Positions 1 to 64,000 of a stretch of 64,000 nucleotides of DNA are shown piece after piece. The notes beneath the pieces were generated by a model. The model did no database searches. It saw only the letters and a program-made list of their open reading frames with translations, and was not told the DNA's origin. Each line of letters begins with the position of its first letter. The stretch's first letter is position 1. The DNA is from Paracyclopina nana (lineage: Eukaryota; Arthropoda; Copepoda; Cyclopoida; Cyclopettidae): positions 11,482,501-11,546,500 of the forward strand of contig JAGUCH010000002.1 in assembly GCA_019096065.1 (NCBI GenBank), in the 5' to 3' direction. The translations under genes were made by a program, and so were the position numbers.

Positions 1-1261
1 TTTTTCATGCCAAAACGAACGAGTTCAAAGAACTCGAGACTGTCAAGCACGAAAAGCAAGGATTGACTCCATCCCAAGATGCGGAGAAATTCCCCACAAA
101 ATTGAGCGAAAATACAGACCTTTTGTCAAAGCTGAAATACATGGTTGGCCTTGTGGACAAGAAAAAGGCTACCGCCTCCACGCTTCCAGTACACGTTGCC
201 ACAGACGACAGCAACAACAACCAACGTGTCAAATTCACCGACGAGGAGCCCATAGAAATGAAGCCGGACATGATCAAACTGGACCTGAGTGATCCAGCCC
301 TGTGGTACAGCGATGAGATCGAGTACAGGAAGTTGCCTGAGCAATACTTGATGCTGTCCAAGTCGAGGCTGACTCTTTTAGTGTGCATCACATCTGCGGC
401 TGGCTATGGTCTCGCCTCATCAGCCGTCATGAGCTTCGACCCTGTGATCTTGGCTGTGTCCACCATTGGCGTTGGCCTCACCTCCGCGGCCGCCAATGCT
501 ATTAACCAATTTCTTGAAGTGCCCTATGACTCTCAGATGAGCAGGACTAAAAATAGGGTTCTAGTCAAAGGGCTGCTGACGCCTTGGCATGCTGTTGGAT
601 TTGCAAGTGTCTGTGGCACCACAGGAGCCCTGATGCTGTGGCACCTCGTGAATCCAGTGGCTTCTGCCTTGGCTATGACTAACTTGTTCCTCTACACAGC
701 TGTCTACACACCCATGAAAAGAGTGAGCATATTGAACACCTGGATAGGAAGTGTGGTTGGAGCTATTCCGCCAGTGATTGGGTGGGTGAGTGCGACTGGC
801 TCGCTCGACGTAGGAGCACTTGTCCTGGGTGGAATTTTGTACACATGGCAATTCCCACATTTTAATGCCCTGTCATGGAACCTTCGTCCGGACTATTCAA
901 AAGCAGGATATCGAATGATGTCCGTCACCGATCCAGGGCTGTGCAAGCGAGTAGCGTTAAGGTATATTGCAATTTAACGTCACTTTCAAGGCTATAACTA
1001 TCTTACTGTTATAATTGCAGGCACTCGATTGGATGCACTCTGGTTTGCTCGGTGGCAGCTCCAATGCTGGATGTCACTTCGTGGGCGTTTGCTTTTGACT
1101 CGTTGCCATTGAACGCATGTCTGATTTACTTGTCGTGGAAATTCTACGAAAACCCGAGCGGCTCATCGTCTAGAAGGTTGTTTCGCTACACACTGATTCA
1201 CCTACCCATGCTCATGTTGCTGATGTTTATTAGCAGAAAAAGGCCGGAAAAGAAAACCTAA
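1..1261 (+). CDS. COX10: COX10, protoheme IX farnesyltransferase (5' partial)
   Basis: Mitochondrial inner-membrane enzyme that farnesylates protoheme to heme O for cytochrome c oxidase assembly. Exons are 3..961 and 1021..1261, joined in phase through a 59-nt GT-AG intron; at least 399 residues are encoded against about 440 in animals. The reading frame is already open at the left edge with no in-frame ATG, so the 5' end lies outside the window. The UbiA-family signature is visible around 495-560: NQFLEVPYD followed by MSRTKNR, the Asn/Asp-rich prenyl-diphosphate/Mg site. It is followed by PMKR and WQFPHFNALSW, all typical of COX10, with several hydrophobic helices between. The stop (1259-1261) is 2 bp from the stop of the convergent gene at 1264. 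The family call is firm. Confidence 0.95.
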
Positions 1262-1263
1262 AT

Positions 1264-2446
1264 CTAATTTCCTTGTCGAGACTCTTCATTTTTCCTTTTG
1301 GTTGCAAAGTACTTTTGAATTTCAGCCCTGTTATTAGTGGTTTTCCATTCCCCTGGAGCGATTTCGATCTTTATGAAGGCTGGTATAGCAGAAAAGGGCT
1401 GTTGGCCTCCATTCGTGGGACGACACCATTTTTCCCAATTGGATAATTCATTGGTGACATTGGTGCAAAACTTGATCTCTTGAGGTCGGCAAATGTCAGC
1501 TTCTTCAAGCACAGGCCTCACTTTACTACGACCGTGCACACACTTTTCGCACGTGGTCTCCTTCAGGGTCAAATTCATAGGCAAAAAGTCTTTGACGCAG
1601 ATTTGATCTGTGGTTGCCAACTGACACGAGGGGCTATGGCAAATGGGATCCAGCCTTTTCTCAGTACATTCAATGTCACCCTCTGCTGCCTCGGTAGAAA
1701 CTACCTTTGTCACATAAATGTCATCGCAATGTGTTTGCTCCCCTGGTGATGTGAGATTTTGGCAGGTCCAATTGCCATTTTCATGAGTGATGCATATTTT
1801 GGTGGCCTTCATTTCTCCTTGATTTCCACATGGTTGTCGTTTCTCCGTGACTGTCACAATTGTTGGCTTTCTACTACACAATGCTACAGTATTCTCATGG
1901 CAAATTTGCTTCTCTTCTATTTCAGTGTCTTCCCTGCTAAAAGCATCATCATTGCAAATTAGGTCATTAGAGGTTTGACACACGACTGTCTCAACATCTA
2001 TTGTACGTTCCTCAGTGGAGGTGTAGCAGTATTCTTCTTCTTTGCGACAATCTTCAATTACAGTGCGGTACTTAAGCACAAACTCTTTAAATAATCGAAA
2101 ACAAATTAGCTATTAAAAATAGGACTTTGTTAACAAGCAAACCTTTTTTGCAGACCTCGCGAGAAAGGTTTTCACATCTCTCTTCTATAGGAGAAGAGCT
2201 TTTCACCTTTTTCAGCACACATTCCTCATTGGTAGTTATGGACGAGTAGAAAATGAGTCCATCGCCAGAATCAGGGTGAGTGCCAATGCTGCTCAAGCGA
2301 GTGTTGAGCCTGTCACGAGCGTTGAGCTCTTTTTCTTCACCATCTAGTTGAATGAGAAGAGCCCTTTCCACAACTGAAGACTTGCTAAGAGCACAAAATG
2401 AGGCAACAGTCAACAATACTACTAGATTCATTTTGCTTCCACGCAT
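1264..2446 (-). CDS. Secreted cysteine-rich protein, function unknown
   Basis: Exons are 2143..2446 and 1264..2084 (58-nt intron, phases agree), predicting 374 residues. I start at the ATG at 2446 because it opens a clean signal peptide (MRGSKMNLVVLLTVASFCALS); upstream in-frame sequence is not signal-like. A TATA element lies 60-80 bp upstream. The mature protein is acidic and has many regularly spaced Cys separated by 5-12 residues, several N-glycosylation sequons, and a CxxC (CEKC) late on. This resembles the lineage-specific Cys-repeat secreted proteins common in arthropods, but I recognise no named domain. The CDS converges tail to tail with COX10 with 2 bp between the stops, so 3' UTRs must overlap. 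The function is not inferable from sequence. Confidence 0.8.
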
Positions 2447-2504
2447 GGTTGCCTTTTGCAAACAATGCCCAATTTTTTGTGTGCAGCGACTCACACGCTT
2501 TGCA

Positions 2505-2523
2505 TTTATACCTATATATATAG
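2505..2523 (-). promoter_or_regulatory. TATA-box region of the Cys-rich secreted gene
   Basis: On the minus strand this reads TATATATAGG then TATAAATGC, lying 60-80 nt upstream of the ATG at 2446. The spacing fits a core promoter with a short 5' UTR. It is the clearest TATA element in the window, in keeping with a highly expressed secreted product. Confidence 0.5.
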
Positions 2524-2608
2524 TCTATTTTATCAACGGGGCCTGCGGATGACTTGCATCCTGACAAAAACAAAAGAGATCTGTCAACATTACAGAAATG
2601 TGGAATTG

Positions 2609-3518
2609 CTACGAAGTTGCAACCTGATCGGGATTGCCACGTTTTCTGTTTTGATTGCCGCTGTCAAAGCCCGATAACCGAAGCTCCTCTTGAAGCTTCT
2701 TGTCAGCCTCAATCTGAGCCTGGAGATCTTCCTCTGACATAGGCTCTTGAAGGCCAGGCAAGTGCCTGGCGAAGAGTGAGGTGTTCAATTTGTAATACTG
2801 ACTATTGAGGGTATGCAAGTGCTGCAAGATTTTCTGAACCATGGCTGGCGAAAGTGAGAAAGGCGGTGAGGCTTCAATGCAAGCTGAAACAAATGAAACG
2901 TGATGGCTGGAAACTGGAATTGGTTGGTGTACTCACTTAAGATCTCTTGAACGAACCGATCTGACAAGTTTTTGGCAAAAAGTTGGTACAACTGAGCACT
3001 CAAGCTTGTATTGAACCTGCTCTCCACATAGAAACGGTTCTGCAACATGAACAATGTAATGAAGGTATTGAAAAACAGCGTGCAATTCATGACTACCAAG
3101 TAAGTGAAAATGGGGACGATTGAGCCGAGGGCAGCGAAAAATTGCGTCATAATTTTGTCGACTTCCAGGATGAAAGCTCGCCTGTCACCCCTCTCCACGT
3201 GGTTGGTGAGCGTGTCCTGCCAACTGCTAAGGATGGCCTCGATGTGTTGCACGAGGTCATTATGCAGCCTCTCTGAGTGGTGCGTGCAAACGCACTTGTA
3301 GACGGCACTGTACATCTGAAAAATGAAACTCAATAACGTAGAGCTCGAGCGCATCATTGGTAGCTGCTGCCAAGTACTTGTTCGTAGGAGATGGGCTTGT
3401 AGGATCCGGGTGGCTCCAAAAGCACCGTGTCAAGCGTGGTTCGCAGGAGAGGCCAGTAGACGGTGTCGTAGTCCTCCTCGGTCCATCTTGACTTTGCCAT
3501 GGCCATAAGTTGGTCCAT
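2609..3518 (-). CDS. CACUL1: CACUL1, CDK2-associated cullin-domain protein
   Basis: Exons are 3378..3518, 3097..3315, 2937..3039 and 2609..2883; all phases agree and give 245 residues. The protein matches the cullin-N-like fold of CACUL1: DYDTVYWPLL, then KPISYEQ joined across intron 1 to MYSAVYKCVC, then GSIVPIFTYL joined to NRFYVESRFN, and the C-terminal FDSGNQNRKR tail seen in animal CACUL1. In vertebrates the protein binds CDK2 and modulates cell cycle and transcription; the role here is inferred. The first in-frame ATG after an upstream stop is at 3518 (MDQLMAMAKS). ATGs at 3506 and 3500 are also in frame, so the start may differ by a few residues. The gene is head to head with the BTB zinc-finger gene across 1.4 kb. 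Confidence 0.88.
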
Positions 3519-4941
3519 AGCATCAGCAGCAGAAGCAGAAGTGTTTTGTGCTAGCTGTCAACATGCGCTGCTACCAGAGGCGTGCGCACAAAAGAGCAAA
3601 GTTGCTCGAAATCGCCGCGAAGTGGGATAAGTCTGAAAAATCATAATCATAGCATTTAACAAGAAGCTCGGAAAGCCTGTGATGGCGTCGTTGTCACTTG
3701 TCCAAGGCCGCATGGCGGCTTGGTAGAGGACTCGAATGGGTTGGCCGGCGGTTGTTACCTGCCTCCGACCTTGCTCGCACGGGGAAAGTGCATGCAATCG
3801 TGCCAAAAGCTAGCCCCGCCTGAGCCATGTGCGGCCTCTCGTCCTTTGCTAGAGGTTGGCCGGCTTAGGCTGCGGCGCTTAGCTCGAGGCAGTTGGCGCC
3901 ACCTCCAAACTCCAAAGACTGGCTCACAAAGCTTTAGGCTGATGCCACAGGTGATGACGTCACGTGGCCTCAATTACACCGATCATTTTCTTCTCCAAAG
4001 GTTCCAACTAGAATGTCAAACCAGCTCCCAACTTTGGACAACGAAAAAGACGCTTTTCGATTTTTATCTTTAACGATCACCTTCCTTCTTTTTAATCGGT
4101 TGTCGAGAACCTGTCACCAGTCAGAACAGTATGAACTGAACCAGACTCGAAATGCTGAGATCAGAGGCTCAAAGCTCTCTCCTTAGAACTGATCATTGAG
4201 CAAAAATTAAAAAAAACATTCAACTGAGGCTGGTATCAACCGAAATTTCCGAAAAACTGACTTCTGCCTGTAAAGCACTATCATTTGACGAAAATTTTGC
4301 GTTATGTTATTAGAAATATTTATGCGTACGTTAAAGCTCATGTGTCATGCATGCAAAAGTCGTCAAACGGCAACGATTTTTATTCTTTAAAAACGGCAGC
4401 TGCTTTCCGCGAAATCGCAGTGGCGAAGAAAACATGACCAGACGCAGAAACTTCGTCCTTGCGTGAGATGTCGTGGCCTTATCTGGGCTTGGGAACTGGA
4501 AAGTCTGCGCGCCTCATGACATCACGAGCTCGCATGGCGTTGAGACTTGAGAGGAGCGAGATTGGTGGTGGAGCATGGTGCTGGCCGCGTAGGTGGCCGG
4601 CGAAACCTGTAGTCGGGCCGGCGAACACGCTTGTGCTGGCCGGCCGAGTCCGCCCGCGTGGCTCGGCCTCGCCGATGCAGTAGTAGGAGCAGCAGCGGTA
4701 GGCTGCAGTAGCGGATGAGCGTGCCGCAAGTCCCGTTTCCATTTGGAGGCCGCTCCAGCCCACCTAGCCGCAGCACAAAGGACAAACCACTCGTGCGGCT
4801 GCAGTTGCGCCAACTGAGACGCCAAGATCCGCCCGCCGACCGACGACCGACCGACACACTCTCTCTCCTCCAGTCTATCGCGCGCCATTGGCCTCCAGAG
4901 CCTCTAGGTGGCAAAAGAGTCGCTGCAGTGATTTCAACAAG
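3519..4941. other. GC-rich bidirectional upstream region, no gene supported
   Basis: This 1.4-kb stretch separates the divergent CACUL1 and BTB zinc-finger genes. CpG-rich blocks at about 3540-3970 and 4440-4940 flank an AT-rich middle. Open frames on both strands here look like by-products of high GC: no domain, no good start context and no splice continuity. It presumably holds both promoters and the BTB gene 5' UTR. Confidence 0.6.
3955..3966. promoter_or_regulatory. Overlapping CRE (TGACGTCA) and E-box (CACGTG)
   Basis: A full palindromic CRE at 3955-3962 shares its last two bases with a canonical CACGTG E-box at 3961-3966. The composite lies about 440 bp upstream of the CACUL1 start and 980 bp upstream of the BTB start. 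This is motif evidence only; binding is an inference. Confidence 0.35.
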
Positions 4942-6716
<1,775 letters not shown>

Positions 6717-6927
6717 CAACGATCTGGCTCTCTCTCATGCATTTACTTCTCTATAAAAACTATTTAGAAATTGTATTTTTATACGCCTTCGCTCGAGCGC
6801 TTGAGCAGCGCACATAATCTACCGTGCCTAAGTATGTTTCGAATACAGTATTCATGTCCCTCCCTCCAATCTTCCAACACCACCACACAAGATGATAAAA
6901 GCAAACAGATCATCTCAAAATGCTTGA

Positions 6928-6933
6928 AATAAA
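6928..6933 (+). terminator. Poly(A) signal, BTB zinc-finger gene
   Basis: AATAAA lies 212 nt after the isoform B stop; a second AATAAA is at 6971. Both are in AT-rich sequence suited to cleavage and polyadenylation. Confidence 0.5.
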
Positions 6934-7195
6934 AAATATACTTATAAGCACATGTTCACGGCACTAAAAGAATAAAAATTATACTTTGTGAATTCAAGCT
7001 TGCGATCAAGGTCAGTGGAATAATATGAAGTGTTCATGGCGTTTTATGCAACTTGAAAGTTGGCTATTTTCATGAGGGCATGTCTGGTAACGATTGCAAA
7101 CTTCAAAATAAAGTAAACGTCAACACGCTCCACGGCACCACCTGCGCAGAGAAGTGTACAAAAAAGTGTTTGCTTGCAGATTTTTCACGCTGTTA

Positions 7196-8637
<1,442 letters not shown>

Positions 8638-8789
8638 TTGGAGTAATCAATAGTTCAATTTGTGATAATCTTTGCAGGCGATACGTTTTGACGGTTACTT
8701 GTGATTTGTAGTTTTGTTTTTCAGAATTATGCAAATACATGGTTGTTGTATAGTAGTTGTAGTATTGTAACAATAATCATTGTTCATGA

Positions 8790-11700
8790 TTAACGAACAT
8801 TTCTTGAGCCCTCAGCAATGCGGGATTTGTTGCCCTTATTGCGATCTTTGCCACCTCGTCGGGAGTCTCCCCCATTTCGCCGAGAATTGGAGTATCGTCG
8901 GTCATTCGGCAACGGTGGCCTTCCTCCGCCAGCAGATCGGCCTTCACCTCGGCCATAGTCTCTACCAGCATTGGCACCTGGACCAGACGCAGATGCAGCA
9001 CCTACAGAAGATGGAGACCAGCCGCGGCCTCCTCCTGAATTGGACACACTTGAGGAGCCTCCGTGCCTCTCACGATTGTTAAAGCTGGTTCTTCCATTAC
9101 CGTTGCTGCCACCGCTATTGCCCCGATATCCTTTGGCCCCGGCATTGGCACGCTCGGAGCGGCCTTTGGAAATGCTGCCCAGATTGGAGTTGGACACATT
9201 GGCCGACGAGTTTGACTTGTCAAAAACAGGCTCTTTGGTCGCCTCGCGATATCCAACAATTGAGCCTTTGCTTTTGGCCTCCTTCTCAGCAAAGAGTTCT
9301 TGGGCAGCTTTCAAGGATTGTTTGTTGTAGCCCGTAGGCCCTGTGGGCTGCTGGCCACGTGACTGGAGCACAAGAAAGTCGTCCACGTGTAGTGAAGGCG
9401 GCCTGGAAGTGTTTGGTGGCCTTGATCTGAACAAGTCAGGGCGCTGCCCACCTGGACCACGATTGAAGACAGATCGCGAGCCCCGAATGGCCACGTTGCC
9501 ACCTGCTTTAAAGCTGGAAATCAGGCTCTTGTTGGCCAACACCTTGGCCTCTAAAAGGGACTTTTTCACCGCTTTCTTCTTCAGCTGGCGCTCCCTCTCA
9601 AGAGACTTCTCGTCGCACACTTGCTTCACCTGCAGTTGAATGTCAAAGTCATCAGGCAAGTACGTCTCAACGAGTCCCAAAAGGTCCTCCTCAGATTCAA
9701 CTGCGTCCTCAGCCTGCTCTATTGGAGCGTCAGAATCGTCAAAGTAGGCCGCGGCCTTTCTTTTGGCAAACTGCTCCAGCAAAGGCTCAGCTGAGGGCCA
9801 ATCAAAGTCCAGCTCCTCAAGTCGAATAGAGGGGGGATCTCGTTGCACGAAGGCGACCAGCTTCTTGACAACCGAACTCTGACCAAGATCGTCACTGTAC
9901 AAGTAGTGCTCAGTGTCCCCGCTGTTGTTGCCAGTCCAGTCGAGCAGCTCGCGCAGGTCTTCAATCCCTATGAACTTGCTCAATGCCAGCAAAGACTCGC
10001 CCATCAGAGTCATCTCGTCCACGTCCATCTCCTTGAGGATTTTGGCCACTTCACTTTTGTTGTGGAGAAAACAGGTCCTTATCACAGACAACCCACACAA
10101 GTGCTTGGAAAGGCCGTTTATCGTCCGTGCAAGGGTCAAGTGGGGCTTGCCACTGCTATTGCAGCAGTGCGCTATCAACGTGTTAACCAGGAAATGGCAG
10201 CTCTCTTTGTCCGGCAAAGCATTCGATATGCTCTGTAAGTCACTCGAGTCTGGCGAGAGGCTCACTCTTAAGTCTGTCAGGGACTGAGCCACATTTGCAA
10301 CAACCTCAGCTGGCAGCGTTTTGACCAGATCCGAGTACTTGTCTCCCCTCATCAGGCTCAAGAAGGCAGCCCTTAAGGAGGGGAGCTTCAACAAAATGCT
10401 GGCAAATTTGGAGCTTTTCTCAGGCTCAGCTTTGAGCGCGTCTGCCACAGCTTCAGCCACTATGGCAGCAATTGGAGCAGACAAGTCAGACAACTGCTGG
10501 CAAACGCGACGTAGCCACTTCTGTACCAGACTCACTCTGCATGGTATCAGCAGTGTCACCATTTCTTTGAGTAAGCCTTCCATGCCATAAAGTTGGGCAC
10601 TCCATAAATTGCGCTGAGCCTCCGTTGTTGTCGTATTTTTGAAGGGCAATGGCAGGATCTGGCTCAATATTTTGAGTCCTGGCAAGTAGGTATGAGGAGA
10701 TGTGAGCACATACTTCAAAACGTCTTGAATCATGAGCTGCCACGTGGTGGTTTTACCCAGGCTCATGTCCACTGACACACTGGTGAAGCACATCAAAAAC
10801 TCAACAATGTCAGCGCATATCTCCAGACTGCTGGCGTAGCAGGCGGAATTTGTTGAGACAACTGTGCATAGAGCGAAAGTCTTCAGCATAGTCTGAATGG
10901 CAGTCGTGTCCCTGAATCCATCATCAAGACATAGAATGATGTGGCTCGCGATGAGCTTGAGAATTTGCACAATGGGTCGAATGGTGGCCACCAACAAATG
11001 GCCGTTGTATCCGGCAAACGTGGCAGTGTGTAGATGAGGCTGTTCATGATATCCACAGACTTTGGTCAAAATGGCCACGCCAAACTCACACAAGTCGTTG
11101 GAAAAGGCGCTGATTAGATTGCTTGGATCTGAGCCTTGGCCGCATAGTAGCTTGTGGAGAAATCTGATGGACATGACCAGCTCACAGCTGAGCGGGCTGA
11201 TGTTCTCCAAGTTTTTCTTCACAGACTCACAGAAGAATTCCATGGCCGACGGTTGGACCTATTAAAGCATTTAAAATGAGTAATATGTACATACAACGGA
11301 GTTAATGCAAACCTTTGCATCGGAGGTCCAAATTGTCGGAGTGCGCCCATCCAAAAAGTTGAGCCAGGATATCAACTCGAACAGCTTCGACGTCTCATCA
11401 CTCTTCCCTATAGCCAAAAGTTCCTCGGTGAAGAACTTTAAATATTCCACTTCATCTGATGTCCGCACCACCAAGAGCAACAGCTCACATGCGTAGCCTC
11501 TTATGGCTGACTTTTTCATATCCTTCTTGAGCACTGGTTCCTCTTCGGAACTCGGCGACTCTTTCTTCACGCCTGCATCATCGCTCGAATGCTTCACAAG
11601 TCGAACAATGGGCTTCAAAAATTCATTCAACGAAAGCACGTGAACTAAAGCAGTCCTGCCCATGGTTGAAAAGGTCATCCCATAGAGCTCCTGGAGCGAC

Positions 11701-14018
11701 TCCAGGACTTCCATTCGCTCAAGAGCGCCTCTCGGTGACTCGTCATTCACACCATAAGACGATAGGGCGTCAATTCTCAAAAGCGTATGCAAGCAGAACA
11801 GCTCAAAGTCCACGTTGACTGTGCTCGATATAAGCTTCAAAATTTGCTCAGTCTCTGATGGAAAAGAGGCCAATAACAACAGACCCTCGTGTGTCCTTGT
11901 GAACTCTTTTAAGACAGCTTCCACAGTCATGAACAGCTCCTCTCTGTTTTTATCGTCCACATTTTGTTGGCAAGAGGCTAGCACATTGTGGAGCAGATTT
12001 GCATTGAACAGGTCCCTGAACGCACATGGCACCACACCACACTTTTCGTTGGATAAGAAACTCAGCTTGGGACTCGTGTCATTTCTGACAAATGATAGCA
12101 CATGGTGAAGTAGTGCCATTTTTTCGTGGTGAGCATGAGCTTCGGCAGACTTGAGGGCCTCAACTGCCTCCTTCAGGGCAAATCTCTCAAGCAAGGCAGC
12201 CAAACCCACTTTCAACCTAGAAGTCAGCTTTTGCGTCACAAGCATTTCAGTCAGATTGGAGAGCAGCTCGGTCTGAAGGAAAACTGACATGCCCAAAGAG
12301 TGGTCAAGGGTACGATTTAGAGCCGCGAGAGACATAATTTTGAGGGGAACCGCCACTGATGAATCACTCAGAATGTCCATCAACTTGGCGAGAATCTCTT
12401 GGTAGTCATTGGTGGTCCACTCGATGTCATGTTCCATAGCCGCTATCGTGAACTTGAGGCTTGACTTCAAATGTCTCACTTTGAACGTGTGAACGGGCTG
12501 CTTCAGAGCATCGGACGTTGACAGTCCTCTCAAAATGCTCCTTATCAACCTTCGAGTGGGCAGAAGCTTGGCAGTGAAGGCCTCAACCAGCTCTACCCAG
12601 TCGCTGCCGAGCACTTCTTGGTCATTCAGCTCTTCCAACTTTTCAAGCATTTCATTCGACGTTGTTTCGCAACTCTTCACTGACACATAATTGTTGGCAG
12701 GGAAAAGCCGATAATACTTCAGCGGCACTATAGAGTGGCTCTCAGGCGAAAACGTCCGAAATGGGTCAGTCCAATCCTGTCCGAAATCGACCTCAAAGTC
12801 GGCCAAGTTTTCACCGAAGAAGCAGTCTCCGTCGTCACTCCACTCAGCCTCAGCATCTGAGATCTCCTCAATGTCTTCGGGGATGTCGGCTAAATGATGA
12901 GCATGCTTATCATACGATGACGCATCATCCTCGTCCAGATGAGCACTATTGTTATGATGGCTGCTCTCGTTGTCAAGCCCATCAAGGTGATCCTCCTCAT
13001 TTTTGGCGTGCCCTCCTTCATCATCATCAACGGGGATATCACCATCTGAAATGTCACTGACGTCATCTAAAATGGGGGCCTCTTCCTTCACCTTTTCGAG
13101 CGACACTGATCGTCTCTTGTAATTATGAGGCCCCATGGGAGATAAATGCCCATTACTAGTAGTAGGACTTTTGGGAGTTATTGACCTCCTGCTCACAGGC
13201 GGCAGAGGAGGGTTTGATCGACTTCTGGATCGAGTCCGTGAACGATGATCTCGCTGGGGAGATCGGTAATCCCGAGGTGACCTGAACCCTCTAGAAGGAT
13301 AAGAGCTCCTATGCGGAGACCTCGATTGCCGCTCAATCGACCTTCGCTTGGAGTGGTGGTGATCAAAGTAAGCATCCCTCTTGCCATTCTCGGATATCCA
13401 GTCTCCTCGTTGATGATAGGACTCTTGGTGGGCAGCACTGACTCCACGCACCGGTACAGCATTGTCGGGAACGGGCGGAGGCCAGGCTGTGGCTGTTTGC
13501 ACTCTGTGATTCCACTCGCTGCCATCCCTGATGACCGAGGGAGGCTGTACAACAACTGGAGGCCGGGGCACATCCACAACGACAACAGGAGTCGGTTCTG
13601 GCTTGGCAGAGGCTGCCATAGCAGCCAGCTGCTCTGTCGTCGTCGGCGACAAGAGTCCATAGACAGCAAGGGTGATGGTGGAGTAGCATCCTCTGAGAAT
13701 GAGTCCGTCCGTGAGAATCTTCTTCGGGCCCGTGTTCAAAAAGATCTGGCCGTTTTCATCGTAGGCCAACGAGCCAAGGCTGGTAAAAGTGGACGCCCCT
13801 GGATTGGTGAGGTCGTTGACGAAGAGCTCCAGGTTGAATCTGACTGGCACGGTGGCTCCGAGCCTCATTCCTCCGGGAAAGTTGGCCTGGACTCGAGCTC
13901 CGAGCGGTATGACCCGGACTTCTTCCACGATGACAGAGCTTGGAAATTGCACTAGATCCAGGTTCAGCTCCTCCTCCATGTCGTGGGAAAATGTGTCGAA
14001 GAAGAGCAATTGGGTCAT
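8790..14018 (-). CDS. vir: Virilizer (VIRMA), m6A methyltransferase complex scaffold
   Basis: Two exons, 11313..14018 and 8790..11258, joined in phase 0 across a 54-nt intron, encode 1724 residues; fly and human proteins are about 1800. The start at 14018 opens the conserved N-terminal domain: LLFFDTF, IVEEVRVIPLGARV, FTSLGSLAYDENG and TDGLILRGCYSTITLAVYG. An RS/RSP-rich stretch at about residues 225-280 and an acidic stretch at about 310-400 follow. Then comes a long helical-repeat body, and a Gly/Arg/Asn-rich RGG-type tail over the last 150 residues. Virilizer holds METTL3/14, WTAP/Fl(2)d and partners together; in Drosophila it is needed for Sex-lethal splicing and dosage control. Nuclear localisation is inferred. 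Confidence 0.95.
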
Positions 14019-14282
14019 GGTGATGGCAACGATCTTTACCAGTCGGGAAACGTCATTTTCTTTTCTCTTGATGGGAAGACGAAATTTGTTGTTGGTTCTC
14101 AACAAACTTCTGCAGCAGGAAGAAGCTGATTCCCGAACAGCGCTACCAGATTACTCAACTTGTTTTTCAGTCAAACTGTCCAATGAACAGCCAAATTTCA
14201 AGCGAAGCAGAGCTTCTCTACCTCTTACTTATGATAAACGAAGGTTAATTTCGCGTTATTTATGGTGCAAGAAATTGACAGT

Positions 14283-14292
14283 TTTATTTATT
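14283..14292 (-). terminator. Overlapping poly(A) signals at the stop codon
   Basis: On the minus strand two overlapping AATAAA hexamers occupy 14292-14283 and overlap the TAA stop at 14290-14288 of the small secreted gene. Confidence 0.55.
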
Positions 14293-14821
14293 GCTTTTCA
14301 ATAGAGGCGCATAATCCGTGATGTTTCTTGGCAAAGTCCTCGTCATTGGCACACATCTCGTACAATTGAGCCATGTTGGTTTCGGTAGAATGCCTGTAAT
14401 TTGACATTATGGAATCTTTATTGAATGACAAGCACGATATTTACCTTCTTGCGCTAACTCTAGGACGTCTGTCCACTGAAGACACCTTGACTTTGACCTG
14501 CTCTTTTGTTCCGATGTCATCTTCCGCTACATGTACCTCCACATGATCTTCTTTAGGAGCCATGACTTCACCGTCAGATTCTTCCTTTTTCATGGTAGTT
14601 TCCTTGGTGCAAAACTTGGTGTTGTCAAAAGCAGTGTACCTTTTGCAAAACTTCTCCCAAGGGTAAATGCCCAGAGGATCCGCTCCAAACATTTTGCCCA
14701 AGGGGCAATCAGGTAAAAACCACCAAATCATACAGCCAGGGTGGTCAGCCTTTACTGTTGGGGGAGCAGCAAAGGCTGGCGAGCAGGCAAATGCAACAAT
14801 GAATAAAATTGTGGCTTTCAT
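14288..14821 (-). CDS. Small secreted cysteine-containing protein, orphan
   Basis: Exons 14445..14821 and 14288..14393 join in phase (51-nt intron) to give 160 residues. The ATG at 14821 starts a textbook signal peptide (MKATILFIVAFACSPAFA). The mature N-terminal part has four Cys spaced over about 50 residues with an unusual aromatic patch (CMIWWFLPDC), then a charged Lys/Glu tail. The last exon adds two more Cys. I recognise no domain; a signalling peptide, structural factor or antimicrobial are all possible. The poly(A) signal overlaps the stop codon, so the 3' UTR is minimal. Confidence 0.75.
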
Positions 14822-14992
14822 TTTGATGATTATGATCCTTGTACTGCGTCCGTTCTGAATCAGGTGAGAAGGGATACTGATTTCTGCTATGGTCACTACC
14901 GCAGGTGACACCAACGTACACCAATGTCGGTTATTGTCTGCTATATTTAGCATAATTATTGGCGGGGCGCAGGACACTGAACCCTAGAGCAT

Positions 14993-16408
14993 TTAAAACA
15001 CGGTCAATTTCTTTCTATTTCGATCGCGGTCCTTTGTCCGCTCAACGGAATTCGATTCACTTTGCAACTGAAGAAGAGCACTTTTTTTCAGGCTGAGTTT
15101 CTCCTGCACTGATTTCCAAGCTGTGTTGTCCTTTCCCTTGAGCCTGGCTGCTGATTGCTCCAGCCTGGCAATATCTTGCTTGATTTTACCCATGGAATGA
15201 TCCAGTTGGAGTCCTTTCACCTGAATGTTGTCACTTTTTGCATTTTTCGACGATGTGGAAGGCAGCAATGTCTCTTCATCTTTGGTCAAATTGGATCTTT
15301 TACACGCAGAGTTGATGAAATCGAAAACGGCCTCTTCCTCCTTTTTGCGTTTGCTTTCCCTCAGGAGTTTCTTCTCATATTGTGCTTGTCGTTTTTGGCT
15401 TTGCATTTTTGCCACTTCCTCCATATTTTTGGCTCCGTTCCTCATTTCAAGGCACCAATCCAGAGATTTGCCCATTGGATAAATTACGGTAGGTACTGGT
15501 TCAACTCTGCCCTCCGAACTTTTCCCCAATCCTGAGCCGAAAATGTAGCCCATTTTGGCCATCAATTTCGAGCCCATTCCCTTGGTGTGCTGCTCCCATC
15601 CACCGAGGACCTCAGCTGAGCTGTCAATCCGAAGTACAATGTCAGAGTCATCGTTCAGAATTGAAGTGTTAATTGCAAAGTCTTCCTCATTGTCAGACAA
15701 CGGCCAAATTTTCTCAAATGGCAGCGTTTCAATCACCGATCCGGACCACTTGACAACCACTTCATTACCTGACACGAGGTCAATGGAAGCATGCTCCCAG
15801 ATGAGGCTGGAGGATCGCTTGGCCAGCACTGATATGCCCTCTTTGACATAGGAGTAGTCTGGTTCCACGTACTCCTTCAAGTCTGACAAACTCACCAGTT
15901 CACCATGGGAGTATTTGCACTTGACATCACTGAATCGGCACTTGCCCTCCATGAAAAAGGGGCAAGCCACCATGGCAAGCTCCACTGGCAATGAAAACAC
16001 CACTTTGACATGAATGTCAGCAAGATCACGAGCTTCTGATGCGTCCTCATATCCGTATATGACTGCATTGTGGTACTGTTTTGATGCGAATGCACTTGAT
16101 TTGAATGGAGCACTACATTTTTGACCCACCATTGACTCCAAGTCCTTTCCAGGGGGCTCTTCTCTGGTCTCAATGGCCTCAGTGTTAGTTTCAGACTCTT
16201 CTTTCGGCTCATCTTCATTAAGTAAGGCCAAAAGTTGAGCTTTCTTCTGTTCCAATAGACTTTGAGTTGCAATATCAATGAGCTGCTCCAGTTGTTCTTT
16301 TAGAGCCTGAAGCTCTTGATCTTGACCAAGACCACTTGCCTCAATAGTCTCGTTGATTTGAGCCAACTGTTGCTTATAGGTGTCAATGTCACTCTCCAAT
16401 TCTTCCAT
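14993..16408 (-). CDS. ZGPAT: ZGPAT, CCCH zinc-finger and G-patch protein
   Basis: A single uninterrupted coding exon of 471 residues. Order of parts: an N-terminal coiled coil (about 1-65), a linker, a C-x7-C-x6-C-x3-H zinc finger (CPFFMEGKC then KCKYSH, about residue 150-170), a Tudor-like segment around VVVKWSGSV, a G-patch (GMGSKLMAKMGYIFGSGLGK, about 275-300) and a C-terminal coiled coil. This is the full ZGPAT architecture and normal length. In mammals ZGPAT is a nuclear repressor that also influences splicing factors; the role here is inferred. The start ATG at 16408 sits six bases after a strong AG acceptor (16414), so the mRNA 5' end is made by splicing. The upstream ZAD gene stop is only 38 bp away. 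Confidence 0.92.
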   Translation of the reverse strand: MEELESDIDTYKQQLAQINETIEASGLGQDQELQALKEQLEQLIDIATQSLLEQKKAQLLALLNEDEPKEESETNTEAIETREEPPGKDLESMVGQKCSAPFKSSAFASKQYHNAVIYGYEDASEARDLADIHVKVVFSLPVELAMVACPFFMEGKCRFSDVKCKYSHGELVSLSDLKEYVEPDYSYVKEGISVLAKRSSSLIWEHASIDLVSGNEVVVKWSGSVIETLPFEKIWPLSDNEEDFAINTSILNDDSDIVLRIDSSAEVLGGWEQHTKGMGSKLMAKMGYIFGSGLGKSSEGRVEPVPTVIYPMGKSLDWCLEMRNGAKNMEEVAKMQSQKRQAQYEKKLLRESKRKKEEEAVFDFINSACKRSNLTKDEETLLPSTSSKNAKSDNIQVKGLQLDHSMGKIKQDIARLEQSAARLKGKDNTAWKSVQEKLSLKKSALLQLQSESNSVERTKDRDRNRKKLTVF

Positions 16409-16413
16409 GATTT

Positions 16414-16446
16414 CTGAAATGCATAAGGAAAAAAAAGATAATACTG
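16414..16446 (-). promoter_or_regulatory. Splice acceptor / possible outron between ZAD-FLYWCH stop and ZGPAT start
   Basis: The 33 nt after the ZAD gene stop read, on the minus strand, as a T-rich tract ending ATGCATTTCAG, followed directly by AAATC and the ZGPAT ATG. A polypyrimidine tract and AG here imply either a 5' UTR intron whose donor lies within or beyond the ZAD gene, or a spliced-leader addition site in a polycistronic pre-mRNA. Confidence 0.45.
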
Positions 16447-17307
16447 CTACGCTTGACCCTCGTCCAATTTTGACTGCTTGGCTCGCACTCTCTGAATGAA
16501 TCTGTGCAAGCTTTTGTCATCTTTGACACCAACGTTGACCCTCGATCCCATGAGCATTTCTGCGCTGGACAAAATTTCAGAAGTCTTCATTTTAGGATGG
16601 TTCAATGCGATTGTCCTCAACCTTTCCCTGAACAAGATTCCATTCACAGTCACTTGATCAGGTGCATGATTGTGCTCGGTGACAGAGTCCAAGAGGACAC
16701 AAAGGCCGTCCATGGTGGTGGCAATTTGGCCTTTGCACAAGTTGTCCTTTTTGTGGTGTTTCACACACCTCCATTTGAAAATGCCGCCATGCTCATCCAC
16801 CATCGAAGGAGTGTACACTTTTTTCCTGTAGACATGGCCATTATAGATGAGTTGGTCTTCTCCTCGCTGAGTAGTGGAAATGGTGAGATTTGAGTCGACC
16901 TTGCCTGATGCCAAGTAAGGAGCAAGTAGAGCAGGATTATTGACACTCTGCCAGAAATCCGAATTGGCAGGTACTTCTTCATCATCTAAATGCATTCTTT
17001 TAGCTTTAGACGCGTTTTCTTCCTCATCACAGCTATCATGAACTAAATGAGCCAAGTCATACTTGTCGTCCTCCTTTTGTTCAGATTTGGCTTTTAGCAG
17101 AGAATTGACCGAATTAAGCTTGAACTCTAATTCGTCCGCTTCCTCTATGAGCGACAAGCATTCAGAGCAAACTGAGCCAGTCAAAAATTCCTCCTTGAGA
17201 CTCGAGTAAAGCCTGAAAGCAATTCGGGTTTGTGAATAACTTGTCCTCTGATTCACCGAAGTCCCCTCAAGGATTCCATCACGGCCACAAACGACGCAAG
17301 ATTTCAT
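16447..17307 (-). CDS. ZAD plus FLYWCH zinc-finger protein
   Basis: A single exon of 286 residues from the ATG at 17307 (MKSCVVCGRDG). An N-terminal CVVC and a later CSEC, about 50 residues apart and followed by a helix rich in Leu/Glu, make an arthropod ZAD dimerisation domain (about 3-85). Centrally, a FLYWCH-type zinc finger (about 155-220) shows LIYNGHVYRKK, FKWRC, a Cys-Lys-Gly step and HNH. The Lys-rich C-terminus has no C2H2 array, unlike most ZAD proteins. FLYWCH fingers are also common in transposon-derived proteins, so partial domestication is possible. The product is probably DNA-binding and nuclear. It lies in a tight minus-strand series with ZGPAT downstream. Confidence 0.8.
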   Translation of the reverse strand: MKSCVVCGRDGILEGTSVNQRTSYSQTRIAFRLYSSLKEEFLTGSVCSECLSLIEEADELEFKLNSVNSLLKAKSEQKEDDKYDLAHLVHDSCDEEENASKAKRMHLDDEEVPANSDFWQSVNNPALLAPYLASGKVDSNLTISTTQRGEDQLIYNGHVYRKKVYTPSMVDEHGGIFKWRCVKHHKKDNLCKGQIATTMDGLCVLLDSVTEHNHAPDQVTVNGILFRERLRTIALNHPKMKTSEILSSAEMLMGSRVNVGVKDDKSLHRFIQRVRAKQSKLDEGQA

Positions 17308-18146
17308 CGCTACACTTGTGTTTTTTGCCTCTCTCACTTTTTTCAGTTTTCACAATTTTGAGAACTTCAGCTGATCAACAACAACAGAGAGGCATGTATA
17401 GCCAACTACGCTGATGCCAACTGGGAGCGCACTTTTCATAACTTCAAATAATTTTTTCAGCCCGAAACTATGCGAAAAATATGAACTTACGTTAGTTTTA
17501 TTAGTACCTTCACATGATTTCTGAATTTCTGAATATATTTTGGCTACATCTAAAATAATTACACCCATTCCAGTACGGTGGTCACAAGCCTAACTCAGAT
17601 GAATTCGACCACCCCCCAACATGCATATTTTTTGATAGGCATTTCGTTGGGCTTCATCACTAGTGCACTGCATAAGACTTTTAAAAACTACTACCGCTTC
17701 GCAATCTCATTTTTCAAGGGAAAAGTACTAAATAGACCCGCCCTAAAATTTGAAAATGCAGAAAAAGTTATTTCAATGACACTCAGCAAGAATCCTTTGT
17801 TCATGAGTTATCTGCTCATTTTTATGCTCAATTGATGTCATCACTCTAATACACTTATTGCTACATTTCGTAGCATCTTACACATTGCATAAAGGGAATT
17901 TATGCCTGAAAATGGCTTGCTCCTCAGTGTTTTCAATTTTAAAGGGTGTCGCAGAAATAATACTTCTCAAAATAACCAACGGTTTAGGCAGTAGCTTTTT
18001 TCTAAAATATTATGTAGTGATGGGCGCCGAAAATTGATTTCACCATTTATATAGCCTTGAAGCAGGGTTGTAGAGGTTTCAAAAAATGTAAATTGTTGAG
18101 ATGGTCGAATACTTCTCGGTTAGGGCGGTGCAGTGGTTACCATCGT
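17308..18146. other. Intergenic region with two unconvincing small ORFs
   Basis: A minus-strand frame ending at 17350 contains a short hydrophobic segment (ALPVGISVVGYTCLSVVV). A plus-strand frame from ATG 17599 to 17835 encodes 78 residues with one probable membrane helix (AYFLIGISLGFITSAL), and the ATG follows a possible acceptor (ACTCAG). Neither is recognised and neither has a supporting partner exon. I leave both as possible micropeptides only. Confidence 0.3.
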
Positions 18147-18758
18147 ACGTCACATCAACCTGAGGGCTATTGCAACTCAGAAAAAATTGCCCACCTAAAA
18201 TATATACATATTCTGAAAGCTTATGCTCTGGGGGTTCATTTGGCAGTAATTTTAAAATCCTGGCCTAGCGCTTCCCATAGCATAAAATTTTAAAAAACTA
18301 GTAGCGCCGAAAGCATTGACTTGGTCGGATTTTGTATGTTAATATACCCCCACTAGAATTGCAAGATCTATATTTCTTTACTTCATACAAAAATTGCTAG
18401 GATGCCCAGGAATTGAGATATTGCGGTCGGATCATCCACTGATGAATTCATGCCATTTGACAAAGAAGAAACCTGCCACCACTGTATCTCGATTCCAGGG
18501 CATCCTAGCTATTTTCTTATGAAATAAAGAAAGATAGATCTTGCAATTTTATTGGGGTTATTAAAATAGGCAAAATCCGACCGAGTCAATGTTTTTGACG
18601 CTAGAAGTTTTTTAAAATTTTATGTTATGGGAAGCGCTAGGCCAGGAATTTAAAATTACTACCAAACAAACCCCCAGAGCATAAGCTTTCAGAATATGTA
18701 TATATTTTAGGTGGGCAATTTTTTCTGAGTTACAATAGCCCTCAGGTTGATGTGACGT
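18147..18758. repeat. Long foldback (inverted) repeat with 275-nt arms
   Basis: Arms 18147..18421 and 18484..18758 are imperfect reverse complements along their whole length, with a 62-nt spacer. Examples are the outer ACGTCACATCAACCTGAGG and its complement at about 18740-18758, and the inner TAGGATGCCC. Mismatches are scattered. No clear target-site duplication was found. It resembles a foldback or MITE-like element and could form a long RNA hairpin. Confidence 0.8.
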
Positions 18759-19226
18759 GTAATGGACATTGCATTGGAAAGCTCTCATCCAGCAAATTCT
18801 GAAATTATAAATATATTTTCCCAATTCCAAACTTTCAAAATGAAAATTCCTAAATTAAGATACTTTTTTAATGCGGACACTACTGTTGAAGTCAATTGAC
18901 GTATGATTATTAAAAAAGTTACATAATTTTTGCAAAACCACAAAATTTCATCAAAAATCACATAGTTTTATATGAAATAAAAATAATTTCAAATGAAATC
19001 TAAGAAATATGTGGAAAGTTACATGGTTTCAACTTTAAAAAGTTGAATAATCAGGGGAAGCTACGCCATCAAGATGATAAAATTCAATGGAGCAACATAA
19101 TTTTCTTCAAAGCTTATCAATTTTAGCGGCCTAAAAATAGATAGTGCGCCTTTTAATTTTCTCTTTTTGTGTTTTTGCAATTATAGACTGTAAGTTTTCA
19201 GTCTTGTTTATTTTGTAGAAAAGTGA
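18759..19226. other. AT-rich intergenic spacer
   Basis: No coding, repeat or RNA signal was seen between the foldback element and the 3' end of the CCP/Ig gene. Confidence 0.5.
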
Positions 19227-19232
19227 TTTATT
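19227..19232 (-). terminator. Poly(A) signal of the WAP-CCP-Ig gene
   Basis: AATAAA on the minus strand about 40 nt after the stop codon at 19273. Confidence 0.5.
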
Positions 19233-19272
19233 CTTGGATCTAACAAATTTTCATTAAATGACATGTATTTGT

Positions 19273-22200
19273 TTAATTCAGAGGTTTTCCGCAAATTGGC
19301 ACACTTGAAGACCAGACACCATTATCAAGGCATTCGAGCATAGGAGCTCCATGCATGGTCAATCCTGGAGCACACTGGAATTTGACTGTTTCTTTGACTG
19401 GGTAGTAAAATCTCACATCTGACACCATCATACCACCAATCACGCTTCCAGGATATGTGCAAGCTTTAACACAAGTAGGAATCTCACCATTCCATTTGCC
19501 AAAATGAACGCCGTTGATAGTTGTCTCTCCACAAGTCATGACAGGCTGACCTTCCATCATAAATCCTGGATTGCAATGAAACTTGACAATCTTGCCAACT
19601 TTGAGAATTCCATCCATCTTTATTAGGCCATTTTCCGGTTCATCAGGCCTGAAAAGGAAGTTGTTTTATTGTGAAAGTAGTTGTCTTCAAAATATCGAAA
19701 TTTGACTTTTTCTAAAAAAGCGGACATATGGTGAAAACAAACAGAATCTCACGTTGGACAAATAACCGGTTTGCACGAGGGCAGCTGATCTTTGTCTGGG
19801 TTGACGTCAAGTAGAGCCACAGACCATTCGCCATTTTTCAAGCATTTGGCCTTAGGCACGCCCTCGAGGGTGTGGCCTCTTTGGCAAGAGAAGAAAGCAT
19901 GTCCTCCAGCACCAAAGCTGTACACTTGAACCCTCAAGTTTGGCCTCAAACTCGTTGCCAATTGTGTAATGTTGTTGGGGCAGACCACATCTTGGCATGC
20001 AGGTATAGGATGATCCCAATGACCAGTGGCCAAGCATTCCACATCAGCAGCTCCAATGAGAGCATTCCCATTGGTGCATTCAAAGTTGACCTTTTCACCA
20101 AGTTTTCCTTCTATCACTTTGGGTGTAGATTTGAGTCCCTCAGTCATTTCCACATCTGGGCATTTGACCTGGAATTAATAATCATTGAGCCACATAGTAG
20201 ATGGTTGGTAATAAATAAATGGAAGAAAGAGAAAAAATAGCTATATACTGGCTGAACATGTGGATTTATGGTGGCCTAGCCAAGCAGAGATTTATGATGG
20301 TGTTGTCGTGGTATGCTTGTGAAATACTTACATCCTTGACAATAATGGCAATGGCATGTTCTTGCTCCATAGGGGTGACACATGTGTAAGTTCCTGTGTC
20401 ATTCATCCTCGCATGATATATAGACAGTCGGTATTCCAAAGAAGAGTCCCTGCCCGGGGCACTCGTCCAACTCTGCAGATCAAATTAAAATTCAAGTTTA
20501 ATGAGCTTCTTCAAACCCTCGATCCTGCTTGATATTGCATGCCTACGATGATGGTACAAAATGAAAATCAACATTGGCCTTCTTTCGGATTTCAGGTGTT
20601 TAAACTATATGCAAATTTATGCTTCAAAGGAGAGTGAAAGCAGCAATTTCTGCCAGAAGGTGTTACTACACTCAACTCGCAAGATCCTCCTCGGTTCAAT
20701 CAAAATCTGCTTAACTGCCCCTTTTTCAGTCAGTATGCTAATTCTGAATCATAGTCACACATTTGCATACTTGAGCCATCAAGGATATGTGAATGCATTT
20801 TGAAGCAATCAAGAGCCCTTGCCCCAGTGCTGCCCTCTGGCGGGCAACTTTTTCCTAGCACACATTCATTCTCGATTGAAGGGAACGCTTGTCTTTTCGG
20901 GGGATAATTGATCGACACTTTGCCTTGATTGAGGGCAGCCATTAGCTATGTAGGCTTTGATTAAAAGTTGGCTCTTATGGTAGCAGCAATTTCGCCTCAG
21001 GCTCATTTTTCTGTAATGGCCCAGCTCTTATAGCAGCAGCGGGTTCGAAGGAGGGTTTTCTGATAAAATACTAGTTGTAAGGCTTTCTAAAGGGTTCTAC
21101 TATTGGATTATCGACATAAAGGCCACACATTCAAGCCTCAGACATGGCATAGTCCAAACAACAAAAAACCCACCCAGCCCAGACGGGTTTGCCAATAATT
21201 CCGCTCATATGGGTATCTAAGATCTATTACAGCAGATGAGAAAAATCCAAGAGGAGAAAACAAAGCAACAATATGTATATCTACAACAATGGTATCTATC
21301 CTAAGGCAGACTTCAATTGACAGGAGGATATTAATGAGATTTCTCTCGCCATAAATAACCTAACTTAACTGCAAGAATCTCGATTAAAATTTGGCCAAGC
21401 AAAAAACGACTATTCTACTGTAGTAGGGCATAAAAAGTTGCCATTTTAATTTCCGTTTGCCATAAAGGAAAAAGAATCATAATGCACTCGTGATGAGAAT
21501 ATTAAGAAATTGTGGCTCACCATAACAATATAGGATGAGACTCTAAAAGAGCAATATTGTGGGCCAATTTCAATGATTACCTGCGGGTAGGTTCTGCCGC
21601 TGTAGTTGTCAATGTACCACGTGGGATTGCCGTACTTTCTCCTGAACAAGCACTCCATATGCAAAATTGTTCCAGGGATCACCACCAATTCCCCTTGGTT
21701 GCTTTGTGCAATCGCCCCATTTTCGTGCCGAAAAAGAATCGTTGGTGGCTTCTTGGTGGAATAATCGTGATGTTGGCTCAGTCCGACGCAAATTGGATCC
21801 TCACCATCCCAAGATCCACCAACGCAGCGGCGACTTGACGAACCTTCTAAAACAAACTTGCCTGGAAGGGCGAAGAAAAACATCACCATTTCCATCTGGC
21901 AGATCACAATATGCTTAGCCTGTTTGCTCAATACATATCCAATATAGAAAACACTAGCCATCTCGCCACAGCAGTGAGAGGAGCTTTCTTACTCATCATC
22001 AGATGGCTTTTTAGCAGTTGCGTCACTCGGCACGAGACAGTTATAGCATAATAATAAGGGCAAATACTCAAGAAAATGACTGTACTGCTGCATCTCGAGA
22101 GCCCAGATGGGACATTAGGGGCCCATTTTTGATGAGGTTGCCATATACGTACTACTGCACTTTCATGAATAGTTAACCTCGATCTTTCCATATATACATA

Positions 22201-25200
22201 TTTACTACCCGAGGTCACTAAATTAATCATGAAGATTGCTCACCTATGTCTACACATCGGAATACGAGCTCATCTCCTGGCTCATAACGCTTCTCTACAC
22301 CTTCGGCCACTCCAAGGTCGTTGAAAAAGGCTGCCACATTTGTGTCAGGGTCAGGGCCAGAGTATGGGCAAGAGGCGTTGAAGTTGGAAGCTGAACTCAT
22401 CTCCTTGGGCTGGCCATTGGCATCACAGCCTAGTGAAAGTCCCACCCACCTGCCATTGTAGCAGACTATTTTCCAGGATCTTCCAGAGGGTGAGTCCTTA
22501 TTGGCTGACCCCTTGACACAGTCAAACCTGACCTCAGTCCCATGGGGCAAAGTGAGCCCTGGATCATTCAAGGGCTCCCTGGAATTCCCCTTGTACGTGA
22601 TGGTGCCCTCAACATGCGTAGGTCTGGAGCAAGGTGCTCCATCTTCAGCATCTTCATCGGAGTCATCCATGATATCCTCACTGATCACACTCATCTTGGA
22701 CAGCCGGTCATTCTTGGCACTCAAGTCTGGCAGCTGAGCAGACTTCAAGTCCATGTTACCATTTTTGACCACATGTGAGCTGGCCGAGATCTCAAGGTTG
22801 CCTAACCAGTCTTGACTGGTGCCATGGGCCAGTATTCCACAATGTGGAGTGGTAGGGATCAGAAGGCCTAACTTGCATTGCAAAGGCTTGTCATTTGGCT
22901 CCACTTGTCCTGGACACTTGAAATTGATGAGAGCATCATGAGGAATCACCTGCCCTGCTCTGTAATTGCCACCTGTCCCGAGGTATTCTCCACCCTCTGT
23001 TCCTGTAACCCAAGTATCCAAGAGGCAATTTTGAAAATAGAAACACTTCATTACCTGTGATTTCGGGCAAGACACAAGGATTGCCCACACATTTAGGCAT
23101 CCCAAAAATGGCGCTCGAGCCCCCAGACCAATCTCCATACCAACACCTCAACCGGTTAGGCCCATTCAGGAAATGACCATCATGGCAAACTACATCAATG
23201 TCACTGCCATGATCAATTGGAGCATGATAAGGCAGCCTTTTGCCCCCTTGATCAATGAAATGGCCTCCTGGGGGGACCCTTGGCAACTCACATCCTATGG
23301 GTGTACACTTGGGCAACTCTGGTTTCCAATCTCCACCTCGCTTGCACTTGATCTTCTTTTTGGCCAGGTTCAGCTCATATCCGGACTTGCAAGCCACCTT
23401 CAAAATGGTGCCCCTTGAGAACTCGTTGCTGTAGGCTTGCTGCTGACTGCCTTGCTTGAGCACCTCAAACTCAATGTTTTCATCAATGATGGGTGGACAA
23501 TAATCCTTGCCACCATTAGGATCTTGATCAAGGTCTTTGGATCGGCGATGTCGAGTATTGGCCGAACCTAAAAGAATTGATCAGCATCACTTTTTGGTGG
23601 CAAGGACTTTAAGTACTTTATTCAATGATTCACAAAATACAATGCTTACAATTGTACTAAAACTTCTGGTGGTTGCAACTCAGCCTAAAGATCATCCAAA
23701 TAATCCTATATATAAGTTGTCTGAGGAGTAAGTATAACTATCTCAATTTTGTGATGTCTAGTTGTCATGTGTCTCAGTATCCTATGATGTGAGGGTAGCG
23801 CCTGATTTAGATGTATGATGCTAAATCAGTGCTTTATGCTCTTGTGGTGATGACTCAGATGCATTGATGTCTTGACAGTAAGATTTCTCTGCTGCCGGCT
23901 TGAGACATCTAAATTTAAAGATGTCTCAACTTAAAGATATCTCAGCTTAAAGATATCTCAGCTTAGACGAGTCTCAGCTTAAGTCTTAGCTTAAATACGA
24001 CTCAGCTAAGTCTCAGCTTTAAAGCATATCAGTTTAAGTCTCAGTTTAAGTCTCATTTTAAGTCTCATTTTAAGTCTCATTTTAAGTCTCATTTTAAGTC
24101 TCATTTTAAGTCTCATTTTAAGTCTCATTTTAAGTCTCATTTTAAGTCTCATTTTAAGTCTCATTTTAAGTCTCATTTTAAGTCTCATTTTAAGTCTCAT
24201 TTTAAGTCTCATTTTAAGTCTCATTTTAAGTCTCATTTTAAGTCTCATTTTAAGTCTCATTTTAAGTCTCATTTTAAGTCTCATTTTAAGTCTCATTTTA
24301 AGTCTCATTTTAAGTCTCATTTTAAGTCTCATTTTAAGTCTCATTTTAAGTCTCATTTTAAGTCTCATTTTAAGTCTCATTTTAAGTCTCATTTTAAGTC
24401 TCATTTTAAGTCTCATTTTAAGTCTCATTTTAAGTCTCATTTTAAGTCTCATTTTAAGTCTCATTTTAAGTCTCAGCTTAAGTCTCAGCTTAAGTCTCAG
24501 CTTAAGTCTCAGCTTAAGTCTCAGCTTAAGTCTCAGCTTAAGTCTCAGCTTAAGTCTCAGCTTAAGTCTCAGCTTAAGTCTCAGCTTAAGTCTCAGCTTA
24601 AGTCTCAGCTTAAGTCTCAGCTTAAGTCTCAGCTTAAGTCTCAGCTTAAGTCTCAGCTTAAGTCTCAGCTTAAGTCTCAGCTTAAGTCTCAGCTTAAGTC
24701 TCAGCTTAAGTCTCAGCTTAAGTCTCAGCTTAAGTCTCATTTTAAGTCTCAGCTTAAGTCTCAGCTTAAGTCTCAGCTTAAGTCTCAGCTTAAGTCTCAG
24801 CTTAAGTCTCAGCTTTAAAAGTCTCAGCTTAAATGCATATCAGCTTAAGTCTCAGCTTAAATGCATATCAGCTTAAGTCTCAGGTTAAGTATCAGCTCAA
24901 GACTCAGCTCAAGTCTCAGCTTAAGTCTCAGCTCAAGTCTCAGCTTAGAGATGTCTCAACTAAGATAAGTCACTACCTATAGGTGTCCCAACTAATAAAG
25001 AAATGGCTCAGCAATAAGATGCCTCACTTAAGATACCTATCAGCTCAGAGATGTTTTAACTAAGATATGTCTCAGTAATGAGATTGCTCAAATTAGATAA
25101 GTCACATCACGAGATGTCTTAGCTTTCTTTCCATGAATTGTGTCATAATTAGGAATTAAGAATCTTTTTGCAACAGCCATCTCATACCTGAGCTGCTTCT

Positions 25201-28200
25201 GTCTCATAAGTCTCAGTCTTTATGCTCTAACAATGAAGTGAGTTTGAAAAGTGGCTGCTTAGAGTTAGTTTAGCACTAGGGCAGTATCTTGCAAGTTTAC
25301 ATGAATGTGCGAGAATTACCATGGTAATTGTCAGCAACTGAGTCTCTTCTCTGTCGCCTTCTCAAAGACCGTTTGGCTCTTTTCGGTATTAGAATGGCCT
25401 TTCCATCCCCATAATTGGGAGCAGATCGCTTTGATAGCCATTCCATTTTGGGGTGGTATTCAAGCTCGCATTTGGGAAGAGTAGCAGGGCTCCATCTATG
25501 GATGGTTGAGTGAAAGTGAGATTAATGACCTAATTTTGGGTTTCCTGTAATGAAAGCTGTTCACTTACCTGCCGTCGATACAAGTTGCACCTGGGGGTCC
25601 TTCAACCAATTTGGTGCCTCTGCCACACTCAAACATGATTTGTCTGTTATTTTTCACCTTTTTCACATAGGGTCTGTAATCATACAGGCCCATATTGCCA
25701 ACAAGCAAAACCTATGGGGAATTTGATAGCATGTTCCATTAAGAAAGCACGTAAATGCGTATTGTACTGCATGCATTATTCCTCACCTTTCCCCCGTCAA
25801 TGTAGCCGGGAAATGGGCAGTAGATGAGCTCACACGAAGGTGTTTCGCCAGTCCAGTTACCAAAGTCGCAGGTTGTCGTATTTTGCCCCTTGAGCACAAA
25901 TCCATCTTTGCACTGATACAGCCCGATGCCTCCGTGGCGAGTATTAGGGACCTTAGATATAGTAGATTTATAGAGAATGTAAACTATGCAAATTACAGAC
26001 AATAAATTCAGCGTTACGCATAAGTTGGCTCTACCATAAAGTAGCTGTGAACGAAAGTTTGCTCATTTCTTGCATAAAAGAAGGTTGAGTGCATCTTATT
26101 TGCAAGAGCTTTCTTTTATGTAGTATAGTATATGGTGGTAAAAGTAATGTTTTCACGTTGTCATAGTTTCTGCACAGACAATATGAGAAAAAGTGAAAGC
26201 AGTTACACTTTTATAGCCTAGAAGCTAAAATCTCACAAAATGAGACTGGGGGAGTTGCAAATCCAAGAAAATCTCGGCTGCTCATCTTGCCTGCCAAATA
26301 ATTGGAAGCCGACCTTCGTATTTTTCTCATAAGCTGCACATATTTTCGTGGCCTCGGAGATTAGATCAGGTCCCAAGGGATCCATCGCTCATTGTTGCAA
26401 ATGAGGTCAAATATATATACTACCACAGCACATTTCCGTCTAATTGTACAGCCATTAAAGGACGCGAGGAGAAAAAATGAAAGTTTTCCCCTCTATCAGT
26501 TTGTCACAAGTGAGCATGTCAAAACTAGCCAATAATCCACTGCAAACATTACTCCACTTACCAAAAGTGCAAGAGTACGTGTGTGCGCAAATAATTGCTT
26601 CTCAACAGTTAACTAGTTTTATCATGGCCATAGGTGATAAAGTGAGCAGGGGAAAAATTATGTTGCTTACCACAACCATGCCATCGTTAGGTGGGCTGGG
26701 CAAGGTTTTGCACCTGGCTGGCTCACATCTGGGCATTCGATCAAAAGTGCCATTATTGCATGTGATTTGCGTGACATTGCCCTCCAACTCATAGTTGGCC
26801 ATGCATTCCACGGTGATGTTGCTGCCATGCATCACCGTGTTCATGTAGGCGGTCAAGTTGACCACACGTCCCATGGGTACATCAGGGACCAAGCAAGGTG
26901 CCAAGCATTTGGGCAGAGGATGAGACCACGTGCCATCCACCTGAAACATGCTTTTACATTTGCATACATTAGCAAGTCTATTTCAAAGCGTTTTTAACCT
27001 GACAAGTTGTGCTCACGCTGCCACCCTCAAACTTCATTCCGTCCACGCACTTGAAATTGACCACATCCCCAAGGTTCATCCTGGATCCCTCCAACCAGCC
27101 ATTGGGCAGGAATCCTGGCGACCCACAGTTGATTTCCTTGCATTTCGGCTCATCTCCAGTCCAATTTTTGTCCTCGCCACAAGTCCTGGAGGAGTCTCCC
27201 ACCACCATGAAGCCATATTTGCAGTTGTAAGTGACGACTGACTTGTAAGCAAGTGCTGTGTAATGTGCTTTGCCATTGTCTGGGGACTCTGGAAGACCGC
27301 ATTGAACTGGAACACAAGTTGGTAATTCAGATGGAGTCCAAGTTCCATCACTTTGACAGTAACGAGTGTCCTTGCCCACAAGTTCAAAGCCTGGCACACA
27401 TTCGTACTTGATCTGCAAAGCAAGCAAAGAGCAACTTTTTTTGTGTTCAGGCTCACCAAAACGACATCTTCAGATGCATTTACTTAGCTTGCAAGGAAAG
27501 CATTGCACCTTTTTTATGCCTTGATAGCGCGCTTTTACTTGCCTAACTTTTTGACCTGATCTCTAATGAGACTCCTGGGTATTTTGACACCAACCAAAAA
27601 GTTAGCTTAGGATCACCAAACTTGTGTGGTGGCCATGCATGTCCACCCCACGGAAACTTTTTTCAAGGAATTTCCCAAGAAAAACTCGCATAGCTTGACC
27701 CTATGCTTCCTATGCATTATGGTGCAGAATAGGTAGTTATATCGGGATTCTCCTCTCTGTGTGCGAGTCCTGCTCATCCTTTTAGCTTTTAATGAAGAAA
27801 ATTCCCTCACGTAGAGTCCTGCTGTCATTTACTAGGTTAGGCACCACAATGAAATTAAGCAAGCCAAGTAATTCTGATTAATTTCACCCTTGAAGGAGAA
27901 GAATTGTTTTGTGTAGGAGAAGTAACAACAACAGGCTCACAAAAGTTGTTGTTGGTTTAAAAGGGAATTTTTCATATTGTTCAAAGGGGAAATAGCTTTA
28001 TATGCCATAGCCCTTTCACTCTTTTGTGCGTCCCTGATGATGTCAGAAATTCTCCATTCTAAGAGGGAGAAGCAGCCTATTGTTCACACACAACCAGATC
28101 ATGCATAACAAAAGAAAGAACTCAATATAGGACAGACAAATTTGGAGCAAGACCAAAAAGGCCTGCTGAATTTTTTAAGCTAGCCTACTGAAGAAAGCCA

Positions 28201-30220
28201 AACAGCCAAAGGCCATCATCATCATGAGGCCATGAAAACGTCAAAAGTTGTGAGATTTTATTGTTGGACAGTTCCGACAACGCTTTTCTTTTATGCTGAG
28301 TAATTTCTGCTTTCTAACTGATGTAAGGAAAAGAGGAAAAAACTTCGCCTTGGTGGCAAGGATTTTTTTTCGAGTAAGCTAGTTAAAAGGTGATAATTAC
28401 CGAGATAGCCAGGCTTTTTAGTGAGCCACTGCAACACCTTTCCAAAACCACAATTAACTACACATGACGTAGTCGGCCGTAACAAAAACATCCAGATCTA
28501 TAGATCTTTCTTTCCACTTTTCAGCAGGATTTAGCGTGATTCGTTGCGGACTTGTCACCTGCGCATGCACGCTACAAAATGTAAACAAACTTGCGAGGCA
28601 GCAAATTCTTAGAAGAATGGCGCTGCTCAGCAGCTGCCAAGTACTCAGTAGCCAGCACTCACACTGAGGTGAGTGGCGACTCAGTATTCAGCTTTCAATT
28701 TTCAATTGACACTGTGTTGCGGCGACTTCACAAAAAAGGCCATTTCGCTACCAAAAAAGCCAAAAGAGTTAATGGAGAGACTTACAATTGACTGATAACG
28801 CTGTCCCTACCAGTTCTCGTCTACGGCCCTGTTCTCGTCGACTTTTCGAGCTGGTTGAGCAGACTCAATAATTACCTGGCATCGGTAAGTTGTGCAATCC
28901 CCTGTTCGTTTTCCATTGAGTATTTCCTCGGGTGGGCCGCAATCAATTGGGTGACAGGTTAAGTCAGGCCCAAACCATCGAGCTGTGCCATTGTAGAAAA
29001 AGCATTGTGCCACTTGAAAGCCTTTTCTTTTGTAGCCTGGGTCGCACTGGTACGACAGCTCTGTATCCAGATCGAAGAACATCTGAAAAAGAACAATGGG
29101 CGCAAAGATCTTGATTAGAGCCGTGATCAAGATCTTCCCAAGGGTTGAAGGCCAAGCTAGCTTGTATGGTAAGAATCTTTTTTGTTAGAACATCATCAGC
29201 AGCATTTCCTCAAGCAAATGTGTAACTTTCCATCTCCCTTAATCTTGATGCTACACGGGCTGTGCAATAAATTAGCTGAACGTGGTTGTCAAAAAGAAAG
29301 CCCATGCACATTACACATAGAGGCTATTATCTAACTGACATGTTCATTAGGTTCATTATCCAGCCTACCAACTAATTAAAATGTTAATCACGCCATGAAA
29401 AATTGCCCAACTATGTATATGTAGCATTTTACCTGCTCAGATGATCCATTGTGTTTGGCATGGGGTATGATTGTGGGTGTGCCACAATAGTACCTTGATT
29501 GGGCACTACTTGTGCCCTGTTTGCAGGAAGGCTGAGCCCCTGACCAGTGGCCATTCGAGTTGCATATCACTTGCTCCAGCCCAACAATCTGATAGCCATC
29601 ATCACAAGTGTAGACAGCCCTGTCATTGAAATGCCTCCCAGTCAAATGAACCTGAAACATGCCCCATAATAGCAAGGAATATTTCTGGCATTGTTGCTGC
29701 TGCGAAACATACTTGACCATGTGGTGGATCAGGCAGCTCTGGGCATTCCTTTTCGGGCCTGATGCAAGACATTCCACAGGCGCCATCGCAAAGGCAAAGT
29801 TTCCTGTCATTGAGGCAGTCGCTGTCAGTGGCACATTTTCTCGGGCATGTCCTCTTTTTGCCATTTTTTCCATCCCTTACAGTGTCAGTTTGCCTTGGGG
29901 GACATTCATCAGGCTTGACATAGCCCAAAGAAGTTGCTGATCTCAGGTCTCGATAATGATCATCTTCTGGTTGCAGAGGCACACAAAAAACGAGAGATTT
30001 TTTTCTCCCCTTCTCCTCTTTGTATTTCAAATTTAAGCTTACCGTTGCTTTCTTCACTCCTGAATTGCAAGGCATGTCTGTTTTGGTGCAAAAGCAGCCT
30101 TTGCAGCCTTTTAACCTTCCTCGGGTGTCCTTCAAAGCCTGCTTCATGGTTATTATGAGATGAGGCAAATCCAAAGAGAATGAGCATGAAAAAGAAGGCC
30201 ACAACTTCTTTGGCCTTCAT
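19273..30220 (-). CDS. Giant secreted WAP/CCP/Ig protein of the Hikaru genki/Hasp family
   Basis: Fifteen exons join in continuous phase: 30043..30220, 29713..29966, 29433..29651, 28876..29082, 26999..27412, 26671..26940, 25787..25951, 25569..25711, 25320..25495, 23055..23567, 22244..23002, 21581..21861, 20332..20472, 19753..20168 and 19273..19648. They encode about 1503 residues. Order: signal peptide (MKAKEVVAFFFMLILFGFASS); a WAP-like Cys core (about 80-128); eight CCP/sushi domains; a basic linker with furin-type sites (KRAKR, RRRQRR, about 645-690); CCP9-11; an acidic linker; CCP12-13; one Ig domain (about 1118-1240, ILFRHENG to DTGTYTCVTP); CCP14-17. Drosophila Hig (Ig plus CCP) and its scaffold Hasp are matrix proteins of cholinergic synaptic clefts; the C-terminal half is Hig-like. 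I do not assign a symbol because both halves lie in one gene. Intron 9 holds a 12-bp satellite. Confidence 0.85.
24031..24815. repeat. 12-bp tandem satellite in an intron of the WAP-CCP-Ig gene
   Basis: About 65 head-to-tail copies of a 12-mer. About 35 copies of AGTCTCATTTTA (from about 24053) switch abruptly near 24474 to about 28 copies of AGTCTCAGCTTA, with a single reversion near 24739. Degenerate copies of GTCTCAG extend from about 23870 to 25260. Because 12 is a multiple of 3 the array is open on the minus strand, but it lies inside a 1.75-kb intron (23568..25319). Confidence 0.95.
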
Positions 30221-32049
30221 TGCGTTGCGTGTCTCCAACCAGTTAACTCTTTTCCTTCTCGTGCACAGCTGTAAACAGTACAACTCTGAAATCAAGGCAA
30301 TAACCTTAATCCCTAGGGACTTGGTAATCCCCATTTTTCTTCTTCTTCATGTTTGTCTTCCGCAATATCTGTTTGTTTACTGATCACACCTAGCTTCCAC
30401 TATATTGTATGTCTATACGTATAACAAAAGGCCGGGCTTGCTGCTGAAAAAGGCCAAATCAATGAGGCCATTTTTTGCTTTTCTATTATCCATAGCGCAA
30501 GTTAAGGAAAGTCGCTGATGGTGATTTATTTAGGGGAATACCTGCTCACTAAATCATTGAAAAATGATTTTGTAGCCTTCAATATTAGATTCAGAAGACT
30601 TCGTCGCTTTTCTAATCAAAATTAGAGAGTAAGGTCATTGCCGTGATCGCACCTGTAATATTTACGTAATTTTCCTGGTAAAGTAGTAGCTCAAACAAAA
30701 ACAAGCAACTTGCTTCTCTGTTGGCCTTTGCACAACAACTGGCGGTCGAAAGTGAGTTTGGCGGCCTTTTACACCGCGTCTAAGGCGCAACTTTTACCAT
30801 GCCAAGAGCAGCGCGAGATTGGACTAAAAGCCGGCAAAACTCATGAGAGATAGCTTTCACTCTCTTCCATTTCAGTCGATGCTTAGACTTAATATACGTA
30901 CCAGTAATTTATTTTCTTGAAATTGAGATGGAATTCTTCTTGGTGAAACCGAGACCCATAAAATAGAAGGCTGCAATAACCTGTCAATGGCTGTACAGAC
31001 ATTTTTTATTGCCTCTAACCTCTTTGGCTAATTCAGGCAACAAACATTGCTGAAGAGAAAGATTTGGTGTACTGCTGTAGCATGTTTTTATGGGGCTACT
31101 GAGGAATGGAAAAAAGGCCAGGCAGAAACTTTGCAAATCTTTCCCCTACTTTTCTTGAGGGGATTCCAGACATTTCAGACACACTGCAAGTATCATCAGT
31201 GAAAGCATTTATTTCTGTTAGCTACATGGAACAGATTTCCTCGGTTCAATGGCATTTCAGCGGTGTGAAAAAGTTGTGGGAAAATTGTGCCCAAGTGTCG
31301 TTCATTTTTAAGAAGATTGAGTACTTCTACAGGCTGCAGCTACTGACTTTGGTGCGAGCAAAACTTTTCTCATGTGTCTGTGTGTGGCCTTCATCTTCGG
31401 TCTTCGAAAAGCCTTTCACTGGCAAGCCATAGTGGCAGTAATTCCACTTAAGCTACTTAGTCACTTTGTCTGTTCAATACAGATCATGTGGCCAACTCTT
31501 TAACACGCACGAAAAGAGCTGCTTTTTTTCGATAGCACTACTATATGTAGCATTGAATTCACTTTTGGCACGTACTGCGCACCACTATCTAAGGGATTTC
31601 CTATTGACATGATTGGCAGGCCATCAAGACATGCATGGTAGCAAATAAGCCACGAAAATTTCAATACTGTAGCATGTATTTCATTAAGCATCAAATGTTA
31701 CATCATCACTTCAAATTGCTTAGCTTGGATAACTTTTCACCCAGCTTTTTATGCCTGATTTGCCAATGACAAGGCTAAAATGTGTATAAGCTTTTACAAC
31801 AATGTGTTTGTCAAACTTTCAAGCAGCTCAAGTTGCACTAGGAGCTGTGCTGCTATGAGCCATAATAAAAATGATATCAGCACTTTGCAGCTTCTTTCTC
31901 CACTTCCCCTCCAACTTTTAAATTGAGAGACTGTGGTTTCAGCAGCTTGCTTTGCAGCAAAGGAGGAAATTACCACGAAAAACAAAAGATTTCCTCTCCT
32001 CTAAATAATGAAAAGGTACATTTCTCCTCTTGGCTGCTGCACTCATTTT
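30221..32049. other. Upstream region of the WAP-CCP-Ig gene / 3' flank of the DEG/ENaC gene
   Basis: It holds the presumed promoter of the WAP-CCP-Ig gene and the 3' UTR of the channel gene. A 108-codon plus-strand ORF at 31106 has no domain or splice support. No other features were seen. Confidence 0.45.
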
Positions 32050-35000
32050 TCAGTTCCTTCTTTTCCTGATGCACCAACGGCACGTCAGGAAATAAATGAG
32101 TTCGATTCCACTGACCAAGCTGAATCCCAGGCAAAGTCCAAGACAGCCTCCAATATTGGCTTTATATGGGAGAGAGAGTTAAGTAAAAGTGGCCATTAGA
32201 TTGAGTGGAATGCTTACAAATGATGTCCTCAGGTGCATAGAGCTGATCCCTTTTAAGTTTCACTATGGAGCTTTCCTGGAAGAAAACCCTCACCAGCGAC
32301 TCCCCTTGCGAAGTGCTCGATTCAGACAGCTTTGAAGCCAGAGGTACAGAGGACATTGATGCCGAATAAACTGTCTCAGAACAGGCTGGTGGGCATATTT
32401 TGCCCAAATCCACGTTCTCGTCATTGATGGCATCTGTCCAAGGGTCCATGATTAAATATTTATAAGCATTTTGTGTGATTTTCAGAGTTCTTACCAATGA
32501 CAGTACTATTACTGATACACTCAATGCCATAAGTGTCACAAATACCTGCAGTTCCTGAAAGTAATGCAAAGCTAAATCAAATTACGCGTTTCAGCCGCAA
32601 GATGGAGTTGCGGATTGTTTTGGGTGAAAAATGGGGACTGGACTTTGCTATTTTCACCAGTCACCCATAAAAACGCCAAAAAGCATTAATGGCGAAAATT
32701 CAACATCTGGCATTTTGTCTACTGCGATAGCGCCCTCCATAAAGGTAGTGAAAAAACGCCTGAACTAAATATCATGCTCTAAGCTTTGGTGGTTGATGTT
32801 CAGCGGAAAATTATATGTGTGAATCACACAACCTTGATAATTACCTGGTAAATAGTATGGTCGACATTTGCATTTGTCATCGAAGATGTCGATGACTCTC
32901 TCCAGCTCACAATTTGACCTGCTGTAAGTCAAGTAGTATTTTAGGCTTCTCTCATCTTGGAAATTGCATTTCCTAGTTTCATTTCCATATCTCCGAGTTT
33001 CTTCGGTGCTGCAAAAGAAAAAAGAAACTTTGTATGCAAGGCAAATTGAAAATGAATGGTCAGTATTATGTATTTGAGTAAATCCCCAGGGATCCATATG
33101 AATGATTTATACGCTCAGCTTGGCCATTCAATGGCTGCCCCATTTGGAATGTACTAATGTTACCAAGAAAAAAGCATAAAATATTTTTTTTCTTGCTTAA
33201 AATTGGCAAATATTGTACTTGTACATTTGTACGTAGTATTTCAGTATTTTCCAGGTTTTCAAGAACCGAGAAAAAGGGATTAGGAATGAATAGAATGGAA
33301 GAAAATTAAGAGTTCCTTAGAGGGAGAAAGTAATAGACATCGTACGCCTCAGTTAAAGTTGCAGTGACAGCGACAAAGTTTTCAGTCGTGGGTCCAATGG
33401 CCATTCCTTTTGTTCCAACTTCAGGAAATGCATTTGGATTGTGGATGTAAAACTGCGTAGCATGCGAGAAAATTTGCTGTTAGTAGCTCAACTCTAAAAA
33501 TACATAAGATCTTTTTGCTCCTATGACCAAATATTGTACCTTAGTTCCAACAAATGTGCCAGTTTTCAGCCACCCACACTGCAAACTATCCAGCCTGAAG
33601 GCCAATCCCAATTCACTTCCGGGCCCCTTGACCTTTTTGACTGTGGTGTCATCTGTATCAGGCTTTTTGGTTGTGGTGGTTGAAGAAGAGCCACTTCCTG
33701 TTGTCGATTTGGCTGTAGTGGTTGAAGTGGTTGTCCTACTTGAGCAATAGTTGGTCCACTCATTGGTGTCCAAGACTGTCTGGGGACAAGTTGAGCCGCC
33801 TGATGAGGAGGGGGTTTCTTCACCATAGTAGTCATTAGCATAGTCAGACGAGTCAAACTCAATAGCTGCAGTGGAACTGTCTCCAGACCTATTAATGTTG
33901 GTTATTCTACCATGGATGACTCAAAGTTTGTTGATGAATATTACCCAACATCTTGTAAATTGGCTTTAGCAGGGACAGCATTAAAAGAGCAACAAAATCC
34001 ATTATCAGTGGAGACAATTGTGAAGATCTTAGTGCAGCTGACTTTGATCCCATTCCAAGTGCAGTTTTTTATGTAGTCCTTACAAGTTGGTGTTACCTAA
34101 TTGGAAAAGAAACCACCTTGAAAAAAGTCATTTCAAGGCTAATGCATGCTACTTTTTTCATAGTTTTGATTATGTCCTCTGAGCTGAAATTGTAGTAGCC
34201 TATGTTAACGTCGAAAAACTCCTCCATGCCCAAAAAAGATCCCAAAGCTGCTTCCATAATTGATGAAACTGTGTCACCAGAACCACTCTTGATTTTCTCA
34301 TAGAATCTAAAAAAAGTTCCATAAATTATTCAAACTTATTAAAGCTGCATATGCCAATTGTCACTCGCTGTCCATATTCAAATGGGAATTTTTTTTAAAT
34401 TATTCATGATTTGTGGATCACAAATGACTGCATAAACTCTAGCATTTTTCAAACCCACATCACTTCCGGTTGGATCCAAACCACGTGGTCCAGTTTCAAT
34501 GATAAACAAAACTTATTTTTTAAAATTATAATTCGATTAGGTCCGATTCTTGGAAAATTGACACCATTAGTCATTTAGCTATAATTTGGGTGAGCATGCT
34601 GTGCATGCGATACTTACTTCATGTCACACACTGTGTTGGCCAGCTTGCTAGGTATGACTTTTGACACGGGACATATGGTCACCGCGGGAAAATCTATCTT
34701 GTTCAAGGCAAAATGGGACTCATCTATACTAGTTATGATTGGATTCGACTGCCAGTTCTTGATAATTCTCACCACAAGGTAAATACCAAATATGGCCATT
34801 CCGAGCACCACCAAACACCAGCAAAACCTTCGAGAAATTCCGTGGCATACCCAATTTTAGCAGAATGGGGAAATATTAATACTTTTCGATAGGATGGCTG
34901 CCATCCTCTGTTGTATATTTAGGGCCATGCAAGCTAGTTGATTCGTTGTACTCCTTCACCATCTCCCCGCATGATCTCTTTTTGTTCTTTTTCTCATCTG

Positions 35001-35094
35001 GAATTTCTCGAGATGTGATCTGGTTCATTTTCCAAGCAGATTTGGCTGAGCCCAATGGAGATCTATAGGCAGCGGCTTCTTCAGTATCTGACAT
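32050..35094 (-). CDS. Pickpocket-type DEG/ENaC sodium channel
   Basis: Ten exons in continuous phase: 34883..35094, 34618..34827, 34153..34306, 33945..34096, 33540..33888, 33346..33452, 32845..33008, 32495..32554, 32218..32433 and 32050..32159 (577 residues). The N-terminus has the TSLHG motif; TM1 is CLVVLGMAIFGIYLVV, followed by FPAVTICPVSK. The extracellular region shows NGFCCSFN, CELE, CKCRPYYLPG split across an intron from a Cys-rich loop (GICDTYGIECI), and CPPAC. TM2 is SNIGGCLGLCLGFSLVSGIE, with GFS as the G-x-S selectivity filter, then a short basic tail. An uncommon Ser/Thr/Lys-rich insert (about residues 285-320, exon 33540..33888) sits in the extracellular region. Start at the ATG at 35094; an in-frame ATG at 35160 precedes an acceptor-like TTTTTTAG. 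It is an amiloride-family channel for mechano-, chemo- or osmosensation; the ligand is unknown. Confidence 0.93.
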
Positions 35095-36162
35095 TCTCCA
35101 TTGAACTGTCGCCACTAAACTGATCCTAAAAAATTCACCATGCCTAGCAATGTCACACATTATTGAATAATTAATATTTTACCTACCCACAACAATCGTT
35201 CTGTCTTCATGCCTACAGCCTTTATGGTCAAATTTTGGCCTTTAGTTTTTTGCGCAGCGAGAAAGCCTAGCTTTTAGAAGTATGAACATTTTGCTTTCAT
35301 GAGATTATGCAAATGACTTCAAACCAATGCCAAATTATGGTATCAAGTGCCAAATCTGAGATTTGAGAAGATCTTCACTGATCACGTTGGCTATTGCTTC
35401 CAAGGTCCCTTCAAAGTGTCACTTTTAAAGTAGCATTGAAACGTACAGCAGAAAGTCATCTTGTTTATAACATAATTATGGGAGAAAAGATGATTAATAC
35501 AATACGTCTTCATATGTCTTTATTATAATTTCGTTCACCTCAATATTAAAAATAAATAACGTCATCCAAAATATGCTCATTTGTGGGGGGTTGAATTGAC
35601 CATATGTTACAGACATTATTTATAATGTTGCAAAAATGCTGGTAAGCAGACTGGAGTCTTTTTCCGCTTTGCGCTTATTTGCAACCAAGAGGTCATAAGG
35701 ATTCGTTTTTTATTTTGTTTAGGTACTGCTGTCTCCAACCTCTAATTAAAACTATGATTGGTTGATACATAAAAAATAATTACCCCATTAGAAGATGCCA
35801 ATTGATAATTATTCAATTATTATTAGCTGAAGGTTCACAAAAAATTATGTTCATTTTTGTTTCTGCGAGCCGTTACAGACTGAAAGTATTCAGTCCTTTT
35901 TTAGGAAAAAGTAATTCGTTTGAAAACACCAAAACTGCGCAGTTTCAATTGGATTGCTGAAAATTGCGTGCAATTATCGACCGAATTAATCCATCTTTTG
36001 AATTTGGCATGACCATCTTGACTATTAAATTTTTACGGAATAGATTTTAGAAAAGGTTGCGTGATTATTTTGACGCGTCATTAATTCCGTCAAATGACCA
36101 ACAGTCAAAAAATGACAACAACGAGCATGAACAATTCAAATACCAAAAGAAAAGTCAGAGAA
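35095..36162. other. AT-rich intergenic region between divergent genes
   Basis: It contains the presumed divergent promoters of the DEG/ENaC gene and the shugoshin-like gene. No ORF, repeat or RNA gene was supported. Confidence 0.5.
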
Positions 36163-37849
36163 ATGAAGAACTTTGGTGTGAAAACGAAGCATTTGAGCCA
36201 CCAAATACGTGAGTGCGAGTGAAAAGAGAACCATTATGGTGTATTTTTCAAGATTTTTTTCAGGTCATAGGAGAAGTTCCTCCCGTGTAGGTCCCAACCA
36301 GAAAACTGACTTGCACCAAAAAAATTACAAATTGGCAGCCACGCTAAACCAAACGCGAATGGTGAACGCAGCCTTGTGCCAAAGGCTTAACCAGTTAAAT
36401 GGAGAAATTTTGGAAGTACGGGGGAAAATGGCCACTTTAGAAAAGGAGAAGCAAATTATCACCACAACTGCCAAAACTTCGGAATCGGAGTCTCAACGAA
36501 GACTTGCCGTAAGACTCTTTCATTTCCTCGTTTTAGTGAAAGAAATTCAAATGAATAATCGACTCTGCTAATTTTAATTTTCAGGAAATAGTTGGACCTG
36601 TCCTCAATATTTTAAACCAGTCCAAGGACAATTTGTCAAGCAGCATTAATATGCTCAATTCACTGCATAGCAAGCAAAGTTACCAAAGTCAAAGAGACCG
36701 CAGAAGTGCTGAGTTAGCAATGAGTTGGCTTCAAAAGACGTCCACTATCAGGGATACCCCTCCACAAGCGCTTGTATCTCCGAGGGTTAACGGGCATGAA
36801 ATTCACAAGCCCAAAATTCGGATTGCCAGGCTGGACTTGGCCTCGTTCCCCAACGTGATCCTGCCAGATAATCCTGATACTACTGCAGACGTACCTGAGA
36901 GTGATAGAAATAGTGTGGCTGAAGATCATGACGATGAAGATGAGTCTCCTGCCATCATGGTAAGAAGTAGGCTTCGAAGGAGAAGTGGACAGACGAGATC
37001 AAATGCCATTGCAACATCGTCAGCCTCACGCGTTTCAATGGTTGAGGAAGAGAACGAGGAAGATGATGAAAGTGAGGACAGCGACAGAGAAATGGTTCTT
37101 CTTTTCCCCAGGGTTGTTCTGGAGAAAATAACACTTACTCCGACACGACGCTCAAGGTACAGTTGCCCAAAATGCCATGTTGAAGTTGAATCTAGAGTTA
37201 TGCTTTTTTCAGTCATGCTAGGTTGTCAAGTCAATCTAGAAGTGAAGTTGGAACAGGCAATAGCTCGCCTATGGTCCATGATTCTCCAAGTCAGCCAACC
37301 ACATCCACATCATCGTCTATTGTTTCTCCTGAGCAAGTAACTCCTGTGTCAAGAGAAACATTTAACCAATTCACTCAAAGGCTGGGAGGTCTCGATCCTA
37401 TGGAGGGGCCTTCCTGGCTGTTCCAAGATGACGAGGAGGAAGACAACCATAACAATGGACCACTCCGAAGACTGAAACCGAGGTCTGAGAAGCGTCAGGA
37501 ACACAGCCTTAAGGCGAGATTGAGTTCTGCATCTAAGAAGTTAAATTTGGAGCCAGCTGCACCTCAAGAACCTACGACGGCAGAGATAGCAGAATCAGCC
37601 CCAGTAGTTGAGTCGTCGGTAGAAGAACCAGCTCCTCCAGAAGAAGTGGAGCCTCCAAGAAGAGGCCGTAGAGCAGCTGCCGCAGCAGCTAGCAAATCAT
37701 TAAAGGAAATGCCGATCAACTCCAAAATGCGGCAAGGCGATCCTGGCAGTCAATCAGTGTATGACAACTTTGTCCCTGGCTCTAAGCGAAAAAGTGACAA
37801 GAGTAAGAGTACGAAAAATAAGCGGAAAAAATCGGACGGTGATGCTTGA
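36163..37849 (+). CDS. Shugoshin-like centromeric cohesin protector
   Basis: Exons 36163..36208, 36264..36508, 36585..37156 and 37213..37849 join in phase to give 499 residues. The short first exon starts with a plain ATG (MKNFGVKTKHLSHQIR). Residues about 35-75 form the N-terminal coiled coil (NYKLAATLNQTRMVNAALCQRL continuing NQLNGEILEVRG) that in shugoshins binds PP2A-B56. The middle is acidic, Ser-rich and low in complexity. Near residues 440-475 lies a diverged SGO C-terminal motif: RRGRR, a poly-Ala run, then KSLKEMPINSKMRQGD, comparable to the usual K-EPSLN-KLRRGD. Shugoshin/MEI-S332 shields cohesin at centromeres. The family is fast evolving, so the call rests on the two end motifs and their order. 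Confidence 0.72.
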
Positions 37850-38064
37850 TATAGATGATTTGTGATATATTAACTCTTACATGCTCACATATTTTTTCTT
37901 TTGGTTAGCTGAGTTCGTACATGGACAATACTTGAATTTAAAATAAGCCAAGTAGCAAATTGATAAGAAAAGTTTCATTGACATTTAATTTTGGTTGACT
38001 AAGATCACGTATTACAAATGAGTATTTTTAACGCTAAAACATTTTTGACATATAGCGTTATGTT

Positions 38065-38619
38065 CTAGGTTTGTTTGGGCAGTGGAACAAATTCTGCTTC
38101 CACTTTGTGCTCTTCACTTTTGATGAACTTTTTCAGCACTCGGATTTCCAACTTTAGCTTCACCAAGTCCTGTTTCAGGCTTGATGATTCATCATAGAGA
38201 GAATGCCAATGTTTAAGCTTTTTCTTATAGGCCTCTTTGATTGCGTTCACAGCTTGCGTGGTTCGTTCCTTGTCCTCTTTGGGTATTCTTGATGATTTCC
38301 AAGCTTCATGACTATCTTTGTAGAACGATTGTACTAATTGGTGACGTGAGCTTCCAGATCCTAATCCTAGGCTCTGATGAGTATGATGCTTCAGCTGGTT
38401 TTGAATCCAGAGATTGACCGGGCTTAAATTTGGCCTCTTTGGATAGTTGCTGTTTTTGAGCAACTCTTTCAGTCTAATTTCACGCTTTTTCACTTCATTC
38501 TTGGCCAATTCAACTTTTGAGATCGGTTTTGGCAGTCTCGTTGAGCAAAATCTTTGCCTAAAAGTTGTGTTCGCCAATTGGAGAGACATTTCACCTATAG
38601 CCCAATTCGGTGAAATCAT
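38065..38619 (-). CDS. Mitochondrially targeted HMG-box-like protein (TFAM-like, tentative)
   Basis: A single exon of about 184 residues. Candidate starts are ATG 38619 and ATG 38589; the N-terminus (SLQLANTTFRQRFCSTRLPK) is basic and Ser/Thr-rich like a mitochondrial presequence. From about residue 60 on, the pattern PKRP, LWIQNQL, a Trp-Lys step, PKEDKE, KEAYKKKLKHW follows the Pro/Trp/Lys spacing of an HMG box. A C-terminal coiled coil comes after it. Only one box is seen, whereas TFAM has two, so it could be a truncated TFAM, another mitochondrial HMG protein or a mitoribosomal component. It converges on the shugoshin-like gene. Confidence 0.5.
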   Translation of the reverse strand: MISPNWAIGEMSLQLANTTFRQRFCSTRLPKPISKVELAKNEVKKREIRLKELLKNSNYPKRPNLSPVNLWIQNQLKHHTHQSLGLGSGSSRHQLVQSFYKDSHEAWKSSRIPKEDKERTTQAVNAIKEAYKKKLKHWHSLYDESSSLKQDLVKLKLEIRVLKKFIKSEEHKVEAEFVPLPKQT

Positions 38620-38734
38620 TCCATTAAGTCTTGTGGCGCAACGCAAAATGACACTGATTCTACTTTCTTTTCGACTTTTAGCTAACTTGTCAAATATATC
38701 AAGCCGAAATGCAGCTGACAGCTGAATGAGCTGA

Positions 38735-39130
38735 CAAGGTGACCAGAAAATTTGACTGGGTTGTAGCCAGATTTTCCCCTAAAATAGCCACGTTTTGCTA
38801 TCTCAGAAAAATTGCTCAAAATAGCCACAAATTGGTAAAAAATAGCCACATTTTTAGGAATTTTCGAGATAATATTAGTTATTATGAAAATTTTTACCAT
38901 TTTTGGGAATTGTTGTGGATGAAATCAATTATGATTTTCTTCTTATAATGGTGGCAAAAGCTTTTTCCCCTGCTTTTTTAAATTAAACGTTTATTAAGTG
39001 AAAATATCAAATTTTCGGACTCTTCAAAAATGGCCGCAAATGGCTATGGCAATTCGGGCTAAATTTCCGTAGCAACTCACGGGTCAAAAATAGCCACTTT
39101 GGCTATAAATAGCCACATCTGGTCACCCTG
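38735..39130. mobile_element. hAT-type MITE with perfect 8-bp target-site duplication
   Basis: A 396-bp non-coding element bounded by 12-bp terminal inverted repeats, CAAGGTGACCAG on the left and CTGGTCACCCTG on the right (one mismatch). It is flanked by an exact 8-bp duplication TGAGCTGA at 38727-38734 and 39131-39138. The 8-bp duplication is diagnostic of hAT insertion. Several subterminal copies of ATAGCCAC occur inside each end. It lies between the HMG-like gene and DDX11. Confidence 0.9.
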
Positions 39131-39419
39131 TGAGCTGAGCTGCTAGCCGATAGCACACTGGGATTTTTGCATACAAAACTAGTCTACACGTTTTGAGGTC
39201 ATATTTTAGGAAGTAGATTGAAAAAGTGTAACAAATACCCGCAATACAGCATGATGCTCGTAGTCATCCGTATGTATATAAATTTTTTTTGCGTTTCTTA
39301 CGTATTTTGCACATCGCCATAAGTATGCAGTAATTGCAAAAGGCTATTCACCAAAATTTCTTTGGCTCCGGCTAATTTCGGACGGCTTTGTTTTCATTGG
39401 TTAGCGGGAAAAAAGTCAA

Positions 39420-42106
39420 ATGGACCCTCCTGCAGATTTTAACTTTCCTTTTCCACCATATCCAATCCAGGAGAATTTTATGCAAACATTGTATGATGTG
39501 CTGTCGAATAGCCACTTTGGAATATTTGAAAGCCGTAAGTTTAATCGGAATTTTGTGGAGAAAAGATGTTATAAACATTGTTGATTTTAGCTACTGGGAC
39601 TGGAAAATCTCTAAGCCTAATTTGCGGATCTTTAACCTGGCTGAATCATTATGAAGCCAATAGAGTGAGTGAGTTAGAGAGAAAATTGTCAGAAAAAGTT
39701 GTCGCTGAAAATGATCAGGATGATGATGACTGGATTGCTGCAGCTGCCCAAAAGAGTGAAAAACAAGCTGAAAAACTGGAACTGAAACAGGAACTCGAAT
39801 TTCTCTTAAAGAAAATGGAAAAAATCAAAGACTTGCGCAAACGAAGACAGAAAATTCAGGTACATGAGTACAACAAAATTGACACAGATTTTGATGAGCT
39901 GTTCAAAGACGCTCAAGACATTCAATCCGCCATTAAACTGGAGTTGGCTGCCATGTCCAATGGATTCAGCACTGAAGAGCAAGATCATGTTCTTGATGAT
40001 TACGTGAGTGATGACGAAGAAGATCAACCTGAATTTGACCACTTGACAGACGAGAGAAAGGACTACAGCATTAGGGTAAAAAAACCTTTAAAGCAAGATA
40101 TACTCTTCTATTTATCAACCAACTTGTTTCAGATTTTCTACTGCTCAAGGACTCACTCGCAACTGTCACAATTCGTCAAAGAAGTGCAAAAGACCAAATT
40201 TGCGCAAGACATCCGCCTAGTCCCTTTGGCGTCGAGAGCAAATATGTGCATCAATGATTCGGTGCTGTCGCTGAAAAACCAGACCTTGATCAATGACAAG
40301 TGTCTAGAATTGCAAAAGAAAAAGAAGAATAAGAATGGTTCCAGTCCGCCTGCCAAAAAGCAAAGAAAGTCAAATTGTCAAACGAGTTGTCCTTACTTCA
40401 AGTCCTCAGCCATAAATCAGCTCAAGGACCAAGCTTTGCTGCAAGTTCAAGATATTGAGGAAATAGTGAAGAAAGGCAGGGAAATTGGAGCCTGTCCTTA
40501 CTATGCTACAAGGAAGGCTGTTGAAGATGCTCAAGTGATTGTTGTGCCTTACAACACCTTACTTCACTCTCAAACAAGAGAGGCAATCGGCATGAGCTTG
40601 AAAAACTCAATTGTGATCATCGATGAGGCACACAATGTGCTCGAAACAATGGCTCATATTCATAGCGCAGAGATAAGTTTGGTCCAGTTGGAAGCAGGGC
40701 AGACCTTACTAACGGCCTATTTTGCGAAGTACGGTAGTCTGCTCAGAGCGAAAAATTTGCTCTACATAAAGCAAATCTTGTTCATTTTGGCCAAATTAAT
40801 TGCAGTTATAGCCCAAAATGAGACAAAGCTCTGTCGTTTGGCTGATTTTCTGGCTGACTTGGACATTTTTGGTTTCAACTTGTTCAAGCTGATCAAGTAC
40901 ATGGAGAAAAGCAAAATATGCTATAAATTGCAGGGGTTTAGTCAGCATAAAAGGGAAGCGAAGGAAGAAAAGAAGAAAGGTGTATCTGCCTTCTTGGAAA
41001 ACTTGAAGCAAAATCCTGTTGCCATAACCAACGAAAGTGTCAGTGTTGAGCAACCAGAGGAGCAACGCACAAGTTCTCCCATGTTGCCTTTTCTGGCCTT
41101 TTTAAGAGCCCTTGTCAATTCCAAGAGTGAGTTGAGGGTTTTGTGCACCAAAGTCAGCCTCAAGGCTTTGATACTGAATCCTGGCTCTCAATTTGGTGAT
41201 TTGGTGCAGCAATGTAGATCTGTGATTGTGGCTGGTGGGACCATGCAACCCATAAGTGAATTCCAGGACCAACTCTTTGTCTCAGCTGGCCTGGGTGATA
41301 AATCCAGATTGGTGACGTTTTCCTGTGGCCACATTGTTCCACCTGAAAACGTGCTTCCCATCGTTATAAAATGTGGCCCAAGTGGAAAAGTTCTGGACTT
41401 TACTTTTCAGCAGAGAGACACTGAAGCAATTTATCTCGAGTTATCTAGAAGCTTGGTGAATGCGTGCAATGTCATTCCTGGTGGAGTTGTGGTTTTCTTC
41501 CCATCCTACGATTATGAAGCAAGGTAATGCGTCAAAAATAAATGTTTTAAAAAATTTAATCTCGGCCATTTTAGGGTCTTTGCGTACTTTGAGAAAACTG
41601 GTGTTGTGACAAGATTGGAGGTCAAGAAAAAAGTTTTCAGGGAGCCCAAAAAGACGAGTGATCTTGATAAAGTGCTAAGAGACTACAGTAAGAGTGCTAA
41701 GCAACATGGCGCAATTTTGTTCAGTGTGGTTGGAGGGAAAATGAGTGAAGGCATCAATTTCAGTGATGATCTTGGTCGGTGCGTCATCATGGTTGGTCTG
41801 CCGTTCCCCAATGCTCACTCTCCGGAGCTGAAGGAAAAAATGGCCTATTTGAATGCCAACGTGGCTCCCAATGCTGGCCAAGTCCACTATGAAAATTTGT
41901 GCATGAAAGCAGTGAACCAAAGCATTGGCAGGGCAATCAGGCACAGAAGCGACTATGCCAGTATACTTCTCCTTGATCATAGGTATGAAAGGCCCAATAT
42001 CCTTGGTCAATTGCCTGGATGGATCAAGAGCAGAGTGGAGACTTGCGACAAGTTCGGCCCCGTGATGGCCAAGCTCAATAAGTTTTATGCAAAGAGAAAA
42101 ACTTGA
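39420..42106 (+). CDS. DDX11: DDX11/CHL1 iron-sulfur DNA helicase
   Basis: Exons 39420..39534, 39591..40075, 40133..41523 and 41575..42106 give 840 residues with continuous phase. Walker A is SPTGTGKS (38-45), split by intron 1. IFYCSRTHSQL follows at about 201. The four Fe-S cysteines are C239, C257, C286 and C321, with the 18- and 35-residue first and last spacings of human DDX11. The DEAH box is 364-367 (VIIDEAHN). C-terminal motifs are GGKMSEGINFSDDLGR, GLPFPN and QSIGRAIRH. The acidic and Lys-rich insert at about 60-180 is usual for the family. This XPD-like 5'-3' helicase resolves secondary structures and supports sister-chromatid cohesion. The ATG follows an acceptor-like TTCATTGGTTAG, so a 5' UTR intron is possible. 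Confidence 0.95.
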
Positions 42107-42189
42107 AATCTGGTGTAATCACAAAAAATTGCTACAGCATTCATCTAAGTAAGCATAGTAAAGCGTTTAAAGTCAGTCTTGGATAAGTG

Positions 42190-42539
42190 TCACTTTCTTC
42201 CACCGTGCCCATGTGCTCCAAACTGGTTGAATTCTCCCGTGATTGGGTCAAAGTCATAGGAGGTAGGGTCGATTTTTCCATTTATGAAACGGTATCTGTC
42301 TCTGATGGGTCGTGTGGGATAATAGGCTCTGTTGCGGTCAAGGCCACCAAATAGTAAACGCAAGAAAAACGGCTTAGGCCGGGGCATGGCCAAGGTCAAG
42401 GCCAAAAAGGCAAGAAACACACTCTGAAAAATTACACACGGTGTGAGTTGCTTTATTTCCGCATGCATGACACTACTATGTTGCAGTAGAACTAGTTTGC
42501 ATTGTATATGCCAGCAACCACACTCACCAAAATCTTCAT
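42190..42539 (-). CDS. Tiny secreted Arg/Tyr-rich peptide precursor
   Basis: A 12-nt first coding exon (42528..42539, MKIL) is spliced to 42190..42423, giving 81 residues. The join creates a signal peptide (MKILSVFLAFLALTLAMP). The remainder is rich in Arg, Pro, Tyr and Phe (PTRPIRDRYRFINGK) and ends in a Gly/His tail (GAHGHGGRK). It has no Cys. Possible roles are cuticle, neuropeptide-like or antimicrobial; none can be chosen. It converges on DDX11 with 83 bp between the coding ends. Confidence 0.68.
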
Positions 42540-42832
42540 TCTTTGTTCACTTCCACATCTGAATGATGACTGATTCTGGGCCGAGCTATATTCCCACCTT
42601 TTATGTAGGTTCACCCACCCTCAAAATGTGCGAACACTCGCGCCATATTGTCAAAAGGCCCACATTCGTTCAAAATAAAACTAGGAGAAAATGTCATGAA
42701 CGCAATTTTAAGGAAGGCAACATAAAAATTAACGTGAAAACACTGCTCGATTACTCAAATTGCGAGAATAACCCTTCAATTCATTCAAATAGCGCCCAAT
42801 GAATTTCTTAATCATAATCATTACAACTCTAA

Positions 42833-43199
42833 GGGCCTGGTCATCTGAGGCTTTTTGTCCCTATTTGAGGAAAACTTGACACATTGTGCAGTGAAGTTAC
42901 CAAAATTTGTCACTTTGCAACACAGCACAACTCTGACAAACACAAAGAAAAAAGTCTGTTTTGATTCATGAGTTACCAGTGTAAACAGAAAGTTATACAA
43001 AGCAAAGTTGGGCTCTTTTTGGTAAAAAACGTAGAAAAATTCATCAAGTCATCTGGTTAAGTTTGTTTTGGTTGCTAGTTACATGGTCATCTGTTTGTCA
43101 CTCCTTGACACTATTCTTTGAGTCACGAAGTCACCTTTTTCATGACACACCAAAAACATCAATCTAAAAAAATTTTGAACACACTAAATGACCAGGCCC
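42833..43199. mobile_element. PIF/Harbinger-type MITE with TAA target-site duplication
   Basis: A 367-bp non-coding element with inverted termini GGGCCTGGTCAT on the left and ATGACCAGGCCC on the right (12 of 12), directly flanked by TAA at 42830-42832 and 43200-43202. A 3-bp TWA duplication with GGGCC ends is typical of Harbinger. The internal sequence has no ORF. Confidence 0.8.
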
Positions 43200-43763
43200 T
43201 AAGAGCTTGTCAATGACGAATTTTTTATTCATGATTTGGAAACAACTTTTTTCGAGGCACATAATTATAGTCAGAATTCTGCGCACAGCCAATTAAAAAT
43301 TGTCTCGCTTTGGCTGTGAAGTGCGATTCTGATACACGCTCATTTTAATCATAATGCATAGCATGCAAAACTGATGATTGACATCCAAGTTTAACCTGTT
43401 CCAGCTCATTGTCAATATTCTATTTCATTTTATCGATGTACAGAAATTCACTTTACAAAGCCGGCAATATTGAAAAAAAATCAAAACTTCATTGAAATGT
43501 AGCCGAATTTTTAAGTTAAAGCTCCAAAATGTTTACACACATAATGGTCAAATTGGTCGGGTAAATTGGCAAAAAAGTTGGGTGTTTCCTCAGTTGGCTG
43601 AGCATTCAATAGCATAAGTCCTGCCGAAATCTTGACCACAATAATTTTTGTACGCAATAAAAGCAAATATACTCATCCAAGCTAAACCAAGATTTTTTCT
43701 TCGAAAAACTTGAATGATCAATGTGGTTTTAACTATTTTAGCCATATCAGATTTGTCGAAGCA

Positions 43764-44587
43764 TCAGTTCAGAGAGATTTTATTGAGTTCTACCTGGCAA
43801 GCTTTGTTCAGAAATGATTGGTGCATTGAAACCACTTGCGACCAGAGGTCAAGTACCCTTGATGGCATATGCCTAGGCAAGTTTTGGAGCAGAGAAAGAA
43901 TAAATTTTCCCAACTTGAGATCCTTGTTCGATCCTTGCCTGATAATTATGCTAGCCACGCATGCTTGAATTTGGCAGTCTTCCAGATCTAAGGTTAGCGA
44001 GGTCAAAATTGACCAGTCCGGTTTTGTCTCAGCCTTGGGCAGATATTCGACTACAGCTTTTACGCATTTAGGCTGATCAAGCTGTTTCAACAATTCATGG
44101 TTAAGAATTTTGCCTTGCTCAATTGACGGCAAAATTAACTCCTCAGTTAATATTTCTTGGTGGCTTTCAAGCAGAGCAAAAGCCAAGCTAGATTTCTTGT
44201 CATACTTCAGTATGAAATGGCAGATTTTCTTCGCTGCACTTTCATCAATGAGCTCTAAGTGGTCAAGGTCACTTTCTTCAACACTCTCATTTTGGTCACA
44301 TGCTTCGTTGTCATCACTGATCATTATAGATTCATCACTACCATTTTCTGAGGGGTTTTCTTCTGGCTCGGTAACATTTTCAGTCTTCTTGAAAAGCTTG
44401 TTCAAGATGGGATCAGGTTGATGATCAGGCTCTGAAAATGAACAGAAAAATGCTGGAGTTAAATTGCATTAGATAAAAGGTTAATTTACGACAAGAAAAA
44501 TATTAGTCACACTAATTGACCATTTCACTAAAATCCCAACTTACCTTGAAGCAACAGTTCTTTGGCTTCTTGAAGCCTTTTGATCAT
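43764..44587 (-). CDS. FANCE-like protein (tentative)
   Basis: Exons 44545..44587 and 43764..44431 join in phase for 236 residues. The ATG (44587-44585) is the first after an in-frame TAG and overlaps the PGAP2 TGA by sharing the bases ATGA. An N-terminal helix, an acidic Asp/Glu/Ser stretch (about 35-70) and then an all-helical Leu-rich region to the end are visible. The helical part and the terminal LDLWSQVVSMHQSFLNKAC recall the C-terminal helical repeat of Fanconi anaemia group E, which bridges FANCC/F to FANCD2. The resemblance is by eye only; another short HEAT-like protein is possible. It presumably shares a transcript with PGAP2. Confidence 0.45.
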
Positions 44588-45591
44588 GATGCAACTGATT
44601 CCTTCGAACTAGGATTGATCAAAGGCAAGTAATCTCTCTTGAACCTGGATGGCAAAGTTACATTGGTATGAGCAAAGTCGTGCCTTGCAGTAGCATGAAA
44701 TATCATATTGGCTATGACAATGACATATTCACAAATGCAGAAGAAGGAATACACATACGGCTCACAGTACTCATTATGTCGATAATAAAACATGCACATG
44801 AGAACCCCAAACAGAGCGTACACCTTGACAACATTAACCTTTATCCTAAGACTTCTTATCTCAAGGTTGGTCTCCAGATTCAGAAAGTTCTTCCATAGGA
44901 CCACTGTCAAGACGAAGTAGATGAGACTAGTAATGCCAAATGTAGCAAAGCAGATTTTGTGGATCTCGAAGTTGTCAAGGCTAGACACTAAGCTCAGACC
45001 AAGTAGTGCGAAAAGCTCAATTATATGCACAGACACAATGGCTTGAATCAAGGTTTGAGACTGGCTGATATTGTTCACTCTGGATTCATACCACTCCTTA
45101 TAAAGGAAAATGAACAGAAAACGCGGAGTGATATGGAGAGCTATGCAAAGTTGCCAAATGTACTTCTGTGGCGTGAAACTTCCAATCGCTGCTGAGATGG
45201 ACGGTGCAAAGTTGTCCACTTCGCAATGTGTTTGAGTGGAGCTCTGAAAAGACAAACAACAATGAATCGTAATTTTGTCAAAGGAAAGGCCGTCTTTTTT
45301 TCTACTCTTAATATTCGAACAATTTGACGAGCTTTCGGCGTGAGCAACAAATTCACGTGTATCTCGTCTAAAAAATAATCAAGCAGAGAAGCAATAGAAA
45401 AATCGTTAATGTAGTAAGTACTGCAAGGGAAAACTTCTTACTTCGTGATTGAACAAAAAAGACCAGAGAACGCAAAAACCAAACCCAAACGAAGGCAAAG
45501 ACACCGTGATAAGAGTTAGGCGACTAATGGAGATGGGCACTTCCAGTCTGCCAGACATTTCCGAAGTTTGTTTTGATTTCTCAATTCTCAT
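44584..45591 (-). CDS. PGAP2: PGAP2, post-GPI-attachment-to-proteins factor 2
   Basis: Exons 45442..45591 and 44584..45243 (269 residues, phase 0). A Golgi multi-pass protein needed for fatty-acid remodelling of GPI anchors. Family landmarks: an N-terminal membrane helix (PSFGFGFCVLWSFLFNHE), then THCEVDNFAPSISAAIG, PQKYIWQLCIALHITPRFL, a Ser-Ser-Leu-Asp-Asn-Phe-x-x-His step, RHNEYCEPYVYSFF and ICEYVIVIANMIFHATARHDF. Length and order match animal PGAP2. The last coding bases TCATGA contain both its stop and the start of the FANCE-like frame. Confidence 0.94.
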
Positions 45592-45728
45592 CTTAGTTTC
45601 AAGCTGATCACATTAGAAAGTAGCCGAATATTGAGTGGAATAGCCGTTTTTCTCGCCAACTCTACAAGCTTCAGCTGGTGGTCGTAAAACAGTTAATCTG
45701 GAGAGGGTTTTCTCCTAGGGTCTTATTA

Positions 45729-45734
45729 TTTATT
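45729..45734 (-). terminator. Poly(A) signal, ITIH-like gene
   Basis: AATAAA on the minus strand 57 nt after the stop codon at 45791. Confidence 0.45.
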
Positions 45735-45790
45735 TTCGAATATTTTTTTCTTAAAATAGAAAAAGTCTGCTTTGTTTATAGCACTGATTT

Positions 45791-48466
45791 TTAGCACTGG
45801 ATCTTCTGAAATGACGAGGCTTTTTTGAAGACTTCCTTGATCATGGTTGCGCTTTCATATTTTCCAGGCTGATATGTTTGAAACCTCCCAGTGAAATTTT
45901 TGCCAACGAACACTTTCCAGCAACAGGTACCTTGGATCTCCATGGAAGCCAATTCGTTGTCAAAGTCTTCCAACTCATCTAGGCTGTCGTCAAATATCAT
46001 AGGTTGACCCCTGAGGTAAGTTGATCTAAATAGTTTCACTTGTCCATTGCAAGGACCTCTTGTAGTAGTACTTGTCTCACTTGCAGTTGGCAATGCTGAA
46101 GTTTCTTGGCTAAATAGTAAGTCATGATAGTCAAAACTATCTGTTGCACTTTGCATAGAAGTACTTGTCATGGGGGAGCTTGTTATTGGAGAACTTGTCA
46201 TTGGAATACTGGACATGGAGGCCATCATGGAGCTAAATTTAGGACTGTAAGAGGCTTTCCTCATGAAATGGCCATTATTATGCTTCTTGAACGGGATTGA
46301 TACAGGTGCATTGTAACTGGCTGCTCTATTGTAGTAGAAGTGAGGTAGAAATCTTGGTTTTTCATCAGGGCTTTCATCAGTGATGGATTTGATGTACTGA
46401 TCACCTGCTTCCACCACCAAAGATGTCATTTTTGTGACAAAGTTGTGCTTCAGTGCCAAATCAAGAGCTTCAGCTTCAAATGTCTTGTTACTGCAATTGA
46501 GTGTATCCTTACAATTCTCTTGAGACTCTAAAAGATACTTGATTCTTTTAAAGGCCCAAAGTCTCTCCATAAACACTTCTGTCTCTGTCTGTTGCCAGCT
46601 GGGTTTTAGGCCGGGTCTGTGATGATTAAATGGTGGGAGACAAAGAGAGTCCTCCGATTCTGGGAGAAGAAACATTTTTTCTGATTCAGTTGGTTCCTGC
46701 AAATGCTCAAGCTCTGAATGAACTTTTGTAGCTATGCAGGGTTGAATCCTGATGCTTTGTTCAAGCTCATTCTGGCCTTGGCCTTCTAAAATTATTTCAA
46801 AGTTCTCCATTGTTGAGTCCTTGTCGAAGGTGCCAACCACCACATATTCTGAGCTTCCGTAAGCATTTTTAATGCTTGTCTTGGTCAATGAGGTTTGGTT
46901 CAAAACTTCGCCATCCATAAGGTACTTGAATTCGACATTTTTTAGCTTGGGATCAGCAATTTCTTGATAAAAGTTCTCCAACTGCTCAAAAGAATTTCCA
47001 GACTCGTAGATTCTTCTGGCAAAGGCTTCACTACCTTCGGATATGTCTTTGATCAAGTTGAAATCAGCTCCATTGCCAAAAGCAAGCCCATAAATGGGAA
47101 TGGTAAGCTCGGCGTTTTTGCTTTTGATATTCACTTTAATAGCCTCATTATCGGTTATGCCAGTCGTTGCTTCTCCATCAGTCAAGAACACAATCATTTG
47201 TTGAGTCTTGTCATCAATTTCCTCACTTGTCTTCACTAATTTGGCAACTTCTAAAGCTTCGAGCATTGCATCATTAATGTTGGTACCTCCTCTACTCTTC
47301 AAATTAAGCACATACTCTAGAGCATCTCGTTTTGATTCTGACACTTGACGGCTCAAGGATGAACCTACTATGGGATTTATCCAATTGCTAACCATGTCAC
47401 TGAAAACCAGAATATTGAATTTGTCCTCTGGATTCATCTTTTCCAAGATAGTTGTCATGGCATCAATAGTTTGAGTCAATTTCCTTCCGTGCATGGATCC
47501 ACTCAAGTCAATGACAAATATTATGTGTTTAGGCAGGCTTGGCAAGGAGTCTGGAGCGAAATAGTGGACGAATCTTCCACCAGCTATTTGAATGTCATTT
47601 CCATCGAGAGGTCTTTGGACGTCGTACTTTAATGCCAGCTTCCACTCGTGATTTTGAGTCATCTCATTTGGTGAAGCAATGTATTCAATCTTGGCAAATT
47701 TTGGGTCATTTTTTTCATCATAGAACAAAACTTCATTAGACATGTCTTGGGCTTTGGACTCAATCTCATTCATGTCATTGATCTTTTTGACTTCAACGTC
47801 TCTTAAAGGTAGCGTCTCGTTGATCTTAATACGAATGAATAAGTTCTTGATTTGTTGTTTCTTGGACATGATATGTAGTTGGTAGTCATATTTGCCATTG
47901 GATCGGACCAAAAGCTCTTCATAGGTCAGCAAAAAGGTGACTTTTTCTCCTGGATCAACCTTTGCCGAAAATTGGATCTGCAAAGAGTTATATTTTTTCA
48001 GGCCATCTTAATAGCAGCTCTAAAATGCATCAACATTTTTCTATAGACTCACATGCTTTATGTCCTTGAACTCAGCTCTGGACTGGACTAGTCCAGATGA
48101 TGCTGAAGAGCTGTTATCATAAATAGCTTGTGCAGATTCCTTGGTATCCACTTTTGCCACATATGTTGTATTCTTGATTGTCATGGAAAAGTTGCTGACA
48201 AAAGCCTCATTAGGAATGTACACGTCAAAAAATATCTCTTGAGTTTCATTTTGAGCATTCTTCACTCTGGTCTCAACTTTGGTTATAGCATATCTCATTT
48301 GGATGCTAGAGGTTATGTTCATTCTTTCTATTTCCCCACGTCCTCTGTCAACTTTGTCTGACTCTTCAAACCTGAGAAATGGATCTTCAAAGCGCTTGAA
48401 ACCACGATTAGGCCGGCCTTGAACGAGGCCAAAAATTAAAAACGATACTATTAGAGATTTCTTCAT
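45791..48466 (-). CDS. ITIH-like protein (VIT + vWA) with C-terminal beta/gamma-crystallin domain
   Basis: Exons 48053..48466 and 45791..47977, phase 0, 866 residues. Signal peptide MKKSLIVSFLIFGLVQG. VIT domain about 50-185 (ITKVETRVKNAQNE, then VDPGEKVTFLLTYEELL). vWA domain about 288-470 with an intact MIDAS (DLSGS at about 295; FLTDGEATTG later). Central region as in inter-alpha-trypsin inhibitor heavy chains. A Met/Ser/Thr repeat region lies at about 720-765. The last 80 residues (VKLFRSTYLRGQ, then WKVFVGKNFTGRFQTYQPGKY) fit one beta/gamma-crystallin domain of two Greek keys. Heavy chains bind hyaluronan and stabilise extracellular matrix; vertebrate ones lack the crystallin. Likely secreted haemolymph or matrix protein. 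Confidence 0.88.
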
Positions 48467-48657
48467 TGCGTCTGATCTGCTACTGGACGTGAAAAGCTAA
48501 CACAGGGTTCTTTTAGTAGCGAGAAAAACAGGTTTTCCCCAAAAATACAAATTGGGGAAATTGCTCGCTTCCAAGAAGCCGCCCAATGAATGCAAAAAAC
48601 CTCCTCTTTTATATCACTTTATGTGGATTATGAAAAATAAAAAATACTGGATAAAAT

Positions 48658-50231
48658 TCATGGAGGCAAACAAATGATGTTAAACTCAGAAGCCATCACC
48701 TTGTTGACTTCATCACTTATGTCCAACATATTAGCATTGGCTGCTTTGCCCTTGAACGCCAAGTATAATTGTCTTTGGTCAACTTTCTTGGCTACTAGCC
48801 AGTCTTCAGAGCACAATTTAGCAGTCATTTCCAAAGTCATTTTGCCACCTCCTCCAGATTTCCCAATGACTTCCTCCAACTCCAGCAAGTCCTCATTCAA
48901 ATCACTGATGGCATGCTGTATTTCATTGTCCTGGCTCGATGACTTTGCACCTGAAGCGGCTGGGGTTGTATTTTTCATGGCTTTGTTAGCATCATTGAAA
49001 TAAACCATATTGAGATCTTCATTTGCCAACATGCTGTCCATCACCTGAGCAGGATTGACGCAGACAGTCGGAGACAAAATTGAAGCGTCCGCTGAATTAG
49101 AAGAAGGATTGGCTTTGCCAAACACATCAAATAAGTCAGCTGACATATTGGTCAACCTTGGCCCCAAATGACCATCCAACCGCTTGAAAAAGTCCATAGT
49201 GAAATCCACTTCAATAGGAATCAAAAGGCATAAGGTAGATCTCAAAGCATGGTATACCAAAAAGTGGTATTCCTTTAGCACATCTTCGTCAGTTTCTTCA
49301 ATCTTGACTGGCACGAAGACTTTCGGAGTTCTCAATGCATTGAACTGGTCAGGCGTTAACTTTAATCCCGACGTTGGTCCGGTTAAAAAGCGACCTTGGT
49401 GGTTGCCAAATGGCGAGCTTGCTGATGAGCTGGACTTTGATCCTCCGCTATTCGGCAACAGCGAGCTGTACACGTAATGAAACAGCAGTTGAGTTTCATG
49501 CTGTTGTAGCCCGGACCAGACAATGTTGCCATGATGGAAAAATAGAGTCTTGTCCACACAAGCGAAATCAGACTCCACTTTTTGCACAAAGCTCAACACA
49601 TTGAGGAAGTCGAGAGGTTCGAGAGTTAAGAATTGGACAGCACCGAATATGTCACCTGCCAAATTCAGCTGAGCATTTTCAGTGAAGTTGAAATTGCTCT
49701 GCAGAAATCTGGAGAAAAAAGCTGCCGTTTTCGCCTTGATGGCTTGCCTTGAATCTGTCAACTCCTGGAAGCCTCCAGTGAACAATTTGAACAAGTCGTA
49801 CGATCTTTGCAGCTTGGCCTGCAAAACATTGTCATGCAGCTTTTCCCCATAGTAACTGGACTCTCTGGCATCATTTTTCTGCTTGACTTTGTAGGGAACT
49901 GCCACATCCAGAACTATCCAAAATCCAGGCTCAACTTCTTGGAAAACTGTCTTTGACTTTTGGCAATGCTAAATGGAAACTATAATTTATCGCTGATTAA
50001 GAAAATATTGACGTTTTTTCTCACCTGAGTTTGAGCAGGATTCTCGCTGAACACGGACATAAATCTAACAAGAGCCTCAATGAGCCCAACGTGTTTGGTT
50101 TGATTTATGTCATCTTTTGGATGGTAGAAAACGATTTTTTCTTCTTCTTCCCCCTCATTAGGGCCCCAGAAAGAATTGAACACAAAAAAACGCTGCAATT
50201 TCGCCTGATGGTCCTCTAAAACTTCTGTCAT
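48658..50231 (-). CDS. CCZ1: CCZ1, subunit of the Mon1-Ccz1 Rab7 exchange factor
   Basis: Exons 50025..50231 and 48658..49968, phase 0, 505 residues. The N-terminal longin-type segment matches CCZ1: RFFVFNSFWGPNEGEEEEKIVFYHP, in parts, then NQTKHVGLIEALVRFMSVF, and across the intron FQEVEPGFWIVLDV. Later family features are FFHHGNIVWSGL and YHFLVYHALRSTLCLLIP. With Mon1 it activates Rab7 for endosome and autophagosome fusion with lysosomes. Ser-rich linkers near 180 and 300 are lineage-specific. It is divergent from RER1. Confidence 0.92.
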
Positions 50232-50933
50232 TGTGAGTAGTTAGACACTGGTTCGGTGAAACTGGAGAATGTCACGCCATGAAGGATGAATATTCTACAT
50301 AAAATTTGACATTTCGTGTTCCCGTTTTCGTTTGCTCTTATGCAGAAGAAAAAGAGAGAAGTGGGCGTGTGAACTAAAAAATTAATTTTAAGGCACATTT
50401 GAGATTGATTAAATGCAAAAGTACCCTATTGCTCAATTGAAATCGAAAATATTTTGTAGAATTAAGTAAATTCTTTGTGAGTTTTGGAATAATGGGCGAA
50501 ATAAGCTTTTAAATTGAATAAAGATAAGTATTATCAATTATGTATGGCTTGAATTCAAAATTGACTTGATTTCTTTCAAAGTTTCATAGAATAGTGTTTT
50601 ATTAAGTTTAAGGCAAATACTGTAGATGTAATATGAAACCGAAATAAAAAAGCCCCAACTTTTGCTTCTTATTTCTTCTGTTCATATTTGATGGCCAATC
50701 TCAAAATATTGCAGCAAAATTTGATTCGCTTTAGCACCTCAATCAAAACCTATCTAATGTTAAAAATAAGTTTCGGCTTAGTTTCTGATCTTTTTTTGTC
50801 AGCTGATGATTGCCGACTTGGCAGTTTAAGCTACGACAGCGCAGAAGGATAAATAAATTTCTTTTGCTTGAGAAATAATTTGTGTGTCAAATCGAATAAG
50901 GTCAAAACTGGGCTATCTCGTAACATTCTCAAA
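50232..50933. other. Divergent promoter region, CCZ1/RER1
   Basis: AT-rich 0.7 kb between two divergent housekeeping genes. No ORF or repeat was seen; it presumably holds both promoters. Confidence 0.5.
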
Positions 50934-51827
50934 ATGATGGAAGACACAGGGGAGGACGTTCTACGGCAAAAGCCTAGCGTTGTGGCCACGTTTTTCAAAA
51001 GAATCGGACAAGTAATTTCTTTGAATGTTAATTACCTAACGTTTAATTTGACCTGCCATTTCATCATGATATAGCGTTTCTAAGAACATTCTTTTATTGT
51101 GCCAAATCGGACTAATATCTATTTTCACTTATGGGTTCCACAGACTTATCAGATTTGGCTGGATCGTTGGACGCCGCATGCCGTGTCAAGATGGGTTTTC
51201 ACCGTCGTACTTGTCCTCGTATTTATGCTACGCATTGTCTTCAAGCAGGTGAGCTCTGACATAGCCTTACTCTTAATTCATTGATGACGACAATGCCATT
51301 ATTCCAGGGTTGGTACATAGTCACCTATGCTCTCGCAATCTATCATCTAAACCTATTACTAGCGTTTTTAACGCCCAAAATCGATCCTGCGTTAGCGCAG
51401 TTGGAGGCTGAAGAGGGAGACGAAGGCCTCGAGTTGCCAACACGTCAGAGTGACGAATTTCGGCCGTTTATTCGAAGACTGCCCGAGTTCAAGTTCTGGT
51501 ACTCGGCGACTAAAGCCACAGTGATTGCCTTCTTCTGCACCTTCTTTGACTTCTTCAACATCCCTGTATTTTGGCCCATTTTGGTGATGTACTTCATCAC
51601 CCTCTTTTGCATTACAATGAAGAGACAAATCAAGGTAAAACTACTTATTCAGCTCGAGTGGAGATAGCAAGTGTCTTATGATTGACACTATCGATTGGTG
51701 ACATTTGCTTATTTTGTTCTCAACTTGTCCTTTTCAGCATATGATCCGCTACCGCTATATTCCATTCACATTTGGCAAGCCAAAGTTTGCACGGAAAGAA
51801 GAGCCAGAAAAAGTAGGTGGGAAGTAA
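50934..51827 (+). CDS. RER1: RER1, Golgi-to-ER retrieval receptor
   Basis: Exons 50934..51011, 51144..51248, 51308..51634 and 51738..51827 encode 199 residues with continuous phase, the normal RER1 size. Conserved pieces: [70 protein letters not shown] and [14 protein letters not shown] near the end. Four membrane segments are visible. RER1 returns ER membrane proteins and unassembled subunits from the cis-Golgi. Tandem ATG ATG at 50934; the first is used. Confidence 0.97.
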
Positions 51828-52056
51828 GGATCAAAAATGTTCACAACGCGACGTCAACTCTGAAAAAAGATTCATTTACGTTTAGCAAATGGCTCTAATT
51901 GTGTGAGCTTCAACATAATAATAATCCTCTTTTTGTTATTGATTATGTGATAGACAATTAAAAATCGAAAGGAAAGCTCGTGTTGTAAACTGACGAAACA
52001 GCTCAAAATTGGCTGGACCTGGACGATTAACCACCGTAATTTGTTTGTGTCCACAC

Positions 52057-52062
52057 AATAAA
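52057..52062 (+). terminator. Poly(A) signal, RER1
   Basis: AATAAA 230 nt after the RER1 stop in an AT-rich 3' flank. Confidence 0.5.
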
Positions 52063-53546
52063 TATTTTCGTTTGGAGCACATAAAAGTGGGCCGTTAAAT
52101 AGCAGCGACAGGATTTTACTCGTAAAACTACAGACCTCGCAGGCTCGGACTGGTAAAGCTTAACTCGTGTTGTTCCATTTTAAATCCTGGCTCAGCTATT
52201 ACTTATTTTTCCCACCTCGTTTTAACTTCGAAATTGCTTAGAAAGAATAGCGTAGTATAAAAGCTTAGTCAGATCTGTAAACTGAATTATAGGGCGAAAC
52301 TAGAAGTACCATATTTCTGCTAGCGGATTTTAGTTGAAACCATGGAGGGCTGAGAACTGCCTTGTCTAGGTGGACTCGCAATTAAAATTGGCTGGTTCTC
52401 TGAATAGAGGTGCAGTATCTTTTGGTTCTCTTTGGTTCTCTAAACTACTTGTAGTTTAAAAGATTTCCTATGCTAAATATACCTATTTTCAAAGCCCTAG
52501 ATTCAAAGATATTATCAAGTTTTTGAGGACTATTTCTAAAAATTAGGGACAATTCACTACTTTTGGGCTGGCTTTTTCCAATTTTCTTAGCTTTTGCCAT
52601 GCCAGTACAACAACTATAGCATGGCCATCATGATTACCAGAAAATACTTTTTCCTCAATTCATTGCAAGAAATGGCTTGTTTGTCAAAAAACTGGCTCTT
52701 TTTATTGAACCCACACTAGATGAACTTGTGTGTTTTGAACTCACACAGAGTGGAGCTGCAAAAAGCAAGGCTATTTTTTCTTATTCGATCCTTCATGCTC
52801 ATGTCTGGATATGATGTGACTCATGATCCAAAATTTCTTGACTTTCATGAATCTTGCTCAAAATGGTACCATTCTGTTCCTTGAATCAATTGTACTGTTA
52901 CAAGCTCAAAAAGAGAGCTTTCTTTGTCATTTTGTTGCCTACAACTCTAAAAAACTTTTTGTTTACTTTTTGTTCGAAGCGCTATTTTTGCCGCAATTGC
53001 TACGCACACTTACTCGTACGCCAAAGAACCAAAAATTCAGCACCATCTATTGCATTTTGTCTGTCTTTTGCTCCCCATAACCCAAGGAAATCGTATTAGA
53101 GTGTTAAAGGCTAAGATCAGCTATAAGCGCAAAAAGTTAGGGCAAAAATCCTCAATTAATTGAAGTTTCTGGTACGTATTTGTATAAGTTTGCTCCTTGT
53201 AAATTCGGAAGATTAAGGTAGGTGTACTGCAACCTTCTGGGTCTATGAATAAAACAGGTTCCATACATTCGACCTCGAACTTCTGAAAAACTATTTTATG
53301 CTAGCTGATTCATATAGTATAATATGCATTGCGTGTTTATAGGATAAAACTCCAAATGCTTTCTATTCAAATTTGTACATTTACTTTACACCTACTAAAC
53401 AGGCATATTGAATCATTTTATCACAGCCACTTTTTACCATGCAAGCACCCCTAGGCAACATTTTAACAAAAGCTTGTTCAGTGTACAGGTGACCTTCTTA
53501 GAGATAGGAGCTAAATTCCATTGAATTCAGGCCTTTTCCAAGAAAA
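52063..53546. other. Intergenic region, nothing supported
   Basis: Low-complexity AT-rich sequence. An 85-codon plus-strand ORF at 52823 has no domain or splice support. Confidence 0.45.
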
Positions 53547-53873
53547 ATGAAGATTTTTTTGTCCAATCTTGTAAGATTTGTTAATTTTCTTCTTAAAAAT
53601 GGTAGTGAAAATTGCTTTTTCTTTAAGGTTTTCTTGCTTTTTTTGTCAACATGCTACAGCAGGCCGCAAATAGGTTCAGTTTCAGAGGTGACTGATGCAG
53701 AAGCCAAAAAATCCCTTCTTAGTGATTTCCAAGGGCGGTCAATTTTGTATCAATCTTTGCCACAGCCTCTAGAGCTGATTGTGGAAGTAGAATCTCCTGT
53801 TTTGGTTCTAACCAAGCCCAAAGACAGAGATGCAAAAAGAAGAGAAAAAGCAGAAAAAAGAATTGTTACATAA
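53547..53873 (+). CDS. Small secreted protein, orphan
   Basis: Exons 53547..53570 and 53628..53873, phase 0, 89 residues. Splicing the 24-nt first exon to the second restores a signal peptide (MKIFLSNLVFLLFLSTCYS); read straight through, the signal is interrupted by polar residues, which supports the intron. The mature part has no Cys and ends in a Lys/Arg/Glu-rich tail (PKDRDAKRREKAEKR). The ATG has a good context (AAAAATGA) and AATAAA follows 4 nt after the stop. The function is unknown. Confidence 0.65.
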   Translation: MKIFLSNLVRFVNFLLKNGSENCFFFKVFLLFLSTCYSRPQIGSVSEVTDAEAKKSLLSDFQGRSILYQSLPQPLELIVEVESPVLVLTKPKDRDAKRREKAEKRIVT

Positions 53874-53876
53874 GTG

Positions 53877-53882
53877 AATAAA
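53877..53882 (+). terminator. Poly(A) signal, small secreted gene
   Basis: AATAAA starts 4 nt after the TAA stop, giving a minimal 3' UTR. Confidence 0.55.
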
Positions 53883-54082
53883 GATTGGTTTTAAACATCT
53901 TGCCAGCATCTTTGGTTACGCGGTATAGCATTTTGCCATCCCTGGTCATCAAAGAGTATTAAACATCTTTCACATCTTTCGTGAGAAGAAGTATGGCTAT
54001 GTCTGAGCATGACTTTGAGTTGTGCTGAGACTAAGTCATGCTGAGCTGAAACTGAGTAATGATGAGACTGAACAATGTCGAT

Positions 54083-54178
54083 ACTGGGTCATGCTGAGAC
54101 TGGGTCATGCTGAGACTGGGTCATGCTGAGACTGGGTCATGCTGAGACTGGGTCATGCTGAGACTGGGTCATATTGAG
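54083..54178. repeat. 16-bp tandem repeat array
   Basis: Six head-to-tail copies of ACTGGGTCATGCTGAG, the last with two changes, flanked by degenerate copies from about 54000 to 54240 (GACTGAGTCATG-like). The unit contains GCTGAGACT across copy junctions, the reverse complement of AGTCTCAGC in the 12-bp satellite at 24 kb. Confidence 0.9.
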
Positions 54179-54536
54179 ATTGAGTCATGCTAAGAAGTAA
54201 AAAGACTGAGTTGCAATGAGTCATCATGAATCATTTCAAAAATAGATCTAGGTATGATAGAGCCAAGTCATAATGACACTGAGCTTTCTTAACACAAGAC
54301 ATTGTGAGAGAGAGCCATGAGCATGTGTCCAAATATCCTCTATAATCTACACCTAAATTCATCACAGGCTCATTAAAAGTGGTGATTCTGAAAAAGATAT
54401 AACTAATATTGTGGAGTAAAAGCCAAGGTTTGGTTCATAGTAGAACTGGCCTTCAAGGCCAAATAATGATCCTTTAATTTTCAAACTGAAAGTATTAAAT
54501 ATGGTCCAGATGTGGAAAATCTCAAACATAAAATGC

Positions 54537-57202
54537 TTAATTAGGTAAGGGCCTCCAATGGAAGCTAATGGAGCGCAGTGGTACACCAAAGTCCACGGTT
54601 CCAGAGAGGAAAGCAAGACCATGTCCTGGTGGAGCTGATACATCAAAGTCCACACTGTCTTCAGATCTTCTGTCTCCCCAGGGTCCAAAGGTTTTGCCAT
54701 TCTTGGTGATAAAGGTCAACCGGTTGATGTTGTAAGGTGAGGCCCTTCCAGACACCCTGACAATATAGTCATCCTTGAGGAAAACCTTATCCCTTTTCAC
54801 CTTGTCCTTGAGAATTTCATGGATACCACCATGTTGAATTCTACCACCCTCCTCAGCATTATATCTGTAATTTTATAATAGGAAATAAAGTCTACAATTT
54901 AGGTAGACCTATTTTAAAAAGCCAAGTACCTGATATCAAAAGCCCATACAAATCCTTGGAAAATAACTTCAATCATTTCAGGGAAGCCGGTGACTTGTGA
55001 ATCTTCAAAAAAGGTTCCCTTCTCAACATAACCAAAGGGTCCAGCCTGAAGGCCATTACCCTCAATGGCGACAGGTTTGGCCTTGGGTTTCGGGGTATGA
55101 AATGTGGTTTGGGGAGCTGGTGTGGTGACTATGGCAAAGTCTGCAGGTTGGTTACTAAAAAAACTGAAGCTCTGGGTTTGTGGCTGCTGTGGCTGCTGTT
55201 GCTGCTTCTGCTTCTTCTTCTTTTTCCTTTGACTTTTTCCTTTGGGCCTAGGTGTGGTGGTTGTGGTAGAGGTTGAGGAGCGACCCTGCAACTCCAGGAA
55301 TCTGTGATGCTCTGGCACCAACTCCTCGTAATATTCATTGTAATACAAATAGCTGTAGTCATCACTGGACAACTCTGGATCATCATCTGCGTAATCATAA
55401 TATTCATAGTTGGCCACAGAATTTTCGGGCCCCTTGGTGGTAAAAGTCACGATTGGCTCTGGTCTTCGAGTAGTAAAGGCCACTGGCCTTCTCGTTGTTG
55501 TTGTTGTGGTGGTAGTAGTTGTTGTAGTTGTAGTGGTTGTTGTTGTGGTTGTAGTGGCTATGGTGGTAGGCCTTTTCTTCCTTTTGCGGCCCTTTGGTCG
55601 TTTTGGCCTTTGCTGCTCTTCAAATGGCCTTTGGGTGGTGCCCTTTTGGCTATCCTCCTCCTCGTTGATCAAGTTATTGCTGCTGTCCTTGTTGACATCC
55701 CCAAACCTAGACGAGACCCTGCGTACTTCAGGATACCTTTTCAAGAATTGCTCAATAGAAAGGCCATTAGCTTGCCTGTCGTCCTCCTGAGGCGTGGACC
55801 TGAAGGACTCTTCAGAGGAGTCGTCAAAAATCTGCTGGGGAACGAACCTTCTGGTGGGGGCAGGTGAAGGTGCAGGTGTAAGAGGTGCTAAAGTTAGAGC
55901 AGGTGCTGGTCTGAAAGTCGAAGGCTGCGGTGGCCTTTGTGTCGTGACAGGAATAGTGTTGAAGTGTTTTGGTCTCCGTGACTCTTCATCATTGGCCTTT
56001 TGGAACGATGGGAAGTTGGAAAAAGTCTGAGTGACTACATCATGATGGTCAAAAGATTGTCCATGATTGGCTGTCGCTGGGTTTTGAGTTTGTTCCGGCC
56101 TTTGAGTCTGTACTGGCCTCTGGTTTTGAACAGGCCTTTGAGTTTGAACAGGCCGTTGGGTTTGAACTGGCCTTTGGGTTTGAACAGGCCTTTGGGGCTC
56201 TGGAATGAAGGGCTTGGGAGTCTCAACAGGCCTCTGAGGTTCTTGGATAAATGGCCTAAGAGTCTCAACTGGCCTTTGAGGCTGCTGAACAAAAGGCTGC
56301 TGAGTGATTGGCTGGGGAGGCCTGGTTGGTCTTGGTGGCCTTGATCGAGGCTCTTCTGGTTTCAAGGCTCCTTCCATCCTCAAGAAGCCCAAGAGGCTGT
56401 TTCTTTTTCGCAGTGGAGCCTCCAGGATATCTTTGATCAAGGCCTTGACCTCGTCCTTGCATTGCAAGGGCAACAGGTTGATCCTATCATCAAAGGACAA
56501 TTCCTCAGTTTGCCTGAGTGGCCTTTTGAGCTGACTGTGATCGTGCACAACCAGTTGCTCAAAAGTGGGGGAAATCACCTTATTGGCCTTTTGACGGCCT
56601 TGATGCTGCACAACAATGATGGGCTTGTGCGTAGGCTTCTGTTGGTAGTGGACAAAAGAGTCTTGAGCGGGATGAGTTCTGAACAAAGGCTGCTGTTGTT
56701 GGTGCAAGTTTGTGTCAGGGTGCATAAAGGTTATGGCAGGTGATGCCTTGCCCACAGGCGTATCAGAAAGGGGTACCCATCCAGGCTCTGGAATCAGCTT
56801 GCCTTGAAGGTCATTATGGCCTTGAACAGCAACCTGTTCAACTTGGACAGGTGATGGCACTTGTTGTAAAGCAGAACCTAGTCCTGCAGCAGAATAGAGC
56901 ATGAAAATAAGGCATTGTCACGCATGCTGATCAAAGTCAGCCATTCATAATGCAATAAAGTGATGCGGATCATTGGAAGTGAAAAATGGCATAATTTACG
57001 GAAAACAGACTTTGCAAGCAAAAAAATCTGTCTGAATATGAACTGACACATAGTCTTCAATCATACCTATATTGCTAACGGAGTCCTCGTAATCGTAGTA
57101 GTAATCTCCAGTTTCATAGCCCAGGTCTTCTATGGCTTGACAACCGCAAAAGGTCAAGACACTAATAAGCGTATAAGTTGTAGAAAGAAGATGTCCTGCC
57201 AT
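54537..57202 (-). CDS. Secreted mucin-like protein with C-terminal jacalin-type lectin domain
   Basis: Exons 57067..57202, 54930..56883 and 54537..54864 give 805 residues in phase. Signal peptide MAGHLLSTTYTLISVLTFCGCQA, then a Tyr/Asp patch. Residues about 270-315 hold a short repeat built on RPVQTQ. A basic stretch (KRPKGRKRKKRP) and a run of more than 20 Thr lie near 470-510, followed by Tyr/Asp-rich and Gln-rich segments. The last 150 residues (GPFGYVEKGTFFED, FVWAFDIR, HGG, LKDDYIVRVSG, INRLTFITKNGKTFGPWG, LRSISFHW) follow the jacalin beta-prism pattern, a carbohydrate-binding fold. The Thr/Pro region is probably O-glycosylated. It may be a cuticle, gut-lining or immune lectin. The ATG follows an acceptor (TATTAG) at 57204. 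Confidence 0.83.
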
Positions 57203-57284
57203 CCTAATACCAAGACAAGGTCGCAACAATCAATGCAGTAGCAGTGGAATAATGACTTGTGGAAACAACAACTCCGGATTAACC

Positions 57285-57334
57285 TGTTGCCTTTACGACA
57301 TTTCCTCCTCGTTGGATTTCCTTCGCAGCAGACC
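57285..57334 (-). other. Candidate 5' UTR exon of the jacalin-lectin gene
   Basis: A 50-nt segment bounded on the minus strand by an acceptor (TTACTTTTTCAG) and a donor (CAACAG then GTTAAT). The acceptor at 57204, one base before GATGG of the coding exon, would receive this donor. Splice motifs only. Confidence 0.4.
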
Positions 57335-60300
57335 TGAAAAAGTAATATTTTCGATTTCCATTTGTTGGCCTTGATTCGCGCAGCCCATAATTGAATGGTA
57401 AAATGCTAAATAGGGAGCTCATCATCACCTGTAGCTGATATTTCAAGGCTGTATTTTAGGCCAGCAGCTATACTCGCTGCTTTACTAACATCTTCAAGTT
57501 CATCTCATCGCAGTTTCACTTAGCCAAAAGAAGCAAGGACGCATGCAAGCAACCAAGCAAGCATAGCGCACAATAAAATGCTCTGGATACCTTATATCTA
57601 CAATTACTAATATATATCATCACATCTGATCCCACTGAAATTCATCGACCAAAAATGAACCATTTCAAATTGATGAATAAAAAAATTTTTTGAGCTTCTT
57701 CAAAGAAACTCGTCAAGGCTCTATTTCCATATTGGAATAGTGCATTTAAGCATGCAGCCTGAAAAGGCCCTAACCTGGTTAATCTTCACAAATAAGGTAA
57801 ACTGCATGGAAGCTATTTCTCATCCTGCTATTTGACTCACATGACCTTCAATTGGCTAGCAACAAAATTCATCTTTGGAATTTCCTCCTAAATTGACACG
57901 AGGAAAAAATGCCTCGCTGCTGCAGGTTAAACATAGTAATTTCTACGCTTTGAAAATGAGCAGTGCGCCAGTATGACTTGTCTACTTCCTTATTAGTTTT
58001 TTGCCACAAAAAATATGCCTTTTGCAAACGAGGAACCACAAGTTGCAGGTCCATTAGTTTTTTGCAATTTATTGGTCAATATATACTTGCATATAACATT
58101 ATGTCAAAAATATGTAAACTGTACTTCTTCCGAAAATCTGCGGAAACATTTCAAACTCGACAGATAATAATTTTAAGCAAGGTAATTAAGTACGGCTAAA
58201 AAGAAGTGATGTTGATAAAAGAATCAGCACATCTCTTTTTTAATGAACCATTTCTATTTGACAGTTCAAGTGATGGAATATGTGGTAGCAGAGCCTTTTT
58301 TGGCACCAGGGATTTTACGAAAATTCAAAGCATGGAAGAGCTTATGATTTGATGTGGAGATTTTTCAAGGGCGCGAATTCAGTAGCATGGAGTGGCAAGA
58401 AGAAAAGTGTGGCAATCTGCTTGTATATACACACAGATTGCTGAGAGTGAGCTTGGCCTAACACTCCTAACCTTTGAAAGGAAAGGCACACAAAAGACCG
58501 AAATATCATATTTTTCGCGGAATCTTCTTTTTTGGCTTAGCTCAAATGCGTAGAAAAGTCAATTGATATATTGTAAACCAGACGCTTGGGTCAAGTCTAT
58601 CATAAGTACACTGTGCACTTGTGGACTTGTGGTCTGGCTGACCTAAAGAATCATAATAGTGATCTGCCACCATTTTTGAAACAATGCATTGCCATTGCAT
58701 GGTGCAATATCCACATGTAAAGAGTTTTTACGAGTGAGGCATTTGCATAACCTGTACTGTGGTTTTAGAAAATTGGACGCGCACAAGCCCTCCAAAAAAT
58801 TGACATATAGCATTTTTTCAAAGAAAAATTGCTTTAAGTAGCTTTAGATATCATATTCAAACAATGAGCATCCTTTTGTCGGCTATTCAAGAGTTTTGCC
58901 TTGCTTTGTTTGCGGTATGATGGGAACAGGATACAATTCTTATGTGTGACTTTTAACATCTGCTGTCATCATTTATTCTTTTTCATTAATTTGCTTTGAA
59001 ATCATCAAGGAAGTTTTTGATAGCAAATGGAAAAAAAGATGACTCGGTTTAAAAAACAACAACAGTAAACTTGCAATTAATCTGTTGAGTGATTGCTTTT
59101 TTGAGATGCTGCACTGATTTCCTCATTATTTTTCAACGCCATTTGATTCTAGACATACGACAACCCCTAGGCCTAAACCTACTTTCACCTAGAGTTAGTT
59201 CATTAAAAATTACAGTAGCTGGGCCATAAAGGAAATATTTATACACTTGGATGATGGCAGCAAAAGAGAAATTATTATTGTAATACACGAGGACTTCAAA
59301 AAGAGCTCAAAAATACCAAAATAAGCTTGCCTTTTATAGGAATATTTGTATTTTAAAATGAGCTTTTTGTGCGAGTCATTCATTGCATTTTTACGCATAT
59401 TTCATGCATACTTAATACATTTCATATGCATCACTTGCAACTTATTTTTCAATAAGCTTTATGTGACAACCATGTCAAAAAGCTTCACTTAATGAGCATT
59501 TGTGGCAGATTTCGGCTGCACAATGAGATTTTACTACATGCTCATTTCCTTGGCTTAGAGAATGGAAAGTAGTTCCATTTAAACAAATATAGGCGTCCAT
59601 TTCCATGTGAGAAAAGAAGACGATTCTTGTCATTGACCCTGAACTTGGCACACGCAATCATGATCTTGTTCCACTATATAGACATTTTTGCTATCATCAT
59701 TCTTGGCACTTCCTCTTCTATTCTTTTTGACACCACTCTTTTATATAGATATATAAGACATTTGACCTGATTTGATAGGATCTCATCTGATTTGGCCTCC
59801 AAAATATCGACTTCAAAGTCGTAGCTATTTATTCTGTGAGCATATCATCAAACGCAAATTACATATGCGTCCCAATGAAGCATCAAGTGCGATTATGAAA
59901 ATTGCCAATTTTCAAAGGTTTCATAGCTAATTTCCTTAAAATAGAAATCATACCAGTCTTGACGTGATTGAGATCGTGATCGAGGAATAAAGAAGTTTTC
60001 GATAAAAAAGATAATTCTTGGCTCAATTTTTGAAGTTTGATTAACTGTGCATGTCGGTTCCCTTGCAAGTAATCATAGAAGAATTTCAAGCTGGCCAATA
60101 CTGAAAACGGTTCAAGTAAGTGGTCCAGGTGCGCGATAATAATAATGCCTGAACCTAACTGAGTCGCCAGATGTTAGAGAAAACGAGAGCAAAAAAAGGA
60201 ACTTGCACCATCTAACAGCGAATTTTAATGATGGAAAAAATATAAGGAAAAAGTGCTTATGAGTAAAGTAGAAATCGGAACAAACATACAAAAGACAACT

Positions 60301-62126
60301 TTTCTGGAATTTTTTACTCACACTCCCTTATCATTACCTGAATGAACCAATAATCATTGCGAAATCCCATTTTTAAAAATGACTTCAAAAAATACAATGA
60401 AAGTTTTTAAGAAAGAAAATTGCTTAATAATTTTTTTGATCACAATGTACAATCGATTGAACTTAAAGGTAATGTCTTTGATTGGCTCTTCTCAAAATTG
60501 AGCAGATTTATTGACTTTGAAAGGCTTAAAAAAGATGAAAACCTTTAAACGGGCACTTAAAAAGTAATGCTTTGTAATAATATTTGAAACTTACCTCACA
60601 GTGGGATTCTTTAGGAGTTTCACATAGTATCCATGCAGCTAGGGTGAAGTAACTACATAGGAGTTATCGTGAAGCACGATCGACGCAGACTGACGCATTT
60701 TGACGGATAACGACGCAAGATAGAAAGAACTTTAGTTACGCGACGATACGATGCGACGCTAGCATAGCATAGCTGAAGCATCTTGATGGGTTTCTTGGAT
60801 CACAGTGGGACAGCATGTTACTAAAAATATATGTAGTTCTTTAATATAATACCAGAACAAATGTACAACTTTAAATCAAGAAAGAGAAACTAACAACTGC
60901 AAAGGTAATATGACATTATTTCATCTCTCTTTTTTGGTAATTTACCAAGATGAAGTCTAACTTCTCAAGCTTGCAGCTTACAAGTCATGAAAAATGAAGA
61001 AAAACCAAATCTTTGAGCAAAACTAATATCGCCTTAACAAATGCTAACAGCAGTACAAAAACCTATTTCTTTCAATTCAAAATACAACCTGGGTCGTCAA
61101 ATACTTTCCACGCTACAAAAACTTTTGAATTGAAAGTTAAAGTATTTAACGACTCAGGCTGTATATGAAAATCAATTACCTGACTTATGTGCCCTCGCTT
61201 CATGATGCAAGTTTCCAGTGGCTTTCTGAATGCTTTTGCCACACTGTGCAATGGATTGCAATCACGCACCCAATGAGGGTCATCCTCGCCGTGTACGCAA
61301 AATTGAAAATGGTTTTTTCTTTCCTCTTCTCCTCTTCCTTCCTTCCTTGTTGCCCATTTTGAAAGAAAACAATTACAAACAGCACGTGAAGTTGTTCAAA
61401 AACAACTCCATTCAAAAGCCTGACCAGATTTTTTTATGTCAGCTGATGTCAAGGTCTCCAATCTCGGCTGATGATGATCATTGAAGCTTCTAATTCACCG
61501 TGGGGTGAAGGTCTGACTTGTTTAGAATAATGCAGAGCAAGCACAAATTTGAAGGTAGCAAGATTTTCCATAAATAGTCTGACAAATTGCGCTAAGCATC
61601 AGCTGAGTTTAAAGTTCAACTGGGCCTTGAACACAATTTGGTGCCCATTACAAAAAATGTCGATAACAGCCCCTAATTTTGACTTGAATTTGCACTAAAA
61701 AGCAGAAAAGTGTCAGATGTAAGAATAAAAGTACATGCTGAATGACGTCGTGCTTCGAAATAATTAATCAAGGTATTTTGATTTTACTGTAAACGTTGAG
61801 GCTGAATAAGACTGTTTTCAATTCAAGAAAAAACCAGTGCAATTTGCATACTTTGCACAGCCTTGAAAATGTGCCAAATCATGACCCGAGTCTGACTGGC
61901 TGAATTTTTTCCTCACTTTTGACAAATCCATTCACTCACGAAGATGACTTATGCCATTTTGTAACAGCAAGCACACAATTTATGTCATTTTGGCTTTTTG
62001 AATCATTATCTGGCACTCTTTCAATTTCTTCCCTCTTAAGTCTTAACTCTGTCAATTGTAAACAACACTGAACTCAATGAAGAAAAGTTAACTCGATTAA
62101 CCTGTTGTCACTTGGCCAACTTTATC
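57335..62126. other. Large gene-poor region
   Basis: About 4.8 kb of AT-rich sequence with no supported coding exon on either strand. It contains a small palindromic element at 61085-61161 and a GACG-rich patch at about 60670-60770. Upstream regulatory regions of the two divergent flanking genes are expected here. Confidence 0.45.
61085..61161. mobile_element. 77-bp palindromic mini-element flanked by TA
   Basis: Left end CAACCTGGGTCGTCAAATAC and right end, read as reverse complement, CAGCCTGAGTCGTTAAATAC match at 16 of 20 positions. TA dinucleotides flank at 61083-61084 and 61162-61163, as with Tc1/mariner insertions. It is too short to say more; it may be the collapsed ends of a MITE. Confidence 0.5.
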
Positions 62127-64000
62127 ATGGCTCTTCGCAATGAAGAAATATTCAATTACATTCCGTCAAAGTTGACTTTCGTCATATCGAAGTTAGGTTA
62201 TTGCATAGGCTCGAATCCCATTGGATTTGTTGGCGTCTTCTTCCTTCTGGCCATCTTTCTCGGCACTGGTCTTCAAAGGATTGAATACGTCATTGACAAC
62301 GAGTACTTGTTTGTCCCCACTGGAGCTCCTGGAATAGCTGTAAGCCATAAAATATTACTAAAATACCCTTCAAATAGGAAAAATACAACTCTCATTCGAT
62401 TATTTTTAGGAAAGAGACCACGTGGAGTCTCTATTCAATCTTGACTATTCCTCGAATTACATTCTTGGCCATGAAACCAGATTTCTGGCTCAAGTGGCTG
62501 TCATTGTGAAAGCCAAAGATCCCGTCCAGGATGGCATTCAAATGCACAATGGCATCATGGAAATGGCCAAGAGAGTGGATGCTGATGTCAACAAAGTTAA
62601 AATCCACTCTAGAATTCATGGCAGTTTCCAATTCAAGGATGTCTGTGCCAAAACAAGGCTCAGTGAAGGTCTCAAATGTCAAGTCAACGATTTTGTCAAC
62701 ATGTCTCCGACTCTGGATCTAATACGGCTAGGTCGAATGAACATGACCTATCCTATGTTTATTGACCCTTATTCTAGACTGTCCTACTTTGTTCCTGCCA
62801 TTTTTGGTAACCTAAAACTTGATGATGAAAAGACTGTGGTGATTGATGCTTCTGCGGTCAAGCTCATGTTTATCCTGGATAGCAATCTCAACAACTATGC
62901 TAAATCACTTAAGGTCAAAATCTGGGAGGAGGCCATATTGAATTTTATCCTTCAAAAGGTGAAAATGTTCATTTAGCTTATCATTATCTCAAATTCACAT
63001 TCCTCTTTATGATGAAGGATTGGAATGATACGAGATATGATGTTCTCGCGATCAATGCGCATTCCCTGGAAAAAGAATTGTCTGAAAACATTGACACAGC
63101 CTTTGTGCTATTGAATTACTCAGTGGCCTTCATTGCAGCCTTCACTGTTATGAATGGGTTCATACTCAAGTCCATCAGACATGGAACTCCTTTTACTGCT
63201 CTCTGGGGAATCATTAACACTATGCTTGGGACCATGGCTGGTTGGGGCCTCTTGATGTATACAGGTTAGAAAAAAATTGCATAAGTTCCATTTTCATTTA
63301 TTGTCAAATCTGATTTTAGGGCTTTGCCCGTGGCAAGCCATTAATTTGGCAAGCGTTGTTCTGCTGTTAGGTGTTGGCATTGATGACACTTTTGTCATGC
63401 TAAGTGCTTGGCATCGGCAATCGAAGCCTGACCAAGATATGGCCACCAATATGGCTGAAACATACAAGGAGGCAGCTGTCAGTATCACCATCACAAGTTT
63501 GACCAATATTTGCAGCTTTGGCATTGGGATTTTCGTCCCTAGCTTTGCCACCGTGTCCATTTTTTGCGCTTACACAACCATTGGACTTTTAGCCGTCTAC
63601 TTATGGACCTTGTTTTTTTATGGAGCTGCCATTGCACTATGTCAGCAGGTAAAATGGTTCTTTATGTCTCTCATCATTCATGACAATTTTTAAGTTTTAT
63701 TATGTAGATGTCAGATCGCACTTTTGATTCAGACCAAGAGAAGACTTGCTCGAGGTTTAACAACTTTGGGCGGAAAGTGATTGGATTTGCTTTTGAGGCT
63801 CCAAACCTGAAGCCATTTACTGCGGTCATTTTCGAAAGTGCCCTGCCTTACATTATGGAATTCGCAGTGTTCAAGCTCTTTGTCATGGCTTCATGGCTTG
63901 CTATGATATCTGTAGCTGGATATCTGGTCACTGAAATGAAAGAAGGCTTGGAAAAGAGTCGGGTTGGACGGTACAATTCTCCTGTGGCCAATTATTTTTG
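62127..64000 (+). CDS. Patched-related (PTR/PTCHD) membrane protein, 3' partial
   Basis: Exons 62127..62339, 62410..62958, 63018..63264, 63320..63648 and 63708 to beyond the window, all in phase. First helix at GFVGVFFLLAIFLGTGLQ, then NEYLFVPTGAPG spliced to AERDHV, a typical PTR loop start. A luminal domain follows. The sterol-sensing segment starts at AFVLLNYSVAFIAAFTV. TM4 carries GVGIDDTFVMLSAW with the Gly-x-x-x-Asp proton-relay motif of RND/Patched proteins, then TSLTNICSFGIGIFVPSF. The frame is open at the right edge near the second luminal domain. In insects and nematodes PTRs act in Hedgehog-related or cuticle/lipid traffic; the role here is inferred. Start ATG 62127 (MALRNEE). Confidence 0.93.

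Follow-up and report, generated by a model that had tools for sequence, protein, structure and literature searches.

Gene structure and domain order

A gene was found on the minus strand between 30220 and 19273 of the window, which is the whole 64,000-nucleotide stretch of DNA analysed here (C2:11482501-11546500). Its coding region (19273..30220) consists of 15 exons separated by 14 introns, all 14 of which have canonical GT-AG ends, and it forms one open frame of 4512 nt including the stop codon, encoding 1503 aa. AATAAA/ATTAAA sites are located directly 3′ of the coding sequence, at 19232, 19212, and 19157. The order of the domains is signal peptide, WAP-like module, CCP1-13, Ig, and CCP14-17. 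An earlier note on this DNA had joined 15 exons in frame into a protein of this length with a signal peptide, a WAP-like module, 17 CCPs, and one Ig, and our analysis bears this out. All the coding parts of the gene described below lie on the minus strand. Two other open frames of the window are on the same strand: one at 32765-33106, which by its look we take to be a piece of a DEG/ENaC channel, and one at 16447-17349, which by its look is presumably a FLYWCH zinc-finger protein.

Exon 1 (30043..30220) carries the start codon and a hydrophobic signal peptide, the latter judged by eye. It is followed by a WAP-like four-disulfide module (aa 77-130, 29755..29916), in which eight cysteines were recognized by eye at the expected place. 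Its Pfam WAP scores were 16.4 and 17.3 bits with N-terminal pieces of the protein (17.3 bits for the module as placed here) and 19.0 bits in a genome search, all under the Pfam cut-off of 20.8, and the WAP was not listed in the Pfam scan of the whole protein. The WAP is the weakest part of the domain assignment. The four-cysteine pattern revealed 17 CCPs, of which CCP3 has six cysteines, while the whole-protein Pfam scan (E up to 1) gave 15 Sushi stretches with a protein E of 1.8e-107. The same scan gave one Ig_3 match (E 1.4e-5), whose 25.9 bits are under the curated cut-off of 30; this Ig is positioned at aa about 1156-1227 in exons 12-13 (20371..21694).

CCP1-8 (aa 134-626, 25468..29745) are encoded by exons 2-9 and make up the N-terminal module. 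They are separated by a basic linker from CCP9-11 (aa 699-901, 22839..23499), a bridging segment with no clear paralogue elsewhere: when CCP9-13 was used as a query against the genome, only weak matches were found beyond its own three exons, the best with E 0.003. Next comes a partly acidic linker (aa 902-970, 22632..22838), whose exon also encodes CCP12 completely and CCP11 for the most part. The Hig-type module begins with CCP12-13 (aa 971-1125, 21785..22631), contains the Ig, and ends with CCP14-17 (aa 1243-1503, 19276..20162), which were identified by Pfam, as were CCP1-8.

The exon at 22244-23002 encodes the larger share of CCP11, then the acidic linker and CCP12 in full, and finally the beginning of CCP13. 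It rules out a split of the gene at the place where the earlier note had tested for one, but the natural border between the modules lies elsewhere, at intron 9 (23568-25319). This intron separates CCP8 from CCP9, and no exon bridges the two CCPs. More than half of it is occupied by a minisatellite of about 80 copies of a 12-base unit (23970..24947), in which two successive unit types could be distinguished by eye.

Putative convertase sites

The basic linker between CCP8 and CCP9 (aa 656-687, 23533..25380) is encoded by the end of exon 9 and the start of exon 10. A motif count on the window protein revealed three R-x-[KR]-R convertase-like sites, all of them in this linker, whereas 0.37 would be expected in the shuffled whole protein. 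The basic sites fall on both sides of the exon 9/10 junction.

A paralogue of CCP1-8

Using WAP-CCP8 as a query against the genome (92 Mb, 10 contigs), we found 38 matches. The strongest set outside the window belonged to a gene, here called gene B, on the minus strand about 0.4 Mb from the window gene (C2:11105583-11109520; L015:4584-8521). Other CCP genes matched this query more weakly, and the next best, on C3, had 34% identity and E 1.4e-26. Gene B encodes a hydrophobic, type II-like membrane segment (judged by eye) and then eight CCPs (8 Pfam stretches). It has no WAP before CCP1, and its C-terminus is formed by KAKRS and a brief tail. The 5′ end of its model is incomplete, and the first exon may be two.

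The best BLASTP match joined window residues 130-633 to gene B residues 132-626, with 53% identity over 504 aligned positions (E 0). Domain-by-domain comparison with window CCP1-8 was in register for all eight CCPs. Both genes have the six-cysteine CCP3 and the same order of eight CCPs, and the recurrence of these features in gene B supports the exon joins of CCP1-8. None of the seven window introns in CCP1-8 lies within 6 nt of any gene B intron. It is possible that gene B encodes a membrane-bound relative of LEV-9/Hasp.

A separate Hig-type gene

The Ig query found four matches in the genome at E up to 10, namely the two Ig exons of the window gene and two exons of a distinct gene on contig C9, here called gene C. 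Gene C (C9:3042530-3051652, plus strand) has 9 exons and encodes 589 aa, in the order signal-like start, acidic linker, two CCPs, Ig, and four CCPs. Its CCPs number six by the cysteine pattern and five by Pfam (as Sushi stretches). The Ig was not listed by Pfam (E up to 1), despite its good alignment with the window Ig. Insect Hig has been published with five CCPs as well, together with one Ig (PMC9083331, PMC7180231, PMC4411065), and gene C is a gene of the Hig type. The search for the R-x-[KR]-R motif in gene C gave 0 sites. Intron 2 of gene C (L017 about 8450-9450) contains, as seen by eye, a short-repeat array around TTTTGCCCTTGGGGAC and then its reverse complement.

The C-terminal third of the window protein, described as Hig-like in the earlier note, indeed aligned with gene C. 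The best BLASTP match joined window aa 1024-1498 to gene C aa 136-584 with 29% identity and E 6e-70, and identity between the window C-terminal module and gene C amounts to 29-31%. Eight weaker BLASTP matches, with E from 1e-30 to 7e-7, join other window CCPs to gene C, as repeats would give. The comparison of Ig with Ig gave a z of 17.4. Domain by domain, four of the seven best matches for gene C were on the diagonal (its second CCP, the Ig, and the last two CCPs), and its first, third, and fourth CCPs scored best off the diagonal; window CCP13 and the second CCP of gene C are thus paired as best match, and window CCP12 and the first are not. Given these four diagonal matches out of seven and the eight weaker matches, much of the similarity outside the Ig would be general CCP likeness. 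When CCP3-6 of gene C were compared with the 14 runs of four consecutive window CCPs, CCP14-17 scored best (28.3, against 25.4 for the next run).

Four window introns lie in the Hig-type block. Two of these, one inside the Ig and one at the Ig end, are 1 and 2 nt from gene C introns, a coincidence with P 0.0028 under random placement, where the 2-nt limit was chosen after the distances were known. By sequence comparison, the CCP12-Ig-CCP17 part of the window gene and gene C are paralogues that go back to a single old module.

Wider searches and genome context

No relatives were found in genome_contigs with CCP1-8 or with the alignment of the window and gene C modules, nor in viral_contigs with the alignment of window and gene B CCP1-8. 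Among solved structures (PDB), 121 distinct sequences were matched by one module profile and 108 by the other. The 60 matches listed for each profile were proteins of complement and coagulation, selectins, and viral complement-control proteins, and Hig, Hasp, and LEV-9 were absent from these listed matches.

The repeat TTAGG fills three of the six contig-end stretches examined; a fourth has runs of 33 and 5 units, and one reads N. The contig end at C2:17537363-17543362 (L028) has a CCAGG-type repeat, not TTAGG. There were also 80 chitin-binding cuticle matches in the genome. The TTAGG contig ends and the cuticle matches together indicate an arthropod genome. Searches for insect odorant receptors (5 candidates scored) and for odorant-binding proteins (0 candidates) gave no match, and neither did their controls.

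Discussion

We take CG10186 to be Hasp. Tandem sushi domains have been described in CG10186 (PMC3927616), and Hasp has been reported to contain CCP domains (PMC8505678). According to a review, Hasp has a single WAP ahead of as many as 17 CCPs, Hig combines one Ig with five CCPs, and LEV-9, which is cleaved C-terminally, has eight CCPs besides its WAP (PMC9083331). Leafhopper Hig has been described as CCP1, IG, CCP2 (PMC7180231), of which CCP2, as its length suggests, would hold four CCPs.

The window gene fits Hasp in that its 17 CCPs (17 by the cysteine pattern, 15 Pfam stretches) correspond to the 17 that come after the one WAP of the review's Drosophila protein (PMC9083331), and its N-terminus carries a WAP-like module, albeit one under the Pfam cut-off. 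It differs, as compared by description, in having an Ig between CCP13 and CCP14, which the review's account of Hasp does not mention. The earlier note, which saw Hasp and Hig modules joined in one gene, would have given up that reading if Hig or Hasp of most arthropods already had the full architecture. The published description of Hasp comes near to this, with its WAP and as many as 17 CCPs, the Ig being the part that goes unmentioned (PMC9083331). The window gene resembles insect Hig in its C-terminal module, where a CCP, an Ig, and then further CCPs follow one another (PMC7180231), although here this module sits at the end of a longer protein. A Hig composition of five CCPs and one Ig without WAP is better matched by gene C than by the window gene. 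The N-terminal part is similar in composition to Hasp, as the earlier note had held, and to C. elegans LEV-9 (PMC9083331), having eight CCPs like the latter and, before them, the WAP-like module; LEV-9 is C-terminally cleaved, and the window protein has convertase-like sites after its eighth CCP. However, LEV-9 comprises a WAP and eight CCPs only, and the window gene model encodes an Ig and nine CCPs beyond these.

In our reading, the window gene probably encodes the precursor of an arthropod Hasp-type scaffold, whose C-terminal module is paralogous to gene C and which would be cut by a convertase between CCP8 and CCP9 and play a role in the synaptic cleft. Its orthology to Hasp is suggested by architecture only, the fly and worm proteins having been compared by their descriptions. 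Hasp, Hig, and LEV-9 have all been described as processed (PMC9083331), and this fits the three-site cluster between CCP8 and CCP9, from which we infer cleavage at this position. Cutting by a furin-type convertase in this cluster would yield two products, one LEV-9-like (the WAP-like module and CCP1-8) and the other Hig-like (CCP9-17 and the Ig). Both parts would remain in the cholinergic synaptic cleft, where they may hold diffusible Hig and in this way help to keep nicotinic receptors there. The secretion, cleavage, location, partner, and function of the window protein are predicted here by analogy with the fly and worm literature, the role in the cholinergic cleft being drawn from work on flies (PMC9083331, PMC8505678).

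The window gene is probably not a merger of Hasp and Hig. Each of its halves also stands alone in the genome, CCP1-8 as gene B and the Hig-type module as gene C, as would be expected if a gene B-like CCP1-8 protein had been fused with an extra Hig copy in this lineage and the resemblance to Hasp were convergent. The lack of an exon bridging CCP8 and CCP9 and the minisatellite in intron 9 also favour such a fusion. We regard it as unlikely, since the CCP number is the same as that given for fly Hasp (PMC9083331) and CCP9-11 have no clear separate source. The C-terminal module is, moreover, just 29-31% identical to gene C, so any joining was probably old. The earlier note had read the locus as an ancestral precursor that combined Hasp and Hig before their separation, which agrees with the Hig type of the C-terminal module. 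However, the Hig-type gene C, with its own signal-like start, is present in the same genome, so the idea that one precursor stands in for the pair is not supported, and the window gene need not be their unsplit ancestor; that reading seems to us extremely improbable.

It is also quite improbable that the locus consists of two neighbouring genes, a LEV-9-like one (exons 1-9) and a second one (exons 10-15). If exon 9 were read through into its intron, the frame would close seven codons on and leave just the WAP-like module and eight CCPs, and gene B stops after the same domain with its KAKRS tail. But canonical splice sites link exon 9 to exon 10 in frame, their junction is flanked by the basic sites, and the sole AATAAA/ATTAAA of intron 9, at 23622, adjoins exon 10. 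No start exon with a signal was found in intron 9 either: we scanned introns 9-11 for ATG frames of at least 15 residues with a hydrophobic start (9-residue mean >1.6) and a donor of matching phase, and obtained a single candidate, of 34 residues, in intron 11 and none in the other two. The window gene may also give a shorter version that stops soon after exon 9.

If the window gene is a Hasp-type scaffold gene, one could speculate that Hig is a duplicate of the C-terminal fragment released by a convertase from a long Hasp-type precursor, a partner made in cis having thus become a separate gene, and each half of such a precursor does occur on its own in this genome, as genes B and C; we offer this tentatively and consider it doubtful.

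Reading the window gene as a Hasp-type scaffold replaces the story of a fusion with a testable one, in which a homologous Ig/CCP module is common to proteins of the Hasp and Hig types. The Ig of such proteins may escape domain servers, as it is under the Pfam cut-off in the window gene and unlisted in gene C. A paper of 2015 stated that other arthropods had yielded no identified Hig homologue (PMC4411065). If this animal is not an insect, the separate Hig-type gene found here would extend that statement. A shared module would also give a simple reason for the anchoring of one protein by the other, like binding like.
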